From Massilibacillus massiliensis (GTDB lineage: Bacteria > Bacillota > Negativicutes > FLKF01): a stretch of DNA of 64,000 nt. Below the pieces are notes generated by a model. The model did no database searches, was not told the DNA's origin, and was given only the letters and a program-made list of their open reading frames with translations. Positions 1-64,000 of this stretch are shown one piece after another. The position numbers were made by a program, and so were the translations under genes. The DNA lies in NCBI RefSeq assembly GCF_900086705.1, contig NZ_LT575483.1, positions 621,166-685,165 on the forward strand, written 5' to 3'. How positions within the stretch are numbered: position 1 is the first letter of the stretch; every line of letters begins with the position of its first letter.

Positions 1-1
1 A

Positions 2-907
2 AAACTGTCCTTATTATTTTGTTTAAATACAATGTCCGAGAGTCAGGCAAATTTCTCAAAAATTGAGAACGATCTAATGGAAATTCTCTTTGTCAAAAAG
101 ATTCAAAACTTTAATGACTTTCTCCCCTTTGGTCATTTCAATTTAAATAGCGATAAGCCTTACGTTATTCAATTAATCCATTTAGATAAAATGAATAGTT
201 TCTTAAGAATACATGATGTAATTGACCATCTTGCAGAATATACAGAAAAAAATAAATTGCCATCCATGCGCGCAATTTATTGGCAAAATAATTTAGTGCA
301 TATCATCCCCGCTTTATACACCAGTGATACGTTTGAAATCTTAGAAGAATGGCCTGAAGTGAGAGTTTCAGAAACTTTCCGTAAATCAGCCGAGCAAAAA
401 TTTAATATAAAAATATCTATTGGTATTGGGCAAGTATATCCCTTGTGTGAGCTTTATAAAAGCTATAAAGAAGCACAAATTGCACTTCTTTTTAATTATC
501 ACTCGAATCAGTCGGGCTATGTGCAACGCTTTTGTGATTTAGGTATTTTTCGCCATATCTTCTCTCAGGACATAAATATAACCAAAAACTATGTATTACA
601 CAAATTAGGGCCTATTCTTGACTATGATAATCAAAAGCAATCTAATCTTTTAAGTACATTACAAATCTTAACTTCGAATGGTTTTAATTGGAAAGAAACT
701 GCCGCAAATTGCAAAGTTCATGTCAATACAATCTATTATCGAGTGGAACGCATTGAAAAAATATTGCAGACAAAACTCAATACTGCAGAATCAAAATTTG
801 ATCTATTTGTGACTTTAAAATTATGGGATGTATTAAACTTATTAGAAATAATAGATGATGACTATGTTGGTTCCATTGGTAATCTGGAAGATACTCTTTT
901 AAATTAA
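2..907 (+). CDS. PucR/CdaR-type transcriptional regulator, 5'-truncated by window edge
   Basis: The reading frame is open to the window edge with no stop upstream of the first ATG at 32. Residues encoded before that ATG still align with the downstream paralogue (positions 935-2131), so the real start lies outside the window and about 100 residues are missing. The C-terminal end has the PucR-type helix-turn-helix signature: tA..CkVHvNTIYYRVeRIE (about residues 240-262 of the visible part). The middle resembles the GGDEF-like domain of CdaR regulators. It is a DNA-binding regulator of unknown target. It ends 27 bases before its paralogue and is probably co-transcribed with it. Confidence 0.8.
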   Translation, partial: KLSLLFCLNTMSESQANFSKIENDLMEILFVKKIQNFNDFLPFGHFNLNSDKPYVIQLIHLDKMNSFLRIHDVIDHLAEYTEKNKLPSMRAIYWQNNLVHIIPALYTSDTFEILEEWPEVRVSETFRKSAEQKFNIKISIGIGQVYPLCELYKSYKEAQIALLFNYHSNQSGYVQRFCDLGIFRHIFSQDINITKNYVLHKLGPILDYDNQKQSNLLSTLQILTSNGFNWKETAANCKVHVNTIYYRVERIEKILQTKLNTAESKFDLFVTLKLWDVLNLLEIIDDDYVGSIGNLEDTLLN

Positions 908-934
908 ACAACATGCGACGTTGAGGTGAATACA

Positions 935-2131
935 ATGAAAAATAACTCGATTGATGAAATTGGAATATTAGATAAATTACTAAATGAAGGGATCTCTAGT
1001 GTTGGATATGATTTCGAGAAAATAACTAAAAAAGAGATTGTTATGGGCAATCATTATGGGGAAATTTTTTATGCTTCACCAAACATCGATTGCAATCGCT
1101 TTAAAATTTTACTTTCAAAATTGCCTCCAATAAGCGAAACAGAATACTATTATCGTAAAAGAGATCATTTGCTTTTTTATCAATTGAGCAAACAAAAACA
1201 AAAATTTATTATTGCCTTAAACAATGTTAACCAAGAAGATATTTTATTATTTGTTGAAAAAATTCAGCTATTGAAATTGGCATTGAAAACATTTATGGAT
1301 ATACAATATCGTGCCCAGCAACATACGAAACAATTTGAAAAAAATTTTGTAGAAACATTGATAAAAAGCAGCGCAACAATTCATGATATCATCGGACTTA
1401 ATAATATAGATTTAAAAACAGATCAACAGTATAGCATATTTTTAATTGTAGCAGATAGTCTTACAATTAATTTAGGGGAATTTACAAAATCTCTTTTTGA
1501 AACTTGTACTAGAATTGATTCGATAAAAATTTTTCCACCGATACTTTGGAATGATGCAATTGTCGTAATTATCCCAGCTGAACAGATGATTTCTGTAAAA
1601 AGTCAACAATCCGCATGTATGTGCATAGAAAAGGCACTTGATGACTGGAGAACAAAGTCGGAGGAAAAATTAAAACTACAAATCTCTTGTGGATTAGGAC
1701 AATTCTATTTACTAACAGATCTTCATAAATCTTATATTGAAGCAAAAATAGCATTGGCATTCCCCCAACTCATGAAGAAAACAAGTACACTGCAAGCCTT
1801 TCATAATCTTGGAGTTTTTAGCATGATCTTTTCACAAGACATTCTCACCTTGAAAGACTACGCCTTAAAAACCTTAAATCCAATTATTGAGTATGATCGA
1901 ACAACAAAAATGCAACTAGTTGATACACTTCGTATTTTATTAAATAATGACTTGAATTGGACACAGACGTCTAAACTCATGTTCGTTCATGTGAATACAA
2001 TTCATTATCGTTATGATAAAATCGAAAAACTACTTCTGTTAGATTTATCAACGGGGAAAACTCGCGGTAATGTATTTGCTGCATTAAAAATTTGGGATGT
2101 ATTAAATAAAATAGGTTTTATCGAAAAATAA
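935..2131 (+). CDS. PucR/CdaR-type transcriptional regulator (paralogue of the preceding gene)
   Basis: About 398 residues. The ATG at 935 is preceded by GAGGTG at 6-nt spacing; the in-frame GTG at 926 overlaps that ribosome binding site and is less likely. The C-terminus carries the PucR-family HTH (TSKLMFVHVNTIHYRYDKIEKLL), where the HxNT.hYR core is typical. The N-terminal 120 residues have no domain I recognise. It aligns over its full length with the truncated gene before it, including the LGVF..IFSQDI segment, so the two arose by tandem duplication. Family members respond to small metabolites; the target here is unknown. A strong terminator follows at 2143. Confidence 0.85.
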   Translation: MKNNSIDEIGILDKLLNEGISSVGYDFEKITKKEIVMGNHYGEIFYASPNIDCNRFKILLSKLPPISETEYYYRKRDHLLFYQLSKQKQKFIIALNNVNQEDILLFVEKIQLLKLALKTFMDIQYRAQQHTKQFEKNFVETLIKSSATIHDIIGLNNIDLKTDQQYSIFLIVADSLTINLGEFTKSLFETCTRIDSIKIFPPILWNDAIVVIIPAEQMISVKSQQSACMCIEKALDDWRTKSEEKLKLQISCGLGQFYLLTDLHKSYIEAKIALAFPQLMKKTSTLQAFHNLGVFSMIFSQDILTLKDYALKTLNPIIEYDRTTKMQLVDTLRILLNNDLNWTQTSKLMFVHVNTIHYRYDKIEKLLLLDLSTGKTRGNVFAALKIWDVLNKIGFIEK

Positions 2132-2142
2132 TGAAACTATAT

Positions 2143-2172
2143 AAAAGCTCCTGCTTAACAGCAGGAGCTTTT
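2143..2172. terminator. Bidirectional intrinsic terminator
   Basis: A 12-bp inverted repeat (AAAAGCTCCTGC / GCAGGAGCTTTT) with a 6-nt loop sits between two convergent genes, the PucR regulator on plus and brnQ on minus. It ends in a T-tract in both directions. Confidence 0.85.
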
Positions 2173-2192
2173 ATGATTGTATTTATATAAGG

Positions 2193-3551
2193 TTAGTAAC
2201 TTCTTGCTGAATTTTTTTGAAATATTCCAATTATCCATCCTATAGACAAACCTACGAACATTGGAATTACCCAGCCCATTCCGATATCAAAAAAAGGTAA
2301 AAAAGTTTGATAGAAATTCAGAAAGATTTGAACCCCAGATTCCTCCTTAATAAAATTGGGCATTGCATTAAAAGCATCCGCAATACTGACAAATAACGTA
2401 CAAACTGTAGTTGTTCTATATACAATTTGACGATGTTGAAACAACGGTGATAAAAAGGTAAGTACAATCAACATAATTGCTAATGGATACAAGAACATGA
2501 GGGCAGGAATTGACAAGACGATAATTTGCGTCAGGCCAGCATTTGCAATTATACAAGATACGATCGTAAATAAAATCACATAAGCCCGATACTCCATCAA
2601 ACCAGGAAATATTTTTTGGAATGTTTCTGAACATGCAGTAATTAGGCCAATCGCCGTTTTTAAACAGGCGAGTGTCACAATAATAGCCAATAAAATACTT
2701 CCAGCTGAACCAAAATAGTATTTCGCAATCTGTGCCAATGCAATCCCACCATTTGCTGATGCTTGATATTGGCTAATGCTCGTAGCACCAATATACGCCA
2801 AACAACTATAAATAATCCCCATTAGAACAACGCTAACAATCCCAGCTTTTATCGTTCCCATTGCGATATTTCGTGGACTTTGCACGCCCAAATCTTTAAT
2901 TGTCTGAACAACAATTATACCAAAAGCAAGCGATGCCAGCGCATCCATTGTATTATACCCTTCTGTAAATCCTTTGAAAAATGGTTCAGCAACGTACATT
3001 CCCTGAATTTCAGCTCCCGAAACAGTCCCCATCGGATTCAAAAAACTCATCCCAATTAAAAAAGCCAAAAATAACAAAAACAACGGATTTAGAATCTTAC
3101 CAACCCAAGTTAAAATTTTACTCGGTTTTAATGAAAAAATGAGTGCGATAAGGAAAAATAAAATCGTAAAAACAGCTAACCCAAACATTTGATACTCTGC
3201 TGCAATATATGGAGCTAAACCAATTTCATAAGAAACTGTCCCTGTGCGCGGCAAGGCAAAAAATGGGCCGATTGTCAAATATAACAAGACGGTCATACTA
3301 TATGCGAATACTGGATGAACACGGCTGGCTAAGCCAAATAATCCATCACTTTTAGATATACCGATTGCTACAACACCTAAAAAAGGCAGTCCAATACCAG
3401 TCACAAGAAATCCAATCGTAGCAGGCACAACATTACTGCCAGCCGCTTGCCCCATATGTACAGGAAAAATTAAATTTCCAGCACCAAAAAATAACCCAAA
3501 TAACATAGAACCAATAAGTACATACGATGATAACGTCAATTTTTTGTCCAT
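2193..3551 (-). CDS. brnQ: Branched-chain amino acid transporter, LIVCS (BrnQ) family
   Basis: 452 residues, the usual BrnQ length, with about 12 hydrophobic segments. The N-terminus has the family hallmark (MLFGLFFGAGNLIFPVHMGQAAG, about residues 16-38) and GIGLPFLGVVAIG follows. The product is an inner-membrane, cation-coupled importer of leucine, isoleucine and valine. The ATG at 3551 has AGAGGT upstream. The gene stands alone. Its upstream region carries two exact 14-bp direct repeats that may be operators. Confidence 0.92.
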   Translation of the reverse strand: MDKKLTLSSYVLIGSMLFGLFFGAGNLIFPVHMGQAAGSNVVPATIGFLVTGIGLPFLGVVAIGISKSDGLFGLASRVHPVFAYSMTVLLYLTIGPFFALPRTGTVSYEIGLAPYIAAEYQMFGLAVFTILFFLIALIFSLKPSKILTWVGKILNPLFLLFLAFLIGMSFLNPMGTVSGAEIQGMYVAEPFFKGFTEGYNTMDALASLAFGIIVVQTIKDLGVQSPRNIAMGTIKAGIVSVVLMGIIYSCLAYIGATSISQYQASANGGIALAQIAKYYFGSAGSILLAIIVTLACLKTAIGLITACSETFQKIFPGLMEYRAYVILFTIVSCIIANAGLTQIIVLSIPALMFLYPLAIMLIVLTFLSPLFQHRQIVYRTTTVCTLFVSIADAFNAMPNFIKEESGVQIFLNFYQTFLPFFDIGMGWVIPMFVGLSIGWIIGIFQKNSARSY

Positions 3552-3570
3552 AAAATACCTCTAGCTAAAA

Positions 3571-3629
3571 ATTTGATTATATAAAACCTTTGTTTAAAAT
3601 ATAACTTTTCAAACTATTTGATTATATAA
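3571..3629. promoter_or_regulatory. Paired 14-bp direct repeats upstream of brnQ
   Basis: ATTTGATTATATAA occurs exactly at 3571-3584 and again at 3616-3629, 45 bp apart. Both lie in the 5' region of brnQ. The spacing is a little over four helical turns, as for a regulator binding on one DNA face. The rest of 3552-3782 is AT-rich with nothing else I recognise. Confidence 0.4.
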
Positions 3630-3774
3630 TGTTTATCTGTATTTATCAACAAAAGTGAATATTTCACACTCAAATACAATGTTTTTCGTCTACCTATTTA
3701 TTACTGAATTCTATTGGGAGAGCCTTCCGATATTGTACATTTCTCTATAACATCCCTAAACAAAAAAATTAGAC

Positions 3775-3815
3775 AATGTAAAAATGCTGCTTAATACAAT
3801 GTACTAAGCAGCATT
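3775..3815 (-). terminator. Intrinsic terminator of the small secreted-protein gene
   Basis: Arms at 3783-3795 and 3803-3815 (core AATGCTGCTTA / TAAGCAGCATT) form a 13-bp stem with one mismatch. A T-rich tail follows on the minus strand, just after the gene at 3835-4173. Confidence 0.75.
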
Positions 3816-3834
3816 CCATGTTCAAAATATATTT

Positions 3835-4173
3835 TTAACTATTTGCCCCGATTGCAATACCAATTAATAAAGCACCAATTTCTCGTAAATTGTCCTCGTG
3901 TTTTTGCTTTTCTCGTTCTTGCCTTTCACGCCATTCTCTCTCATCTTCATTATGACGTCGTTTCATTTCACGTTCATGGCGATCATTTTCTTTTTTCATC
4001 CGCTCATCATGCTCAGCATGACGGTCACGATGATCTGGACGATGATCACCCTTGTAAAGTTTATGAGAATGATTATTATGTAATGGAGATGCCTCTATCA
4101 CTGCCGCGCCAAACCCTACTTGCATAATGCCCACCATCGCCAAGACCGTGATTTTCTTACCTAAATTCTTCAT
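3835..4173 (-). CDS. Small exported, highly charged protein of unknown function
   Basis: 112 residues from the ATG at 4173, preceded by AGAGGTGG; an in-frame GTG at 4185 lies in that ribosome binding site. The N-terminus is a signal peptide (MKNLGKKITVLAMVGIMQVGFGAAVIEA, likely cut after about residue 28). It is followed by about 60 residues rich in His, Arg, Glu, Asp and Lys in short repeats (HDERMKKENDRHEREMKRR), probably one long helix. A glycine/isoleucine-rich hydrophobic tail (IGALLIGIAIGA) could anchor it. I recognise no family. The His-rich start of the mature part could bind metal, but that is only inference. Confidence 0.6.
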   Translation of the reverse strand: MKNLGKKITVLAMVGIMQVGFGAAVIEASPLHNNHSHKLYKGDHRPDHRDRHAEHDERMKKENDRHEREMKRRHNEDEREWRERQEREKQKHEDNLREIGALLIGIAIGANS

Positions 4174-4350
4174 CGCAAATTCCACCTCTTATGTATTATT
4201 AAAGCAAAGTTTTCGTCTTTCATTCATACCGAATCATCAAATTTTAATTTGTAATATTTCCCTTGCTTTTCTTTAATCAAAGTATAGTTAAATAATCTTA
4301 GAATTTGCTTTGAAAATACGTATTTTATTTTGCTATCATATAAAATCATA

Positions 4351-4389
4351 AAAAAGAACTGATTAGTGTATCACTAATCAGTTCTTTTT
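4351..4389. terminator. Intrinsic terminator
   Basis: An 18-bp inverted repeat, 4351-4368 against 4372-4389, with a 3-nt loop and T-tracts on both strands. It overlaps the stop codon of the minus-strand gene at 4389. Confidence 0.85.
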
Positions 4390-4598
4390 TATGCATATTG
4401 ACCTTGTGTTATCTTTTCTTTTCCAGCTCTCACATAACCATAAAATTCTTCAACTTGTACCTCTACACCTGCGTTCTTAGCACAGTCAATAATAATTTCA
4501 ATCTTGTGTTCTTCATTTCTTGCCGATTCTATCGTTTTCATCACATAGGCCTGTAAATTCCTATCAGTATCTAATTTTTCATAAAATCTTTCAATCAT
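4389..4598 (-). CDS. Small Nif11-domain-like protein
   Basis: 69 residues from the ATG at 4598, which has AGAGGAGAG upstream; a TTG 24 nt earlier lies in the SD region. The pattern FYEKLDTDRNLQAYV ... IIIDCAKNAGVEVQVEEFYGYV resembles the Nif11 domain (aromatic, KL.tD..L, then A...G..v..eEf). There is no double-glycine leader cleavage site and no modification genes nearby, so a peptide-natural-product role is not supported. Its SD matches, by seven complementary bases, the small RNAs described at 51.8-52.0 kb. Function unknown. Confidence 0.5.
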   Translation of the reverse strand: MIERFYEKLDTDRNLQAYVMKTIESARNEEHKIEIIIDCAKNAGVEVQVEEFYGYVRAGKEKITQGQYA

Positions 4599-4713
4599 AT
4601 GTACACGCTCTCCTCTTGTCAATTTAATAACGATTTATATTATTTAAAAGCTTAGTTATTATTTTACCACAAAGGAGTTCAATTTTCAGTATTTTTTCCA
4701 ACTCCTATTATTT

Positions 4714-5973
4714 TTACAACATATTGATTAATAACATTACATTTAATATAGTTACAATACCTCCAATACTACATAAAATACATTTTTGAAACTTAGTATT
4801 TGCATACTTGCCCATCACATTCTTCGATGAGGTAAGATAAATTTGCAAAGCAATTGTCCATGGCAATTGCATACTCAATGCAATTTGTGAATAAACCAGC
4901 CCTTTAAATTGATCCTCAATAAAAAATAGAATAATTAAAGCCAATCCATACGTAAGAAAAACTCCATTCCATGAATGATGGTCTTTTATATTATAAGCTT
5001 CTTTAAACAAGCCAGCAAAAATACTTCCACCTGCCATACCAGCTGTAGTTGTCGATGCAATGCCAGCAAAAAGCAATCCTGCTGCAAAAATTAGAGAAGC
5101 GCCATCACCTAGTAGCGGTTTCAGCATCTCTTGTGCTTGCTGCAATTCTTCAACAACAATATGATTACTGAAAAAAACCGTCGCAGCAATCAAGATCATG
5201 GCACTATTGATTGCCCAGCCAATTCCCATCGATAATAAAGTATCTAAAAACTCATATTTTAGCTGCTTGTTAATGATCGATTCGTCTTCTAAATTCCATT
5301 GCCGACTCTGAATAATTTCCGAATGCAGAAATAAGTTATGTGGCATAACTACAGCTCCTAATACACTCATAACGACAGGTAAAGAACCTTCCGGCAATGC
5401 CGGAACAACCCATCCAATTGCAGCTTGCTGCCAATCAACCTGAACCAGACTTAGTTCAACTAAAAAGGATATACCGACCAATGATACAAAGCCAATAATT
5501 ACTTTTTCTAATTTTTTATAAGAGTTTGACCACAACAGCCAACCACAAATAATCGCCGTTATGATATAGGCTATTTTAATTGGAATGTGAAATAATATAG
5601 AAATCGCAATCGCTCCACCCAAGATTTCAGCCAAAGCAGTCGCCACAGCTGCAGCAATTGCTGAAAATAGAAAACTCCGTGAAATCCAAGGTTTCAAATA
5701 GATTGTAGCCGCCTCAGATAAACACAATCCGGTAACAATTCCCAAATGAGCGACATTGTGCTGTAATATAATGAGCATGATCGTAGACAAAGTAACCATC
5801 CATAAAAGCTGATACCCATATTCAGCACCAGCCGCCATATTGGATGCCCAATTCCCAGGATCAATAAAGCCAACTGTAATAAGCAGACCTGGGCCAATAT
5901 ATTTAAGAAAATTACGAGCTTTTTCACTCGTCTTATGCGTTATTCTAAAGTATTGATTTACTGTATTTTTCAT
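4714..5973 (-). CDS. Nramp-family divalent metal (Mn2+/Fe2+) transporter
   Basis: 419 residues from the ATG at 5973 (AAAGGAG 8 nt upstream); the GTG at 5982 falls inside the SD. It shows both Nramp metal-site motifs: DPGNW near residue 40 (helix 1) and MPHNLFLHS near residue 210 (helix 6). Eleven or so hydrophobic segments follow. It imports manganese or ferrous iron with protons. No yybP-ykoY manganese riboswitch or clear MntR site was recognised upstream; a short dyad at 6053-6070 is the only candidate operator. Confidence 0.9.
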   Translation of the reverse strand: MKNTVNQYFRITHKTSEKARNFLKYIGPGLLITVGFIDPGNWASNMAAGAEYGYQLLWMVTLSTIMLIILQHNVAHLGIVTGLCLSEAATIYLKPWISRSFLFSAIAAAVATALAEILGGAIAISILFHIPIKIAYIITAIICGWLLWSNSYKKLEKVIIGFVSLVGISFLVELSLVQVDWQQAAIGWVVPALPEGSLPVVMSVLGAVVMPHNLFLHSEIIQSRQWNLEDESIINKQLKYEFLDTLLSMGIGWAINSAMILIAATVFFSNHIVVEELQQAQEMLKPLLGDGASLIFAAGLLFAGIASTTTAGMAGGSIFAGLFKEAYNIKDHHSWNGVFLTYGLALIILFFIEDQFKGLVYSQIALSMQLPWTIALQIYLTSSKNVMGKYANTKFQKCILCSIGGIVTILNVMLLINML

Positions 5974-6052
5974 AAAACTCACTCCTTTAACTATATAAAT
6001 TTACAAAATTTCTTACTAGGACTAATTACCTAATACGCTTATAATTGTAGAT

Positions 6053-6070
6053 ATTCAATCCGTATTGAAT
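6053..6070. promoter_or_regulatory. Dyad ATTCAAT-N4-ATTGAAT between Nramp and a divergent small ORF
   Basis: A perfect 7-bp inverted repeat with a 4-bp centre lies about 80 bp upstream of the Nramp start and about 90 bp upstream of the divergent small ORF. It could be a shared operator. No known consensus was matched. Confidence 0.3.
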
Positions 6071-6158
6071 TATATTAATATCAAGCAAACTATATAATCT
6101 ATCCATAGACTGATAGACCCATATAGAAAATAACACGCAAAACAAAGGGGACATTATT

Positions 6159-6338
6159 TTGTATCTATTCACAGAAGTTAAAGAAAAACGTAAGGAATTA
6201 GAAAAGTTGCGAATCGTTGCACAAGCAACTGAAATAACTTATCGCCAAAAAGGTGAGCTACATACAGCAGAACGTTTTAAAAAATTAGAAATTAAATTGG
6301 CGCAAGCATTTGAGTTGCTAAATCTAGATGATTTATAG
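6159..6338 (+). CDS. Small charged helical protein, TTG start
   Basis: 59 codons, starting at TTG with AAAGGGG 8 nt upstream. The product (begins MYLFTEVKEKRKELEKLR, ends AFELLNLDDL) is rich in Lys, Glu and Leu and probably forms a helical hairpin. Codon use and the good SD favour a real gene, but there is no recognised family. It is transcribed divergently from the Nramp gene. A terminator-like hairpin lies about 110 bases downstream. Confidence 0.5.
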   Translation: MYLFTEVKEKRKELEKLRIVAQATEITYRQKGELHTAERFKKLEIKLAQAFELLNLDDL

Positions 6339-6447
6339 CATTCACTATATTCTGAGCCCTCAAAACATGACACTAGCATTCATAACAAATTATTTTTTCA
6401 TCGGTTTGCGAGATTGCGTTGTTATTGCCTAATTACTCAATATTTTT

Positions 6448-6489
6448 GGCTAAGAAAGATTGGATTTAAAATTACATTCTTTCTTAGCC
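6448..6489 (+). terminator. Possible intrinsic terminator
   Basis: An 11-bp perfect stem (GGCTAAGAAAG / CTTTCTTAGCC) followed by TTGTTTTATTT. It lies 110 bp after the 59-residue ORF. The remaining 6340-6699 region shows no other gene or riboswitch. Confidence 0.5.
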
Positions 6490-6699
6490 TTGTTTTATTT
6501 ATTGATATCATTTCCTCACAAAGAGTAAATATCCTGCCAAATTGCATGATAAAAATACGTAGGTCCAAATATGAAAACTCCGCGTAATAACCTTGATTGT
6601 ACCAATTGGAATTTTATGTTACGATTATAAACAAACAATATAGCTACTTACATTTTATTAGCACAATGATTTTAAACGAAAGAGATGGAGTTAATTCTT

Positions 6700-7335
6700 A
6701 TGGGAGAATCCTTAATTCATAGTATAACAATAATTTCTAAACATCCTACAAGCATCTTTGCCATGATTGGAATGGTCATCTTACTGGCGGCATTTTTTCA
6801 TATAAAGAAAGTTACACTTCACACACGCATAATCGTTCATATTGCTTTGATGATAGCCTTAACCGTCATACTACATAATTTACGGCTATATCATATGCCA
6901 CAAGGTGGCAGCATAACATTGGGAAGTATGATTCCTCTTTTATTCATTGCATTTCTTTATGGCCCTGCGATTGGCTATTTAGCCGGATTTCTTTATGGGC
7001 TTTTCAATTTGCTGCAAAATCCTTATCTTTTCCATCCTGTTCAAGTACTCTTTGATTACCCATTACCTTTCATGGCAATCGGATTGGCTGGATATTTTAA
7101 AAATCAAATCTTCCTTGGCGCTAGTATTGGTATTTTAGGAAGATTTATTTGTCATTTTATCTCTGGTGCGGTTTTCTTTGCAAACTATGCACCTCCAGGA
7201 ACTTCACCTTATTGGTATGCTTTTGTCTTCAATATAACCTATCTCTTACCTGAGCTTATTTTGTGTCTGATAATCTTATATATCTTACCAACCAAGCGTT
7301 TATTATCGCAATTTAAGCATACACAGACCTCCTAA
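6700..7335 (+). CDS. thiT: ECF-type thiamine transporter substrate-binding subunit ThiT
   Basis: About 211 residues from the ATG at 6700 (GGAG 9 nt upstream); the ATG at 6685 has no usable SD. Six hydrophobic segments. Family-typical stretches are GGSITLGSMIPLLFIAFLYGP, AGFLYGLFNLLQNPYLFHPVQVLFDYPL and GRFICHFISGAVFF, with the aromatic/acidic thiamine-site region near FNITYLLPEL. It captures thiamine for import with shared ECF energy-coupling subunits that are not in this window. No TPP riboswitch was recognised upstream. Confidence 0.9.
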   Translation: MGESLIHSITIISKHPTSIFAMIGMVILLAAFFHIKKVTLHTRIIVHIALMIALTVILHNLRLYHMPQGGSITLGSMIPLLFIAFLYGPAIGYLAGFLYGLFNLLQNPYLFHPVQVLFDYPLPFMAIGLAGYFKNQIFLGASIGILGRFICHFISGAVFFANYAPPGTSPYWYAFVFNITYLLPELILCLIILYILPTKRLLSQFKHTQTS

Positions 7336-7411
7336 ACTATATTTTTTCACTTATGTTTTAATCCTAAGTTATAACCATAAACCCCAAATCATAATTCTGC
7401 ATAATACGATA

Positions 7412-7444
7412 AAAAAAGATCACTCTATAAGAGTGATCTTTTTT
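7412..7444. terminator. Intrinsic terminator after thiT
   Basis: Perfect 14-bp stem (7412-7425 / 7431-7444) containing AAGATCACTC, with a 5-nt loop and a run of six T at the end. Confidence 0.85.
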
Positions 7445-7584
7445 ATGATCCACTTATGAACAAAATGAACTATTTATGTCAATAAATTTAGAAAATAGCT
7501 AAAATTGCCGTCCCGTTGCAATTCTGAACATAGTTTCTTTACAACTTGTCCATAAAAATTCGCTCAAAGAACAGGATACAATTT

Positions 7585-8277
7585 ATGAAAAAATTACAAT
7601 GCACTACAATTCATCACGCTTCCAAACAATTATTCCCATTGATCGTATTTATTCTTTTTATTTTTACAAGTTGGTCTATCTATATTTTATCTTTGGATGG
7701 GCACATAAAAAATACATTTCCATTTATTTATCAAATTCTGCACATTGGGCTTGATAAATTATTACTTATGGCGTTACCAAGTTATCTTTATTTAACCTAC
7801 TTTGAAAAGACAAATTGCCTGCTCTTTCTTAAACTCAATCATAAAATAACAACAGGCTTGAGATACACCATCCTAAGTATTTTATTCTTGACACTGCTCG
7901 CCTTTCACAATCAGTATCAGCTTTTAAATTACATAAAATTCACACCTAAATTATCGCTTTATCTTTGGATCGATGCGATCCTCCTCGCTGCAATTATGGA
8001 TGAAATTATATTTAGGGGAATCATTTTACAAACCTTGGCATCACATATGTCCTTTACAAAAGCAACTTTTTTCAGCACTTGCTTCTTTGTTTTCATTCAT
8101 TTTCCCCGTTGGTATAACCTTGGACATTTTTCTGACTATACAATTATCGGTAATATCAATTTTATCTTTTGCTTTGGTATTTTGATGGGATATATTTTAA
8201 AAAAATCAAACTCACTTTGGCCTTGCATCCTCATTCATTTTGTAAACAACTTTATAAGCAACGCGTTAAACTTATAA
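7585..8277 (+). CDS. CPBP-family intramembrane metalloprotease-like protein
   Basis: 230 residues from the ATG at 7585 (CAGGA 8 nt upstream); a TTG at 7546 has no SD. Multiple membrane segments. CPBP (Abi/CaaX protease) motifs are present: D139-E140-IIF-R144 where EExxxR is usual, H172 in FIHFPRW, and H218...N222 in IHFVNN. The first glutamate is replaced by aspartate, a conservative change that may or may not keep activity. The family includes prenyl-protein proteases and bacteriocin-immunity proteins. The neighbours give no hint of substrate. Confidence 0.75.
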   Translation: MKKLQCTTIHHASKQLFPLIVFILFIFTSWSIYILSLDGHIKNTFPFIYQILHIGLDKLLLMALPSYLYLTYFEKTNCLLFLKLNHKITTGLRYTILSILFLTLLAFHNQYQLLNYIKFTPKLSLYLWIDAILLAAIMDEIIFRGIILQTLASHMSFTKATFFSTCFFVFIHFPRWYNLGHFSDYTIIGNINFIFCFGILMGYILKKSNSLWPCILIHFVNNFISNALNL

Positions 8278-8437
8278 AAACAAAACACCATTCCAAATTA
8301 TTAATTTAAAATCACTATTAATTCATAATTTATTTTAAGAAAAAATAAATTTTATATTTTCTTGCAGGAAAGTATTGATAAATGACGTAATATAATATTA
8401 TATTTTATATTTTAATAACTAAAAGGAGCTGTGTTTT

Positions 8438-8773
8438 ATGAAAAAGCTATTCAAATGTAGTGTGTGTAATTTTATCTATGAAGGAGAAAATGCTCCGGAT
8501 GTCTGTCCTAAATGCGGACAACCGCATGAGAAATTTGCTGAATTATCATCTGAAAATGCTCAAAAAGTTTATAATTCCGAAGCAACCAACGATATTCAAA
8601 TGGAAATCATCTCCTTACTTAACAAGGTCATCAATTTATCCAAAGAAGGTATTGATTTAAATCTTGATCCAGCTTGTGTTAGCGCATTTCAAAAGGCGGT
8701 TACTGCAAGTTATACGATGAAACAAAATTTCAAAGCCGAAATCGAAAATCACATCGGAAAAGGAAAATGGTAA
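8438..8773 (+). CDS. Rubredoxin-like domain protein
   Basis: 111 residues with AAAGGAG upstream. The N-terminus has a rubredoxin-type metal knuckle pair, C7-x2-C10 and C23-x2-C26 (KCSVCNFIYEGENAPDVCPKCGQ), as at the C-terminus of rubrerythrins. The remaining 75 residues are helical with no four-helix diiron ligands, so it is not a rubrerythrin. It probably binds one iron and acts as a small electron carrier in oxygen or peroxide defence. It is convergent with ferritin, which fits an iron or oxidative-stress setting. Confidence 0.75.
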   Translation: MKKLFKCSVCNFIYEGENAPDVCPKCGQPHEKFAELSSENAQKVYNSEATNDIQMEIISLLNKVINLSKEGIDLNLDPACVSAFQKAVTASYTMKQNFKAEIENHIGKGKW

Positions 8774-8786
8774 AATAAATCAAATA

Positions 8787-8824
8787 AACTCCCGCAATTT
8801 GATCAAAATCAAATTGCGGGAGTT
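8787..8824. terminator. Bidirectional intrinsic terminator
   Basis: A 17-bp perfect stem (core ACTCCCGCAATTTGAT) with a 4-nt loop lies between the convergent rubredoxin-like and ferritin genes. T-tract on the plus side. Confidence 0.85.
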
Positions 8825-8853
8825 TTCTTTTATACGTTATACATTAACTTTAC

Positions 8854-9366
8854 TTATGCATTAGCTGCTGGTGGAACAAAAACTCTGCTGCTAAGTTCAT
8901 TATCTAAATACAGCAAATCAATGCCACTGTCACCAATTAATTTCATCTTACCGATAACTTCAGACGCACTTGCTTCTTCTTCCATTTGTTCTGTAATATA
9001 CCATTGTAAGAAAATTTGTGCAGCAAAATCATTTTCCTCAACTGCAACTTTATATAATTTGTGAATGGCTCCGGTAATTTCCTGCTCATGTTTTAAAACT
9101 TGTTCAAAAGTCTCTAGTGGTGAACCAAAGTCAACAGGCGGTGCATCAACACTCGGCATAACAACCTGCCCTTCACGACTATTCATATAATCATATAATT
9201 TTAATGCATGGAAGGTCTCTTCCTCATATTGAACTTTTAGCCAATGTGCAATGCCTTTAAGATTTTTTCCTTCCATATAGGCAGACATTGATAAGTACAA
9301 ATTCGCAGAATAAAATTCTAATTTAATTTGTTCATTAATTGCGTCTTGCATTTTCTTACTAATCAT
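8854..9366 (-). CDS. ftnA: Non-haem ferritin (FtnA type)
   Basis: 170 residues, the normal ferritin length. Ferroxidase-centre ligands are visible at E17, E50, H53, E94 and Q127 within the four-helix bundle; no haem-binding methionine typical of bacterioferritin is evident. It assembles as a 24-subunit cage storing Fe(III) in the cytoplasm. Start ATG has AAGGGAGA upstream. A promoter is proposed at 9462-9489. Confidence 0.93.
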   Translation of the reverse strand: MISKKMQDAINEQIKLEFYSANLYLSMSAYMEGKNLKGIAHWLKVQYEEETFHALKLYDYMNSREGQVVMPSVDAPPVDFGSPLETFEQVLKHEQEITGAIHKLYKVAVEENDFAAQIFLQWYITEQMEEEASASEVIGKMKLIGDSGIDLLYLDNELSSRVFVPPAANA

Positions 9367-9461
9367 AGCTAAACATCTCCCTTTATCATTTAGAAGTCTA
9401 ACATTTCAACTATTTTATTATATCCAAAAATTTAATAAAATAATGGATAATGTTTATTACT

Positions 9462-9489
9462 ATAATATCATTTTTAATTAATTATGCAA
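9462..9489 (-). promoter_or_regulatory. Putative promoter of ferritin
   Basis: On the minus strand: -35 TTGCAT (9484-9489), 16-bp spacer, -10 TATTAT (9462-9467), about 95 bp before the start codon. No convincing Fur or PerR box was found beside it. Confidence 0.4.
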
Positions 9490-9600
9490 GGGGAATTCTG
9501 CGAATTTATTTTAAATTTTATGATTTATAACTTTAAAATACAATCTTTAAAATCTATTCATCAAAAATTCTTATTTTCTACCCCAGACTAAAATCACCTC

Positions 9601-9617
9601 TACGTTATTCTAACGTA
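9601..9617. promoter_or_regulatory. Dyad TACGTTA-TTC-TAACGTA upstream of the SDR gene
   Basis: A perfect 7-bp inverted repeat with a 3-bp centre, about 140 bp before the SDR start. It is a possible operator; no matching regulator is known to me. The rest of 9490-9758 shows nothing clear. Confidence 0.3.
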
Positions 9618-9758
9618 CATCATTTGATTTTTTTTGTAAAAAATATGGACTTGGTAATATATGCGCAAAATTTCACTCCGTTCGTATAGCTCCACATGAA
9701 AACAATTCTGCAAAACGGACATACTATACACAGAAAAATAGTGAAATGGAGTGATCGT

Positions 9759-10658
9759 ATGTATCCGAAATATTCATCATTTGGCACCAAGACACAATCC
9801 ACTAAAATTCCCATTGCCTTTCAGCCGCAGCAACAGATTCGTCAACCTGGATCAGAATATACAATGTCGCCTCGCCCAATTTCGGAAAATAAAAATTATA
9901 TTGGAAGCGAAAAATTAAAAGGGAAAGTAGCATTGATAACAGGCGGCGATAGTGGTATCGGAAGAGCCGTTGCCTATGCATTTGCTAAAGAAAAAGCATC
10001 GATTGCGATTTCCTACCTCAATGAGCATCATGACGCCGAAGAAACTGCATCCAGAATAAAAAAATTCGGTGGAAAATTTATCCTACTGCCGGGTGATTTG
10101 CGCAATGAATCACACTCCTGTGAAATTGTAAAAAAAGTGAGAAAAAATTTCGGCAATATAGATATTTTAGTTAACAATCACGCGGTTCAATTTCCCAAAA
10201 CCTCGATTCTGGATATAACCGCGGAACAACTTGATACTACCTTTAGAACGAATATCTATCCTTTTTTTTATTTAACCAAAGCCGTTCTTCCTTACATGAA
10301 ACCATACAGTTCTATCATAAATACAGCCTCGATCACGGCCTATGTTGGAAACAAAGATTTAATTGATTATTCTGCTACAAAGGGTGCTATTGTAAGCTTT
10401 ACTCGCTCGCTATCTCTATCACTGGCAGAAAAACAAATTCGCGTCAATGCTGTCGCCCCCGGACCAATCTGGACACCACTCATACCAGCTTCTTTTTCAA
10501 CTAAAAAGATAAGCGAATTTGGTAATAATACCCCAATGAAGCGTGCAGGACAGCCTTTTGAATTGGCTCCAGCTTATGTATATCTAGCCAGTGATGACTC
10601 CGTATACGTATCAGGACAAGTCCTCCATATCAATGGCGGCATCATTACAGTCTCTTAA
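9759..10658 (+). CDS. Short-chain dehydrogenase/reductase (YhdF/YghA-like)
   Basis: 299 residues from the ATG at 9759, which has TGGAGTG upstream; the earlier ATG at 9696 lacks an SD. After an approximately 50-residue N-terminal extension comes the SDR Rossmann motif TGGDSGIG (residues 61-68), NNHAVQ, the catalytic serine in NTASITAY, and Y-x3-K in DYSATKG. The Q/P-rich extension and length match the general-stress SDRs (GSP39 group) with aldehyde or alcohol substrates. It uses NAD(P). Stand-alone gene. Confidence 0.88.
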   Translation: MYPKYSSFGTKTQSTKIPIAFQPQQQIRQPGSEYTMSPRPISENKNYIGSEKLKGKVALITGGDSGIGRAVAYAFAKEKASIAISYLNEHHDAEETASRIKKFGGKFILLPGDLRNESHSCEIVKKVRKNFGNIDILVNNHAVQFPKTSILDITAEQLDTTFRTNIYPFFYLTKAVLPYMKPYSSIINTASITAYVGNKDLIDYSATKGAIVSFTRSLSLSLAEKQIRVNAVAPGPIWTPLIPASFSTKKISEFGNNTPMKRAGQPFELAPAYVYLASDDSVYVSGQVLHINGGIITVS

Positions 10659-10690
10659 TCACAATCACCACTTCTACATTTAAGCCCCAC

Positions 10691-11377
10691 TTAACGATCG
10701 GTATGCTTTTTCTTATACCACAGATATCCACCATAAGCGGCTATTGAAATCAATATCACCACCATAAGTCGATTTGAATTTTCATGATAAGAAGCCAAAT
10801 CGTGTCCAAGCGTCACTTCAATCAAAGCGGATGGGAATTTTCCTATTAAAGTTGCTAAAATATAATCTTTTAAACTAATATCACTCAGCGCCCCTAATGC
10901 TGTAATAAGACCAGATGGAATAAAAGGAATGCTGCGTGCAATCACCATAATCTGAAAACCTTTTTTCCCGCTGAATTCATTTACTCTTTGCAGTGCATTA
11001 CTACGCTCAATAACACGTTTCGCATAATCACGGAAAAAATATCGCAAAAAAATAAAACTAATAACGACTCCTACTACTTCTGCCAGCCATGATATAATGG
11101 TCCCCTCTACAATTCCAAAAATAATACCGTTGGCCGCTAAAATAAAAATATTCGGCAACACTGCTACACTATTAATAAATACAACGATAAAAAAGCTAAC
11201 AACTGCCGCATAAGGACCAAAAGAACGAATATAATCGATACTCGCTCCTAAATCTCCAGACATAAGCAATTGAATCATTTTACGTAATGGTTCCGGATTT
11301 AACCAATAAACAGACAAAATAACTGCTGCAAATACAAGTAATATGATCATACGAGTTCTATTTTGAAAACTACTCAT
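10691..11377 (-). CDS. TVP38/TMEM64-family (VTT domain) membrane protein
   Basis: 228 residues with about six membrane segments. The VTT-domain signature F-[FV]-x-R-[YF]..R is seen as FLRYFFRDYAKRVIE, followed by RSIPFIPSGLITALGALSDISLKDYILATLIGKFPSALIEVTLG, which is diagnostic of the family. Related DedA/VTT proteins are thought to move lipids between membrane leaflets. Start ATG at 11377. The adjacent 11378-11722 divergent region contains no recognised RNA or gene. Confidence 0.85.
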   Translation of the reverse strand: MSSFQNRTRMIILLVFAAVILSVYWLNPEPLRKMIQLLMSGDLGASIDYIRSFGPYAAVVSFFIVVFINSVAVLPNIFILAANGIIFGIVEGTIISWLAEVVGVVISFIFLRYFFRDYAKRVIERSNALQRVNEFSGKKGFQIMVIARSIPFIPSGLITALGALSDISLKDYILATLIGKFPSALIEVTLGHDLASYHENSNRLMVVILISIAAYGGYLWYKKKHTDR

Positions 11378-11722
11378 GTATTAACCAATCCCATCCTCTT
11401 AAAATGTAACAAAAACTTTTTATATTTAGAATTCACTGTTTGTATTTTAATTATCCCTCAAATATGAAGATCCTGCAATATATAAAGAATAAACATTCCT
11501 TATATAAACAAAAATTGATTCCTTTTCTAGGTTAATCTTGAATACATCACCTGTTTGGTATAAGATAAAAGAGAAATTATTTAAGCTAAAATAACAAACA
11601 TACTATTTTATATAAATAATATAGTTTATCATTTGAACAGGCAATCAAAATAAATAAGTGCATTGCATATTCTTATCTTATTTTAGCACATGCTTTATAT
11701 CTAGAAGGGAGCTGCATTTTCT

Positions 11723-12565
11723 TTGCATTTATTTACAAAACGCACCATATTCGGTATAGTATCAGCCATTATTCTTTTTCTTTTTATCGGCTTTTATATC
11801 ACTTTGACCTATTTTCAAGGGATCCCCGTCTTAAACTATCACCAAATCAACAATTTAGATCATAATCCACTGACATTAAGCGACAGTGAATTTGAGGCAC
11901 AAATCAAATACCTAGCTGAGGAAGGTTATACGACGATCACCCCTGAACAACTGTCTGATTATTTAGCAACGGGGAAAGAGCTTCCCCCGAATCCCATTCT
12001 AATCACCTTTGACGATGGATACAAGGACAATTTCCAAGTGGCGTATCCTATTTTACAAAAATATGATTTCACTGCTACTATATTTCTGATCTCTGACTTC
12101 GTTGGCACATATGATCGATATTTAACTTGGAATCAAGTAAAAGAGATGTCTGCCAATGGTTTTTCTTTTCAAAGTCATACTTTAAGTCATATTCCCTTAA
12201 CACAATGCTCCGATACCGAACTGCAGAATCAACTGGCAAAATCAAAAGAAGCACTCGAATGGCATCTCAGCAAAAAAATTGAATATATCGCTTATCCTTG
12301 CGGCAGTTACGATCAAAGAGTCATTGATGCGGTAAAGCAAGCCGGTTACCGCGGCGCTTTCACAATTAACCTTGGACGTGATACATCAAATTCTGCAGCA
12401 TATTATTTGAATCGTATTCCTATCTTCGGCGGAAGTTCTCATACCTTTGCACGATTTTGGCTAAGATTAAAATTTACGCAAGTTTTTAACTCTATGCAAA
12501 ATTTAAAGATCTTTTTGCACCAGAAGGGAGTTACCTCTTTATCTGAACTGATTTATATTCCATAG
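11723..12565 (+). CDS. Polysaccharide deacetylase (NodB homology domain)
   Basis: 280 residues from TTG at 11723, with AAGGGAG about 11 nt upstream. An N-terminal membrane anchor (residues 10-30) is followed by the NodB domain: metal- and catalysis-related D97-D98 in TFDDGYKDN, H152 and H156 in SHTLSH, and AYPCGSYDQRVIDAVKQAGY. It lies outside the inner membrane and removes acetyl groups from a cell-wall or capsular sugar polymer. The length fits the PgaB/IcaB-like and PdaA-like groups; the substrate cannot be told. Confidence 0.87.
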   Translation: MHLFTKRTIFGIVSAIILFLFIGFYITLTYFQGIPVLNYHQINNLDHNPLTLSDSEFEAQIKYLAEEGYTTITPEQLSDYLATGKELPPNPILITFDDGYKDNFQVAYPILQKYDFTATIFLISDFVGTYDRYLTWNQVKEMSANGFSFQSHTLSHIPLTQCSDTELQNQLAKSKEALEWHLSKKIEYIAYPCGSYDQRVIDAVKQAGYRGAFTINLGRDTSNSAAYYLNRIPIFGGSSHTFARFWLRLKFTQVFNSMQNLKIFLHQKGVTSLSELIYIP

Positions 12566-12593
12566 CTCAATAAACCCTATATTTTTAACCTAA

Positions 12594-12636
12594 AAAAAGC
12601 CTATGAATCTCACATCTTTGAATTCATAGGCTTTTT
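12594..12636. terminator. Intrinsic terminator
   Basis: 15-bp perfect stem (12594-12608 / 12622-12636, core AGCCTATGAAT) with a T-run, after the deacetylase gene. Confidence 0.85.
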
Positions 12637-12732
12637 CTCTGAATTTTTTTCTTTCATATGCCAATCAACTATTATTTTTCATTTTTCAATCCCAAGCACA
12701 GCTTCCCTAAAAAATTAAATGATCGATAGATT

Positions 12733-13128
12733 CTACAAACCCCAAATACTTTTACTTATGATAAATCCTATCCATGTAGAAAAGAAACCTCCGAATAAAT
12801 TCAACCCAACATTATAAAATGCGTGCAACATATCAGCTTCTTCCAATAAACGAAGCGATTCATAGCTAAAAGAAGAAAATGTCGTAAGCCCACCTAAACA
12901 TCCTACAGCAACAAATAACCGCCAATAAGGGCTTATATTACATCGTTCATTCGCAAATGCCATGAACATACCAATCAAAAAGCAACCAGCAATATTTACA
13001 ATGAGGGTTCCGCCTGGAAATCCCGTTCCAAATCGCGCAACAAACCAATTGGACACCAAATAACGGCCGACAGAACCAATTGCACCTCCAACAGCCACTA
13101 AGACAACACCTAGCATTCTACTTTGCAT
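12733..13128 (-). CDS. crcB: Fluoride ion channel CrcB/Fluc
   Basis: 131 residues, four membrane segments. Family motifs: GGAIGSVGRYLVS near the start, GTLIVNIAGCFLIG with the conserved Asn, and GCLGGLTTFSSFS with the phenylalanine box. It is a dimeric channel exporting fluoride. The ATG at 13128 is close to GGGAG; the ATG at 13116 is equally possible. No fluoride riboswitch was recognised upstream. Confidence 0.92.
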   Translation of the reverse strand: MQSRMLGVVLVAVGGAIGSVGRYLVSNWFVARFGTGFPGGTLIVNIAGCFLIGMFMAFANERCNISPYWRLFVAVGCLGGLTTFSSFSYESLRLLEEADMLHAFYNVGLNLFGGFFSTWIGFIISKSIWGL

Positions 13129-13180
13129 CTCCCTTATCCCTGAATAAATCTTCTATTATTATATATCGTTCACGCATCAA

Positions 13181-13217
13181 AAAAAAGCTCTCACCAGCAA
13201 AAACTGCTGATAAGAGC
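13181..13217 (-). terminator. Intrinsic terminator of the chemoreceptor gene
   Basis: Stem 13187-13199 / 13205-13217 (GCTCTTATCAGCA pairing with TGCTGGTGAGAGC on minus, with G-T pairs), followed by TTTTTT. Confidence 0.85.
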
Positions 13218-13235
13218 CATAAATGTTATGTATAA

Positions 13236-14951
13236 TTAAATTTTAAACTTCCCAACTTCATCTTGTAATTCCATGGCAAGTTTAGATAAAGATTGACTTG
13301 CTGATGCGATCTCTTCCATAGATGCTGACTGTTCTTCAGTCGCAGCAGATACAGATTGTGCCTCACTTGAAGCTCCTTTACTTAATTGATCAATCTTTCT
13401 TACTGCTTCAACGATCCTTTGACTGCCCTCAGCCATATGTTCAATCGCTTGAGACATTTCCTTTACCTGACTAGATACTTGATTTACACTACCTGCGATA
13501 TCTTGGAATGCTTTTCCTGATTCATTGACAACTTCTGCACCAATTTTTACTTCTCTTGTACCTTCATCCATAGCAACAACGGCTTTTTCCGTTTCGCCTT
13601 GTATCTCACCAATTAATTCGGCAATTTGTTTCGCTGCCTCTTGTGATTGTTCTGCTAATTTGCGCACTTCTTCCGCAACAACAGCAAAACCACGCCCTTG
13701 TTCACCAGCACGCGCAGCTTCAATGGCAGCATTCAATGCTAATAAATTTGTCTGACCAGCAATCCCAGAAATTGTATCAACAATCTGTCCAATTTCTCTC
13801 GATCTTTCGCCTAAATTCATAACAACCTGCGCAGAAGAAATTACAGTTTGTTCAATAGATTTCATTTGACTTACAGATTTTTCAACTGCCGTATTTCCTT
13901 TTGTCGCCTCTTCTTCTGCTTTTACAGCTCGATCTGCGACTTCAGTAGCATTTGCAGAAATTTGTTGTATACTTGCAGAGATTTGCTCTACTGCCTCTGA
14001 TGTATGATCTGCTGATTTTAATTGTTCTTCAGCGCCTTTTGCCACTTCAGTGATTGAAATCGCAATTTGATTAGACGCTTGTGCCGACTGATCCGCACTT
14101 GCAGTCAATTCTTCTGAAGCTGCCGCTAGTTGCTCTGAGGAGCTGTTTACATGTTTCATCAGTGCACGCAAACTATCTCGCATCGTTGCCATAGCATCCG
14201 CTAATTGACCAATTTCATCTCTTCTTCTTATACTACGAGGTTTATCTCTAAAATCTCCTCCAGCCAATTCCTTGCAAACTGTTACCATAATGTTTAACGG
14301 CGTTACAACCTTCTTCGTTATATAAAGCCCACTTGCCCCTAATATAACAAAAGCAAGAAAAATAACAATCCCTGTAACTCTTGTTGCTTGTTCAGCGGTT
14401 TCCTTATCTTCATTTTTCATTTGTTCTGATATTTCAGCATAATAATCCGAAAACTCTTTCAGATTTGCACTAAACTCAATCGACAATGGAAGTACTTTAC
14501 TCGAATACAGTTGATACGCTTCCGCATTTTTATTTTGATCAACTAACGCAAGAACAGGCCCCCGTTCTTTACGATATTTCTCTTTCGCATCTTTAATTTT
14601 ATTTACAATTGCTTGTCCTTTTGCATCCAATTGCTCTTTTTCCAATTTCTCAAATACGACGTTCGTATTATTTACCTTTTCATCAATATACTTTTTTAAA
14701 TACTGATTTCTACTATGATCTGTATTGATTGTCAGTTCCAGCATCGCTTCACCTACAAGTGCCACATCAGCTCTGACCTCATTCACTTCTCTTACTGGAA
14801 TTAATCTCTTTTCATACATCACATGAATACTCTCATTGGCTTTTTGAAGATTATAGTATCCCATGCCACCGACAAAAATTACAACTAAAAATGCAGCCAA
14901 AATTAAACATCCAATTTTTAAATTTACTTTAAGATCATCAAAAAAATTCAT
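13236..14951 (-). CDS. Methyl-accepting chemotaxis protein, 4-helix-bundle sensor type
   Basis: 571 residues from the ATG at 14951 (GGAGAAGGAG upstream; the TTG at 14969 lies in the SD). Order: TM1 (residues 12-30), a 160-residue periplasmic four-helix bundle (4HB_MCP-like), TM2 (about 190-210), HAMP, then the cytoplasmic signalling domain with the conserved hairpin tip ([38 protein letters not shown]). It controls CheA and flagellar motion. The ligand is unknown. No CheBR pentapeptide at the C-terminus. Confidence 0.93.
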
Positions 14952-15139
14952 ACTATTCTCCTTCTCCAAATCAATTCGTCTTTTTTGAGAATTTGTGATA
15001 TTTATCCTTTAAATGCAAAAACTATTTATTCATCTCCTTTTTTTCTTAATTATTTCATTAAAACTTCATTTTTCTATTGACTTTTTTTCATCTTTATTGT
15101 TTTAGTATACTCTTCTTTCATTATAAGTGCAACTATTCC

Positions 15140-15180
15140 AAATTAGATGTATTTCACTATAGGTGAAATACATCTAATTT
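15140..15180. promoter_or_regulatory. 18-bp perfect hairpin upstream of the XRE regulator
   Basis: Arms 15140-15157 and 15163-15180 are perfect complements around a 5-nt loop, 40 bp before the XRE start codon and in the divergent region to the chemoreceptor. No gene ends here, so it is unlikely to be an ordinary terminator. It may be an operator for the regulator itself or a 5' UTR hairpin. Confidence 0.45.
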
Positions 15181-15219
15181 TAAACACATCTATAATTCTA
15201 TTAAGGGGGAATTTATCAT

Positions 15220-15525
15220 ATGAAAATTAGTTACGATGAGCGTTATCGACAAATCGCCAAATGGATCATTTATTATCGAAAAATTAAAGGACTTACGCAG
15301 GAAACACTTTCTGCAAAAGTCGGCATTAGCAAAAGTTATCTAAGCAAAATTGAGGCGCCAAATTCTACGAAAGCATATTCACTCGACGTTTTATTTGCCA
15401 TCGCAGATGCATTAGATATAGACGTAATAAGATTTTTTCTTCCGTATGAAAAATCAGAATTGCACAAATTGCAATTCATATGTGACTGCTCCGTCATTTT
15501 TGCGCACAACAAAAAACCTCTGTGA
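15220..15525 (+). CDS. XRE-family helix-turn-helix regulator
   Basis: 101 residues with AAGGGGG upstream. The HTH_3 domain spans residues 12-68: WIIYYRKIKGLTQETLSAKVGISKSYLSKIE...LDVLFAIADALDIDV. The C-terminal 25 residues have no known domain, so there is no visible effector domain. Its last codons and stop overlap the terminator hairpin of the convergent tRNA-Leu gene. Target unknown; the upstream hairpin may be its own binding site. Confidence 0.85.
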   Translation: MKISYDERYRQIAKWIIYYRKIKGLTQETLSAKVGISKSYLSKIEAPNSTKAYSLDVLFAIADALDIDVIRFFLPYEKSELHKLQFICDCSVIFAHNKKPL

Positions 15526-15537
15526 AAATCACAGAGG
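15511..15537 (-). terminator. Intrinsic terminator of tRNA-Leu
   Basis: CCTCTGTGA / TCACAGAGG (15517-15525 and 15529-15537) with six T on the minus strand (15511-15516). Confidence 0.88.
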
Positions 15538-15551
15538 ATATTACTCATATA

Positions 15552-15635
15552 TGGTGCGGGTGAAGGGACTTGAACCCCCACGGTTACCCGCCAGATCCTA
15601 AGTCTGGTGCGTCTGCCAATTCCGCCACACCCGCA
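15552..15635 (-). tRNA. tRNA-Leu (anticodon UAG)
   Basis: 84 nt including the encoded CCA. Acceptor TGCGGGT pairs with ACCCGCA. The anticodon stem CCAGA/TCTGG encloses CTTAGGA, giving anticodon TAG. A long variable arm, as in class II tRNAs, and the TTCAAGT T-loop are present. Confidence 0.97.
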
Positions 15636-15667
15636 TGTGCAGAAGTATTTCATAAGCTTGCTTAATA

Positions 15668-15696
15668 ATTATAGCAAAATAATAACGAAACATCAA
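15668..15696 (-). promoter_or_regulatory. Promoter of tRNA-Leu
   Basis: -35 TTGATG (15691-15696), 17-bp spacer, -10 TATAAT (15668-15673), about 32 bp before the mature tRNA 5' end. Confidence 0.7.
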
Positions 15697-15750
15697 ATAT
15701 TTTCGTATGTTATTAATTTCCAATTGTTCATGTCATAGATCACTCGCTTA

Positions 15751-16497
15751 CTATTTACATATTTTTCGCATTGTGAAAATACACCCTCCAAACGCAAGTA
15801 CTATGTAAATAAATAAAATACATAACGAAGCCATCGATCCAGTCTGCCCACTGCCAATGGTACGCAGCAAAGCACTCGTATGCGTCAGCGGCAAGCTTTC
15901 AATAACAACTTTAAAGATGATTGGCAACTTATCCGGTGAAAAAAAAGTACCGCACAAAAAAGACATTGGCAATAAGATATAAGTATTTACGCTTCCCATA
16001 TCTTCATGTGAATCAATGAGCATTGCTGCAATAAATCCAAATGCCGAAAAAATCACACAATTTATAATTAATATACTGAAAAAAAAGAAATCCATATGAA
16101 AATGTGCGCCAAATGCATATGCCATAATCATAATAATGATAGAAGACAAAATACCACGCAATGTTCCAGCAGCGATTTTCCCAATAATAAAAGCCAATGG
16201 TTTAACCGGAGCCACAAGATATTCTTCAAGACTTTTATGATACATCCGCGCAGTATGTAAAGACGGTCCAACACTGTTGAAACTGATATTCATCGAATTC
16301 AAAGCAAGAATACCAGGCACTAAAAAATCTAAATAACTTCCTCCGATATAGGTTTCTGGAATACTCCTGCCTAACCCCCAGCCAAAAGCAACTAAATAAA
16401 GCATTGGAGCAATCATACGACTTAATAAAAATTTTATTAAACGCCGTTTCAATACAATCCAATCACGCCAAAACACCGTCATAATATCATAAAACAT
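15751..16497 (-). CDS. ABC-2 type transporter permease
   Basis: 248 residues with six hydrophobic segments. The ABC-2 signature region ...PLAFIIGKIAAGTLRGILSSIIIMIMAYAFG and FLCGTFFSPDKLPIIFKVVIESLPLTH is typical of drug, lipid or polysaccharide exporters (DrrB/NodJ type). Its ATG overlaps the stop of the ATPase gene in the sequence TGATG, so the two are translationally coupled and form one exporter. The transcript appears to begin far upstream with a cobalamin riboswitch (17671-17866), which is unusual for this family. Confidence 0.87.
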   Translation of the reverse strand: MFYDIMTVFWRDWIVLKRRLIKFLLSRMIAPMLYLVAFGWGLGRSIPETYIGGSYLDFLVPGILALNSMNISFNSVGPSLHTARMYHKSLEEYLVAPVKPLAFIIGKIAAGTLRGILSSIIIMIMAYAFGAHFHMDFFFFSILIINCVIFSAFGFIAAMLIDSHEDMGSVNTYILLPMSFLCGTFFSPDKLPIIFKVVIESLPLTHTSALLRTIGSGQTGSMASLCILFIYIVLAFGGCIFTMRKICK

Positions 16498-17336
16498 CAG
16501 CTGTTCACCTTTCTTCCAGTCAACTCAACAAAAACATCTTCTAAATTTGAGTGTCGTATCGTCGCTGTAGTATGGATTGAACCGGCGAAAGCAGCCGCTT
16601 TTTCTCGTGTAGGGAAAAAATTATATTCCCTACCTAATTTTCCTTCCCACTCCACCACATAACTGCCTGCCTTTTTGCATAAATTCTCTGGTTTATCCAA
16701 TGCGATGAGACTTCCTTTTTCCATAATTGCTACACGCTGACAAAGCTGCTCTGCTTCCTCAATATAATGCGTAGTCAAAAGTACTGTAATATCGTCATTA
16801 TGCATACGACGAATTAAATCCCATAATCGGCGTCTAACTTGCGGATCAAGTGCAACTGTTGGTTCGTCCAACAATAAAATTTTTGGTTTATGCATTAATG
16901 CCCGCGCGATTAATAAACGCCGTTTCATTCCCCCCGACAGCTCCTGTACACGATCATGAATTCTCTCACTTAATTCCACATACGCTAATAAAGAAAGTAT
17001 CCTTTCCTTACGTTCACGCTCTGGCATGTGATGTAAACGTCCATGTAGTTCAAGGTTCTCTCCCACCGTTAAATCCTGATCTAAATTGACATGCTGCGGA
17101 ACAATACCAATCATGGCTTTTATTTTTTCTTCTTCCTGTTGAACATGTAACCCATGAATTATAATATCGCCAGAAGATGGTTTCGTTAACATCGACAACA
17201 TACGAATTGTCGTCGTTTTACCTGCTCCATTAGGTCCTAGCAAACCAAATATCTCACCTTCTTTTATTTCTAAATTTAATTGATTTACTGCAATTCGTTG
17301 ACCAAAAACTTTTACTAACTCTTTCATCTTTATCAC
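16497..17336 (-). CDS. ABC-2 type transporter ATP-binding protein
   Basis: 279 residues if it starts at the GTG at 17336 (GGAG 8 nt upstream); the ATG at 17327 is an alternative. Walker A GPNGAGKTT (about residue 34), signature LSGGMKRR, Walker B LLLDEPTVALD and the switch histidine in LLTTHYIEEAEQ are all present. The C-terminal 60 residues resemble the DrrA-type extension. It powers the coupled permease. The long leader between the promoter at about 17.9 kb and this gene contains a cobalamin riboswitch, a terminator, an uncharacterised RNA element and a second terminator. Confidence 0.9.
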   Translation of the reverse strand: MIKMKELVKVFGQRIAVNQLNLEIKEGEIFGLLGPNGAGKTTTIRMLSMLTKPSSGDIIIHGLHVQQEEEKIKAMIGIVPQHVNLDQDLTVGENLELHGRLHHMPERERKERILSLLAYVELSERIHDRVQELSGGMKRRLLIARALMHKPKILLLDEPTVALDPQVRRRLWDLIRRMHNDDITVLLTTHYIEEAEQLCQRVAIMEKGSLIALDKPENLCKKAGSYVVEWEGKLGREYNFFPTREKAAAFAGSIHTTATIRHSNLEDVFVELTGRKVNS

Positions 17337-17458
17337 TTTAGTCACTCCAAAAATAAAATTCACTTGTTTTTATTAATTTCCAAGTTGTAATATCCATATT
17401 TTCATAACAATAACGTGAATTTTCAAAAACATGATCCACCTATTCAACTTAAACAGAC

Positions 17459-17490
17459 AAAAAAAACATGTTTCTAAATTTAGAAACATG
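17459..17490 (-). terminator. Second leader terminator upstream of the ABC exporter
   Basis: Perfect 12-bp palindromic stem CATGTTTCTAAA/TTTAGAAACATG (17467-17490) followed on minus by eight T. It lies directly after the uncharacterised leader element, so that element probably controls it. Confidence 0.85.
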
Positions 17491-17560
17491 GCTACGTAAA
17501 TACGTAACAAGGCAAATATATGAGCAATGTATCCTTGCCAAAGCTAAAAAGCAAAGAAAC
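17491..17560 (-). ncRNA. Uncharacterised structured leader element, copy A
   Basis: On the minus strand: stem 1 CTTTGC/GCAAGG (17551-17556 with 17533-17538) closing a 12-nt loop TTTTTAGCTTTG; then ACATTGCTCATA; then TTGCCTTGTTACGT; stem 2 TACGT-ATTT-ACGTA (17493-17506). The same loop and single-stranded words recur at 44075-44150 with compensatory changes in both stems. In each place the element sits between a riboswitch terminator and another terminator. I cannot match it to a known riboswitch class. It may be an aptamer or protein-binding attenuator. Confidence 0.6.
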
Positions 17561-17575
17561 TTTTATTAAAACAAC

Positions 17576-17601
17576 AAAAACCTCTTTCTGCAAAAGAGGT
17601 T
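17576..17601 (-). terminator. Expression-platform terminator of cobalamin riboswitch 1
   Basis: Stem AACCTCTT / AAGAGGTT with loop TTGCAGA (minus), followed by TTTTT. The GCAGAAA word recurs in the terminators of the other three cobalamin riboswitches. Confidence 0.75.
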
Positions 17602-17670
17602 CTATGGTTTATAAAATCAATCCAAAAAATCTCAAAATTTATACAGTCCACATAATAGATTGCTTTATGA

Positions 17671-17866
17671 ATCGCCTCCCCATCGCTCGCAGGTCAATCG
17701 GTGATTGTTAATTAGGCAGTTCTCCTGGCTTTAGTTCATCGCAGCTCCAAACCTTCCCAAAATAAGCATTTCAGTGGTATATATAGAAGCAACTCACTAT
17801 TACAGTGGCGGGACCGCGTTGGCATTACACCAAACTTCCCTATTAAGTCTTTAGACACCTAACTCG
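17671..17866 (-). ncRNA. Cobalamin riboswitch 1 (upstream of ABC-2 exporter)
   Basis: Minus-strand core features: AGGGAAG and GGTG..AATGCCAACGCGGTCCCGCCACTGT, the B12 box AGCCAGGAGAACTGCC, and a 3' hairpin with loop ACCTGCGAG preceding CGATGGGGA. All four copies in the window share this layout. Adenosyl- or other cobalamin binding normally stops expression of the downstream gene. The first gene downstream is the ABC-2 exporter at 16497-17336. Confidence 0.9.
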
Positions 17867-17885
17867 TTTTATTCGATTTTGGTTC

Positions 17886-17914
17886 ATTCTATCACTACAA
17901 CACTTTCCTGTCAA
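17886..17914 (-). promoter_or_regulatory. Promoter of riboswitch 1 / ABC exporter
   Basis: -35 TTGACA (17909-17914), 17-bp spacer, -10 TAGAAT (17886-17891), 20 bp before the riboswitch. Confidence 0.8.
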
Positions 17915-18024
17915 TATCATGGTCTTAATGTTTTTCATAATTTTCTAACAAATACTAATTTTTTCTGCAAATTTTAATAAAACTGCACACTAAACCTAAA
18001 AATACAGCCCTGCAATAAAAGAAC

Positions 18025-18064
18025 TATAAAAAAAGAATTATTACATAGATTTGTAATAATTCTT
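18025..18064 (-). terminator. Intrinsic terminator of the HD-GYP gene
   Basis: Stem 18033-18045 / 18052-18064 (AAGAATTATTACA) with a T-run on minus; it overlaps the gene's stop codon. Confidence 0.85.
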
Positions 18065-18659
18065 ATACATTCAGAGCCAAATTTTCTAATAATTTATGCT
18101 TGACTACAACATCAACAATATTTGCATCAAATTGCGTTCCACGATTATATTTTAATTGTTCAATTGCCTCAATCGCTTTTATTTTAGAACGATAAGCACG
18201 CTGACTCGTCATCGCATCGAAGGCATCTGCAATCGCAACAATACGCGATGCCAAAGAAATTTCTTCACCCTTTAATCCATCTGGATATCCTCTGCCATCC
18301 ATCCGTTCATGATGATGACGAACAATATCTGATATCGGTTTTAAAACTCTTACTTTGTTCACAATTTGATAACCGATGACTGGATGTTTCTTCATAACCT
18401 CATATTCTTGGTCGTCCAATTTTCCTGGTTTATTTAAAATGCAATCAGGAATACCGATTTTCCCAATATCATGAAGATGGGCTCCAATATGAATTCTAAG
18501 TTGCTCACTTTCTGATAAAAATAAAATTTTGGCAATTGCTAAAGAAACTTCAGCGACTCGTTCTGAATGGCCGCAGGTATATGCACTCTTTGCATCTAAC
18601 GTAGTTCCCAAAGCATCAACAATTTCATGTAAGTCTGTTGCTAAAAGAATTCGATTCAT
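18063..18659 (-). CDS. HD-GYP domain protein, probable cyclic-di-GMP phosphodiesterase
   Basis: 198 residues, a single HD-GYP domain without any sensor or receiver domain. Metal ligands H31, H61/H63-D64 (AHLHDIGKIGIPD), H115-H117, and the GYP motif at 124-126 (HHERMDGRGYPDG) are intact. It is expected to hydrolyse cyclic di-GMP in the cytoplasm. SD AAGGGG 4 nt before the ATG. The gene lies between the feo genes and the riboswitch-1 promoter and shows no operon link. Confidence 0.88.
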   Translation of the reverse strand: MNRILLATDLHEIVDALGTTLDAKSAYTCGHSERVAEVSLAIAKILFLSESEQLRIHIGAHLHDIGKIGIPDCILNKPGKLDDQEYEVMKKHPVIGYQIVNKVRVLKPISDIVRHHHERMDGRGYPDGLKGEEISLASRIVAIADAFDAMTSQRAYRSKIKAIEAIEQLKYNRGTQFDANIVDVVVKHKLLENLALNV

Positions 18660-18697
18660 AAATCCCCTTATGCGTAACCTCGCTATCTGTAAAGTAA

Positions 18698-18874
18698 TTA
18701 ATTCTTATCCTTCGTTGTTTCTGAGCAATGACAATTACAGCTACCACAGCTACTTGTCGTACAGCAATCACTTTCTCCTTTTGTAAACTTTCTAATAATT
18801 TTTTTCATTCCTAAAATAAATACAAAACCAATAACAGCTGCAATAACCGCTGTCGAAATTGTTCCTATAGCCAT
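18698..18874 (-). CDS. FeoB-associated Cys-rich small membrane protein
   Basis: 58 residues from the ATG at 18874 (AAAGGAGG upstream; the ATG at 18883 abuts the SD). One membrane helix (GTISTAVIAAVIGFVFILGMKKII) is followed by a cysteine-rich tail: DCCTTSSCGSCNCHC, seven cysteines. Proteins of this build follow feoB in many Firmicutes and are named for that; their role in ferrous iron uptake is unproven. It lies 75 bp after feoB. Confidence 0.8.
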   Translation of the reverse strand: MAIGTISTAVIAAVIGFVFILGMKKIIRKFTKGESDCCTTSSCGSCNCHCSETTKDKN

Positions 18875-18910
18875 ATTTCCCATCCTCCTTTAAACATTGA
18901 ATAGAGATTC

Positions 18911-18952
18911 AAAGCGAATCATCTTCCAAATATACGGTAGATGATTCGCTTT
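18911..18952. terminator. Hairpin between feoB and the Cys-rich gene
   Basis: 14-bp perfect stem AAAGCGAATCATCT / AGATGATTCGCTTT. On the minus strand it is not followed by a good T-run (GAATCTC), so it may be a partial terminator or mRNA-stability hairpin that lowers expression of the small downstream gene. Confidence 0.5.
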
Positions 18953-18958
18953 TTCATC

Positions 18959-20848
18959 TTAAGCGCCAAAACCTAATAATTTTCCAACTTGATATACAAT
19001 TAATGAAACAACCCATGCCACCGCAAATGTATAACCAGCGGAGAATAGCATCCACTTCCAAGAGGAAAACTCTTTTTTAATCGTTCCAAGTGCAGTCATA
19101 CATGGTGTATAAAGTGCAATGAAAATCATAAACGCATATGCAGAAAGTGCTGAAAAAGCTACGCCGATTGAATCTTGCATTTGCTGTGCTGCTTCAGTTG
19201 CTTCTTCTGCCACTTCCGCTACACCATATAATACGCCCATTGTAGAAACAACCGCTTCTTTGGCCAAAATGCCTGTAAGAACAGCCGCACCTGATTCCCA
19301 AGTAGCAAACCCATGGAAAATAAAGAGATTTGAAATTGCAGCCCCAATAGAAGCTAAGAAACTTTCTTCCATTTCAGCCGAGCCGCCAAAATTATAACTG
19401 CTTAAGAACCAAATAACAATGGACATCGCAAAAATAATTGTACCAGCTTTAATTAAGAACCCTTTTCCTTTATCCCATGTTTCTAATAAAACAGTTTCCA
19501 TATCCGGAAATCTATATGGTGGTAATTCCAACAAGAACGTACTATCTTCACTCTTAAACGTAGTTGAATTTAAAACCTTTGCCATAACAATTGCCAAAAT
19601 AACCCCTGCAACATAAATTGAAAAAACTACATTTGTTGCATTTTCCGGGAAAAAGATCGCTGCAAATAATGCCATAACAGGAAGTTTAGCACCGCAAGTT
19701 AAAAATGGCGTAACGAGCATAGCAATGCGTCTGTCCTTTTCTGAATCTAAAGCTCTTGCGCCCATAATCGCCGGAACTGCACAACCAAATCCCATAATCA
19801 ATGGCATAACGCCTTTGCCTGTAAGACCTGCCCGGCGCATAACCGGATCCATAATAAACGCAACCCGTGCCATATACCCTGTCCCGTCCAAGAAGCTTAA
19901 GCAGAAAAACAAGGTAAAGATTAATGGAACGAAAGTTAACACCCCACCAACACCGGCAATTACACCATCAAGAATCATTGATTGCAACCAATCAGCAACT
20001 TCCAATCCTGCAAGTGTCTCTTCTGTCCAAGGTGTAAGAGTCTCACCAATAAATTCATCAATAAAATCAGCCATCGGTTGACCAATCCATGAAAATGTAA
20101 TTTCAAATACACTATAAATGATTGCTAATAGAATTGGTAAAGCCAAAAAACCATTGGCTAAAATATGATCAATTTTCTCAGTTGTAGAGGTACTTGCACC
20201 ACTTTTTTCAACGGTCTCTGCAATAATTTGGTCAATTAATGCATAACGAAGTGCAATTACTTCTTCTTCGACTTTATCTTTATTCTTCGTTTCACGATTC
20301 AGTTCTTTCACCTTTGCAATATGTGCTTGAATTAAAGGACTGATCTTATAATTTTTTAATGCCTCTTCTGTAAAAACATCCATCAAATTTTTGATGCTCT
20401 TATTATCTTTGGCAACGGTTTCTACCACCGGCATACCAAATTGCTGCTCTAATTCCTTTACATGGATCTTAAGTCCACGTTTTTTTGCATCATCCATCAT
20501 ATTTAAATTAAGAATAACCGGAATACCAAGTTCAAGTAATTGTAATGTTAAAAATAAATTACGTTCGAGATTTGATGCATCTAATACATTGACTACAATA
20601 TCCGGTTTATCATTCAATAAATAATCAATTACAATTTGTTCCTCTGCAGAACGCGCATTAATACTATACGTGCCGGGTAAATCAATCACAGAAATTGCAC
20701 GATCATTATGATTTAAATACCCTACTTTTTTATCAACTGTTACACCCGGCCAATTCCCAATCTTTTGTCTTGCGCCAGTTAAAGCGTTAAATATCGTCGT
20801 TTTCCCCGTATTGGGATTTCCAGTTAAAGCAACCGAAAGCGTTGCCAT
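18959..20848 (-). CDS. feoB: Ferrous iron transporter FeoB
   Basis: 629 residues, slightly shorter than typical FeoB. The N-terminal GTPase has G1 GNPNTGKTT (residues 10-18), the G2-region PGVTVD, G3 DLPGTYS, and G4 NMMD. The membrane part contains two gate motifs (FFCLSFLDGTGYMARVAFIMD and MGFGCAVPAIM). It is the inner-membrane Fe2+ uptake channel. It is downstream of feoA (25-bp gap), under a Fur box. Confidence 0.96.
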   Translation of the reverse strand: MATLSVALTGNPNTGKTTIFNALTGARQKIGNWPGVTVDKKVGYLNHNDRAISVIDLPGTYSINARSAEEQIVIDYLLNDKPDIVVNVLDASNLERNLFLTLQLLELGIPVILNLNMMDDAKKRGLKIHVKELEQQFGMPVVETVAKDNKSIKNLMDVFTEEALKNYKISPLIQAHIAKVKELNRETKNKDKVEEEVIALRYALIDQIIAETVEKSGASTSTTEKIDHILANGFLALPILLAIIYSVFEITFSWIGQPMADFIDEFIGETLTPWTEETLAGLEVADWLQSMILDGVIAGVGGVLTFVPLIFTLFFCLSFLDGTGYMARVAFIMDPVMRRAGLTGKGVMPLIMGFGCAVPAIMGARALDSEKDRRIAMLVTPFLTCGAKLPVMALFAAIFFPENATNVVFSIYVAGVILAIVMAKVLNSTTFKSEDSTFLLELPPYRFPDMETVLLETWDKGKGFLIKAGTIIFAMSIVIWFLSSYNFGGSAEMEESFLASIGAAISNLFIFHGFATWESGAAVLTGILAKEAVVSTMGVLYGVAEVAEEATEAAQQMQDSIGVAFSALSAYAFMIFIALYTPCMTALGTIKKEFSSWKWMLFSAGYTFAVAWVVSLIVYQVGKLLGFGA

Positions 20849-20873
20849 TATACATCAACTCCTAAATATAAAA

Positions 20874-21161
20874 TCAGATCACACTTACCTTAATCTTTTC
20901 AGCATCTGCTACACGTAATGCCAGATTATATGAACGTACTGAAACCGCCATAGGATCACCTAACGGTGCCGAACGTAATACTTTGACTGTTGTTCCCTTA
21001 ATCAATCCCATGCTCATCAATCGGGATTTAATCTTAGAATTCTCCAGTCCTTCAATTCTTACAGTCGCACCCGGCTGTACTTCACTTAATGACATTTTAT
21101 CGCTCAAATCATTGCTCACATTGGATTCAGCCAATTCTACTTTAGCTTCACTTAAAGCCAT
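20874..21161 (-). CDS. feoA: Ferrous iron transport protein FeoA
   Basis: 95 residues. An SH3-like FeoA domain occupies residues 25-95 (LSEVQPGATVRIEGLE..SRLMSMGLIKGTTVKVLRSAPLGDPMAVSVRSYNLALRVADAEKIKV), with a 20-residue N-terminal extension. It is thought to modulate FeoB. First gene of the feo operon, SD TGGAGG. Confidence 0.93.
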   Translation of the reverse strand: MALSEAKVELAESNVSNDLSDKMSLSEVQPGATVRIEGLENSKIKSRLMSMGLIKGTTVKVLRSAPLGDPMAVSVRSYNLALRVADAEKIKVSVI

Positions 21162-21197
21162 CTCATAATGCCTCCATTCAAAAACTCAATTATACCT

Positions 21198-21216
21198 GAT
21201 TTTGATTTTCATTATC
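21198..21216 (-). promoter_or_regulatory. Fur box of the feo operon
   Basis: GATAATGAAAATCAAAATC on minus matches 16 of 19 positions of the classic GATAATGATAATCATTATC consensus. It lies just downstream of the -10, where Fur-Fe2+ would block transcription. A weaker TTGA-centred dyad lies at about 21266-21284, upstream of the -35. Confidence 0.75.
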
Positions 21217-21231
21217 GGATTCTCATACTTT

Positions 21232-21260
21232 ATCATAAGATATGTATATAGGTTTGTCAA
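21232..21260 (-). promoter_or_regulatory. Promoter of the feo operon
   Basis: -35 TTGACA (21255-21260), 17-bp spacer, -10 TATGAT (21232-21237). Confidence 0.8.
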
Positions 21261-21289
21261 GATTATTGATAATGGTATTCAATCTAAAA

Positions 21290-21340
21290 CAAAAATAAAG
21301 ATAGGTAAATACTGCACGCATACAATATCTTCCTATCTTT
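21290..21340 (-). terminator. Intrinsic terminator of the BtuFCD-like operon
   Basis: Outer stem AAAGATAGG / CCTATCTTT (21297-21305, 21332-21340) followed by ATTTTTG on minus, right after the ATPase stop codon. Confidence 0.75.
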
Positions 21341-21343
21341 AAT

Positions 21344-22126
21344 TCATCTTCTGATCGCACTTGGTACAAAAACCTCTTGCCCCTGTTGATTTTTGTAGAT
21401 TTCCGCACTTACACCAAACACTTTTTCCAACATTTCAGCCGTAATTACCGCTTGTGGTTTCCCTTGTGCAAAAACACGTCCTTCTTTCAATACAATAATT
21501 TCATCCGAAAATTTCATTGCATGCTGAATATCATGTAATACCATGATCACTGACATATCATTTCTGTCATTTAATTCCGATACAAGCTCCAGAATTTCTA
21601 ATTGATGCGCAATATCTAAATACGTAGTAGGTTCATCTAGCAATAAAAGCTTCGGATTCTGTGCAAGAGCCATAGCAATCCAAGCTCTTTGCCGTTCTCC
21701 TCCGGATAGATGCCGAACAAAGCGACTACGAAATTGTTCCATTCCAGTCTTTTTCAACGCTAAATTTATACACGCTGCATCTTCTTTAAGGTTGCCTCTC
21801 CACCACGTCCGATGAGGAAATCGACCATACTCGACCAATTCACCCACAGTTAAATCCTTTGGTGTTTCAGACCCCTGCGGCAAGATAGCCAGCTGTTTCG
21901 CTAAAGTAGCTCTAGAGATGTTTTTTAACTCTTTATCATCCAGCTGAACCGTACCAGAAGTATAGCGTAGCAAACCTGCTAACACCTTTAACAAGGTGCT
22001 TTTCCCGGATCCGTTCGGACCGATAATGACTGTCCTTTTTGCTCTTTCAATCGTAAGACTAATATCTTTTAAGATGACTTTATCATGTAACTTCACCGTA
22101 ATATGATCTGCTGATATCATAGCCAT
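21344..22126 (-). CDS. ABC transporter ATPase, FecE/BtuD-type
   Basis: 260 residues. Walker A GPNGSGKST (36-44), signature LSGGERQR, Walker B LLLLDEPTTYLD and the H-loop VLHDIQHAMKFSD are all present. The family serves importers of siderophores, haem or corrinoids. It overlaps the permease gene, and the operon begins with cobalamin-synthesis genes, which favours a corrinoid substrate, although iron chelates remain possible (feoA is next door but has its own promoter). Confidence 0.88.
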   Translation of the reverse strand: MAMISADHITVKLHDKVILKDISLTIERAKRTVIIGPNGSGKSTLLKVLAGLLRYTSGTVQLDDKELKNISRATLAKQLAILPQGSETPKDLTVGELVEYGRFPHRTWWRGNLKEDAACINLALKKTGMEQFRSRFVRHLSGGERQRAWIAMALAQNPKLLLLDEPTTYLDIAHQLEILELVSELNDRNDMSVIMVLHDIQHAMKFSDEIIVLKEGRVFAQGKPQAVITAEMLEKVFGVSAEIYKNQQGQEVFVPSAIRR

Positions 22127-23151
22127 TATAACTCCCTCCTTAGTAAAAAGAGGAAAAACGGTGCGCCTAAAAATGCCATAATAATACCTACAGGCAATTC
22201 AACTGGTGAAAACACAATACGCGCAAAGGTATCACTAAATGTAACTACGGCAATTCCCAATAACGCAGCAGCAGGTAATAAAAACCTATAATCTGATCCA
22301 ATGATAAGCCGCGCCGCATGTGGTACAATCAGACCGACAAAGCCAAGTAAACCGACAACACTGACTGCACTCGCAGCAAGCAATGCAGCAAGTGCAGTCA
22401 TGATAATCCGAGTCAACTCCACCTGAATTCCCAAACCTTTTGCAATTTCATCCCCTAGTTGTAAAATATTTAAATGTTTTGCACCTAAAAAAGCCAATGT
22501 CACTCCGACAATCGTATAAGGCCAAATGATATCCACATGAGGCCAGCTGCGGGCAGCCAGCCCTCCAACCATCCACATGAGTGCTCCATGTACGCGATCA
22601 CTGTAAAAAATCATAAGCGCAGAAATTCCAGACCCCAAAAATGCCGAAACTGCCACCCCGGCTAAAATTACTCTAACGGGACGAATGCCCCCCTTCCAAG
22701 CCAAAACATAGATACAACTTGCCGCCGCCATTGCACCAAAAAAAGCAACCGGCGTAATCAGATACTCTAATGCTGGATATAAAATCATAATCACAATACC
22801 GGCCAGCCCCGCACCAGATGAAATTCCAATAATATGCGGATCTGCTAAAGGATTTTTCATGATCGCCTGTAAGATCGCTCCGGAAATTGATAAATGAACC
22901 CCCACCAGAGCAGCAACAATCGTTCTTGGCAAACGAATATTTAAAATAATTTGATCTTTCGAACTTGTCCCATTCTCCATTAAAATATGCCATATATCCG
23001 AATAGCCAATATGCACAGATCCTTTGAATAAACTAACCAAACAACCGCAAACAGCCAAAATGGCAAATACGATTAAGATCAGTATCCGCCATTTTTTTAT
23101 TTCCATTCCAAATTTTATATCTTTACGTACAGCTACATCATCTTCCATCAT
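22126..23151 (-). CDS. ABC transporter permease, FecCD/BtuC-type
   Basis: 341 residues with about ten membrane helices. FecCD signatures: RLPRTIVAALVGVHLSISGAILQAIMKNPLADPHIIGISSGAGL and GLLGFVGLIVPHAARLIIGSDYR. It overlaps the binding-protein gene by 14 bp and abuts the ATPase, so it is one import complex in the inner membrane. Confidence 0.9.
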   Translation of the reverse strand: MMEDDVAVRKDIKFGMEIKKWRILILIVFAILAVCGCLVSLFKGSVHIGYSDIWHILMENGTSSKDQIILNIRLPRTIVAALVGVHLSISGAILQAIMKNPLADPHIIGISSGAGLAGIVIMILYPALEYLITPVAFFGAMAAASCIYVLAWKGGIRPVRVILAGVAVSAFLGSGISALMIFYSDRVHGALMWMVGGLAARSWPHVDIIWPYTIVGVTLAFLGAKHLNILQLGDEIAKGLGIQVELTRIIMTALAALLAASAVSVVGLLGFVGLIVPHAARLIIGSDYRFLLPAAALLGIAVVTFSDTFARIVFSPVELPVGIIMAFLGAPFFLFLLRREL

Positions 23152-24103
23152 TTAATACCTCTGGATATACCAGCTTTGCCATTAATTCTATTGCTTCAGG
23201 ATATCTAAGCCCAGGATTTAATAGAAACAAATCCTGCGGTAAAAAATAAACTTTATTTTTTTTCACTGCATTTAAGGAACTCCAAGCAGGATTGCTTTCA
23301 ATATCAGAAAGCATACGTTTTCTGATATCCTCCAGTTTTCCCATTGTAACAATAAAAATGATCTCCGGGTCATTTTCCACCAGTTTTTCTAAACTATACG
23401 GCGTAGAATCAGGATCTTGCTCCAATGCTTTACTGCCCGATGCAATGTTATGAAACCCAAGTGTTTTTGCCGCTGTCCCCGCAATACTGCCTTCCAGCTC
23501 AACAGTTACACTCTTTGCTGTACTATGCAGAATTGCTATTTTTTTAGCTTCCTTAGGGATTTTATCCGTTACATTTTGCACTTTTTGATTCATCGACTGC
23601 ATCAAAGCTTTGCCTTTTTGAGTTTCGCCGGATATTTGAGAAAACAAATTAATTTTATCAAGAACATCTTGATAGGTTTTCATCTTAAGCACAATCACAG
23701 GAATATGGTTCGTTTCCAGAATCGGCAAAAATTTATCATGCATACCTTCATAGGCAATCACCAAATCTGGTTGAAGCGATATTACCTTTTCAATATTAAT
23801 GTTATACACTGCACCAACTTCCTCAAGATCTTGTGCAGATACGGGTATGCTGTTTTTTGAACTAGGTCTTGCAATAAGCTTTGCATCTACAGCACCCAAT
23901 AGTTCTAAAAAAGATGGTGATAATGCAATAATTTTTTCGGGTTTGTGTGTTAAGTTCACAGTCCTGTCTAAATCATCTTTTATCGTTAAATAAACGCTCT
24001 CTTCCTGATTCGCACTGTCCTTCTCCGCATTTGAACAAGCAGCCACATTCACAGCACATACAACCAACAAAAGAAACATACATATCTGTTTTAACTTTAA
24101 CAT
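23138..24103 (-). CDS. Periplasmic binding lipoprotein of the BtuF/FepB class
   Basis: 321 residues. A lipoprotein signal peptide ends in VAAC-S (lipid-anchored Cys about residue 23). The type III binding-protein fold has the helical backbone and the usual KPEKIIALSPSFLELLGAVDAKLIARP start. Substrate is inferred to be a corrinoid because cbiL lies 31 bp upstream and the cluster starts at a cobalamin riboswitch; a ferric siderophore is the alternative. Confidence 0.82.
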   Translation of the reverse strand: MLKLKQICMFLLLVVCAVNVAACSNAEKDSANQEESVYLTIKDDLDRTVNLTHKPEKIIALSPSFLELLGAVDAKLIARPSSKNSIPVSAQDLEEVGAVYNINIEKVISLQPDLVIAYEGMHDKFLPILETNHIPVIVLKMKTYQDVLDKINLFSQISGETQKGKALMQSMNQKVQNVTDKIPKEAKKIAILHSTAKSVTVELEGSIAGTAAKTLGFHNIASGSKALEQDPDSTPYSLEKLVENDPEIIFIVTMGKLEDIRKRMLSDIESNPAWSSLNAVKKNKVYFLPQDLFLLNPGLRYPEAIELMAKLVYPEVLNDGR

Positions 24104-24133
24104 TTTATCTTCCTCTAAAATTTCTATACTCGA

Positions 24134-24832
24134 CTATCTGCGGCGCGCCAAGATCGTAGATAAATAATTTACCTTTTCATGCTTTGCAGCTTCTAAATCA
24201 CGAATAATCAGCTCATCTTCTAAGCCGCATCTACTGATCATAACAGCTTTATCGGCAAGTTCGTTTTCTGTAAGCACATCAACCATTTCCGGGAAATTTT
24301 TATAAACTTTCATCATGACAACATTGTCAGTCACCGCAATTACTTGTTTAACTTTTTCTTCTGGTGCGGTTGCTGGAATAATACTTAAAATATCATTGCC
24401 TTCTACTAATGGATAGCCTAATTTGCTACCAATTGCGCAGAAAGCAGGAATGCCTGGAATCGTCTCAATCGTATAACCACAATTTTCCAACAATCTAAAT
24501 ACATAAATATAAGTACTGTAAAACATCGGATCGCCCAAAGTTAAAAATGCAACCTTCTTACCGGCCTTTAATAAAGCTAGAATTTCATTCTTATTCTCTT
24601 CCCAAACTTCTGGAGATTGTTCAAAATTAACCACCATAGGAAAGACTTGTTTGACAATTTCTACATCATCTTTTAAATAAGGTCTAGCAATAGAAAGTGC
24701 TAAACTATCTTCTTTCTTCTCCGTTTTCGGTGCAATAATAACATCTACTTCACGTATTGCATGAATTGCTTTTACTGTCAATAATTCCGGATCTCCAGGA
24801 CCTACACCAATACCATAAAATATACCTGCCAT
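24134..24832 (-). CDS. cbiL: Cobalt-factor II / precorrin-2 C20-methyltransferase
   Basis: 232 residues. Tetrapyrrole methylase fold: YGIGVGPGDPELLTVKA (residues 6-22), FLTLGDPMFYSTY, ETIPGIPAFCAIGSKLGYPL and MMKVYK are characteristic of CbiL/CobI. It transfers a methyl from S-adenosylmethionine to C20 in corrin-ring synthesis. The other corrin-ring enzymes are not in the window. Since cbiK is followed by a terminator, cbiL may have its own promoter in 24840-25020, where I recognise no riboswitch. Confidence 0.93.
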   Translation of the reverse strand: MAGIFYGIGVGPGDPELLTVKAIHAIREVDVIIAPKTEKKEDSLALSIARPYLKDDVEIVKQVFPMVVNFEQSPEVWEENKNEILALLKAGKKVAFLTLGDPMFYSTYIYVFRLLENCGYTIETIPGIPAFCAIGSKLGYPLVEGNDILSIIPATAPEEKVKQVIAVTDNVVMMKVYKNFPEMVDVLTENELADKAVMISRCGLEDELIIRDLEAAKHEKVNYLSTILARRR

Positions 24833-25022
24833 AACTTCCTCCTAAGGTGTTAATACCATTAAATTATTTTAGCACTACAAGTCTGACACCTGCGGTACCA
24901 ATTTCTCTTGTTCACAATGTAAATTTTACTTCTATGCTGTTTCTGTAAAACTCCATTATATTAAATACTATATAAAATAAAAAATACCTGTTTTTATTCA
25001 TTGTTTTATAAAATAAACGGAA

Positions 25023-25063
25023 AATAAGAGTTAAAAAGCCAGCTTAGACTTTTAACTCTTATT
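25023..25063 (-). terminator. Intrinsic terminator after exported CbiK
   Basis: 14-bp perfect stem (25023-25036 / 25050-25063) with inner AAAAGTC..., ending in TTTT on minus. Confidence 0.7.
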
Positions 25064-25087
25064 CCCTAAAAAAATTTTACCGTTAAT

Positions 25088-25987
25088 TTAGTTCTTACCT
25101 GCAATTGCATCTTTTACATGTTGCACATAAATCTTTTGTATTGCTTTATTTTCACCTAAACCATGAACATAAGTATCTACTTGATATCCTTCTGCTTTCA
25201 ATAAATTTTTCCAAGAATCATCTTCATCGCCAGCCATATCATTATTTGCATGATCACCGGCAACAAGCATCAATGGCATCAACAATACTGATTTTACAGA
25301 TTTTTTCGCTGCTAAACGAGCAACTACATCTTCAAAATTTGGATGATCAGTTTCCTCTACAACACCAATCGTTACAGGCATTTTCGCTGCATCAAATTCA
25401 TTTTGCAATGCTTGATAAGCTGGATTGTGTTGATGTGGAGATCCATGCCCCATAAATACGATCTCTTGTCCTTTTTGAACCTTTGGAAGTTGTGTTTTCA
25501 ACGCTTTCACAGCAATTGCGAAATCATCTACTTTCCCATCTGTTCCATCATTCATAAGAACAGGTCTGCCAATTTTAATACTTTGGAAAGAATTCTCATA
25601 AGTCTTCACTGGAGCAATGACTTTTTTATCGTATTCTTCTCCTGGCGTAAGATGTGTTGACTGTATTACAACCTCAGTATATCCTTCCGCTTTCAGCTTG
25701 TCCAATGCTTGTTCCAAAGTATCTGCATAAATGCCGCGGTCGGCTAATCTTTTCATTACAATTCTTGATGTGAATGCACGACGCACTTCATAGTCTGGAA
25801 AAGCCGCCTTAATTTCGTTTTCAACGCTTTCGATACACGCTTTTCTCGCGTCATCAAAAGTTGTTCCAAAACTTACAACTACAATTGCTTTTTTAGCGGC
25901 ACTTGCACTTGCCACCGAGTGATGTGTTGCCAATACTGCTGAAACTGTAAAAGCAACGACTAACAAAGTACATAAAAACTGCTTCAT
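25088..25987 (-). CDS. cbiK: Exported sirohydrochlorin cobaltochelatase CbiK
   Basis: 299 residues. A signal peptide (residues 1-30, cut near ASASA-AKK) precedes the CbiK fold. Catalytic residues are present: H181 in FMGHGSP, E211 in GVVEETD, and H246 in LLVAGDHANNDMAG. It inserts Co2+ into sirohydrochlorin, or binds metal/haem-like ligands, but outside the inner membrane, as for the periplasmic CbiK of Desulfovibrio. A second CbiK without signal peptide is at 46881-47684. It is controlled by cobalamin riboswitch 2, whose terminator is 41 bp upstream. Confidence 0.9.
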   Translation of the reverse strand: MKQFLCTLLVVAFTVSAVLATHHSVASASAAKKAIVVVSFGTTFDDARKACIESVENEIKAAFPDYEVRRAFTSRIVMKRLADRGIYADTLEQALDKLKAEGYTEVVIQSTHLTPGEEYDKKVIAPVKTYENSFQSIKIGRPVLMNDGTDGKVDDFAIAVKALKTQLPKVQKGQEIVFMGHGSPHQHNPAYQALQNEFDAAKMPVTIGVVEETDHPNFEDVVARLAAKKSVKSVLLMPLMLVAGDHANNDMAGDEDDSWKNLLKAEGYQVDTYVHGLGENKAIQKIYVQHVKDAIAGKN

Positions 25988-26027
25988 AAAGATTCCTCCT
26001 AGATATTTTAATTAAGTAATACATATA

Positions 26028-26067
26028 AAAAAATAAGCCTTTTCTGCATAGCAAAAAAGGCTTATTT
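26028..26067 (-). terminator. Expression-platform terminator of cobalamin riboswitch 2
   Basis: 13-14 bp stem AAATAAGCCTTTT / AAAAGGCTTATTT with loop containing TATGCAG, followed by a T-run. Confidence 0.85.
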
Positions 26068-26094
26068 AGATATCATAAATTTATATCTATTAAT

Positions 26095-26290
26095 CCCCTT
26101 CCCATCGCTCGCAGGTCCAACGGTGATTTCTTGACAGGCAGTTCTCCTGGCTCTAGATCATCGCTACTCCAAACCTTCCCAAAAGTAAAACTTTCAGTGG
26201 TATATTCTTGGATTCGCTCCCTATTACAGTGGCGGGACCGCATCGGCATTCAACCGATTTCCCTATTAAGCCCTTACCGGGCACCCATCT
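26095..26290 (-). ncRNA. Cobalamin riboswitch 2 (upstream of cbiK)
   Basis: Carries the GGTCCCGCCACTGTAATAG core, GCCAGGAGAACTGCC B12 box, and the CACCGTTGGACCTGCGAG hairpin before CGATGGGAAGGGG. Expected to switch cbiK off when cobalamin is plentiful. Confidence 0.93.
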
Positions 26291-26343
26291 CAATGCTATT
26301 ATTTTTTCATATTATGAAATAAAGTATATTTATTACAAAGGTT

Positions 26344-26372
26344 ATGTTACCACTTTTATTTTTACTTGTCAA
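26344..26372 (-). promoter_or_regulatory. Promoter of riboswitch 2 / cbiK
   Basis: -35 TTGACA (26367-26372), 17-bp spacer, -10 TAACAT (26344-26349). The -35 lies in the palindrome TTGTCAATTGACAA. Confidence 0.75.
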
Positions 26373-26414
26373 TTGACAAATTCATTCTCTTTAAAATGCA
26401 ATAAAATTATAAAC

Positions 26415-27347
26415 TCATGGATAAACCACTTCAATTAAATCCCGCACGGCATAGACAACATACTGTGAAGTACAGTATGTGTATTTATCCTCCACTTGAA
26501 TTAATTGTTTGTTTTTAACCGCTTTAACCGTAGAAAATGCAGGATCATCGATTACTTCCTGCTTAAAGTTTTCAATACCCTTTCCTTCATAATCCCAAGT
26601 AGGAATCATAATAAAATCGGGATTCACAGCAACCAGCTGCTCTTTCGCTAACACATCATTTTTTTCTAAACCGGCAATCGCAGCGCCATTGACTACACCG
26701 GCATATTTATAAATATCATCCAGCATACTCCCCTTCCCGCCATAACACCCCATAAAGGATAATGCCATAACAACCTTGCGTTCATGCTCTGAAATTTTAT
26801 TTGCCTTTTCTTGTACTTTTGACAACACGGCATTCATTTCTTCTACAACAGATTTACTGCGTTCCTCTTCGCCAACTAATTCGCCGAATTTCATAACTAA
26901 AGTTTTGACCTCTGCAATCGTCGCCGGCGTCTTATAAACGTATACCTGCAGCCCAACCTCTCGTAAACTCTCGATGAGCTCGGTTGGCAGCCAATCTGAA
27001 GCAATCACGAGATCCGGCCTGCATGCGAAAACACCTTCCACACTCTTACTGCTTAATACAGGTATATCCTGCGCCTGGACCGCAATATTAGAGATTCCAT
27101 AATCTGCTGCACGTGAGGAACAGGCCGCCAGACGCTTATCATCCACTAATGATAATAAAATTTCATCACTGCATAACGTAAGTGATACAATTCGCTGCGG
27201 TTTTGCTTCCAATTTTATCTTTATGCCTTGACTATCAACAGCTTCATAACCATCATTCTCATGAATTGTCGCATCCTGAAAGTTACATCCATGAAAGAAA
27301 ATACTGCAAAGGATGATTATACTCCATACAATACGGCGCTTTATCAT
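26415..27347 (-). CDS. Periplasmic binding lipoprotein B (corrinoid/iron-chelate type)
   Basis: 310 residues, lipoprotein signal ending FFHGC-N (about residue 21). The binding-protein fold contains KPQRIVSLTLCSDEILLSLVDDKRLAACS and the C-terminal CTSQYVVYAVRDLIEVVYP. It is clearly homologous to the first gene of the operon (34549-35496), so the operon encodes two binding proteins for one permease, possibly with different ligands. It is the last gene, 9 bp after the CbiR-like gene, SD GAGGAG. Confidence 0.82.
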   Translation of the reverse strand: MIKRRIVWSIIILCSIFFHGCNFQDATIHENDGYEAVDSQGIKIKLEAKPQRIVSLTLCSDEILLSLVDDKRLAACSSRAADYGISNIAVQAQDIPVLSSKSVEGVFACRPDLVIASDWLPTELIESLREVGLQVYVYKTPATIAEVKTLVMKFGELVGEEERSKSVVEEMNAVLSKVQEKANKISEHERKVVMALSFMGCYGGKGSMLDDIYKYAGVVNGAAIAGLEKNDVLAKEQLVAVNPDFIMIPTWDYEGKGIENFKQEVIDDPAFSTVKAVKNKQLIQVEDKYTYCTSQYVVYAVRDLIEVVYP

Positions 27348-27356
27348 TTGTACTCC

Positions 27357-28313
27357 TCACTTTATTGCATTTTGCTGTATTTCAAGTTTACGCTGCCAAT
27401 CTTCAGCATCTTTTTGCATAAATTCATGCACCAAAAATTCTGGTTGAATATACGAAATAAGTTTCTTCACTTGCGGTGTTGAAAAAGGCAAATGTTCATC
27501 AATTTTAAGGATATGCTCCATAATCTCACCACTTGTCCGATTTGTATCTATCTTATTCTGCATACAACTTGCAACATATGTACCGGATAAAGAATAGTGC
27601 AAATGCAGCCCCTTAATAAAGGTGCGATATTCCCCTAAATTCTCCACGCACTGCAGCACATAGTCGATGGCCTCATCTTGATTTTTTAACCGCTGGTTGG
27701 TATTCATTAAATGTCCCGTGTCTAGCATAATCCCAACATGCTCGTGCTGTACCTGTGTAAGCAATTTTTCCACCAAACGCTTATTCACTAAAGTCAAACC
27801 CGGCCACCAGAGATTTTCAAACAACAGCGTTGTATTTTGGGGAATCTGGTTGACCAATGCATTTACCAATTCAATCGTAGCATCAATCACCTCTTCACTG
27901 CTTGCGTGAAACTTCCAACTAAAAACTTCATCCAATCTTGCATGACTCACGTGAAACACAAAATATTTTGCTTGCGTTTGACTGGCAATTTTAAGATTTT
28001 GGGCATAAAGTTTTAACCAATCACTTCTGTTAACCCCGCCATAGCATTCAATAATCGCCCGCCTGCTGCCAAGCTGTTTCTCAACACTTTTTAAATCACC
28101 GCGCCAAAACTCCAGCCAATAATGCCAAAAATTTAAATGCACCCCCTGTATGAACCTTTTTTCATGCAATGACTGATCCCAAGGTTCACAAAACATCATT
28201 TCAATTCCATCCAAATGATGCTTTGTCAAAAATTTTTCTAGATTTTCTTTTTTATTATAGATAAGCCGTTCCGTATCCATACGATAATTTGATAAATTCA
28301 CAAGTTCTAACAT
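27357..28313 (-). CDS. cbiR: TIM-barrel (AP-endonuclease-2 superfamily) protein, probable cobamide-remodelling hydrolase CbiR
   Basis: About 318 residues from the ATG at 28313; the ATG at 28322 is possible. Xylose-isomerase-like TIM-barrel features: HHLDGIEMMFCEPWDQ, YFVFHVSHARLDEVF, TTLLFENLWWPGL and GIMLDTGHLMNT, with acidic and histidine residues for metals. CbiR enzymes of this superfamily cut cobamides to cobinamide so a new lower ligand can be attached. The location inside a TonB-BtuFCD-type import operon strongly supports that role. A generic sugar isomerase or endonuclease IV is the alternative but would not fit the context. Confidence 0.65.
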   Translation of the reverse strand: MLELVNLSNYRMDTERLIYNKKENLEKFLTKHHLDGIEMMFCEPWDQSLHEKRFIQGVHLNFWHYWLEFWRGDLKSVEKQLGSRRAIIECYGGVNRSDWLKLYAQNLKIASQTQAKYFVFHVSHARLDEVFSWKFHASSEEVIDATIELVNALVNQIPQNTTLLFENLWWPGLTLVNKRLVEKLLTQVQHEHVGIMLDTGHLMNTNQRLKNQDEAIDYVLQCVENLGEYRTFIKGLHLHYSLSGTYVASCMQNKIDTNRTSGEIMEHILKIDEHLPFSTPQVKKLISYIQPEFLVHEFMQKDAEDWQRKLEIQQNAIK

Positions 28314-28338
28314 ATATATCATCTCACTCTAGACGACG

Positions 28339-29043
28339 CTATTGATTTCTAAGGTTAAAGGTCACTTTTGCTTTTTTGCGAGCTGCTACCTTCACTCCAT
28401 TCGCATCACGCGCCGGTGTGTATTCCCATTTTTTAACGCAATCAATTGCTGCTTTTTCCATCGCAGCAGAACAATCAGATTTTAAAATTTCTACATTGAT
28501 AATTGCCCCATCCGGCAAAACCGTAAACTCCAGCCAAACAACGCCCTCCCTATTTGCTCGTCTATCTCGTTCCGGGTAAACGGGCTCTACTGACGCATTT
28601 AATGTTGCTGAACGACTTTGATCTCCCTTTGGGCCGTCACTCTCATGATCCCCGAACTCGTGATCAGCACTGCCATTAATTAAGCCTGCTTCTTCTCTTC
28701 CATCACCAAAACCGGCTATTGCAATATCACCACGTATCCCCGCAGCAGCTCCAAATGCTGCTTTTGCATCTCCTACTGTGCCTTGGTGCGCAGATTGCTT
28801 TCGGTTATTCTGTAAATGCTGCCGACTAACTTGTTCAGCCTTATATTCAGTATTGTCCAAGTTAGTCTGAGCATCTGAAGTTTCTAATTCTTCCTTATCT
28901 CGAACTATAATAATCTCTGTGTATTCTTCTGTCTTAAGCATCACTGGTGTAAAATGCAAATAAAGAAAGCCAAAGCATATGGAAACTCCATGCACAAAAA
29001 GCGAAATAAAAATTGCTTTTTTCCAGCGCATACACTCTTCCAT
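28339..29043 (-). CDS. tonB: TonB energy transducer
   Basis: 234 residues. N-terminal membrane helix (WKKAIFISLFVHGVSICFGFLYL), a Gln/Gly/Asp-rich periplasmic linker without the usual Pro-Lys repeats, and a C-terminal TonB domain (residues 150-234: VEPVYPERDRRANREGVVWLEFTVLPDGAIINVEILKSD...A..CVKKWEYTPA). It links ExbBD proton flow to outer-membrane receptors. It lies 2 bp after exbD. Confidence 0.92.
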   Translation of the reverse strand: MEECMRWKKAIFISLFVHGVSICFGFLYLHFTPVMLKTEEYTEIIIVRDKEELETSDAQTNLDNTEYKAEQVSRQHLQNNRKQSAHQGTVGDAKAAFGAAAGIRGDIAIAGFGDGREEAGLINGSADHEFGDHESDGPKGDQSRSATLNASVEPVYPERDRRANREGVVWLEFTVLPDGAIINVEILKSDCSAAMEKAAIDCVKKWEYTPARDANGVKVAARKKAKVTFNLRNQ

Positions 29044-29045
29044 CG

Positions 29046-29456
29046 TTATCGTTCCTTTCGTTCTGTTGCAATGGCAATTTTGCTGATTCCCGCTGATTTT
29101 AATTCATCCAATGCAGCCACTACTTCGCCATATTCTGTTTTCTTATCAGCTTTTAGCACAAATATACTTTCTTTATTTTTACGCAATTCACTTTTTGCCA
29201 TCTGACCAAGTACTGCAAAAACGATTTCTTCATTTTCAAATAAGATATTTCCATTCGGCAGTACAGTGACAGAAATACTATGGTCTGTTTGTGCCTTTTG
29301 TGCTGAAGCATAAGGAAGCTGCATCGGAACAAGATTTTGCTCAATCCGATAAAGCGTACTCATCATAAAGAATACCAACAAGAAAAATATAATATCAATC
29401 ATCGGAATAATCATTAATTTAGGACTGCGTTCTGATCGTAAATTACGTAGTTTCAT
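29046..29456 (-). CDS. exbD: ExbD biopolymer transport protein
   Basis: 136 residues from the ATG at 29456, whose ATGA overlaps the exbB stop; SD CAGGAG. A single membrane helix with the essential aspartate is seen in MIIPMIDIIFFLLVFFMM, followed by the periplasmic domain. Part of the ExbB-ExbD-TonB motor. Confidence 0.92.
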   Translation of the reverse strand: MKLRNLRSERSPKLMIIPMIDIIFFLLVFFMMSTLYRIEQNLVPMQLPYASAQKAQTDHSISVTVLPNGNILFENEEIVFAVLGQMAKSELRKNKESIFVLKADKKTEYGEVVAALDELKSAGISKIAIATERKER

Positions 29457-30079
29457 GATTTTTTCTCCTGCTTCATATGCGAAACAAACAACAAACATAC
29501 CTCTTCTAAATTGGTAATAACACGATCTAATCTATGATTGAAATAGCTGTAAAAAACCATTGCCATAACAGCCACACATAAACCCGATGCTGTCGCGACC
29601 AACGCTTCTCCTACACCGCCGGTAATTTCCAAGGGTTGTCCATTTTTAACATGCATTACACTAAATGAGCCAATCATCCCAATCACAGTACCTAACAATC
29701 CCAATAATGGCGCAATGGTAACAATCATATCCAAATGATTGAGATTTTCTCTAAGTTTCGCAGCAGCTAAAGAAGCTTCTCCCTCCAGCACACTTTCCAC
29801 ATTCCCTGTTTTTCCCACAAAGCAATCAATGCCACGCCAAGCAACACGGGCGACAATTCCACGCTCCTCTTCGCACAGAGTTTTAGCATTCTCCCATTGA
29901 TTTGCTTCTATAAACAATGTAAGTTTCTCTATAAACTGTTTTGGATTATTTTTAATATTTTTATAATACAGATACCGCTCAACACCAATACATAGAACAA
30001 TACATGAACACAATAAAATCAAATACATGACCGGTCCACCCGCTCTAAACATATGGAATCCTTCCATTAACCATTCCAC
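29453..30079 (-). CDS. exbB: ExbB/TolQ-family proton channel protein
   Basis: 208 residues, GTG start with GGGGGA 6 nt upstream. Three membrane helices; the MotA/TolQ/ExbB signature LDMIVTIAPLLGLLGTVIGMIGSF and GGVGEALVATASGLCVAVMAMVFY are clear. The intergenic stretch 30080-30182 has nothing recognised. Confidence 0.93.
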   Translation of the reverse strand: MEWLMEGFHMFRAGGPVMYLILLCSCIVLCIGVERYLYYKNIKNNPKQFIEKLTLFIEANQWENAKTLCEEERGIVARVAWRGIDCFVGKTGNVESVLEGEASLAAAKLRENLNHLDMIVTIAPLLGLLGTVIGMIGSFSVMHVKNGQPLEITGGVGEALVATASGLCVAVMAMVFYSYFNHRLDRVITNLEEVCLLFVSHMKQEKKS

Positions 30080-30182
30080 AGAATATCCCCCGATTCTAAA
30101 AAAATTTTGCTTTCATTACAATAATAAAAAAAATTCTCAAAGCTTCTACTTTCCTATTCTTTGGATAAACGATAGCATCGCT

Positions 30183-31430
30183 TCATTCGATTGCAATTCC
30201 AAATTGTTTAAGAAAAGTATTGCTTTTTTCTACACGCACTTTTTTTCTTTGCAATAAACTTTCATAAAGCCTGCTTGCCTTTTGCTGTGTAAAATCACGC
30301 GTGTCGATAGGCGTATCTTCAATTACAATCAAATTTCTTGAAAAGAACGCCAGCTCTAAATTAAAATAATTTTCTTCCGTATACGTATCATTGGTCAATA
30401 TAACCCAATCGGCATTTTCAACGAACCGTTGCACGGCAAGCTTTTGCTCTGCATTGATTTGTTGATAGTTCGGTACGATCATGCGATGCACCGCAAAAGC
30501 CTCTGCAACCGCTGCATCGATATCGTTTTTTTCTAAAATCCCAATACTAATATCAAATCCCCATTTATAAAGTGCACGAATCATCTCACCACTTGAACCA
30601 TTTCCACCAATGATGTGAACTTTTTTCTGCTGTATCAAAGGTAAACGATTTCCCAATGTATGAATATCCAAAATTCCTGTTATCGGATTCTTATATACAA
30701 CAGCATCTAATTGAAATGCTTGTTTTAAATTTTCTTTTGTAATAACCTTCTCAGGTCTGCCATCCTCTATGATTTTCCCATCTGCCAGCAATACTAATCT
30801 TGAACAAAATTTTGCTGCCAACCTAATATCATGAACCACAATCAAAATGGTCTTTCCTTCTTTACAAAGTTTTTGACAATAGCGAAAAATTTCTTCTTGA
30901 TATGCTAAATCCAAACTAGCAGTCGGTTCATCTAAATAAAGCAACGGTGTTTCCTGTGCAAGCACTTTTGCCAGCAAAACGCGTTGACATTCTCCCCCCG
31001 ATAACTGATTGACCTTTTTTGCTGCCAAGTCTTCTACACCAGTAAATCGCATATAATTACGTGCAATTTCATAATCTGACTTCCCCTCATTTTGCCACCA
31101 TGACAAATAGGGATAGCGACCCGCTAAAACAACCTTTAAAACGGAGAACCCAAAATCCAAATTAACATCTTGTTGCATATAAGCAATCTTACGCGCAATT
31201 TCTTTGTCATCAAATTGTGCCATTTCTTTACCAAAAATTTTCACTGAACCAGAAATATTCTTATTCAATCCTCGCAAAGCTTTTAAAAAAGTGCTTTTCC
31301 CCGCACCATTTGGCCCTATGATACCAATGAACTCACCTTCTCTTGCCTGCAAATTTAAATCGTCTAAAATTTGTTGTTGACCAATTGTGACGGATACATG
31401 CTCCGCAGCCAAAACAAAACACTCTTCCAT
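30183..31430 (-). CDS. ABC transporter ATPase with C-terminal Rossmann-like domain, BtuD-type
   Basis: 415 residues. Residues 1-255 form a FecE/BtuD ATPase: Walker A GPNGAGKST (39-47), signature LSGGE (143-147), Walker B with D167-E168, H-loop H200. Residues 271-415 are an extra domain beginning VHIIGGNGSSGEMIRALYKWGF, a nucleotide-binding-like glycine motif, ending in the RDFTQQKASRLYESLL region. Similar long ATPases occur in corrinoid importers of anaerobic Firmicutes; the role of the added domain is not known to me. It starts right after the permease stop (TAGATG). Confidence 0.85.
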   Translation of the reverse strand: MEECFVLAAEHVSVTIGQQQILDDLNLQAREGEFIGIIGPNGAGKSTFLKALRGLNKNISGSVKIFGKEMAQFDDKEIARKIAYMQQDVNLDFGFSVLKVVLAGRYPYLSWWQNEGKSDYEIARNYMRFTGVEDLAAKKVNQLSGGECQRVLLAKVLAQETPLLYLDEPTASLDLAYQEEIFRYCQKLCKEGKTILIVVHDIRLAAKFCSRLVLLADGKIIEDGRPEKVITKENLKQAFQLDAVVYKNPITGILDIHTLGNRLPLIQQKKVHIIGGNGSSGEMIRALYKWGFDISIGILEKNDIDAAVAEAFAVHRMIVPNYQQINAEQKLAVQRFVENADWVILTNDTYTEENYFNLELAFFSRNLIVIEDTPIDTRDFTQQKASRLYESLLQRKKVRVEKSNTFLKQFGIAIE

Positions 31431-32468
31431 CTAGAACAAACCTCCTTTTTGCAGACGACGCAATAAGTATAAAAAATAAGGTGCGCCAATCAAAGCAGTC
31501 ATAATGCCGACGCGGACTTCTGCTGGTGGAAGAATAAATCTTCCTACAGTATCACAAGCAACTAAAAAAATCCCGCCTGCGAGCGCAGAGGCAGGCAATA
31601 AAGTACGATGTTCTGGTCCTAAAAGAAGACGCATCACGTGCGGCACAATAAGACCGACAAATCCAATATTCCCGCTGATACAAACTGCAGCCGCCGTTGT
31701 TAACGTGGCCAAGGCGAGCAAAAACAATCGAAGTTTTGCAACCGACATACCTACGGAATACGCTTCCTCTTCACCCAAAACTAAAATATTCAGCTGTCTA
31801 GCTAAAATACACAAAATACTTACACCCGCTAAAATTGGAATGCACCCCATGGCAACATGCTCCCATCGACGATAATCCAATCCGCCCACTGTCCAAAATA
31901 AAAACTCACGTAATTTGTATTCACTAATAAAAGTTAAAATACCAGACGTCAACGCACCTAAAAAAATGCTGATTGCAACCCCTGCTAATAGTAAAGTCAT
32001 GACTGAAATTTTATTTTGCCGCATAGCTAAGGAAACGGTAACGGTAACCGCGAAAGCTGCGCCAAGCAATGCAAATAACGGCATGTAAAACATACTTAAA
32101 GTAGAGAATCCAGTTGCAATAGCAAGAACAGCACCGAGTCCGGCTCCACTCGATACACCAAGAATTCCCGGATCGGCAAGGGGATTACCAAATACCCCTT
32201 GCATAACGGCACCGGCTACAGCAAATGCGGCACCAACTAAGATGCCAACAAGAGTACGCGGCATGCGAATATGCCAAATTACGGCTGTTTGCTCCTGCGT
32301 AATAGAGATATGTTCGAAACCCGGTATATGCAATTGTTGCGCTATAATAGCCAATACGGTTTGAACCGGAATGTCAATTTGACCATAAGCCAATGAAACG
32401 AATATTACATAAAAAAATAAAAGAACCAGTAGTACAAAAATACGCACATGATTTAACCCTTTTGGCAT
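31431..32468 (-). CDS. ABC transporter permease, FecCD/BtuC-type
   Basis: 345 residues, about ten membrane helices. RMPRTLVGILVGAAFAVAGAVMQGVFGNPLADPGILGVSSGAGLG and GNIGFVGLIVPHVMRLLLGPEHR are the family signatures. Paired with the following ATPase. The gene begins 78 bp after the TonB receptor. Confidence 0.9.
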   Translation of the reverse strand: MPKGLNHVRIFVLLVLLFFYVIFVSLAYGQIDIPVQTVLAIIAQQLHIPGFEHISITQEQTAVIWHIRMPRTLVGILVGAAFAVAGAVMQGVFGNPLADPGILGVSSGAGLGAVLAIATGFSTLSMFYMPLFALLGAAFAVTVTVSLAMRQNKISVMTLLLAGVAISIFLGALTSGILTFISEYKLREFLFWTVGGLDYRRWEHVAMGCIPILAGVSILCILARQLNILVLGEEEAYSVGMSVAKLRLFLLALATLTTAAAVCISGNIGFVGLIVPHVMRLLLGPEHRTLLPASALAGGIFLVACDTVGRFILPPAEVRVGIMTALIGAPYFLYLLRRLQKGGLF

Positions 32469-32545
32469 ACCCTAACATCCTTTTTAACTAAGACTTTCTG
32501 ATGCAAACCGCATCTGTGAATTGTAACCCCATTTGATATATAAAA

Positions 32546-34504
32546 CTAAAACGCATATTTCACCCCGACTTGGAAACTCCGCCCTGCCATTGGATACGCA
32601 CCAACCGGATCATTTCCGGTTAATTCGTAGGCTCGATTTGTAATATTATTCATTTTTAAATAAGCTGTCATCATCTGATTCATTTTATAATTAACATTTG
32701 CATCCCAAATCCAATAGTTTGCTGTGTAATACTTGCTGCTGCGGCCTGTTCCGGCACTTCCGGTTAACATATTACTCCATTTTTCATCATGATAAGAAAT
32801 ACCAAAACGGTAACCATTTGGTCTGCTATTTTTTTCATCCCATTGATATGCATCATCTCCAATTTTGGTTTCTGTCTTAATATACGAATACCCAGCATCA
32901 AGTTTCCAATTTTCATTGATTTGATGATTTACAGATAATTCAATTCCTTTTTTTGTTTGGCGATTGGCGTTCTGTGGCATTGTGATATAAGTCATATCGT
33001 TATACACCCACCCTATAGCATTTTTAATTTCACTTTTAAAAACACTTGCATTAAATGATGTCTGTTCATTTAATTTCGTATGGAATCCAACTGTAGTTTT
33101 ATCCCCAGTTTCAGGTTTCAAATTTGGATTGCCATACATAAAATAGGAGGGATCATACCAATATAAATCATCGGCATTTGGTGCATTAAAAATCTGTCCC
33201 CAGGAAATATAAAAACTGGAAATATTATTTACTTTATAATTCAAAGCGGCCTTCGATGTAGTCTTTCCGCCAAATTTACTATGATCATCATATCGTACGC
33301 CAGACACCAAAGACACTTTATCACTGATTCGCATTGTATCTTGAAAATAAAAAGCTTTATTTTCAAGTTTTTTATTCTCGTAATTCCCACCATGTACAGC
33401 ACCGTTATCAATCTTTGTTTCTCGCCATTCTGCGCCTGTTACAATCGTATTGTTTACATCTGCCTGCCATCCTTCCTGCCATTCAATTCCCTTCATTTTA
33501 TTCGCATACTTGGAATATCCACCGCTACCATCTACATCGTCAAATCCTTGTGTCGTATAATTGCTGTAATACCGAATATGGCTTGGCAGATCAGTATCTT
33601 CTTTATAGTTGTAAGTAAACGCCCAATTGTTCACCAATTTATCCATGCGATCATGTAAATAATGATTGGACAAACCGCCATAACCTCTATATCCCGGTGC
33701 TTGGTTCCATTGCCCCGACTCATCTGTCATATGTTCAAACTGCAGTGTCAAAGAGGTGCCTTGATCAAGTATCTTATCTAAACGAAAAGTCGCATTTTCT
33801 TTTGAGTAATCACTATTATCCATTTTTTCAGTTGCATTATTCTTATAATTCTTGTACTTCATATAGTCTTGATTTTGTTTTCCCGCAGAGACAAACCAAC
33901 TCCAATCATGATCACTTCCTTGTGTAGTCAAATCCACTTTATGCGTATTCCATGAACCTGCACTCACATCAAGCGTAGATGAAATCCCCGACTGACCTTT
34001 TTTGGTAATAATATTGATCACGCCACCTACAGCATCTGAACCATATAGTACAGACCCTGCCCCTTTTACAACTTCAATTCTTTCAATATTCTGCATGCCG
34101 GCAATTGTTTTTAAATCAATACCGGCCCTACCGGTTGCAGCACCCTTGTCCAAATTTACTCGCCGACCGTCAACCATAACAACGACACGATCATCTCCAT
34201 CGATTCGTACGATATCCTGTCTTGTCATTGAGGCCTCCGTTATTACAACCCCATCCACTTGCCGTAAGGCTTCGGCCACATCACCATAATGACGATCAGC
34301 GATTTCTTTCGCCGTAATCACAGTTACATTTGCGGCAGTTTCCGATAATTGGGTCGGAATTCTATTGGCAGTGACCACTACCGTGTCAAATTCTTCTTCC
34401 TCTTGCACATTTGCATTCGCCTGCCCAATATAAGACGTACTCAATAACAATGCAGTACAAATCATCGTGCGCAATATATATCTTCGTTTACATCCTTTAT
34501 ACAT
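32546..34504 (-). CDS. TonB-dependent outer-membrane receptor (BtuB-like)
   Basis: 652 residues from the ATG at 34504 (TTGGAGGTG upstream; the longer frame to 34621 lacks a signal at its start). Signal peptide to about residue 31 (SYIGQANA), TonB box-like EEFDTVVVTA, plug domain (residues 45-160: VVKGAGSVLYGSDAVGGVINIIT), then a barrel of about 500 residues ending in the aromatic VGVKYAF. Operon partners suggest a corrinoid ligand. Confidence 0.9.
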   Translation of the reverse strand: MYKGCKRRYILRTMICTALLLSTSYIGQANANVQEEEEFDTVVVTANRIPTQLSETAANVTVITAKEIADRHYGDVAEALRQVDGVVITEASMTRQDIVRIDGDDRVVVMVDGRRVNLDKGAATGRAGIDLKTIAGMQNIERIEVVKGAGSVLYGSDAVGGVINIITKKGQSGISSTLDVSAGSWNTHKVDLTTQGSDHDWSWFVSAGKQNQDYMKYKNYKNNATEKMDNSDYSKENATFRLDKILDQGTSLTLQFEHMTDESGQWNQAPGYRGYGGLSNHYLHDRMDKLVNNWAFTYNYKEDTDLPSHIRYYSNYTTQGFDDVDGSGGYSKYANKMKGIEWQEGWQADVNNTIVTGAEWRETKIDNGAVHGGNYENKKLENKAFYFQDTMRISDKVSLVSGVRYDDHSKFGGKTTSKAALNYKVNNISSFYISWGQIFNAPNADDLYWYDPSYFMYGNPNLKPETGDKTTVGFHTKLNEQTSFNASVFKSEIKNAIGWVYNDMTYITMPQNANRQTKKGIELSVNHQINENWKLDAGYSYIKTETKIGDDAYQWDEKNSRPNGYRFGISYHDEKWSNMLTGSAGTGRSSKYYTANYWIWDANVNYKMNQMMTAYLKMNNITNRAYELTGNDPVGAYPMAGRSFQVGVKYAF

Positions 34505-34548
34505 AATCGACACCTCCAACCCGAGTACAATATAATGTAAAATCAAAG

Positions 34549-35496
34549 TTACGAAAAACACTCCGGATATACTGTTTTGGCAAACTCCCTTACACTTTCC
34601 GCTGCATATTGTGAAACACAATATCGATAACGATCTGAAATATAAAGCAACCGATTGTATTGAACCGCTTTGACCTCTTTATACGCAGGATCAAGACGAA
34701 TTTCTTCTCGATAACTGTTTGCACTTTGTTTCTTTGTATTCCAAGTCGGCAACAAAAAAATATCCGGATTAATTCTAACGACCTGCTCTTTTGCCAGTAT
34801 TTCACCTTTTTCAAGACCAGCTTCTCCTGCACCATTGATCACTTTTGCCTTTACACATATATCATTGAACAATGATGCCCTGCGACCAAACGCCCCAGAA
34901 AAAGAAAAAGCAATGATCGTCTTTTTCTTCTCCGCTGTAATTTGCGATAATCTTACATTGACTTCAGTTAATATTTTTTCCATATGAGAAACAATTGCTT
35001 GTCCCTTCTCGAATTCACCAACAACTTCGGCAATATCCAAAACTCTTTGTTTGGTCTCTTCTAACGTAGACGGTGTTCTAGATATATAAACGGGTATTCC
35101 CATCCCACGTAATGTTTCGGCAACATCGGCTGAAATAGCATCTGACATAAGTACAAGATCTGGTTGTAAAGCAATAATTGCCTCAACATTTCCTTTATCC
35201 GTTAATTTTTTCTCCACTTTTCGCGCTTTATCCGCAATAGAAGAAATCCCCTCATCTTCTGCCAGATAAGATAATGCAGCAATTCGTTCAGGCTGAACTA
35301 AATCGACTAAAATTTCATCTGTACCTAAATTAAGAGATACAATGCGCTGCGGTTTTTCCGGAGCCTGTATAACATTACCTAAAGTATCCGTGATTTCGTG
35401 TAATTGTACCCTCGAATGTATTGTCTCGAAACTTTTACAGCTACTAAAAATCATCATCATAAAAACAAGACCTAAAATTAAACTATTCCTATGCAT
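34549..35496 (-). CDS. Periplasmic binding lipoprotein A (corrinoid/iron-chelate type)
   Basis: 315 residues, lipoprotein signal MMIFSSC-K. KPQRIVSLNLGTDEILVDLVQPERIAALS and YCVSQYAAESVREFAKTVYP match binding protein B at the operon's other end. First gene of the 9-kb import operon. Only about 40 bp separate it from the terminator of mutAB-meaB, and no clear promoter is seen there. Confidence 0.82.
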   Translation of the reverse strand: MHRNSLILGLVFMMMIFSSCKSFETIHSRVQLHEITDTLGNVIQAPEKPQRIVSLNLGTDEILVDLVQPERIAALSYLAEDEGISSIADKARKVEKKLTDKGNVEAIIALQPDLVLMSDAISADVAETLRGMGIPVYISRTPSTLEETKQRVLDIAEVVGEFEKGQAIVSHMEKILTEVNVRLSQITAEKKKTIIAFSFSGAFGRRASLFNDICVKAKVINGAGEAGLEKGEILAKEQVVRINPDIFLLPTWNTKKQSANSYREEIRLDPAYKEVKAVQYNRLLYISDRYRYCVSQYAAESVREFAKTVYPECFS

Positions 35497-35535
35497 CTAA
35501 ACTCCATATTTTCCTCATCCAAATTATTTTTAATA

Positions 35536-35570
35536 CAAAAAGCTAAAAGTGATTGCCCGAAGGCAATCAC
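35536..35570 (-). terminator. Intrinsic terminator of mutAB-meaB
   Basis: 9-bp perfect stem GTGATTGCC/GGCAATCAC closed by a TTCG tetraloop, followed by TTTTAGCTTTTT on minus. It lies 130 bp after the meaB stop; the 3' UTR between (35571-35700) holds a weak AGGC...GCCT hairpin and nothing else recognised. Confidence 0.8.
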
Positions 35571-35700
35571 TCCAGACTGTCAGCAAAATTAAACATTTAC
35601 GTTAATAAATTAGAAAACAACTACATCGTCCTACCCTAAAACTAGTACGAAAACAGGCGTCTGACTCGCTGCCTATGAATCTTTGTACGATCTCACGTAT

Positions 35701-36840
35701 TTACTTTTGGGCGTTATCAAAGGCAGCTATAAGTTTTTGCATCGCAATTGTAGCGGACATTTTGCCCTCCGACACGGCAGTTTCAATCGCGTTTCTATTT
35801 TTCTTTACCTTTTCGTTTTGATAAAACATCGTATGCAAGTGTTCCTCAACCATAGAATATACCCAATCCAGCGTTTGCGCTTTTCTTCTGGATTCAAATA
35901 TCCCACTTTTCCCAACCACATCTTTAAATCGCTGCATCACTTGCCAAATCTCCGCAATGCCTAAACCAGTTAAGGCAGAACAAGTATGTGCCTTCGTCTG
36001 CCAGCCATCCGTCGCCGGTCTTAAATAACGAAGAATACGTTCATAATCCACTTTAACCATTTCAGCTTTTTGCTTATTATCACCATCTGCTTTATTAATT
36101 AATATCGCATCGGCAATTTCCATAACGCCTTTTTTCATCCCTTGCAGTTCATCACCTGCACCAGTCAACACAACCAATAGAAAAAAGTCTACCATAGATC
36201 TCACTGTGATTTCACTCTGACCAACGCCGACTGTTTCTACTAAAATCACATCATAGCCCGCTGCTTCACAAAGCAGTAAAGTTTCCCTGCTTTTTCGCGT
36301 AACCCCCCCTAGAGTTCCACTAGAAGGAGACGGTCTAATAAAAGCATTTTTCTCCCGAGAAAGTTTTTCCATTCTAGTCTTATCGCCAAGGATGCTTCCC
36401 TTTGTAATACTACTGCTCGGATCTACCGCCAGTACAGCAACTTTATGACCATGTTGACACAAAGTACAGCCTAATGCTTCTATGAAGGTACTCTTTCCGG
36501 CACCAGGAACACCGGTAATCCCAATACGAATTGACTTCCCCGTATGAGGCAAAACGCTTTGTAAGACATCCTGTGCCAGATTCATATGCATAAGGGAGTT
36601 ACTCTCAATGAGCGTAATCGCCCTTGATAAAACCATTCGATCACTTTTCAATATACCTTCTACATATTCATCAACGGTAAGTTTATTGCGCTTTACTACA
36701 GTTGCAGCCTGCCTAACCTTTGTTGTAGCGAAGCGTGCCATACCATCATGACCACCGTCTACGCCTTGCATGACACGGCATGCAAACTCTGCACCCGCAT
36801 CTTCAGGCGTCCAATCAGGTTTATAATTTTGATCACTCAT
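35701..36840 (-). CDS. meaB: Methylmalonyl-CoA mutase-associated GTPase MeaB
   Basis: 379 residues. P-loop [12 protein letters not shown] (107-118), switch [20 protein letters not shown], EtVGVGQSE, and INKADGD for guanine recognition. It loads and protects the adenosylcobalamin cofactor of methylmalonyl-CoA mutase. It overlaps the end of mutB by 8 bp. An N-terminal extension of about 60 residues is usual for the family. Confidence 0.95.
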
Positions 36841-39022
36841 TTTCCCAGTTGAGACGCACTTTCAATTCTTCTAAAACTTTTCCCGCTGCAATGGGAATGA
36901 TTGTGCCCGGCCCGAAAATCGCTGAAGCACCATGCTCTCGTAAAAAATCGTAGTCTTGCGCTGGTATTACACCACCAATTACAACCATAATATCTTCCCG
37001 TCCACGCTTTGCCAACTCTTCCACCAATTGCGGCAACAAAGTTTTATGTCCGGCTGCAAGTGAACTCATACCAACTACATGTACATCATTATCTACTGCA
37101 TCTTGCGCCGTTTCTTCTGGCGTTTGAAAAAGCGGTCCAATATCAACATCAAATCCTAAATCGGCAAACGCGGTAGCAATTACTTTTGCACCACGATCGT
37201 GTCCGTCTTGCCCCATTTTAGCAATCATAATTCTCGGACGTCGTCCTTCGTGCTCTTCAAATTCGTCCGTCATTTGACGTACACGACGAATTTCATCTTC
37301 ATTTGCGAATTCACTGCTATATACCCCTGAAATAGAACGAATTACCGCTTTATGACGACCGGAAACTTTTTCTACTGCATCCGATATTTCCCCAAGACTT
37401 GCTCTCGCTCTCGCCGCTTTTACTGCTAAGTCGAGTAAATTCCCATTACCCGTCTCAACAGAATTTGTAATCGCCTCCAAACAAGATAAGACTTGATCTT
37501 GATCACGATTGGCACGAAGTTTTTCTAAACGTCTAATTTGCGCCTGACGAACAGCAACATTATCGACATCTAAAATATCTAGTGGATCTTCTTTATCCAA
37601 ACGAAATTTATTCACACCAACAATCATTTCATTTCCTGAATCAATGTGCGCCTGTCGACGTGCAGCAGCTTCTTCAATTCTCATCTTAGGCAAACCTGTT
37701 TCAATTGCTTTTGCCATACCGCCCAGTTTCTCAACTTCCTGGATATGCGCCCAAGCACTTTTTACCAATTCTTGTGTGAGAGCTTCCACATAATAAGACC
37801 CGCCCCAAGGATCTACGACTTTGCAGATTTTTGTTTCGTCCTGTAAGTACAGCTGTGTATTACGGGCAATGCGGGCCGAAAAATCGGTTGGCAAAGCAAT
37901 CGCTTCATCTAAAGCATTCGTATGCAGAGATTGCGTATGCCCAAGTGCAGCTGCCATAGCCTCAATACAAGTTCTAACAATATTATTAAATGGATCTTGT
38001 TCGGTAAGACTCCATCCAGAAGTCTGTGAATGCGTGCGTAATGCCATTGATTTTTTATTCTTTGGATTAAATTGCTTAATAATTTTTGCCCACAATAAAC
38101 GGCCTGCTCGCATCTTCGCAACTTCCATAAAATAATTTTTTCCCATTGCCCAGAAGAAAGACAGCCTTGGTGCGAATGCATCGACATTGAGTCCCGCATT
38201 CACCCCTGTTCTGATATACTCAAGGCCATCGGCGAGTGTATAGCCAAGTTCTATATCCGCAGTTGCTCCGGCTTCCTGCATGTGGTATCCAGAAATACTG
38301 ATACTATTAAATTTAGGCATAAATTGCGATGTGTAAGCAAAAATGTCGCCAATAATCCGCATTGAAGCAGCCGGTGGATAAATATACGTATTGCGCACCA
38401 TGAACTCTTTTAAAATATCATTTTGAATCGTACCTGCAAGAACTTCTTGTTTTACCCCTTGTTCTTCAGCCGCTACGATATAAAAAGCTAAAACAGGTAA
38501 AACAGCGCCGTTCATTGTCATCGATACCGACATCTTATCCAGTGGAATTCCTGAAAATAAAATTTCCATATCCAAAATAGAATCAACTGCCACCCCTGCT
38601 TTACCAACATCCCCAACAACCCGTGGATGATCGGAATCATAGCCGCGATGTGTCGCAAGGTCAAAGGCTATCGAAAGTCCTTTTTGCCCTGCTGCTAAAT
38701 TGCGGCGATAAAATGCATTACTTTCCTCTGCTGTGGAGAATCCGGCGTATTGACGTACTGTCCAAGGACGAGTTACATACATACTTGGATATGGTCCACG
38801 TAAAAATGGCGGAACCCCAGCCATATAATGCAAATGCTGCATACCTTCTAAATCTTGTTTCGTATATAATGGCTTTACATCGATTTGCTCCATGGTTCTT
38901 TGGTAAAGCTCTGTAAAGCTCTTACCTGTCTCAGACTCTAAGCGCGCTTTCCATTCTTCAAAACTCTCAGCTTGCGCTTTTGTTTTAAATTCAAGCTTTG
39001 TGAAATCCGGTTTGAAGTACAT
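36833..39022 (-). CDS. mutB: Methylmalonyl-CoA mutase large (catalytic) subunit
   Basis: 729 residues from the ATG at 39022 (GAGGAGG upstream inside mutA; ATG and mutA stop overlap as TAATG). An N-terminal TIM barrel binds CoA ([33 protein letters not shown]). The C-terminal B12 domain has the base-off cobalamin ligand H608 in GQDGHDRG. It interconverts (R)-methylmalonyl-CoA and succinyl-CoA, a central step of propionate formation. It sits under cobalamin riboswitch 3. Confidence 0.97.
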
Positions 39023-41190
39023 TATTTTATACCTCCTCTTTGCTGCAGCCAAGTCAAAATATCCAGGCAATTTGCTCTTACATGAATAAATTCTTCTATA
39101 CCAGCTTCACGATAAGCTTCCTCATGCTCTGGCGCAGGTGCACCAGCCAGCATCATAATCATTTCAGGTTTTTTTAGTTTTATTTGCCTTGCAAGCGCTG
39201 GCACAATTTCGGGATACGTAATATCGGTAGAACAAATAATTGCAACATATGCCCCCGACTTTATTGCAGCCTCAGCAGCTTCTTCAACCGTTTCAAATCC
39301 ATCATTCTTTAATACTTCAAATCCACCGACCTCGAAAAACCCTGTACTGAAATCAGCTCTTGGTTTATGCTGCGGGATTGGTCCCATATTGGCCAAAAAT
39401 ATTTTTAACTTTTCTCCTTTTTCCGTTTCATATTGTTTGGCTTTATGACGAAGTGATTCAAATTGTTCAGTAAAACGATGTTTTTCAATGATTGTATCGA
39501 TTTTTTCTATTTTACCTTCTTGTCTTAGCGCTTCTGTAACCTCACCTAACGTCGCACCAGCGGCAAAGGAGGAAACAATTTCATCCAGTACCGTTCCATA
39601 CTGATTGTTGAATCCTTTTTTTATCGCAGACAATTTTTCATCACGATAAATCGTATCAACATCTGCGACAAAATCTTGCACTTGTTTCTCTCGCAGTTTC
39701 TGAAGCTCTGGCTCATCCAATGGATGCTTTTCCAATTCTTCTTCCAGCATATTGGCATACATATTAACGCCAACAGCTCTGTCTGCTCGTCTCGCTAAGT
39801 TTTTAAATCGCTGCTTTAATACATCGGCAACTGCATTTTGCACAATTCCTTTTCTTAAGGCAGAAACCATACCGCCTTCTTCTTCTACGCTTTGCAAGAC
39901 TTTCCATGCCTTTTGCGCGATTTGCTGCGTTAATGTTTCTATATACCATGATCCACCCGCAGGATCTATCGGCTGCCTTAAATTACATTCGTTCTGTAAA
40001 ATCACTTGCGTATTCCGAGCAATTCGACGAGAAAATTCATCCCCAAAACGAATGACTTCATCAAACTCACCCACTTGCAAGCTGTCTACACCACCAACAA
40101 CACCAGAAAAAGCCTCCGTTGTAGTACGCAGCATATTCACATAAGGATCGTAAATAGACTTGTTGAATTTACCTGTTCGTGCATGAATCACCATTTTCTG
40201 AGCTTCTTTATCCCCACCAAAATTTTCTATAACCTGCGACCATAACATCCTCGCCGCTCTAAATTTTGCAATCTCCATAAAAAAATTAGAGCCAATAGAA
40301 AAGCTGAACTGCATATGTTTCGCAATCGTCTGAATGTCAATACTCCTCAATTGCATAGCACGGATATATTCAATCGCCGTAGAAAGCACATAACCAAGTT
40401 CTTGCACGGCACTTGCTCCACCATCATTGTAGATCTCACCTTGCACTAAGATATTTCTCAACTTTGGCATATTTTCTTCAGTCCAAACAATGGTATGCGC
40501 CATTTCATTATATAAATCATGTACGGAAGTAGGTAACTGACCGTCTTGTGCTAAAGTACCGATTGGGTCAGCTCCGACAACCCCATGAATTTTTTCAATC
40601 GCATCAGAGTTTGCCCTGCAAGTTGCACTCATCATGCCGATTAACATTGTACTAGAAGCACCAGCATGCATATAGAGTTCATATTTTCCCAAATCAACAT
40701 CCTGAAAAATATGATACATATCTTGTATTGTACTTAAAGATACGCCGCCTTTTTGGATATCATCAAAATCTTGCTCTACATTTTTCCCTTGTTTCGTCTT
40801 CTCATCAAGCGCAATATTAATAGAGGTGGCCCCTTTTTCTAGTTGGTGCCGAATCGATTCATTCAGTTTTTCTGGCAGCACTTCATTATTTGCTTGCGCA
40901 ATCAACCACGATTTATGAATGTAGCCTCCCGCCCGGATACCGCGCATATAATTTTCAGCTCCAGGTAAATTAGATAATGCATTTGGATCCGGAGCCATTT
41001 CCATCGTATAAATAGGTTCAAGCGTAATTCCTTCGTAGGTTTTTGTAAACAATTTCTTTTCAAAACTAGCACCTTTTAAGCTGGTGATTGTTTCTTGTTT
41101 CCATTCTTCATAAGTAGGCACATTGAATTCCTCAAAGGTCACTTGCAGCGGCTCTGCTTGTTTCATTTCAGCTTCTTCAGTTTGTTTCAT
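39022..41190 (-). CDS. mutA: Methylmalonyl-CoA mutase small subunit
   Basis: 722 residues. Homologous to MutB over its length but lacks the DxHxxG cobalamin motif (here [13 protein letters not shown]), as expected of the non-catalytic subunit. Conserved stretches include [44 protein letters not shown]. It forms the heterodimer with MutB. First gene of the operon. GGAT-type SD 9 nt before the ATG; a second ATG at 41166 is possible. Confidence 0.94.
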
Positions 41191-41256
41191 TTTTCACGAT
41201 CCTTTCCATAGTTAAGAATAAAATTTAATTTTACCTTCAAACTTGCATCGCAAAAT

Positions 41257-41291
41257 AAAAAAGCCACTCCTGCATACACAGAATGGCTTTT
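41257..41291 (-). terminator. Expression-platform terminator of cobalamin riboswitch 3
   Basis: Stem TAAAAGCCATTC.. / ..GAGTGGCTTTTT on minus with loop containing TATGCAGG, followed by a T-run, 67 bp before mutA. Confidence 0.85.
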
Positions 41292-41318
41292 ATAAAATCA
41301 ACAAGTACCAATAAAAAA

Positions 41319-41344
41319 TCTCGGCAAAAAAATAAATGCCGAGA
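41319..41344 (-). other. Conserved hairpin between riboswitch 3 and its terminator
   Basis: TCTCGGC / GCCGAGA stem around an approximately 12-nt A/T loop, followed by GATTTTTT. Riboswitch 4 has the same hairpin as TCTCGAC / GTCGAGA (44228-44250), a compensatory change, so it is probably part of the expression platform. Confidence 0.55.
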
Positions 41345-41370
41345 AGAGAGTAGTTAACGCTACTTGTAAT

Positions 41371-41565
41371 CCCCTTCCCATCGCTCGCAGGTCTAACGGT
41401 GATTGTTAAACAGGCAGTTCTCCTGGCTCTAGTTCATCGCTCCTCCAAACCTTCTCAAAACAATCGTTTCAATGGTATATTCTTGGATTTGCTCCCTATT
41501 ACAGTGGCGGGACCGCGTTGGCTTTTAACCAAACTTCCCTATTAAGTCCATAAGGACACCTATTT
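41371..41565 (-). ncRNA. Cobalamin riboswitch 3 (upstream of mutA-mutB-meaB)
   Basis: Has the GGTCCCGCCACTGTAATAGGG core, GCCAGGAGAACTGCC B12 box, and CACCGTTAGACCTGCGAG hairpin before CGATGGGAAGGGG. Controlling a B12-dependent enzyme is unusual; most such riboswitches repress synthesis, transport or B12-independent isoenzymes. Confidence 0.93.
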
Positions 41566-41617
41566 CCAACAGTATTAAATTTTATAGTTAAACATTATTA
41601 TTTCATAATTCAAGATT

Positions 41618-41646
41618 ATACTAGCACTTTTCAAGTACCTTGTCAA
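41618..41646 (-). promoter_or_regulatory. Promoter of riboswitch 3 / mutAB-meaB
   Basis: -35 TTGACA (41641-41646), 17-bp spacer, -10 TAGTAT (41618-41623), overlapping an alternative TATAAT three bases further on. Confidence 0.75.
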
Positions 41647-41719
41647 ATTTTATTGCGACCTTATACAAAACAAAAATGATCCATAAAATACTACATTACG
41701 CAAACAAATTGCAACAAAT

Positions 41720-41759
41720 GGTGATACGAATGATAAACAATATCTAAGCTCGTATCACC
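41720..41759 (-). terminator. Probable terminator of the second TonB receptor gene
   Basis: 10-bp perfect stem GGTGATACGA / TCGTATCACC, 31 bp after the receptor stop. The tail is only moderately T-rich (ATTTGTTG). Confidence 0.55.
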
Positions 41760-41790
41760 GCTAAACAGACATTACACTAAATTGAATATC

Positions 41791-43767
41791 TTAATATTTA
41801 TATTGATAAGTTAACATGTAATTGATCGGAGTTGTGTAGTAATAAGAGCTGGTATGGCTTACATTATCCTGACGATCCAATATATTGTTTACACTGAGTG
41901 TTACCTCTTGCTGCTCATTTGCCGCATAACGCAAATTAAAATTGGTCAACAGATATGGTTTGGTTTCAAATGAATGAGCATCACTTGGAGACATAACTCT
42001 TTCTGACAAGTAGCTGGCATTTAAATTAGCAGCCCATTTATCTTTGTGATATCCTACACCACCATTAAGCTGTAATTTACCGAACGTTCTGTCCCAATAT
42101 TCTTTTGTTCCAACTTTACTGGATTTTGACCTTGATTTTGGATTTCCGTAAGTGAGCCCATACTGATAAGACCAGCCATTTTCTTCTTCAATTTCACAAT
42201 TGATCTCAATTCCGGTATTTTTCAAATCTTCGTTTATCGCATAAAAAACTGTATCACCAGCTGACTTTCCTTTACTATATGTAATGTTATCTTTTATATG
42301 ATACTCAAATAATGCCACTTTCCATTTATGTGCATCGCTATTTTTCTTCCAACCGATTTCATAATGCGTTCCTTTTTGTGGTCTTAATTGATCGTCACCT
42401 ATAACATTATAAGAACCGGCAGCATACATTTGTTTAAATGTCGGCATTTTAAAAGATTGACCAATACTAGCATACACACTTTCATCTGGTTTTAGTTTAT
42501 GGAGCCATTGCCCCTGCCCGCTAAAATTATCGTAATTTTTATCTTCGCCATCTTCGCCTCGCGGTGCCGCTGTCGTCCAAGTTTCTCTCGCACTTAAAAT
42601 CAAGGTATCTTTATCGTTCAGCATGTTCTCCCATTGTGTATAAACAGAATAGTTATTTCGTTGGTATTTATCTGATGTGGACAAATCTTCGCGGAAAGAT
42701 TCGTTTTGATATGTCGTGCCTAAAAGAATCTTTCCTTGCTTTAGCTCCCAAGATTTTTGTACATCGTACCCATACGTACGATTTTTTTCCTCTTTATCGT
42801 AGGATTCCGGCGTAGCTTTTTTCTTGCCAGAGCTGGCATAATAATCGATCCCTGTTGAATGCAGATTATTTTCATTATAATAAATATTACCACTGACATC
42901 TGCGTCATTTTTGAAATTAATCTGTACAAAATCTTTTACCATCTTATGCTTTCGATCATATTGCGCATTTCCTGCGGCATCATAACCAGCGCCGAATTGA
43001 TATTGAAATCTTTCTATAGACGCATTGTGATTTATATGAAGGTCTACCTGATCATTAAATTTATAGTTTAAGAAAACATTATTTTTCTCCGATCCCTTGA
43101 AAGAATTATTTTTTTCTTTCATCTCTGAAACAGAACTGGATATCTTATCAACATTACCCCATTTTTCATAAGTGTAACCTAATCCTAAATTACCTTCTTG
43201 TACAGTAAATGCGTTCGTTTGCTGCCCATAGCTCCCGAACCCTGTTTTCACTGTATTTTGCAATTCTTTTTTTGTAATAATGTTGATAACACCTCCAGTT
43301 GCTTCGCTGCCATATAAAATTGAACCGCCGCCACGGACAAATTCAATACGTGCAACATTTTCAACCGGGATATCTTCTAAATTATATAAACCTCGCAAAT
43401 TTAACGGTGTTCCATTTACCAGTACCAATGTTCCACCATCAACGCCACGAATATGTACCTTTGCTGTCATATTGCCTAGCGATGCACCACCGGGTCCCAT
43501 TGATTGATACGTAATCCCAGTTGCAAATTGTAAAGCTTGCTGTACATTACTTGCACCTGTATTTCTGAGATCTTTTTCCGAAAGGATTTCTGTTGTTGCC
43601 GCTATATCTACATCACGTTTTTCATATTTTTGTGCTGTTACTATAACTTCATCAAAGCCTTCTTCTTCAATCTTTTTTTCATCTGCATACACGATTTCTG
43701 AAGCCATCATAGTGGATACAGTTAAGGCCATCATATTTGCTAGTATTTTTTTTCTGTTTGCTCTCAT
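41791..43767 (-). CDS. TonB-dependent outer-membrane receptor under cobalamin riboswitch 4
   Basis: 658 residues, signal peptide to about residue 28 (MASEIVYA-D). TonB-box-like FDEVIVTAQ, plug domain with VRGGGSILYGSEATGGVINIIT, barrel ending ...YMLTYQYKY with a terminal aromatic. A riboswitch-controlled receptor is most simply a corrinoid (BtuB-type) receptor. Distinct from the receptor at 32546-34504. Its 5' leader of about 700 nt is unusually structured. Confidence 0.9.
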   Translation of the reverse strand: MRANRKKILANMMALTVSTMMASEIVYADEKKIEEEGFDEVIVTAQKYEKRDVDIAATTEILSEKDLRNTGASNVQQALQFATGITYQSMGPGGASLGNMTAKVHIRGVDGGTLVLVNGTPLNLRGLYNLEDIPVENVARIEFVRGGGSILYGSEATGGVINIITKKELQNTVKTGFGSYGQQTNAFTVQEGNLGLGYTYEKWGNVDKISSSVSEMKEKNNSFKGSEKNNVFLNYKFNDQVDLHINHNASIERFQYQFGAGYDAAGNAQYDRKHKMVKDFVQINFKNDADVSGNIYYNENNLHSTGIDYYASSGKKKATPESYDKEEKNRTYGYDVQKSWELKQGKILLGTTYQNESFREDLSTSDKYQRNNYSVYTQWENMLNDKDTLILSARETWTTAAPRGEDGEDKNYDNFSGQGQWLHKLKPDESVYASIGQSFKMPTFKQMYAAGSYNVIGDDQLRPQKGTHYEIGWKKNSDAHKWKVALFEYHIKDNITYSKGKSAGDTVFYAINEDLKNTGIEINCEIEEENGWSYQYGLTYGNPKSRSKSSKVGTKEYWDRTFGKLQLNGGVGYHKDKWAANLNASYLSERVMSPSDAHSFETKPYLLTNFNLRYAANEQQEVTLSVNNILDRQDNVSHTSSYYYTTPINYMLTYQYKY

Positions 43768-43825
43768 CTATTCCTCTTCTCCTATCATATAAAATTCTTC
43801 TTTCAGCACGCACACAAAACATAAT

Positions 43826-43917
43826 GCATGTTAGGCTAAATAAAATCTCTATCAGTTCTTCTTAAAAGGCAAAGAAGCAAATAACAGAAGATTTATTTAG
43901 TGCCTGTCCTAACATGC
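43826..43917 (-). other. Long imperfect inverted repeat in the receptor 5' leader
   Basis: Outer arms GCATGTTAGG / CCTAACATGC (43826-43835, 43908-43917), then second-tier complementary segments (about CTAAATAAAATCT with AGATTTATTTAG) and an inner CTTCTT/AAGAAG. About 90 nt in all, ending 59 bp before the start codon. Unknown role. Confidence 0.5.
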
Positions 43918-43927
43918 AAAATGAAAT

Positions 43928-43951
43928 ATAAAATCTTTTAAAAGATTTTAT
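43928..43951. other. 24-bp perfect palindrome in the receptor leader
   Basis: ATAAAATCTTTT followed by its reverse complement. It could be an RNA hairpin or a protein-binding site. Confidence 0.35.
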
Positions 43952-43971
43952 TCAACTTTTTACTTAAATGA

Positions 43972-44010
43972 ATAGCCTTGGACCTGAGGGGCAACTCAGC
44001 CCAAGGCTAT
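43972..44010 (-). other. Two-tier hairpin in the receptor leader
   Basis: Outer stem ATAGCCTTGG/CCAAGGCTAT (10 bp) and inner stem CTGAG/CTCAG around a 6-nt loop. No T-run follows on minus, so it is not a standard terminator. An 8-bp hairpin (TAACAGTT/AACTGTTA) lies next to it at 44019-44039. Confidence 0.5.
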
Positions 44011-44043
44011 ATTTATCATAACAGTTCATACAACTGTTACTTT

Positions 44044-44072
44044 AAAAAGAATGTTCCTATAAATATAGGAAC
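44044..44072 (-). terminator. Second leader terminator upstream of the TonB receptor
   Basis: 9-bp stem GTTCCTATA / TATAGGAAC followed by ATTCTTTTT on minus, directly after leader element copy B, matching the arrangement at 17459-17560. Confidence 0.75.
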
Positions 44073-44074
44073 AA

Positions 44075-44150
44075 CGTTACGAAAAACGTAACAAGGCAAT
44101 TAAAATTTATGAGCAATGTTTCCCCGCAAAAGCTAAAAAGCAGGGAAAAA
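44075..44150 (-). ncRNA. Uncharacterised structured leader element, copy B
   Basis: On minus: stem 1 TTTCCCTGC/GCGGGGAAA (44140-44148 with 44119-44127) closing the same 12-nt loop type (TTTTTAGCTTTT); ACATTGCTCATA; TTGCCTTGTTACGT; stem 2 GTTACG-TTTTT-CGTAAC (44076-44092). Compared with copy A (17491-17560), loop and linker words are conserved while stem pairs change on both sides, the mark of a selected RNA fold. It is followed by its own terminator. Confidence 0.6.
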
Positions 44151-44163
44151 CTTTCCGACAAAT

Positions 44164-44195
44164 AAAAAAACTCTTTCTGCGCACGCAAAAAGAGG
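44164..44195 (-). terminator. Expression-platform terminator of cobalamin riboswitch 4
   Basis: Stem CTCTTT / AAAGAG enclosing TTGCGTGCGCAG, followed on minus by seven T. Confidence 0.75.
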
Positions 44196-44270
44196 TCAAT
44201 ATATAATAAACCAATCTAAAATAAAAATCTCGACAATAAAATAGTCGAGAAAAATAGATCGCTCTATTAA

Positions 44271-44468
44271 TCCCCTTCCCCATCGCTCGCAGGTCAAACG
44301 GTGACTGTTAATTAGGCAGTTCTCCTGGCTCTAGTTCATCGCTTCTCCAAACCTTCTCAAAACAATCGTTCCAATGGCATATCTTGGAGTCGCTCCCTAT
44401 TACAGTGGCGGGACCGCGTTGGCTTCTAAACCAAACTTCCCTATTAAGTCCGTAAGGACACCTAACTC
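44271..44468 (-). ncRNA. Cobalamin riboswitch 4 (upstream of TonB receptor)
   Basis: Has the GCGGTCCCGCCACTGTAATAGGG core, GCCAGGAGAACTGCC B12 box, and the CACCGTTTGACCTGCGAG hairpin before CGATGGGGAAGGGG. Nearly the same as riboswitch 3 in its 5' half. Confidence 0.93.
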
Positions 44469-44513
44469 TTCCTATTCAATTTAAAGATGAAGTTCATCAC
44501 TTTCATCGGATTT

Positions 44514-44542
44514 ATCATATCATTACTATTATAAATTGTCAA
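44514..44542 (-). promoter_or_regulatory. Promoter of riboswitch 4 / TonB receptor
   Basis: -35 TTGACA (44537-44542), 17-bp spacer, -10 TATGAT (44514-44519). Confidence 0.8.
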
Positions 44543-44616
44543 CTCATAAAATGAATGGATCTTAAACCCTATATTTATGCATCCAATAAAACCAGATCTA
44601 TTAAACGGGATCATTT

Positions 44617-44670
44617 TAAAAAGAAAATCATCATGGTGCTACCGCTTTTTACTGCGACAGCACCATGATG
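44617..44670 (-). terminator. Intrinsic terminator of the Cache chemoreceptor gene
   Basis: 12-bp perfect stem CATCATGGTGCT / AGCACCATGATG (44629-44640, 44659-44670), then ATTTTCTTTTT on minus. Confidence 0.8.
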
Positions 44671-44713
44671 GTAAAAATAATAATGAGATATTTTCACGCT
44701 AAGCTTTTTATGC

Positions 44714-46675
44714 TCAGACAGAGAATTTACTAATTTCGCCTCTCAATTCAATTGCCATTCTAGCCAAATCATCGGCAGCAGACTTAATTTCTTGAACTGC
44801 TGCACTTTGTTCTTCACTCGCAGCCGAAACCTTTTCTGCGCCGTTTGCATTCACCTTAGCAAAATCAGCAATCTTTTCAACTGCTTCTTTCATATGATAA
44901 CTGCTTTCTTTTTGCTTTTGTGTAATTGTAAGAATACGATCAACTTGTGCACTCGCCGTACTAATTTCATCATAAATTGCATCAAAGGAAGCACCTGTAT
45001 TTTCTACAGCAACAACACCATCATCAACATTTTTCCGCCCTCTATCCATAGATTCTACAGCTATTAAAGTTTCCTGACGAATTGAGCTGATAATCTCGGC
45101 GATTTCACCTGCCGCCCGTTCTGATTGTTCAGCAAGTTTACTGACTTCCTCTGCTACTACCGCAAAGCCGCGCCCATGCTCACCCGCGCGCGCTGCTTCA
45201 ATTGCAGCATTTAATGCCAATAAGTTCGTCTGCCCTGCTAATCCCGTAATCGTATCTACAATCGTACCAATTTGCCTTGATTTTTCACCTAAAAGATTAA
45301 TAACTTCTGCACTATCTTTAACACCTTGTTGAACATCGCTAATTTTAATGATTGCATCTTCGGATTGCTTCGTTCCCTTATGCGCTGAGACTTTGCTATC
45401 ATCCGTAACTTTCGCTGCATCTTCCGCCGCGGTTGCAGCGTGATCAATTGATTGCATCATATGATGAATTACGGTAACCGATTCCTCTGACAACCGCACC
45501 TGCTCATTGGTTCCTTCAGCAACCTTTTGAACCGTAGTCGCTACTTCCTGTGAGGATTGTCCAACAGCATCAATCGAAGCGGCAAGTTGCTCTGAAGCCG
45601 CCGAAACCGTTTCCGATGCCTCGGTTGTCTTCATAATTAAATTGCGCAGATGTTCAATCATTGCGTTAAATTCCTTGGCAAGCAAATTGATTTCCAAAGC
45701 TCCATCCACAACAATTTTACTGGACAAATTACCTTTAGATATTTTTTGCGCACCTTCAATTAGAATTTTAATTGGATTTACAATACTATTCGCTAACCTT
45801 AATGCAACGAATCCACTGATCAAGATAGATAAAACTACAATGATACTCATAACAAGACTATTTTGAATCACAGCAGCATAAACCTCATTTGTTGGTTCGT
45901 AAGCAACTACAGCCCAATTGTATTTCTCCACTGGCGTGTAGACAATCAAGCTATCTTCCCCAGTGCTGGATTCCGCATCCATCGAACCGCCCTGACCGCC
46001 AATTGCTTTCGTCACATATTCATACTTACTGAAATTTTCCTTAGCAAATACCTTTTCCTTATCCGGATGTGCGATAATCGTTCCTTTATTATCGACAATA
46101 TCAATGTAGCCAGTTTTTCCAATCACATTTGCTTCTGCAATTTCCCATAAAGATTGCATACTTACATCAGATGCTATAACACCAACAACGCTGCCATCTG
46201 CTCCTAAAATAGGTGCGGACACCGTAGCACAAAGTGCTTTTGTTGTCGCGGAAATATAAGCATCAGAAAAAAACACCTTTCCATTTCTTGCTTCTTTAAA
46301 ATAATCACGGTCAGCTCGATTACTATTTTTACCGCTTGTACGAGCAATCTGCTGACCATCTTTATCTAATACTGCAATCAATTCAAATTGAGGATTCTTT
46401 TTTTGAACTTCAATTAAAAAGACTTTCATCGTTTCTGCATCCATAGAACGAACCGATGGAACCGCAGCCAATGATTCATTTATACTTTGTGCATTATCTA
46501 GTAATGACTTAATCCGATGAGAAATTTCTTTGCTTAGATTAAGATTCGCTGATACTGCCGATTGTCGCATCTCCACAATATTGAAATACGCATTTAAAGC
46601 TGTACCAATTACAACAGGAATAAATGCAAATAAAATAAATAATACCACAAGTTTTGTTTTTAAACTTTTTCTCAT
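44714..46675 (-). CDS. Methyl-accepting chemotaxis protein with double Cache sensor
   Basis: 653 residues. TM1 (9-27), extracytoplasmic dCache_1-like domain (about 35-280, with [48 protein letters not shown]), TM2 (about 285-305), HAMP, signalling domain with the hairpin tip [31 protein letters not shown]. dCache receptors often bind amino acids or other small metabolites directly; ligand unknown. Monocistronic. Confidence 0.93.
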
Positions 46676-46880
46676 AATACCACCCCAAAATCAATTCATA
46701 ATCACTACACTGTAAAATTCATCGTTTATCTTGTCATACTTCGTAAAGATATGCCATTAAATGATGTATTATTTCATAATACATCCTAAACTACCAAAAA
46801 CTATGAGAAACTATAAACAACTACATAAATTTCAGTTATATTATCATAATTCATTCTGCATGTCGTATTATTTTTATTTC

Positions 46881-47684
46881 TTATTTTTTTATAGCATCTT
46901 TTATGTGCGCAACATAAAGCGCTTGAAAAGCTTCGTTTTCACCCAAACCATGTAGATACACTTGCACTTCATAACCTGCCTTAATCAATCTACTTTTCCA
47001 AGACTGTGCATGGGCGCCAGCCATATCAACCTCAACATGATTCCCCGCTACCAATAGAAAAGGCATCAAAATTACGCGTTTTATCCACTTCTTCTCTTTT
47101 AGCCGTATCAATATATGCTCGATATTGGGATAATCGTTCTCTTCCAAAACGCCAATCGTAATATGCGCGTCCATTTCATCTAATCTTCTTTGTAAGATTT
47201 CATAAACTGCATTATGCTGATTGGGCGATCCATGTCCCATAAATACAATTTCTGTAGATAAATGATGCTTTGGAATCTGGTGTCTAACAGCCTGTATCCC
47301 CAGCAAAAAATCATCTGTTTTTCCATCATATTTCTCCGACATAAAAACAGGCCGTCCAACAGAAATTTTTTCAAATTGTTCTTTATAGGGCTGAACAACC
47401 TGAACAATTTTATTCTCATATTCTTCGCCGGGCGTCAAATGTGTTGATTGAACGATAACTTCCGGATATCCTTCTTGCTTTATCTTTTCTAATGCTTGTG
47501 GCAGAGTATCTACATAAATACCTCGTGCACTTAACTTTTTTATAATAAAATTCGAAGTAAACGCCCGTCTGACTTCATACGCGGGAAAGCTTGCTTTGAT
47601 TCTATTTTCTACACTCTCAATACATTTTCTTCTAACTTCATCATTTACTGTCCCAAAACTCACAACAACAATTGCTTTTTTCAC
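46881..47684 (-). CDS. cbiK: Cytosolic sirohydrochlorin cobaltochelatase CbiK
   Basis: 267 residues from the GTG at 47684, which follows AAGGAGGTGAGGTGTAGA; the frame continues to 47804 but that part lacks CbiK similarity. Starts MKKAIVVVSFGT as in enzymes without signal peptide. Catalytic H151 (FMGHGSP), E181 and H216 (LLVAGNHVEVDMAG) are present. It inserts cobalt into sirohydrochlorin in the anaerobic B12 pathway. Paralogue of the exported CbiK. No cobalamin riboswitch is seen upstream, so the two copies are regulated differently. Confidence 0.9.
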   Translation of the reverse strand: MKKAIVVVSFGTVNDEVRRKCIESVENRIKASFPAYEVRRAFTSNFIIKKLSARGIYVDTLPQALEKIKQEGYPEVIVQSTHLTPGEEYENKIVQVVQPYKEQFEKISVGRPVFMSEKYDGKTDDFLLGIQAVRHQIPKHHLSTEIVFMGHGSPNQHNAVYEILQRRLDEMDAHITIGVLEENDYPNIEHILIRLKEKKWIKRVILMPFLLVAGNHVEVDMAGAHAQSWKSRLIKAGYEVQVYLHGLGENEAFQALYVAHIKDAIKK

Positions 47685-47962
47685 TCTACACCTCACCTCC
47701 TTTAAGACAAAATAAAACACCTCTTGCATAAATGTAACATTTTTATACAAAAAGACCTTTAAATTCCTGTTGATTATTCTAGCACTTTTTTTATCATTAA
47801 ACAAGTTGCTGTAAAAATAATCAAAATAATATTTTTTGATATCTATTGTCTAATCTTATATATTCTTACAATAAACGTATGTTATAATATAATAAATTAT
47901 TTTTCAAAATTTCGATTCTAGAATGTTTAAGCAATGATATGATGAAGGAGTTGAAGTGTAAA

Positions 47963-50005
47963 ATGAAACTACTACAAAGTATTCGATTTCGCCTTATGGC
48001 GATCATTGCCGCCCTCGTTGTTGGTACCTTAATCGTCGTGTCTGGCAGCGGCTACTACATAGCACAAAAACATTTAAAGCAAAGTCTCAATCAATCCGAG
48101 CAAGCCATTGCTGAAAGCGCTGCTGCTTATGTAAAAACAGAACTAGAAACCGCATTGCTGCAATTAGAAGATTTGGCAAATACAGCCAGAGTACAGAGCG
48201 GTGATAAAGCACAGATGCTTCCCGCTTTAAGCGACTATCATAGACGTATAGGCAAATTTGACCACATCTTTTTTGCATCGCTTGACGGCAATGGGTTTAA
48301 TGAACTTGGAAAGGGCTTTAATTATTCCGATCGCGAATATTTTCAGAAAGTTGTTACAACGAAAAAACCTTATATATCAGATGTCTTTGTTGCAAGAACT
48401 ACAGGAATACAATCGGTATCATTATGTGTTCCCGTGTTTTCTAACACACAGCTAATTGGTATCGTCTTTGGAACTTATTCCCTAGATAAAATGGCACCAA
48501 TTATACAAAATATCAAATTTAAGCAAGAAGGCTATGGCATTCTTCTATCCAATACAGGAATATATTTGGCAAATCCAATGAATCCTGAAATGGTAGGTAA
48601 AATAAATTTAAAAACCGCAGCGATTCCCGATGAAATGAAAAAACACTTTGGCGACTCTGTGAAAATTGATTCCAATCTTATCAGTGCTTTTCAGGAAACG
48701 GCAGAAAAAAATACACGCGTTCCGCTGCAATATAAATCTATCACAGGCTCATCACAACAAGGTTCACTAAATCCAATTTCCTTATCTGGTGATCAAACTT
48801 GGTATTTACTCATGACTACAAGCACTACGGATGCGAACAGTGAGCTGACCGCATTATCAAGAATTCTGCTGGGTCTTTCATTCATTTGCCTTTTCATTGT
48901 TCTGGCTATGACGTTCTGGATGAGCCAGTCTTTTGTTCGCCCAATCTTACGAATTAATCAAGTCATTAAAGAAATCGCAGCCGGTCAATTGAAACCTGTT
49001 TTCAAACAAATCCGCGATAAAAGTGAATTTGGGCAATTATCCGACAATGTCATCTTAATGAATAAAAACCTCCGAACACTCGTTCAACAAGTAAACACAC
49101 AGGCTGAACAATTAGCAGCCTCCAGCCAACAGCTTACTGCTAATGCGCAGCAGTCTGCAGAAGCTTCAAATCAAGTTGCCGGTTCTATTACCGATATTGC
49201 ACAAGGTGCAGAAAAACAAGCAGTTTCGGCAAACCAGATCGCAAAAACTTCTGAAGTGATGTCTATAAAAATGGACGAGATCTTTAAACAATCACAAGAA
49301 ATAACAGAAATCGCTAGTACAACCTCTCAATCTGCTGAAACTGGTCTGCAATCTGTAAACCAAACAATTGAACAAATCAATGAAATTGGCAAAGGTACCG
49401 AAATTACGCAGAATGCAATTTCCGAACTAAGCAAAAGCTCTCAGGCAATCCGTGAAATTATTACATTAATCACTTCAATCTCTGGTCAAACCAATTTACT
49501 TGCCTTAAACGCTGCAATTGAAGCAGCACGCGCAGGTGAACACGGGCGCGGTTTTGCAGTTGTAGCAGAAGAAGTACGTAAACTTGCGGAAGAATCGAAC
49601 CAGGCTGCTAAGCAAATAGACGCACTCGTAGAAAGTAATGAAATAAATCTTAATCAGGTCATCACTGTTACAAAATCAGGCTCTGACGGCATCCATACCG
49701 GAATTTCACTTGTGCATAACACAGGCGAAACATTTAAAAATATCGTAGAAGCTATACTTATACTATCTAATCAAATTAGGATGATCTCGGATTCTATAAA
49801 TGAAATCACACTTGCCAATCGTAATTTAGTAGATTCCATTCATGAAATTGATCGTTCTATCAAAAATACCGCAGCGGAATCTCAAAATGTTTCAGCGGCT
49901 ACCGAAGAACAATCAGCTTCTATGCAAGAAATTGCTACAGCCAGTCATCATCTCGCAGTATTAGCAACTGAATTACAAACAGCAATAGAAAAATTTAAAA
50001 TTTAA
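47963..50005 (+). CDS. Methyl-accepting chemotaxis protein with double Cache sensor
   Basis: About 680 residues from the ATG at 47963 (AAGGAG 12 nt upstream; in-frame ATGs at 47939 and 47942 lie before the SD). TM1, dCache domain ([61 protein letters not shown]), TM2 (about 305-325), HAMP, and signalling tip [38 protein letters not shown]. Divergent from cytosolic cbiK. Confidence 0.93.
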
Positions 50006-50011
50006 ACACGA

Positions 50012-50047
50012 AGAAGCTCTGTATGAATATATTCATACAGAGCTTCT
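50012..50047. terminator. Intrinsic terminator of the chemoreceptor gene
   Basis: A perfect 36-bp palindrome (core AGAAGCTCTGTATGAATA) followed by CTTGCGTTT on plus. Confidence 0.7.
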
Positions 50048-50079
50048 CTTGCGTTTAGACAAACTAAAACAAGATAAAC

Positions 50080-50113
50080 AAAAAAGCTTTCCAGTATTTT
50101 TATACCAGAAAGC
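50080..50113 (-). terminator. Intrinsic terminator of the tRNA operon
   Basis: GCTTTCTGGTAT / ATACTGGAAAGC on minus followed by TTTTTTG, 12 bp after tRNA-Lys. Confidence 0.85.
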
Positions 50114-50124
50114 ACTTATTTCAA

Positions 50125-50200
50125 TGGTGATCCACCCGCGACTCGAACGCGGGACACCCTGATTAAAAGTCAGGTGCTCTACCGACTGAGCTAGTGGATC
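50125..50200 (-). tRNA. tRNA-Lys (anticodon UUU)
   Basis: 76 nt with encoded CCA. Acceptor GATCCAC/GTGGATC. Anticodon loop CTTTTAA between CTGA/TCAG stems gives TTT. Confidence 0.97.
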
Positions 50201-50207
50201 ATATACT

Positions 50208-50283
50208 TGGCTGGGGCGGCTGGACTCGAACCAACGCATGCGGGAGTCAAAGTCCCGTGCCTTACCGACTTGGCTACGCCCCA
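50208..50283 (-). tRNA. tRNA-Gln (anticodon UUG)
   Basis: 76 nt with encoded CCA. Acceptor TGGGGCG/CGCCCCA. Loop CTTTGAC between CGGGA/TCCCG gives anticodon TTG. Confidence 0.96.
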
Positions 50284-50295
50284 ATATAAAATTCA

Positions 50296-50373
50296 TGGGG
50301 TGACTGGAGGGAATCGAACCCTCGAAGTACCGGAGCCACAATCCGGCGTGTTAACCACTTCACCACAGCCACC
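50296..50373 (-). tRNA. tRNA-His (anticodon GUG)
   Basis: Acceptor GTGGCTG/CAGTCAC with encoded G-1 opposite C73, as in bacterial tRNA-His. Loop TTGTGGC between CCGGA/TCCGG gives GTG. CCA is encoded. Confidence 0.96.
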
Positions 50374-50456
50374 ATAAAAAACAAAATAAAAAATATAAGT
50401 ACCTGTCCTCAATTCATCGATTTAAATTCAAGACAAAGTTTCTTATAAAAAGTAAA

Positions 50457-50533
50457 TGGTGACCCTGGCAGGAGTCGAACCTGCGACCTTTTGATTCGTA
50501 GTCAAACACTCTATCCAGCTGAGCTACAGAGTC
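50457..50533 (-). tRNA. tRNA-Arg (anticodon ACG)
   Basis: 77 nt with encoded CCA. Acceptor GACTCTG/CAGGGTC. Loop CTACGAA between TTTGA/TCAAA gives ACG (read as ICG after A34 deamination). First tRNA of the four-gene operon. Confidence 0.96.
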
Positions 50534-50550
50534 ACTTACGTTACTTGAAT

Positions 50551-50579
50551 AGTATACGTGTTTTTTTTATTTTTGTCAA
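50551..50579 (-). promoter_or_regulatory. Promoter of the tRNA operon
   Basis: -35 TTGACA (50574-50579), 17-bp A-rich spacer, -10 TATACT (50551-50556), 18 bp before tRNA-Arg. Confidence 0.88.
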
Positions 50580-50601
50580 CATTATTTGAGAAAAATTGAC
50601 C

Positions 50602-50653
50602 TAATAAATAAAAATATCTGGTCTGCTAGCAGACCAGATATTTTTATTTATTA
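50602..50653 (-). terminator. Intrinsic terminator of the flavodoxin operon
   Basis: A perfect 52-bp palindrome centred on GCTAGC, with T-rich arms, overlapping the flavodoxin stop codon. Confidence 0.85.
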
Positions 50654-51076
50654 TTTTGCAAAACGTTCACCAAAAGCGTTGCATACTTCTTCACCCTCTT
50701 GATCCGGTGCATCACGCAAAATTAAACCTTGCTCAAATAAGTTTGCCTGATTACTCTTTACTCGTTCTTCCCAATCATGCATCCATTCGCCATTGCCCCA
50801 ACCGTAAGAACCAAATAGCGCTACTAATTTACCTTGCAGTTTAGCTTCAACAGACTCGAAAAACGGTGCAAACTCACTTTCTTCGAGTTCTTCACAGCCC
50901 ATCGAAGGACACCCAAAGGCGATTCGATCATATTGCTCTATGTCCTGATCATTGAAATCACCGACATGAAAAAGTTTTACCTCTTTCTCCACTCCTTCAA
51001 TGCCTTTTGCAATTGCCTGCGCCATTTTCTCTGTATTTCCTGATCCACTCCAATAAACCACTGCAATTTGACTCAT
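50651..51076 (-). CDS. Flavodoxin
   Basis: 141 residues. The FMN phosphate-binding loop SGSGNTEKMA (10-19), the GCPSMGCEELEE loop and the FGSYGWGNGEWM loop around the flavin are typical of short-chain clostridial flavodoxins. A soluble FMN electron carrier that replaces ferredoxin when iron is scarce. It lies 20 bp after DUF3793 and shares its Fur-controlled promoter. Confidence 0.95.
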   Translation of the reverse strand: MSQIAVVYWSGSGNTEKMAQAIAKGIEGVEKEVKLFHVGDFNDQDIEQYDRIAFGCPSMGCEELEESEFAPFFESVEAKLQGKLVALFGSYGWGNGEWMHDWEERVKSNQANLFEQGLILRDAPDQEGEEVCNAFGERFAK

Positions 51077-51095
51077 TGCTATGCCCCCTTAATAT

Positions 51096-51665
51096 TTAAA
51101 TCGCTTTTAAAAGTTTTTTAATAGATGTACCATTACTCAAATGTTTACAAAACACATTGGTGCATTTTGTATATTTTTCAAATAGTGCTTTGGCTCGTAT
51201 TTCGTCAGAATAAACTTTCCAATATCCACAAAGTTTAAAATTTTGTCCTTTATGTTCGATGAAACCACTCACATCTTCGGCCGGATAACCTAAAAATAAA
51301 CCAATTTCGTGCGGAAAAGTTTTTGTTAACGACATACGTATTTTTAGATGATTTAGATGGCTTTCGATGCTATCTCCTTTTTTATAACCAAATCTTGTAA
51401 GAATTTTTTCTCCCTCGATTTGATTCAATACTTTCTGAAGCCTAGACTTTCGATAAACCAAGATTAAGGTATACTTCGTGCTATTAGATAAAACAAAAAA
51501 GAAAATATCTTTACAATTTAGACAGCATTCATATTCTTGCAATAAGCTAAAAAAATCAGCAAATTTATCTTTTGCACAGGAAATCAAGCTTGCTGACTTT
51601 ATTCCCACTAATGTTGGTGCACAATGAAATGCTAGTAATCTCTCAAAATGCTTATCTTCTTTCAT
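51096..51665 (-). CDS. DUF3793 family protein
   Basis: 189 residues. Family hallmarks: HCAPTLVGIKSASLIS at the start, FPHEIGLFLGYPAEDVSGFIEH in the middle and CGYWKVYSDEIRAKALFEKYTKCTNVF near the end. Function unknown. SD GGGGGAA, 5 nt before the ATG. It is the first gene of an operon with flavodoxin, under a promoter fused to a Fur box, implying a role when iron is limiting. Confidence 0.88.
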   Translation of the reverse strand: MKEDKHFERLLAFHCAPTLVGIKSASLISCAKDKFADFFSLLQEYECCLNCKDIFFFVLSNSTKYTLILVYRKSRLQKVLNQIEGEKILTRFGYKKGDSIESHLNHLKIRMSLTKTFPHEIGLFLGYPAEDVSGFIEHKGQNFKLCGYWKVYSDEIRAKALFEKYTKCTNVFCKHLSNGTSIKKLLKAI

Positions 51666-51707
51666 CTGTTTCCCCCGCTACCAATAGATTTATTTTCCCC
51701 ATACAAT

Positions 51708-51751
51708 ATTATAATCCATATGATAATGATTTTCAATATCATATGGATTAT
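51708..51751 (-). promoter_or_regulatory. Fur-box promoter of DUF3793-flavodoxin
   Basis: -35 TTGAAA (51731-51736), 17-bp spacer, -10 TATAAT (51708-51713). GATAATGATTTTCAATATC (51722-51740) matches 16 of 19 positions of the Fur consensus and overlaps the -35 and spacer. It lies in a larger perfect inverted repeat with 15-bp arms (51711-51725, 51737-51751). Confidence 0.8.
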
Positions 51752-51800
51752 AATAAAAAATTTTTCTTTCCATCTTCTTACTTTATTTAAAAATAGACAC

Positions 51801-51877
51801 AAAAAAAGTTTACCTGAGCATAGTAAACTTTTTTGCGTGTATTTTATATTTTGGAGAGCCTCTATGAAAAGCTATGT
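51801..51877 (-). ncRNA. Putative Fur-regulated small RNA, copy 1
   Basis: Predicted about 77-nt minus-strand RNA. It starts near 51877, 5-7 nt after the -10, and ends at a perfect 12-bp terminator stem (51802-51813 / 51823-51834, AAAAAAGTTTAC / GTAAACTTTTTT). The 5' half is free of strong structure and holds GGCUCUCC, which can pair with GGAGAG Shine-Dalgarno sequences. The design is that of iron-sparing sRNAs (PrrF, RyhB, FsrA) but no sequence match to them is claimed. Confidence 0.65.
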
Positions 51878-51881
51878 CTAT

Positions 51882-51917
51882 ACTATAACACATTTGATAT
51901 TGAGAATCAATATCAAA
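51882..51917 (-). promoter_or_regulatory. Promoter and Fur-like box of sRNA copy 1
   Basis: -35 TTGATT (51905-51910), 17-bp spacer, -10 TATAGT (51882-51887). GATATTGAGAATCAATATC (51896-51914) matches 16 of 19 Fur consensus positions and is a 10-bp-arm palindrome (51893-51917) lying over the -35 and spacer. Confidence 0.75.
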
Positions 51918-51943
51918 TTATAAATTTATTTAAAAATAGGCAC

Positions 51944-52021
51944 AAAAAAAGTTTACCTGAGCATAGTAAACTTTTTTTGCGTGTATTTTATATTTTGGAG
52001 AGCCTCTATGAAAAGCTATGT
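51944..52021 (-). ncRNA. Putative Fur-regulated small RNA, copy 2
   Basis: Same as copy 1 over its whole length apart from one extra T in the 3' part; about 78 nt. Terminator stem 51945-51956 / 51966-51977 with a T-run. The anti-SD word GGCUCUCC is unchanged. Confidence 0.65.
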
Positions 52022-52025
52022 CTAT

Positions 52026-52067
52026 ACTATAACACATTTGATATTGAGAATCAATATCAAATGTGTT
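52026..52067 (-). promoter_or_regulatory. Promoter and Fur-like box of sRNA copy 2
   Basis: -35 TTGATT (52049-52054), 17-bp spacer, -10 TATAGT (52026-52031). The Fur-like box at 52040-52058 is the same as in copy 1, but the palindrome extends to 16-bp arms (52031-52067). It lies 14 bp from the map stop codon, so sRNA 2 could also receive read-through from map. Confidence 0.75.
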
Positions 52068-52080
52068 ATTTTTTTAAAAT

Positions 52081-52953
52081 TTATTTTGCTAAAATTTCGA
52101 CCCCTGTTTCCGTAATGACAATTGTATGTTCCCATTGCGCTGATAAAGAACCATCCTTCGTATAAACCGTCCAATTATCTTTCTTATCCGTATATACTTT
52201 ATAGTCTCCACAATTGATCATCGGTTCCACAGTTAACACCATTCCTGGAACTAATAACATTCCAGTACCACGTTTTCCTACATGAGGCACAAAAGGTTCT
52301 TCATGGATTTTCTTTCCTACACCGTGTCCGCCTAAATCAACAACAACAGAGTATCCATTGGCATGCGCATATTGCTCTACAGCTTCACCAATGTCACCTA
52401 AATAGCCCCACGGCTGAATCGCAGCAATTCCCTTTTCCATACATTCTCTTGCGACATTTACAAGCTTTTCTGCTTTTTCACTGACTGTTCCTATCATAAA
52501 CATCCGTGAAGCATCTGCATAATATCCACCCAGAGCTGTTGTAATATCAACATTTACGATATCGCCTTCTTTTAAAATTGTTTTTTTAGATGGAATTCCG
52601 TGACATACCACATTGTTAATCGAAATACAAGTACTCTTTGGATATCCATGATAATTTAGACACGCAGGGATTCCACCTTGCTGCACAATATAATCATGTG
52701 CAATTTGATCTAACGATTCTGTATCGATACCAGCTTTTATATGCGCAGCGATTAAATCCAATGCGCCACCATTAATTTGCGCACTCTTTTTTATGCCTGC
52801 AATATCTGCTTCATTTTTAATCGAACTTCGCGGCGGTAGCAAATGACCTTTAAAGACATCAAGTTTTATACTCTTCATTTTTTCATCAAAGCTTAAATGA
52901 CATTTTTTATACTTTATCCCACTACCACACCAACATTGACCGTTTCTATCCAT
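52081..52953 (-). CDS. map: Type I methionine aminopeptidase with N-terminal SEC-C zinc motif
   Basis: 290 residues. Residues 1-25 hold a SEC-C motif (CWCGSGIKYKKCH). The pita-bread domain has metal ligands D in NVDITTALGGYYADASRMF, H in GHGVGKKIHEEP, and E in VLTVEPMIN and WEHTIVIT. It removes N-terminal methionine from nascent proteins. The SEC-C extension is common in Firmicutes second Map copies. Confidence 0.94.
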   Translation of the reverse strand: MDRNGQCWCGSGIKYKKCHLSFDEKMKSIKLDVFKGHLLPPRSSIKNEADIAGIKKSAQINGGALDLIAAHIKAGIDTESLDQIAHDYIVQQGGIPACLNYHGYPKSTCISINNVVCHGIPSKKTILKEGDIVNVDITTALGGYYADASRMFMIGTVSEKAEKLVNVARECMEKGIAAIQPWGYLGDIGEAVEQYAHANGYSVVVDLGGHGVGKKIHEEPFVPHVGKRGTGMLLVPGMVLTVEPMINCGDYKVYTDKKDNWTVYTKDGSLSAQWEHTIVITETGVEILAK

Positions 52954-53339
52954 AATAAAATATTTTCCTCTTTTCTTTATTAAAATTATAGTTTATCAAT
53001 ACGATTGCTTATCAACCATCCTAATAAACAATTTATGAAATGCACACTATAGAATTAAAGTTTAGCTATCTAGAATGTGCATGAATGAAAATGACAAATT
53101 CTATCTTGCTCAAGATCTATCAAACCATATTCTTTTCTATGCACTGATCTGTTAATTTATAATTATAACACAATTTATTCACATATTTCGTATGTCTATA
53201 AAAGAAACTCTCCTTATCATTATATAATATGCAATAAAAATTATTAAATTTAGAAAATAAGGAGGATTTGGATTAAATAAAGAGAATATATAAATAATAA
53301 TTACAATATAATATTTATTATTGTTTGGAGGTATGCAAC
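52954..53339. other. Intergenic region with an orphan Shine-Dalgarno
   Basis: AT-rich, no gene seen. At 53260-53280 a strong AAGGAGG is followed at once by TTG-GAT-TAA, a two-codon frame, 60 nt upstream of the next gene. No riboswitch was recognised. Confidence 0.35.
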
Positions 53340-53618
53340 ATGATTATAGGAAATATAAACGTTACAGTAAACAACGGGCCGATTGAAAGGGAAGAAATTT
53401 TAAATTATATCAATTATATAAAACAAAATCATCCACATCAAATACTAAAAAACTTAACGCTCACAATTGACAACGAAGATGTTGAGATGGAATATAGTTT
53501 TGCAAATATAAAATTTGATCGAATTCGCCGTATTACAGGCTATCTCGTAGGTACAGTAGATAGATGGAATAATGCAAAGCGAGCCGAAGAAGGCGACCGT
53601 GTAAAACATACAAACTAA
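53340..53618 (+). CDS. Small protein resembling the C-terminus of anaerobic ribonucleotide reductase (NrdD)
   Basis: 92 residues from the ATG at 53340 (TTGGAGG upstream; an upstream TTG lies in the SD). The C-terminal third, FDRIRRITGYLVGTVDRWNNAKRAEEGDRVKHTN, resembles the end of class III NrdD after the zinc site, but no cysteine of the zinc site or glycyl radical loop is present. It cannot be a reductase by itself. It may be a regulator or a partner of NrdD. It stands alone, with a very strong hairpin at its end. Confidence 0.6.
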   Translation: MIIGNINVTVNNGPIEREEILNYINYIKQNHPHQILKNLTLTIDNEDVEMEYSFANIKFDRIRRITGYLVGTVDRWNNAKRAEEGDRVKHTN

Positions 53619-53670
53619 AAACAAATAGAGAAGTATCCACTTTCGGATACTTCTCTATTTGTTTTTAGTT
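53613..53670. terminator. Very long perfect bidirectional terminator
   Basis: Arms of 26 bp without mismatch (53613-53638 / 53645-53670) around a 6-nt loop, between the NrdD-like gene and the convergent nitroreductase. It includes the upstream gene's stop codon. Confidence 0.85.
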
Positions 53671-53675
53671 TAGAT

Positions 53676-54254
53676 TTAGATTGATTTAGAAACTATAATA
53701 TCTTCTATTTTTCTTTTTGGAACGTGATGTACTTGCTGTTCATCACGCCAATATTTAATATCGCCACTTGCATCCATTGTTTCAATAACCACAGTTTCTT
53801 TTGGCTTGCCTAAAGCTAAAACTAAGACAATTTCCAAGTTCTCGCCCAGATTTAATACCGTCTTTAATTTTTCCGCTTGCACATTGCCAATCATACAGCC
53901 ACCCAAGCCTAATTCAACTGCACCAAGTAATATGGTCTGGGCCGCAATGCCAGCATCAAAGCTCGTCGCCATTTTATAGTTTTTGTCTTGTAATAAGATA
54001 ATATAAGCAGCCGGTCTTTCTCCCTCAACGGGGCCATCCCAATCTCGTAAATAACCTGCCCAACCTAAAGTAGCAAAGATTTGTTCGTTATCCTGTTTTT
54101 CACTGGAAATATAATATTTAAGTGCTTGCTTATTTGCGCCAGAAGGTATCTTCCGCGTATAGTCTACAAGTTTAAGCAAAGTTTCCCTCGTAATCTTTTC
54201 CTCTTCAAAAAAACGCCTATAGCTGCGATTCTTTAATACAAGATCTTGAAACAT
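53676..54254 (-). CDS. Nitroreductase family protein
   Basis: 192 residues. FMN-binding start KNRSYRRFFEEEKITRETLLKLVDYTRKIPSGANKQALKYYIS, middle SFDAGIAAQTILLGAVELGLGGCMIGNV, and a C-terminal VLALGKPKE. An NAD(P)H-dependent flavoenzyme of unknown substrate. SD GAGGGGAG. Confidence 0.9.
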   Translation of the reverse strand: MFQDLVLKNRSYRRFFEEEKITRETLLKLVDYTRKIPSGANKQALKYYISSEKQDNEQIFATLGWAGYLRDWDGPVEGERPAAYIILLQDKNYKMATSFDAGIAAQTILLGAVELGLGGCMIGNVQAEKLKTVLNLGENLEIVLVLALGKPKETVVIETMDASGDIKYWRDEQQVHHVPKRKIEDIIVSKSI

Positions 54255-54360
54255 AAAACTCCCCTCACTCTATTTAAATTTATTTTAGATGTTTATACAT
54301 CTCTCAATATTGACCACTTTGAAAATAAAAAACAAATGATCTATTAAAACATATGAAACT

Positions 54361-55347
54361 TTATTCGTCACCATCAAAAATAATTCCTGCACTTTTTCTC
54401 GCCGCAACTAAAACTTCTAAAGCAATACGACTTTTTTCTAAACGAATTTGGACTGCCTCATAATTTTTAGCATCGATCCATTCTGTCATCTGCGCAAACT
54501 CATAATACATACGATGTCTATTCTCATTAAAGTCATAGATTTTTTCTGGTTGTTGATTCAGCAGCGTCTGAAAGGTCGTACAAGAATTGGTCGGCTGTTC
54601 AAGATGAATGCATCCGCTATCCCCTTGAAGATTCGATGTAACTGGAGCAGCGCAATCTTTCGCCCCAATGCATACAGATTGAAAATTTGGATAAGAAAGA
54701 ACCAAAAGACCTGATACATCAATATCTTTTTCAATATTGGCATAGTATTGTACACTGTTTGGTTTTCCAAACAGTCCAGTAACAAAATGAATATTATAAA
54801 TATTTAAATCCATCAATGCACCGCCTGCATGATTTACGTCAAAAGCAGGTAAAATCTCGCCACGTTGGAACGCATCGTAACGACTGGAGTACTGTGAATA
54901 ATTACACTCAATAATTTTAACCCGCCCTAGTTTGCTTATCTGGTTTTGAATTTCCCTATAATAAGGCATATAAGGAATTGTTATGGCTTCCAGGAGCATC
55001 AGTTGCTTTTTTTGGGCAATCGAAGAAAGTTCATCGAACTGGCTAAGTGTTACAGTAAAGGGTTTTTCACAAATAACATGTTTTCCCTCCTCTAAAGCCT
55101 TTTTACAAAACGCATAATGCACATCATTCAACACTGCAATATAGATCGTATCGATCTCTTGATTTTTTAACATTTCATCGTAATCCGTATAATACTTTGC
55201 AATACGATATCGATTACAGATTTGATCAAGTTTCCCCTCACGATTACTTCTTGCATAAATTGCTTGAACATCTAATCCTTTAATTTCATCTTTAATAGAC
55301 AAAAATTCCGTTACAATCTTTCCTGCTCCTGCAATTCCAAGTTTCAT
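54361..55347 (-). CDS. Gfo/Idh/MocA-family oxidoreductase
   Basis: 328 residues. N-terminal Rossmann fold GIAGAGKIVTEFL (4-16) and catalytic-region EKPFTVT (about 94-100), then the C-terminal substrate domain with GGALMDLNIYNIHFVTGLFG. Probably NAD(P)-dependent on a sugar, inositol or dihydrodiol. No neighbouring pathway genes. SD AGAAGGAG. Confidence 0.9.
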   Translation of the reverse strand: MKLGIAGAGKIVTEFLSIKDEIKGLDVQAIYARSNREGKLDQICNRYRIAKYYTDYDEMLKNQEIDTIYIAVLNDVHYAFCKKALEEGKHVICEKPFTVTLSQFDELSSIAQKKQLMLLEAITIPYMPYYREIQNQISKLGRVKIIECNYSQYSSRYDAFQRGEILPAFDVNHAGGALMDLNIYNIHFVTGLFGKPNSVQYYANIEKDIDVSGLLVLSYPNFQSVCIGAKDCAAPVTSNLQGDSGCIHLEQPTNSCTTFQTLLNQQPEKIYDFNENRHRMYYEFAQMTEWIDAKNYEAVQIRLEKSRIALEVLVAARKSAGIIFDGDE

Positions 55348-55470
55348 TTACATGCACTCCTTCTAGAATTAAGCTCAAACGATAAATTTCTAAATCCTGA
55401 CCTCGATTGATTTGACTTTATTATATCATATAATCTATCGCTTCTGCTAAAATATAACTTTTTAGCTATA

Positions 55471-55522
55471 AAAAGACCTCGCTATTTATTGGTTGAATAT
55501 CCATAAATAACGAGGTCTTTTC
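55471..55522 (-). terminator. Intrinsic terminator of the aldo/keto reductase gene
   Basis: Stem AAAAGACCTCG..TATTTAT / ATAAATA..CGAGGTCTTTT with one mismatch; T-run on minus. Confidence 0.8.
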
Positions 55523-55553
55523 TTTGAAAGTCAAAGTTTCTTATCTATAAGCA

Positions 55554-56675
55554 TCAAGCTTCAAAAACAGCCGCAACGTCTTCCAGATGCTTCGTAATAT
55601 CAATATGCTGCGGGCAGCTTCTTTCACATTGTTTACAGTTAATGCACTCTGATGCTTTCCCATGTGTTTTCGTGTAATTATCGTAATATACCCTTTGTAT
55701 CGAAAAGCCTTTACTTAAAGATTGTTTTTCTGTGTTATACAATGCAAAATATCTCGGAATATCTATATGTTTCGGGCACTTATCTACACAGTATTGACAG
55801 GCCGTACAAGGGATTGCAATCGCTTCATGCAAAATTTGTACTGCTTTCTTCACTATATCATACTCTTCTTCTACAAATGGCTTTAAGTTCTGCATATAAT
55901 CTGTGTTATCAAGCAATTGCTCCATGTCAGACATTCCACTTAGCACCATCATAATCCCTTCATGACTTGCTGCAAAGCGGATCGCCCATGAAGGAATCGA
56001 CAGATCCGGATGATATCCTTTAAATAATGTTGCCACTCGTTCTGGCACTTTGGCAAGCATTCCACCTTTTACCGGTTCCATAACAATCACTGGCTTGCGA
56101 TGCTTTCTTGCTACTTCATAACATTTCCTTGATTGAATTCCAGCGTCCTCCCAATCAAGATAATTGATTTGTAATTGCACGAAATCTACTTCCGGATGTG
56201 CTGTTAGAATTTCATCAAGTAAATCAGCACGGTCATGAAAAGAAAAACCAACCTGCTTTATTTTGCCGGCTTGCTTTTTTTCCTGAACAAAAGCAAAGCT
56301 ATCAAATTTTTGTGCTGTCTGATAGTTCGTAACCCCAAGGTTATGAAGCAAATAATAGTCAAAGTACTCCACACCGCATTTTTCTAACTGCTCATCAAAA
56401 ATACGTTCTTGATCTCCCTCTTTTTTCAAAAACATCGTTGGTAATTTGGTTGCTAAAGTAAAACTTTCTCTTTTATGCCGTTTTACCAACGCTTCTCTAA
56501 TGGCCTCCTCGCTTTTCCCTGCATGATACATATACGCTGTATCAAAATAAGTAAAACCTCTCTCTATGAAAGTATCCACCATCTGATTTAACGTATCCAT
56601 ATCAATGCTTGTTGCATCATTTTTGTCTTGCAGTGGTAAGCGCATAAAACCAAATCCTAATTTTTTCTTTTCCAT
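55554..56675 (-). CDS. Aldo/keto reductase with C-terminal 4Fe-4S ferredoxin domain
   Basis: 373 residues from the ATG at 56675 (GAGGAGAGAG upstream; the longer frame to 56693 includes the SD). AKR barrel: [20 protein letters not shown] (D, Y), K in TLATKLPT, H in YYLLHNL. The C-terminus has two cluster motifs, [12 protein letters not shown] and [12 protein letters not shown]. Electrons likely pass between the Fe-S clusters and NAD(P)H or another donor. Substrate unknown. It demands iron, and its SD contains the GGAGAG word complementary to the sRNAs at 51.8-52.0 kb. Confidence 0.9.
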
Positions 56676-56719
56676 AGTAAACTCTCTCCTCAATTATTTT
56701 CTACTTTTAAAATACACTT

Positions 56720-57466
56720 TTATAATTTATTGATCATGCTGGCATTATAGGCTGCGCCAAATCCATTATCAATATTCACTACACTGACTCCGCTTGCACA
56801 ACTGTTCAGCATAGAGAGTAAAGCTGAAATCCCCCCAAAATTTGCCCCATAGCCAACACTGGTTGGCACAGCAATTACAGGTTTATCTACCAGCCCTCCA
56901 ATGACACTGGCAAGTGCGCCTTCCATCCCCGCAACCACAATAACAACCTTTGCGCCTCGAATAATCGCTAACTTATCAAACAGGCGATGAATGCCCGCCA
57001 CTCCTACATCAACAATCTTTTCCACACGATTCCCCATAAGCATAGCTGTTTCTGCAGCCTCTTCAACCACTGCCAAATCAGAAGTTCCTGCGGAAACAAT
57101 CGCAATATAAGTTTTAGTCAGTTCTTCTTCTCTTTTGCGGATTGTAATCGTTCTGCCCAAAGGATTATAAACCGCTTCTTTGCAAATTGTTTTTACAGCA
57201 TCATATATTTTTTCATCCGCACGTGTTGCTAATATATTATTCTCTTTTGTCATCATATACGCAACGATGTGCTTGACTTGCTCTACAGTTTTTCTTTCAC
57301 AATAAATAACTTCCGGATACCCCACCCGTATTTCACGATGATTATCAATCTTAGCAAAGCCTAATTCTTTATATGGTAAGTCTTCAATGATTTTCGATGC
57401 TGCTTCAACCTCTATTTCATTATGTTTTACCCTTTCAAGCAATCTTTTGATATCCGATCTATCCAT
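56720..57466 (-). CDS. larB: Nickel-pincer cofactor biosynthesis protein LarB
   Basis: 248 residues. The PurE-like C-terminal domain is clear: VSAGTSDLAVVEEAAETAMLMGNRVEKIVDVGVAGIHRLFDKL and VVAGMEGALASVIGGLVDKPVIAVPTSVGYGANFGGISALLSMLNSCA. LarB carboxylates and hydrolyses nicotinic acid adenine dinucleotide, the first step to the cofactor of lactate racemase and relatives. larC follows upstream in the minus direction; larA and larE are not in the window. Confidence 0.93.
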   Translation of the reverse strand: MDRSDIKRLLERVKHNEIEVEAASKIIEDLPYKELGFAKIDNHREIRVGYPEVIYCERKTVEQVKHIVAYMMTKENNILATRADEKIYDAVKTICKEAVYNPLGRTITIRKREEELTKTYIAIVSAGTSDLAVVEEAAETAMLMGNRVEKIVDVGVAGIHRLFDKLAIIRGAKVVIVVAGMEGALASVIGGLVDKPVIAVPTSVGYGANFGGISALLSMLNSCASGVSVVNIDNGFGAAYNASMINKL

Positions 57467-57543
57467 AATTTCCTCCTAAACCAACCATTTAACTACAACA
57501 GGTCTCTCTATGCATCTCATCTTCTAAAAAGCAATCTACACTT

Positions 57544-58791
57544 TCACTTTTCATCAGCAGAGTTGCATTCTATTTTTTTGTAAATATCTTGATACACTTT
57601 CAAAATTGGAACTTCATTTTCCAGTGCAATTTTTTTACAATCTTCATATTCAGGCTTGAATTTTACCTTTTCGCCTTGATAATACGCATTTTTAATATTT
57701 ACAGCTCCGTAGGATGTGCAAATTTTTGTATAATCTCTATCTAACATAACTTTATCAACACGATATTTTCTAATGCCAATAGAAGTCGTTTCACGAAAAA
57801 TCACGTTGAGGATATTTTTTTCATGCACCTCATCAACCAATACACTAAGTTTTGTCGCCAGTCTCCCCTTTTTCATCAAAATCGCCGTCTTAAATACATC
57901 TAAGGCACCTTGTGCAAACAATTTTTCTTCTATATAGCTATAAAATTCAGGATTCATATCATCAATATTCGTTTCTATCATAAATTGGTTTTCTATTTTC
58001 ATACACTGTTCTTCGCAAGTAAGATATACTCTTAAAACATTTGGAATCTCCAAATCTCTATGACCGATTCCATACCCAATCTTTTGAACGGCAAAATCAA
58101 ATTGATCTGTAAATTGGTTTACATTTGCTGCTAATATTGCGGCACCGGTAGGTGTAGTAGTTTCAAATGGAACAATACCAGTTTTCACCGGAATATGTTT
58201 TAATATTTCAACAGTCGCCGGTGCAGGAATTGGAATGATGCCATGCGCACACTCCACAAAACCGCCCCCTAACTGAACGGAGGAGGCCATAATTTTATCT
58301 ACCTTTAAAGAATCCAAGCATACCGCAGCTCCTACAATATCTACAATGGAGTCAATGGCTCCAACCTCATGAAAATGGACTTCATTTAAAGGCTTTCCAT
58401 GAACTTTCGCTTCAGCCTCTGCTATTTTCATAAAAATAGACAAACTTATTTTCTTAACCTTATTACTTAAGGTACTATTTATAATGATAGCTTCAATGTC
58501 TCTTAAATTTCGATGCACATGATGCAAGCTATGATCAGACTTGCTATCCTGTTTTGCTTCATGATGATGGTGCTCTTCCTGCTCATGATGACTTTTTAAA
58601 ACAACAGTCACCTTAGTTCCTGTTATTCCTTTTTTATTTCCTTTCTCTACTCGCAGTTCATATGCATCATCTAAATTAAGTTTTGATAATTCTTTTCTTA
58701 AGTAAGCTTCATCTATTCCTAAATCCAATAATGCACCCAAATTCATATCACCGCTAATACCACAAAAACAATCATAATATAACACTTTCAT
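57544..58791 (-). CDS. larC: Nickel-pincer cofactor biosynthesis protein LarC (nickel insertase)
   Basis: 415 residues from the ATG at 58791 (TGGAGAAA upstream). Starts MKVLYYDCFCGISGDMNLGALLDLG, has a histidine-rich metal-binding stretch (HHEQEEHHHHEAKQ near residue 75) and the second domain MIETNIDDMNPEFYSYIEEKLF. It inserts nickel into the pincer nucleotide. In Lactiplantibacillus the gene needs a programmed frameshift; here the frame is continuous. Confidence 0.94.
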   Translation of the reverse strand: MKVLYYDCFCGISGDMNLGALLDLGIDEAYLRKELSKLNLDDAYELRVEKGNKKGITGTKVTVVLKSHHEQEEHHHHEAKQDSKSDHSLHHVHRNLRDIEAIIINSTLSNKVKKISLSIFMKIAEAEAKVHGKPLNEVHFHEVGAIDSIVDIVGAAVCLDSLKVDKIMASSVQLGGGFVECAHGIIPIPAPATVEILKHIPVKTGIVPFETTTPTGAAILAANVNQFTDQFDFAVQKIGYGIGHRDLEIPNVLRVYLTCEEQCMKIENQFMIETNIDDMNPEFYSYIEEKLFAQGALDVFKTAILMKKGRLATKLSVLVDEVHEKNILNVIFRETTSIGIRKYRVDKVMLDRDYTKICTSYGAVNIKNAYYQGEKVKFKPEYEDCKKIALENEVPILKVYQDIYKKIECNSADEK

Positions 58792-58870
58792 AATCGATTT
58801 CTCCATATCATAAATTTATAACACTCCAACCATTATTTAACCTTAAGATTGATTACTTTTTACATATCAT

Positions 58871-60193
58871 TTAGCTTTTCACAATTTCTACTTGATCGAT
58901 CTGTTCTCCATTTGGCAGAAACGACGTTAGTTTCAGTGCATTTAATGTTACTTCCATTGTCATATAATTATCCGTCTCCGGTTGTGGTGCCACTGCCTTA
59001 TCAAAAGGATGATCTACCCATAAATTCGGATAACGAACATTGCCAGCAACACCAGTTACAATATAAAGCGGACCGCGTGTATCCGGCTGAAAATTATATA
59101 ACTGCTCACGTCGGCGATATGTATGAAGATGTGCTGTGAGCACAACATCAATGCCATATTGATCAAATAACGGCATCCAATCTCTTCCGATTGCTGAAAT
59201 GCCTGCCTTACGATCACTTCGATTTCGAATTTCATAGGTTAAAACATCCTTATGCATCAAAACGATCTTCCATTTTTTCTGGGTTTGCGTAATATCGTTT
59301 ATAAACCATTCTCTCTGCGCTTCAAGAAGTCCAGGCTGAAACTGCTCCATCTCATCAAACTGCGTATTTAAAACAATAAAATGTGCCGCCCCATAATCAA
59401 ACGAATAATACTGATTCTGCCGCTTTTCATCACCATTTTTCGGTAAAGAAAACAAATGTAAATAAGCTTCTGGATTACGCACTTTCCAGTCTAAATTATA
59501 AGTTTCATGATTGCCCATAACCGGAACTGCGGGAATCGTATTGATGATTCCCTCCAAAGAATCGAACCAAGCTCGCCATTGGGTATGATCCTCTCCATTA
59601 TCAACCAAATCTCCCATGTTGACAAAGAAAGCAGCATCTGGATTTTCTGTTCTCGCAAACTGCGCGATTTTTTTCCAATCACTATAATCACTGGACTGCG
59701 AGTCTGGAAAAATCAATGCCTTAAAATCTCCTCCGGAATCAGTATCTAAAACGTGCCAATCACTACGCTTATCCTCATAACCAAGACGATATTCATACTG
59801 TGCTCCCGCTTTTAAATCCTGCAATGTCGCCGTATGTATATGGGTCACCACGTTGTCATCAACAAACTTTTCGTCATTCGCTGTACTTGATTTAATCTCG
59901 GATTTTCCTATACTCCTATATTCGACCAACGCATTTTTTTCGGAAAGTGCAGATTGCCACATAATAGTTCTAGAGTTAGAACTGTCTCTTGTAATGATCT
60001 GTCGAATAAAAAACGCATCCAAATCTCCCATAGGCACATAATGTCCAACGATTGCCTTTGCCGTGTCAAACATATTTTGTGTCCATGATCGTATACTTGG
60101 CAAAAAAGTATACAGTCCTGTTGCGCCTATCACAACTCCGCCAATAACTTTTGCAAACATCCGTCGCGAAAATTTCTGATTTCCTCTTTTCAC
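58871..60193 (-). CDS. Exported purple-acid-phosphatase-type metallophosphoesterase, Tat signal
   Basis: About 440 residues from the GTG at 60193 (GGAG 9 nt upstream); ATG at 60208 and TTG at 60220 are alternatives. The N-terminus has a twin-arginine motif SRRMFAK and a hydrophobic stretch. An N-terminal fibronectin-like PAP domain (60-150) precedes the phosphoesterase domain with metal ligands in FPDSQSSDYSDW, NMGDLVDNGED, VMGNHETYN, LMHKDV and TAHLHTYRR. Likely hydrolyses phosphate esters outside the inner membrane with two metal ions. Confidence 0.87.
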   Translation of the reverse strand: MKRGNQKFSRRMFAKVIGGVVIGATGLYTFLPSIRSWTQNMFDTAKAIVGHYVPMGDLDAFFIRQIITRDSSNSRTIMWQSALSEKNALVEYRSIGKSEIKSSTANDEKFVDDNVVTHIHTATLQDLKAGAQYEYRLGYEDKRSDWHVLDTDSGGDFKALIFPDSQSSDYSDWKKIAQFARTENPDAAFFVNMGDLVDNGEDHTQWRAWFDSLEGIINTIPAVPVMGNHETYNLDWKVRNPEAYLHLFSLPKNGDEKRQNQYYSFDYGAAHFIVLNTQFDEMEQFQPGLLEAQREWFINDITQTQKKWKIVLMHKDVLTYEIRNRSDRKAGISAIGRDWMPLFDQYGIDVVLTAHLHTYRRREQLYNFQPDTRGPLYIVTGVAGNVRYPNLWVDHPFDKAVAPQPETDNYMTMEVTLNALKLTSFLPNGEQIDQVEIVKS

Positions 60194-60405
60194 CTCTGTA
60201 CACTCCATTTCTATCTTCAATCAACGTATATGAATTAATTTTCAATTCATTTTAATCGATCTATACTGCTAGATCTTAGTTCACCTTCATCATATCATTT
60301 AGAGTTGACTCAAAGTCAAGTATTTTTACGTATCTTTGTGTAAATCGGACAGAAAGGTAACGGAACACTACTATACTATCGCACAACATTCTAAAAAGAT
60401 ACATC

Positions 60406-60448
60406 AAAAAACTAGATGGTACGCTTTTAAGAATACCATCTAGTTTTT
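60406..60448 (-). terminator. Intrinsic terminator of msrAB
   Basis: 15-bp stem AAAAACTAGATGGTA / TACCATCTAGTTTTT with loop, after the msrAB gene. Confidence 0.8.
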
Positions 60449-60490
60449 CTATTTTATTTATTCGAACTTATCCTATGCTCTATCGATTCT

Positions 60491-61468
60491 TCAGTCCAAT
60501 AAGGGTAGCAAATATCCATAATTTTTTTCTTTCATTTCTTCCTTGCTAATAAAAAGTAATGCTGCGCTATTAATACAATATCTCAAACCACCAAATTGCT
60601 TCGGTCCATCTTTAAAAACATGACCAAGATGGGCATTGCCTAATTTACTTCGCACTTCGACCCGTTCCATACCATGGCTTCGATCGATTACTTCAATGAG
60701 ATTTTCCAGTCGTATGGGTTTAGCAAAACTCGGCCAACCACAACCAGATTCAAACTTATCCGTTGAAACAAAAAGTGGTTCTCCTGTCGTTACATCAACG
60801 TAAATCCCTTCCCGAAAATTATCATAAAATTCATTTCGAAAAGGTGGTTCCGTGGCATTTTCTTGGGTCACTGCATATTGCATTTGAGAAAGCGTATTTT
60901 TTAACGTTGATTTTGATTGTTTAAGATATCGTGACGAAGAATCTACCGCTTGTTCAGCCTGCGTGAATTTTCCGTGAGGAATATGACAATAGCCGTGTGG
61001 ATTCTTGTCTAAATATTTTTGATGATAATTTTCTGCAGCATAATAATTCCGTAGAGGAGCAACTTCAATAGCAAGCAGTTCCTCGTATCGCTTTTGTAGA
61101 ACTTGTAAAGAATTGATAATTTGTTGTCGATCTTTTTCTTCTACATAATAAATTCCAGTACGGTATTGTGATCCAATATCATTCCCTTGACGATTCTTTG
61201 CGATAGGATCAATTACATCATAAAAAAGCTTTAAGATGAAGTCTAAGCTTATCTCTTTTATATCATAGTAAATCTTGACTGTCTCAGCATGTCCAGTCTT
61301 TCCTGTGCACACTTCTTCATAGCTTGGATTCTCTGTAGCACCGTTTGCATAACCAACCTCGGTGAATTGAATCCCCTTGATAAGAGAGAAATATTTTTCA
61401 ATGCCCCAAAAGCAGCCTCCAGCTAAATAAATTTTTCTCAACTCTTGTTCGCTTCGTTTCAAATCCAT
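60491..61468 (-). CDS. msrAB: Fused peptide methionine sulfoxide reductase MsrA-MsrB
   Basis: 325 residues. MsrA domain (12-170) with catalytic Cys in [12 protein letters not shown]; MsrB domain (190-320) with GCGWPSF and the catalytic Cys in [11 protein letters not shown]. It repairs both S- and R-methionine sulfoxide. The MsrB part has no CxxC zinc pairs, as in many fused forms. No signal peptide, so cytoplasmic. Confidence 0.94.
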
Positions 61469-61687
61469 AGTCTATCTCGCCTCCATCTTCTATCCGAATT
61501 GCAATATAGTTTTATTTATATTTTACAAATTCTCCACGAATCTATTCAAATTCCTTCATTAGCAAACATATCTTAAGGAAATTTTCTTATCTTTTATGCT
61601 AATCGATTATCTCTTATAAATGAACAAAACAAAAAGGCTCCAGCAAAAACTAGAACCATCTAAAATAAATTTTTAAATATCAATCAA

Positions 61688-61921
61688 TTAAAAACCTCGA
61701 AGATCTACGGTACGTTCCTTTTCAGCCTCAATTTGAAGGATATCATCGACATATATAAATTCGATTCGCCCTTCATCATTTTCACGCAATTTATAGAGGC
61801 TCTTTTTATTAAAGTAATCTAAAACTATATATTCATTACCATTATAATCAATCAGACTGCACCTCGTATACCTGACTTCCGCTAATTCAATGGTAGTATC
61901 TGAAGTATGAATTTTTATCAT
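61688..61921 (-). CDS. Small protein of unknown function
   Basis: 77 residues, mostly beta-strand in appearance (ELAEVRYTRCSLIDYNGNEYIVLDYFNKKSLYKLRENDEGRIEFIYVDDILQIEAEKE). No recognised domain, signal peptide or membrane helix. GGGGAG lies 13 nt before the ATG, a long spacing. Monocistronic. The following region 61922-62287 shows no gene or RNA I recognise. Confidence 0.5.
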   Translation of the reverse strand: MIKIHTSDTTIELAEVRYTRCSLIDYNGNEYIVLDYFNKKSLYKLRENDEGRIEFIYVDDILQIEAEKERTVDLRGF

Positions 61922-62287
61922 ATAGTTACTTGTGCTCCCCTCTCTTGAAACATCTGCTGTTATAACAACAATATAACTCTTCCGTACTTTGTATTATGAA
62001 TACATCGATTATGTAATAACTTTCTTACAACTTACTTCACCATTAAAATAATACTCTCGTAATACGCGCCTTTCTTCACATATTTTTCACCCAAAGATTT
62101 ATTCGTAGATTTTAAAATGATCAGCTTACATTTATTTTCACTACAATCAGTAATTCTCCAAATTTCTTATTCTTGTCACATTTTACACTTTTATCCAACT
62201 TAAATAAACCTAATAAAACAGCTATTTTCGCACTAAAAAACCGTAAAATTAAAACGCCCTGTATGAACTATATTGCCACAGCCTATT

Positions 62288-63385
62288 TTAATGAAAATTT
62301 TCGAAGTTCCATTTTTTAAATTGTACTGGCGTAACCCCTGTATATTCTTTAAATAAACGACAAAAATAATCCGAACTACTATAGCCTAATTTTGCGCTTA
62401 CTTCATAATTTTTATATTCTCCTGCCCCCAGTAAATATTTGGCATGTTCCATCTTCACTTTAGTGACATAATCAATAAAATTACTCCCGGTTTTCTGTTT
62501 GAACAGCTTTCCTATATAATCTTTGCTTATATGCACTTCATTTGCAATATATTCAAGTTTTATATTTTCTTCTACATGTTCTACTACATACTTACAAGTT
62601 GTTCCCACCACACTATCAGAACGATATAGTTCATATTTTTTTATAACGTCCAACATACGACTAATATTTCTCGAAAACTTTATTTGTAAGTCTTCTACCG
62701 ACTCTGAATGACTCAAAGTATCATGAAAAATAATTTCTTCAAGCGTCCACAACCATGGGAAATTTTTATTTAACTCATGCTTTAATTGCAAAAGCACTTT
62801 TTCTAATAGTATTTCTGTCTTATCCATATCTTGATTTGTTAAATTGAATAATTCTGTACAAGTTTTTTTTGCTTCATCAGTCACTCTACATTCACCAGAC
62901 ATCAGCAAATCAAGCAAATTTCTCTCCTGATTCGTCGGATACAAAAATCTAAGATTGTTTTCAAATAAAATTTTTTTCTCTTGCTTCCGCTTAGTTTTTA
63001 GGTATTTCTTTTCATCCAAATATAGTTTCACTCGTTTTAAGGCGTTACTTAAAATGGTATCATCAATCGGCTTCATTAAATAATCAAAAATTCCAATTCG
63101 AATTCCTTGTTGCGCATACTCAAAATCACTATATGTACTCATAATCATTAAACAAAGCTCTAACTTTGTCTCTTTAAGTTTGTTTAAAAACTTCAATCCA
63201 TCCATACCAGGCATTCTAATATCCGTAATTACTAAATCAAACTCTTTTTCAGATAGCTTTTTTAACGCACCTACACCATCATAGGCTTCCGCTTCTATAC
63301 AAAACCCGGAAGATTGCCATTCTTTAAACTGCCTAAGCCCACATAAAGTCGATTTATCATCATCTACCAGCAACACCTTATACAA
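62288..63385 (-). CDS. Response regulator with AraC-type DNA-binding domain
   Basis: 365 residues from TTG at 63385 (GAGGAGGGG 6 nt upstream); the longer ATG frame to 63406 includes that SD. Receiver domain 1-120 with phospho-acceptor D55 (DLVITDIRMPG) and K in YLMKPID. A linker follows, then two AraC helix-turn-helices (residues 265-365: IKLEYIANEVHISKDYIGKLFKQKTGSNFIDYVTKVKMEHAKYLL...GYSSSDYFCRLFKEYTGVTPVQF). It belongs to the YesN class; the partner histidine kinase is not in the window. Confidence 0.92.
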   Translation of the reverse strand: MYKVLLVDDDKSTLCGLRQFKEWQSSGFCIEAEAYDGVGALKKLSEKEFDLVITDIRMPGMDGLKFLNKLKETKLELCLMIMSTYSDFEYAQQGIRIGIFDYLMKPIDDTILSNALKRVKLYLDEKKYLKTKRKQEKKILFENNLRFLYPTNQERNLLDLLMSGECRVTDEAKKTCTELFNLTNQDMDKTEILLEKVLLQLKHELNKNFPWLWTLEEIIFHDTLSHSESVEDLQIKFSRNISRMLDVIKKYELYRSDSVVGTTCKYVVEHVEENIKLEYIANEVHISKDYIGKLFKQKTGSNFIDYVTKVKMEHAKYLLGAGEYKNYEVSAKLGYSSSDYFCRLFKEYTGVTPVQFKKWNFENFH

Positions 63386-63712
63386 ATTACACCCCTCCTC
63401 TTCCATTCGTTTTATCTTCCTATAAACAAATGATACATAACCAATATTTCACTTTATCAAACAAAATGCTGTAAAATGTACCTTTCTTAAATTATCACTT
63501 CAGGTTTTCCCGTCATTTTTCAACAAAAACCTCATAACTATCACATTGTGTACCTTATTTCCCTTGAACTTAGCCTTCTTATGTTTAGCTTTTATTTCCA
63601 AATGCCTCTTCAAGTTATGTCTATTATAACATTGCAAATTATTACAGTTAAGTAGATATTATTAATAAATAAAAAGATTTTTGTCTTTTTATAAAAAAGA
63701 GGAGGCGTTTTC

Positions 63713-64000
63713 ATGAAAAACACAACACAAGTAACAAATGTATCCATCAAAGAAGGTCCTATTCAAATTGGTATAGCAACCACGCCTGAGGAAAAAAGAG
63801 AAGTCTATCAATTACGTTACAAAGTTTATGCTGAAGAAATAGGCTATAATCTTGAGGATGTCGATCATCAAAACGAACTTTTATATGATGAGTTAGATGA
63901 TTGGGGAATTTTACTTACCGCTCATATTGGATTAACACTTATTGGTACAGTAAGAATAAACATTGGAAAAATATCAGATTTTCCTTCTGACTTAGTTGAA
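63713..64000 (+). CDS. Acyltransferase-like protein (GNAT / acyl-homoserine-lactone-synthase-like fold), 3'-truncated
   Basis: 96 codons are visible before the window ends. ATG at 63713 has AGAGGAGG upstream. After a short N-terminal segment comes VYQLRYKVYAEEIGYNLEDVDHQ...YDELDDWGILLTAHIGLTLIGTVRINIG, the pattern of N-acyl amino acid synthase/autoinducer-synthase-like acyltransferases (R-Y-x-V-Y ... D..D ... GT.R). Substrate and end of the protein cannot be seen. Divergent from the response regulator. Confidence 0.6.
   Translation, partial: MKNTTQVTNVSIKEGPIQIGIATTPEEKREVYQLRYKVYAEEIGYNLEDVDHQNELLYDELDDWGILLTAHIGLTLIGTVRINIGKISDFPSDLVE

Follow-up and report, generated by a model that had tools for sequence, protein, structure and literature searches.

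Riboswitches are known mostly for controlling, in cis, the gene that follows them. In a 64,000-nucleotide stretch of the Massilibacillus massiliensis genome (the window), two cobalamin riboswitches are each followed by a further RNA element, raising the question of what this additional module does. A first, sequence-only reading had placed it in two leaders, as an uncharacterised fold in tandem with the riboswitch. Both copies were recovered at those places, each 3′ of an RF00174 aptamer and between two terminator-like hairpins (Table 1). The interval first marked for copy A, 17491-17560, spans exactly hairpin 1 to hairpin 2, and the full module adds terminator 2. Terminator-like sites numbered four per copy region, against 0.2 and 0.6 expected. 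ACATTGCTCATA and TTGCCTTGTTACGT are identical in copies A and B, and both core motifs occur together only at these two copies in the whole 4.0 Mb genome. From the comparisons described below, we consider it probable that the element and terminator 2 constitute a base-pairing small RNA made under the cobalamin riboswitch.

Table 1. Features of the two element copies and their surroundings in the window.
Feature	Position	Strand	Basis or remark
Whole element, copy A, including terminator 2	17459-17569	minus	
Sigma-70-like promoter, 5′ of riboswitch A	17886-17914	minus	TTGACA-17-TAGAAT; consensus match only
Cobalamin riboswitch aptamer A	17698-17877	minus	RF00174, 103 bits
Terminator 1, copy A	17577-17603	minus	presumed B12-controlled terminator
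Element core, copy A	17514-17569	minus	
Hairpin 1, copy A	17529-17560	minus	covarying stem, variable loop
Conserved unpaired linker (seed), copy A	17509-17531	minus	TACATTGCTCATATATTTGCCTT region; predicted pairing with mutase start region
Hairpin 2, copy A	17491-17508	minus	
Terminator 2 of copy A and U tract	17459-17490 (terminator-like hairpin 17467-17490)	minus	3′ end of putative small RNA
ABC transporter ATPase and ABC-2 permease, downstream of copy A	16497-17363; 15751-16497	minus	Pfam
Whole element, copy B, including terminator 2	44043-44159	minus	
Sigma-70-like promoter, 5′ of riboswitch B	44514-44542	minus	TTGACA-17-TATGAT; consensus match only
Cobalamin riboswitch aptamer B	44298-44480	minus	RF00174, 95.6 bits
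Terminator 1, copy B	44171-44194	minus	
Element core, copy B	44103-44159	minus	
Hairpin 1, copy B	44119-44148	minus	
Linker (seed), copy B	44093-44118	minus	CATTGCTCATAAATTTTAATTGCCTTG region; antisense to Shine-Dalgarno and start codon of mutase G000:C6:557955
Hairpin 2, copy B	about 44076-44092	minus	
Terminator 2 of copy B and U-rich tail	44043-44073 (terminator-like hairpin 44052-44073)	minus	
TonB-dependent receptor, B12-receptor-like, downstream of copy B	41791-43767	minus	TIGR01779, below its cut-off
Cobalamin riboswitch without element, 5′ of mutase subunit genes (39022-41190 and 36833-39070)	41396-41578	minus	
Cobalamin riboswitch without element, 5′ of cbiK (25088-25987)	26120-26303	minus	

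The unit runs in the order riboswitch, terminator 1, hairpin 1, conserved unpaired linker (AUUGCUCAUAnAUUU...), hairpin 2 and terminator 2. In 50 aligned copies from many genera, a conserved flank, GKCGRAARGUUUU, lies ahead of hairpin 1. The sequence and loop of this hairpin are variable and its stem covaries, all seven modelled pairs having changed on both sides. The covariation score of stem 1 was 0.527 versus 0.307 in shuffles, and none of 500 shuffles reached it. Stems 1 and 2 still pair in both window copies despite their sequence changes, confirming the compensatory change and selected fold that had been proposed. The recurring 12-nt loop fared less well: it is common to A and B because these copies are closely related, but varies freely elsewhere. 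What hardly varies is the unpaired linker AUUGCUCAUAnAUUU, whose usual form is CAUUGCUCAUACAUUU and which is extended by CAUUCAGUUCUAU in many Selenomonadaceae; hairpin 2 and an intrinsic terminator come after it in nearly every copy. A conserved unpaired seed and a Rho-independent terminator are thus both present, and this hairpin-linker-hairpin-terminator layout is small-RNA anatomy. The genome encodes Hfq, a putative binder of the RNA that would help it act. An antisense open reading frame beginning ATGAGCAAT was ruled out, its frame being unconserved.

BLAST with copy B identified relatives in other families, each directly 3′ of a cobalamin riboswitch, and a covariance model built from seven copies had hits in 111 of the 380 genomes of the class Negativicutes. 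Of 40 loci fetched, 39 have an RF00174 aptamer 5′ of the element and on its strand; the tandem is fixed and kept in homologous leaders. RF00174 is the immediate upstream partner in nearly all loci, whereas the element itself has no similarity to it. A search of both copies against Rfam 15 gave no match at the gathering score, in agreement with the initial view of an uncharacterised class, and loose-threshold matches over both copies were at chance level only. In a scan of 84,980 species, convincing members among the matches listed fell only in records labelled Selenomonadales, Selenomonadaceae, Veillonellaceae or their genera; within that list real members scored at least 35.8 bits and all others at most 29.9, and we rejected these pattern matches outside Negativicutes as chance. 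No convincing element was present in viral contigs (best 23 bits, chance level). A literature search covering few subscription papers turned up no earlier account of this kind of RNA in Negativicutes. Two or three modules can stand behind one riboswitch, and most copies outside one genus, g74, sit in the leader of a B12-related sense gene.

TATGAGCAAT occurs 17 times in the M. massiliensis genome versus 5 for a reversed-pattern control; the target search in this genome covered these exact core sites, not all genes. Besides the elements themselves, the best exact-core duplex was with the start of a methylmalonyl-CoA mutase gene (G000:C6:557955, minus strand, GGAGGCAACTAAAATTATGAGCAATG), identified by Pfam and NCBIfam. 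In energy predictions, which ignore target accessibility, linker B gives -34.0 kcal/mol and linker A -28.5. The predicted duplex covers the Shine-Dalgarno and the AUG start codon and explains why TTGCCTTG, too, is common to copies A and B. A scan of the 50 window genes had given nothing convincing, since the predicted target lies outside the window.

The same start recurs in other species. In 11 of 11 element genomes read, the mutase begins ATGAGCA, as ATGAGCAAT or ATGAGCACG, whereas most genomes without the element have a different mutase start. ATGAGCAAT also starts the mutase in three genomes where no element was detected (G031, G017 and G092), so in those genomes the protein start is older than the RNA or has outlasted it. 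Several families show a pairing in two parts, in which the linker's 5′ half matches the start codon and its 3′ half matches sequence 5′ of the Shine-Dalgarno. The sites in G016 (GUACAAUGAAGAAAUAAA) and G012 (CACAAUGAAAAAA) differ by a U-A to C-G compensation, and the site of G080, GAAGAAAAG, fits its deviant linker. Among 5,040 permutations of linkers over targets, 22 equalled or beat the cognate pairs (p=0.004; the linker of G076 was taken from a sister species). Against 400 shuffles per target, z lay between -6.8 and -2.5 in six of seven genomes, beyond or level with nearly all shuffles; the duplex in the seventh, G001, was weak (z -1.8, 17 of 400 shuffles as good). With one fixed pattern and coordinates, we then looked at 14 further genomes. 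In six of them (G281, G283, G294, G297, G299 and G182), which are not fully independent because they come from three genera, CTGAATGAA stands 17-32 nt 5′ of the mutase start and on its strand; the exact 9-mer was absent upstream in the other eight. The complementarity and its co-variation, linker and mutase target changing together, can be read directly from these sequences; they suggest that the linker pairs with this mRNA.

A second set of predicted targets came from genus g74. In one genome scanned in full (G218; 2.05 Mb read, nearly all of a 99% complete genome), the linker was scored against 1,901 start regions. Rank 1 was cbiK, with 17 contiguous base pairs at position -47 (-24.7 kcal/mol), rank 2 was cbiL (-22.9 kcal/mol), and a methylmalonyl-CoA mutase subunit beginning TGTATGAGCAATC took rank 15. 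When 43 shuffled linkers were scored, cbiK entered the top 20 once and the mutase never; cbiL did so seven times and is for this reason the weaker claim. The cbiK leader of this genome contains no riboswitch. It reads CCTCC-GC-AATGAAATGTATGAGCA-...-GGAGG-ATG, placing an anti-Shine-Dalgarno beside the target site, and the RNA would open the resulting leader hairpin. Although its distance to the Shine-Dalgarno varies widely, the site has been retained across the genus, in 28 of 30 cbiK leaders; one of the two exceptions is cut by a contig end.

Published reporter assays indicate how such an RNA might be controlled. Negativicutes cobalamin riboswitches placed in B. subtilis, including that of Veillonella parvula mutA, repress reporters on corrinoids, and nearly all functional ones tested carry intrinsic terminators (PMC9600662). 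The expected logic is hence that terminator 1 is read through at low B12 and the small RNA is made. With B12 bound, transcription would halt at terminator 1, ahead of the element; at low B12 it would continue, yielding an RNA in which the unpaired seed linker lies between hairpin 1 and hairpin 2, ahead of the terminator. On the mutase mRNA, one half of the linker would occupy AUG AGC AAU and the other would pair with, or just 5′ of, the Shine-Dalgarno, blocking translation and sparing B12. In the genus without this form of the mutase, the linker would instead bind the cbiK 5′ UTR beside the anti-Shine-Dalgarno and free the ribosome site, probably activating cbiK and with it B12 synthesis.

The principal alternative is a cis attenuator, in which the element together with terminator 2 serves the downstream gene as another regulated terminator and the linker pairs with the leader between aptamer and terminator 1. 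It accounts for the copies outside g74, most of which precede a B12-related gene, for the constant presence of terminator 2 and for modules in tandem, and the linker does have a complementary stretch in several leaders (for example 13 bp in four g11 loci; ATAGAACTGRATG in g83/g84). However, such complementarity is missing in g74, g46 and others, and we ruled out general cis pairing with the leader, which is real in some genera and absent in others. Pairing of the linker with the aptamer tail GAGCGAUG was discarded as well: riboswitches lacking the element carry the tail too, and there is no co-variation. Stand-alone cassettes also speak against attenuation. At 14 of 15 g74 loci, riboswitch, terminator 1, element and terminator 2 are followed by no sense gene directly behind; the neighbour, where sequence covers one, lies on the opposite strand (convergent), typically 48-190 nt off, and differs between species (at locus L103 the sequence stops short of the next gene). 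Such cassettes hold nothing to attenuate, and in them the element can act only as RNA. We therefore regard a purely cis mechanism as unlikely. Terminator 2 may nonetheless act in cis on the gene that follows, because most non-g74 copies lie in sense-gene leaders and terminator-separated tandems are odd for a plain small RNA.

The sequence-only reading had favoured a second riboswitch or protein-binding attenuator responding to another ligand. It was right about a selected RNA in tandem with the riboswitch, and a conserved unpaired sequence adjoining a conserved hairpin, in tandem copies that resemble tandem attenuators, would suit such a device. Yet no known aptamer class in Rfam matches, and most conserved residues fall within a single unpaired stretch, which changes together with its mRNA targets, rather than in a folded pocket. 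Nor is the idea that the leader takes two inputs supported: in g74 the element ends the transcript with no gene behind it, and the linker is antisense to the starts of B12-related mRNAs and co-varies with them. The element thus reads as the riboswitch's output and not as a further sensor, and a second ligand now seems very improbable.

The small-RNA reading has precedents in logic. RyhB-type small RNAs, controlled by Fur, are made at cofactor scarcity and pair near the start codons of cofactor-using enzymes; the proposed cofactor sparing resembles theirs in logic, but the sensor here would be a riboswitch on the same transcript. SreA and SreB, SAM-riboswitch fragments of Listeria, act in trans by base pairing; there the regulator is the terminated aptamer RNA, whereas here it is a module beyond the terminator. 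OmrA/OmrB, small RNAs that act on btuB in E. coli, share a B12 circuit with a cobalamin riboswitch (PMC11162775), but are under EnvZ-OmpR and not made by the riboswitch transcript. Closest in arrangement is EutX/Rli55 of Enterococcus and Listeria, a cobalamin-riboswitch-controlled non-coding RNA that B12 shortens, removing its active 3′ module (PMC5821096). It shares with our 39 of 40 loci a same-strand upstream riboswitch and terminator, and with the 14 of 15 g74 loci an existence without a downstream sense gene. Its module sequesters the ANTAR protein EutV (PMC5821096), while the module here is complementary to mRNAs. A protein-sequestering RNA of this kind, for which the like layout of B12 riboswitch, terminator and binding module argues (PMC5821096), can be given hardly any weight, since inspection of the element copies revealed no paired ANTAR hairpins with conserved hexaloops, loops vary in length and sequence, and linker conservation tracks mRNA complementarity. 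With an antisense seed and no ANTAR hairpins, the element appears to belong to a riboswitch-controlled RNA like EutX/Rli55 but outside that family.

Taken together, a widespread B12 riboswitch seems to reach distant genes through a base-pairing RNA whose production it drives. A broader proposal, which we put forward tentatively and hold at somewhat below even chances, is a family of B12-sparing riboregulators across several Negativicutes families. One riboswitch transcript would encode genes for B12 uptake, synthesis or an alternative mutase, and would release an RNA turning one mutase off and riboswitch-less cbiK/cbiL on, a trans regulon. In G016 and G012 the same leader precedes a mutAB-type mutase, where an RNA-based isozyme swap would follow. 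Such a family would be a riboswitch-made counterpart of the iron-sparing small RNAs, and its predicted reach includes the mutase central to propionate formation in rumen and gut Selenomonadaceae. The precise seed and target sequences given here make this directly testable.

Several further observations concern the leaders and the window. In L067-L070, L089, L091, L093, L094 and L100 the leader holds a stretch complementary to the linker, placed between aptamer and terminator 1, with ATAGAACTGRATG also in L070; these stretches are possibly a built-in sponge, which may act at high B12, or the 3′ arm of an extra terminator. Nine loci (L071-L076, L080, L086 and L102) carry at least two tandem modules per riboswitch, each with its own terminator and some with decayed copies between. 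In L089 and L090 the cassette lies ~145 nt upstream of a seryl-tRNA synthetase-like gene (read by eye), unexpected for a B12 riboswitch. A scan of genome contigs for BtuB-like proteins found nothing. The stretch that separates terminator 2 of copy B from the receptor gene contains, within 43823-44010, a GC-rich hairpin (CCTTGGGCTGAG/CTCAGGTCCAAGG, about 43975-44010) and, at about 43825-43917, a long inverted repeat (CATGTTAGG/CCTAACATG); G001 (L004) has a similar hairpin 3′ of the element. All four window riboswitches share the tail GACCTGCGAGCGATGGG (17680-17700, 44280-44300, 26100-26120 and 41376-41396), which is probably the expression platform's P13/L13 kissing-loop hairpin. The genome holds two methylmalonyl-CoA mutase gene sets, one behind a cobalamin riboswitch (36833-41190) and one that is the predicted small-RNA target (G000:C6:557955), which may differ in B12 control. 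The window also contains a four-tRNA gene cluster (50128-50533) and a single tRNA (15555-15634), both on the minus strand.

Follow-up and report, generated by a model that had tools for sequence, protein, structure and literature searches.

Two near-identical small RNA genes lie in tandem on the minus strand of the window (the whole 64-kb stretch of Massilibacillus DNA analysed here), and they very probably encode trans-acting RNAs of about 77 nt that are controlled by Fur and spare iron. Judged from sequence, they belong to a new, non-homologous and uncatalogued family of the Fur-repressed, iron-sparing kind. The RNA is probably made only under iron scarcity and would then block the synthesis of iron-containing proteins such as rubrerythrin. 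An iron-sparing role had been proposed in a first-pass annotation of the locus, and it gains support from the Fur-type promoter, the terminated non-coding transcript, the anti-Shine-Dalgarno (anti-SD) core and the iron-protein targets predicted here.

The locus is a direct duplication in which positions 51775-51834 match 51918-51977 (93% identity, spacing 143 bp) and positions 51829-51935 match 51973-52079 (94% identity, spacing 144 bp), so that the 143-bp repeat described in the first-pass annotation is real. On one side of it lies a methionine aminopeptidase gene (52081-52953), on the other a DUF3793-flavodoxin operon (50651-51665), and the 4-Mb window genome holds these two copies only, no further one having been found. 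Both copies carry a sigma-70 promoter on the minus strand, with the hexamers and spacing reported earlier (Table 1), and the -10 and -35 are retained in homologues. Each predicted RNA ends at its own intrinsic terminator, GTTTAC-N9-GTAAAC with A- and T-runs, and the earlier identification of this element is borne out both by the sequence and by co-variation in its stem. The predicted lengths of 77-78 nt and the CU-rich anti-SD word are likewise as first described. The RNA had also been said to contain about 50 nt without strong structure; this holds for CUCCAAAAUAUAAAAUACAC, which folding places single-stranded between a 5' hairpin and the terminator, and it overlooks that 7-bp hairpin (AGCUUUU/AGAGGCU), which partly covers GGCUCU. 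The duplicated anatomy exceeds chance, as seen from the folding z-scores of the two copies (-4.9 and -2.9) and from a 38-nt core that four copies, two in each of two genomes, share unchanged. Elsewhere in the window there are four cobalamin riboswitches, all on the minus strand (17698-17877, 26120-26303, 41396-41578 and 44298-44480).

Table 1. Features of the tandem sRNA locus and of related sites, in window coordinates.
Feature	Positions	Strand	Details
sRNA copy B	51944-52021	minus	predicted, ~78 nt, from promoter and terminator positions; predicted 5' end ~52021, 3' end in T-run at 51944; R2 E 5.8e-7
sRNA copy A	51801-51877	minus	predicted, ~77 nt, anatomy as copy B; predicted 5' end ~51877, 3' end at 51801; R2 E 3.7e-6
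Copy B promoter	52026-52054	minus	-35 TTGATT 52049-52054, 17-bp spacer, -10 TATAGT 52026-52031
Copy A promoter	51882-51910	minus	-35 TTGATT 51905-51910, 17-bp spacer, -10 TATAGT 51882-51887
Copy B Fur box	52040-52058	minus	GATATTGATTCTCAATATC, 16/19; in perfect palindrome 52029-52069 with 19-bp arms
Copy A Fur box	51896-51914	minus	GATATTGATTCTCAATATC, 16/19; from sequence
Copy B invariant core	51981-52018	minus	38 nt, TAGCTTTTCATAGAGGCTCTCCAAAATATAAAATACAC; identical in two window and two G001 copies
Copy A invariant core	51837-51874	minus	38 nt; identical in two window and two G001 copies
Copy B anti-SD	51997-52002	minus	CUCUCC, within the 38-nt core
Copy A anti-SD	51853-51858	minus	CUCUCC, within the 38-nt core
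Copy B terminator	51944-51978	minus	A-tract, GTTTAC, loop TATGCTCAG (51957-51965), GTAAAC, T-tract
Copy A terminator	51801-51834	minus	GTTTAC, loop TATGCTCAG (51814-51822), GTAAAC, T-tract
Fur-type palindrome and promoter of DUF3793-flavodoxin operon (51665-50651)	51711-51755	minus	separate transcription unit
Candidate site in aldo/keto reductase leader (ORF 55554-56675)	56684-56717	minus	GTGTATTTTA ... GGAGAG

The palindromic box over the -35 and spacer, which had been said to agree with the Fur consensus at 16 of 19 positions, is confirmed in both copies. When the 70 nt upstream of each homologous match were scanned, a site with at least 14 of the 19 consensus positions was found in 84% of 49 distinct copies, compared with 0.16% of controls (equal stretches taken from the same loci). 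The box mostly ends 20-21 nt ahead of the first base of the covariance model, or 14 nt in some registers, which places it across the -35 and the spacer; in the homologues it is followed by a TATATTAT-like -10. A Fur box overlapping the sRNA promoter is thus conserved in relatives, and Fur would be expected to bind there. A few copies (L044, L048 and L050) lack the box, which may mean that certain paralogues are under another control or in decay. The loss in L048 (also L249) concerns Selenomonas ruminantium TAM6421, which has copies both on plasmid pSRC1 (NC_017078.1, 153999-168192) and on its largest contig.

Several of the Fur-type boxes sit within very long perfect or near-perfect palindromes with arms of 19-23 bp (window 51711-51755 and 52029-52069; L009 ~1501-1549). 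These have -10-like sequences at both ends, and their outer arms are compensated in the second Massilibacillus genome introduced below; such a long dyad might accommodate additional Fur dimers or a pair of divergent promoters. The first of them belongs to the adjoining flavodoxin operon, whose Fur box had been recognised in the first pass. A Fur-type palindrome is also found upstream of a DUF3793-like gene in family f6 (G005, L008 ~1501-1543; G024, L010 ~1501-1542), which suggests that the DUF3793-like protein is generally iron-regulated.

Both copies and the identical gene order are present in a Massilibacillus sp. MAG (G001; JARBTT010000033.1), and the 38 nt of TAGCTTTTCATAGAGGCTCTCCAAAATATAAAATACAC do not vary among the four copies. 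The terminator stem of the MAG is altered on both sides, from GTTTAC/GTAAAC to GCTTAC/GTAAGC, and most of its loop, ATGCTCAGG, is unchanged. The upstream flanks match A to A and B to B between the genomes (window 51799-52069; L007 1336-1640), and the sRNA bodies are more alike within one genome than between the two, which makes an old duplication followed by concerted evolution the likely history. An exact pattern scan of genome contigs matched this MAG alone, and covariance models were needed to reveal the family. The first of these (R1), made from the four copies, gave many matches in one family, f11; the second (R2), made from 17 f11 copies only with the window sequences excluded, returned exactly the two loci in the window genome (E 5.8e-7 and 3.7e-6). 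At E <= 0.01, R2 matches 142 of 380 genomes of the class, with 1-7 copies per genome, nearly all of them from f11 and two Massilibacillus-type families; the hits fall in 24 genera. Outside the class, 3 of ~290 genomes in a phylum-wide sample match (E 3e-4 to 4e-3), about the chance expectation at that cut-off, and viral contigs gave no match to the Selenomonas core. The match in the f11 genome G259 has coordinates that coincide with pSRC1 of S. ruminantium TAM6421 (NC_017078.1, Selenomonadaceae), where no listed gene lies beneath it, and from that one identification we take f11 to be Selenomonadaceae. The covariance search of related Negativicutes, suggested in the first-pass annotation, thus reveals a family across the Selenomonadaceae, and the repeats are present in relatives.

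On the R2 alignment the terminator shows compensatory change in 12 of 13 pairs, 96.9% of cells pair, and for no measure do more than 2 of 500 shuffles attain the observed value. The loop TGCTCA is invariant in all 17 aligned copies; a divergent copy outside the alignment, L046, has a different loop. This pattern bears on two other ways of reading the repeat. Its direct duplication, long palindromes and occurrence in up to seven copies per Selenomonas genome would suit a functionless repeat spread as mobile sequence, but the 4-Mb window genome has only two copies, and its terminator stem varies freely, with compensating changes, whereas promoter, core and loop are under constraint; we regard such an origin as vanishingly improbable. 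The plus strand, for its part, offers a good Shine-Dalgarno sequence and start codon (GGAGAG followed by ATG AAA AGC TAT...), and the repeat might be a type I toxin-antitoxin locus in which the minus-strand RNA is the antitoxin to a peptide. Type I toxin-antitoxin systems are often tandem repeats, as here. It is the minus strand, however, that keeps promoter, Fur box, core and terminator in relatives, and we rejected the peptide gene on finding that its frame breaks after five codons in copy B of the MAG and that the Selenomonas copies have no ATG. A toxin-antitoxin function is therefore highly improbable, and the locus has the make-up of an intergenic gene for a short non-coding RNA that carries a terminator of its own, opposite a reading frame that is not conserved.

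Only the two Massilibacillus-type genomes have the tandem arrangement. In Selenomonadaceae most copies are dispersed, and in other genera unrelated genes adjoin the RNA (MFS transporter, Csm6, histidine kinase, phosphoesterase, C_GCAxxG protein). Gene neighbourhoods that differ among genera fit the expectation for a trans-acting RNA. They also argue, together with the dispersal of up to seven copies per genome, against a Fur-controlled terminated leader that would act in cis, by attenuation, on the downstream DUF3793-flavodoxin operon. In both Massilibacillus-type genomes the RNA does share the strand of that operon and lies directly upstream of it, and in G178 (contig 125; L247/L187) an sRNA gene (14008-14088) lies ~107 nt upstream of the gene of its main predicted target, rubrerythrin (14195-14731). 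The operon has a Fur-type promoter of its own, however, between it and copy A, and regulation in cis appears quite unlikely.

For an RNA acting in trans, candidate targets in the window's genome were sought among 829 translation-initiation regions, taken from the window and forty 20-kb stretches (about one fifth of the genome). With a 22-nt core, first of the 829 is a rubredoxin-plus-rubrerythrin protein (-20.4 kcal/mol), which pairs in two blocks, GTGTATTTTATA and TTTTGGAG, and third is a 4Fe-4S aldo/keto reductase (-17.4 kcal/mol). An extended RNA segment brings the two into a tie for first at -22.4 kcal/mol, with a Nitro_FeMo-Co family protein fourth. The rubrerythrin energy was reached in 0 of 5000 trials with tail-shuffled RNA, and the orthologue in G001 keeps the site (fraction 2e-4). 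Among the in-window targets proposed in the first pass, the aldo/keto reductase, joint first with the extended segment, stands as a candidate; the Nif11-like gene pairs weakly, at -10.5 kcal/mol with the core and -16.6 kcal/mol with a 5' extension. We also considered the aldo/keto reductase as a target conserved beyond the genus and rejected it, the site not being kept in orthologues of other genera. The bipartite pattern TGTATTTTA..GGAG has 26 matches in the two Massilibacillus-type genomes, compared with 18 for the control, and these are convincing only for rubrerythrin and the aldo/keto reductase; matches to ATATTTTGGAG in the same genomes include only the G001 rubrerythrin as noteworthy. 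Over all 829 regions the duplex energies of the real RNA are no better than those of tail-shuffled RNAs (not significant), and in the face of this the support for targets comes mainly from comparison between species.

In Selenomonadaceae that have the RNA, rubrerythrin leaders mostly pair with it at -18 to -31 kcal/mol, compared with -7 to -13.5 kcal/mol in five genomes of families without it. The leader in G235 contains an almost continuous complement, GTGTATTATATTTTAGGAGGGC; pairing is weaker in G288, G289, G178, G028 and the g64 genomes, all of which are sRNA-bearing. The RNA core itself differs among lineages, being CUCCAAAAUAU in Massilibacillus types, CUCCAAAUAU in genus g64 and CUCCUAAAAUAUA in most Selenomonadaceae. 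Massilibacillus-type and g64 rubrerythrin sites form their best duplex with the RNA of their own lineage, and most Selenomonadaceae sites also prefer their own, the g76-type core tying with it or slightly exceeding it in a few. Such joint change of RNA core and rubrerythrin site is what direct pairing predicts, and judged by these comparisons rubrerythrin is the best-supported target.

A wider set of predicted targets comes from exact matches to the 13-mer TATATTTTAGGAG, the complement of the Selenomonas core. Of its 49 occurrences in 20 f11 genomes, about half are the RNA genes themselves. The remainder lie mostly before iron genes: rubrerythrin in seven species and a second rubrerythrin, RnfC, a DUF362 4Fe-4S protein, the Mrp Fe-S carrier (two species), the radical SAM protein MqnE, a GltA-like Fer4 oxidoreductase and a ferredoxin. 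The others precede DnaK, PstC, UbiA, a C_GCAxxG protein and one unknown protein. All five matches in G261 concern iron or Fe-S proteins; G163, whose RNA lacks TATATTTTAGGAG, has three, before a citrate-type transporter, an aminotransferase and a tetrapyrrole methylase. A shuffled 13-mer gave four matches, none before an iron-protein gene. Counted by protein family, the iron share is 8 of 13 compared with 0 of 6 (Fisher p 0.007, two unclear families excluded), a result from small target counts in related species that are not independent. The RNA is complementary to the initiation regions of iron-protein genes, and this complementarity is conserved between species. CUCUCC nevertheless fits many ribosome binding sites, and the RNA might damp translation generally, its CU-rich word pairing with any strong Shine-Dalgarno sequence and serving no defined iron regulon, as the unexceptional energies over all initiation regions of its own genome might suggest. 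Conservation reaches 16-20 nt past the anti-SD word, however, iron proteins dominate the extended matches and the core co-varies with its cognate rubrerythrin site, all of which make a general damper unlikely.

A second contact with the rubrerythrin messenger is conceivable, and we put it forward tentatively: with the core bound at the ribosome binding site, the terminator loop UGCUCA might pair with UGAGCA upstream in the leader. If so, the terminator hairpin would be a target-reading device besides stopping transcription. Of 20 rubrerythrin leaders from sRNA-bearing genomes, 14 contain GAGCA and 9 contain TGAGCA, against backgrounds of 22% and 8% per 140 nt; after the TATAAT of the promoter these are the commonest such words in the leaders, and the loop complement is found in 7 of 12 genera. 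GAGCA lies upstream of the core site, an order that fits antiparallel pairing, and the loop is conserved though the stem changes freely. The complement of the loop is also present in the MqnE leader and one Mrp leader, and likewise in the non-iron DnaK, PstC and UbiA leaders. It is absent from both Massilibacillus-type rubrerythrin leaders and from most other targets. Because the element is missing in several leaders and the word was spotted post hoc, we treat this contact as a hypothesis.

We infer from these features that the RNAs are expressed, and specifically on loss of iron, and that they act negatively in the cell, possibly with a chaperone. When iron is plentiful, Fur would cover the -35 and spacer and block transcription; when iron is scarce, both genes would be transcribed, each transcript ending at its own terminator. 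In iron-protein mRNAs the single-stranded CUCUCC-AAAAUAUAAAAUACAC would then pair with the Shine-Dalgarno sequence and with an A/U-rich stretch that precedes it, ribosome binding would be blocked and iron spared. The rubredoxin-plus-rubrerythrin protein is the best supported of the putative targets, and the aldo/keto reductase is a second candidate in the window genome.

This predicted mode of action resembles that of several known RNAs. FsrA of Bacillus subtilis is 84 nt long, Fur-repressed and iron-sparing, and uses C-rich anti-SD pairing (PMC12871923, PMC9410917); the Massilibacillus RNA is like it in size, predicted Fur control, C-rich pairing and presumed role. Unlike FsrA, which is partly supported by FbpABC, its predicted targets centre on rubrerythrin and its pairing extends upstream of the Shine-Dalgarno sequence; no Rfam family matched the RNA, in a library that may lack an FsrA model. 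The Fur-repressed IsrR of Staphylococcus directs C-rich regions against the Shine-Dalgarno sequences of Fe-S enzyme mRNAs (PMC9410917), and shares with the present RNA a Fur box at the promoter and that type of pairing. IsrR has three stem-loops, three C-rich regions and a poorly conserved terminator sequence, whereas the Massilibacillus/Selenomonas RNA has a single core and a terminator loop that is conserved. PrrF1/PrrF2 of Pseudomonas aeruginosa are tandem, near-identical, Fur-repressed iron-sparing RNAs (PMC7948967), and the likeness to them is one of layout (a pair 143/144 bp apart with 93-94% identity), with Fur repression and iron sparing predicted here; there is no sequence relation, the phylum is different and the paired layout occurs only in the two Massilibacillus-type genomes. 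RyhB of enterobacteria is likewise a Fur-repressed RNA that lowers iron-using proteins; it is Hfq-dependent (PMC9410917) and unrelated in sequence, and the pairing of the Massilibacillus RNA is centred instead on a C/U-rich anti-SD word. An Rfam scan of the window, taken as far as E 10, gave neither PrrF nor any other known iron sRNA, and no relevant family reached gathering level. The first-pass description of the locus as PrrF/FsrA-like is thus apt for its design and, as far as tested, does not extend to descent: FsrA, IsrR and PrrF show no sequence relation to it, so that the RNA would work like them without being one of them.

We found no report of a Fur-controlled sRNA for Negativicutes in the open-access literature, and two earlier ncRNA discovery papers mention Negativicutes motifs, none of which, in the passages searched, corresponds to this RNA. 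The family appears to be a further independent case of RyhB/FsrA-like control. It would add an uncatalogued RNA, found in at least 142 of 380 genomes, for which an iron regulon is predicted and whose evolution together with its target can be seen. Cultured strains, S. ruminantium TAM6421 among them, allow direct tests of how the Negativicutes, diderm Firmicutes that live in gut, mouth and rumen, spare iron.
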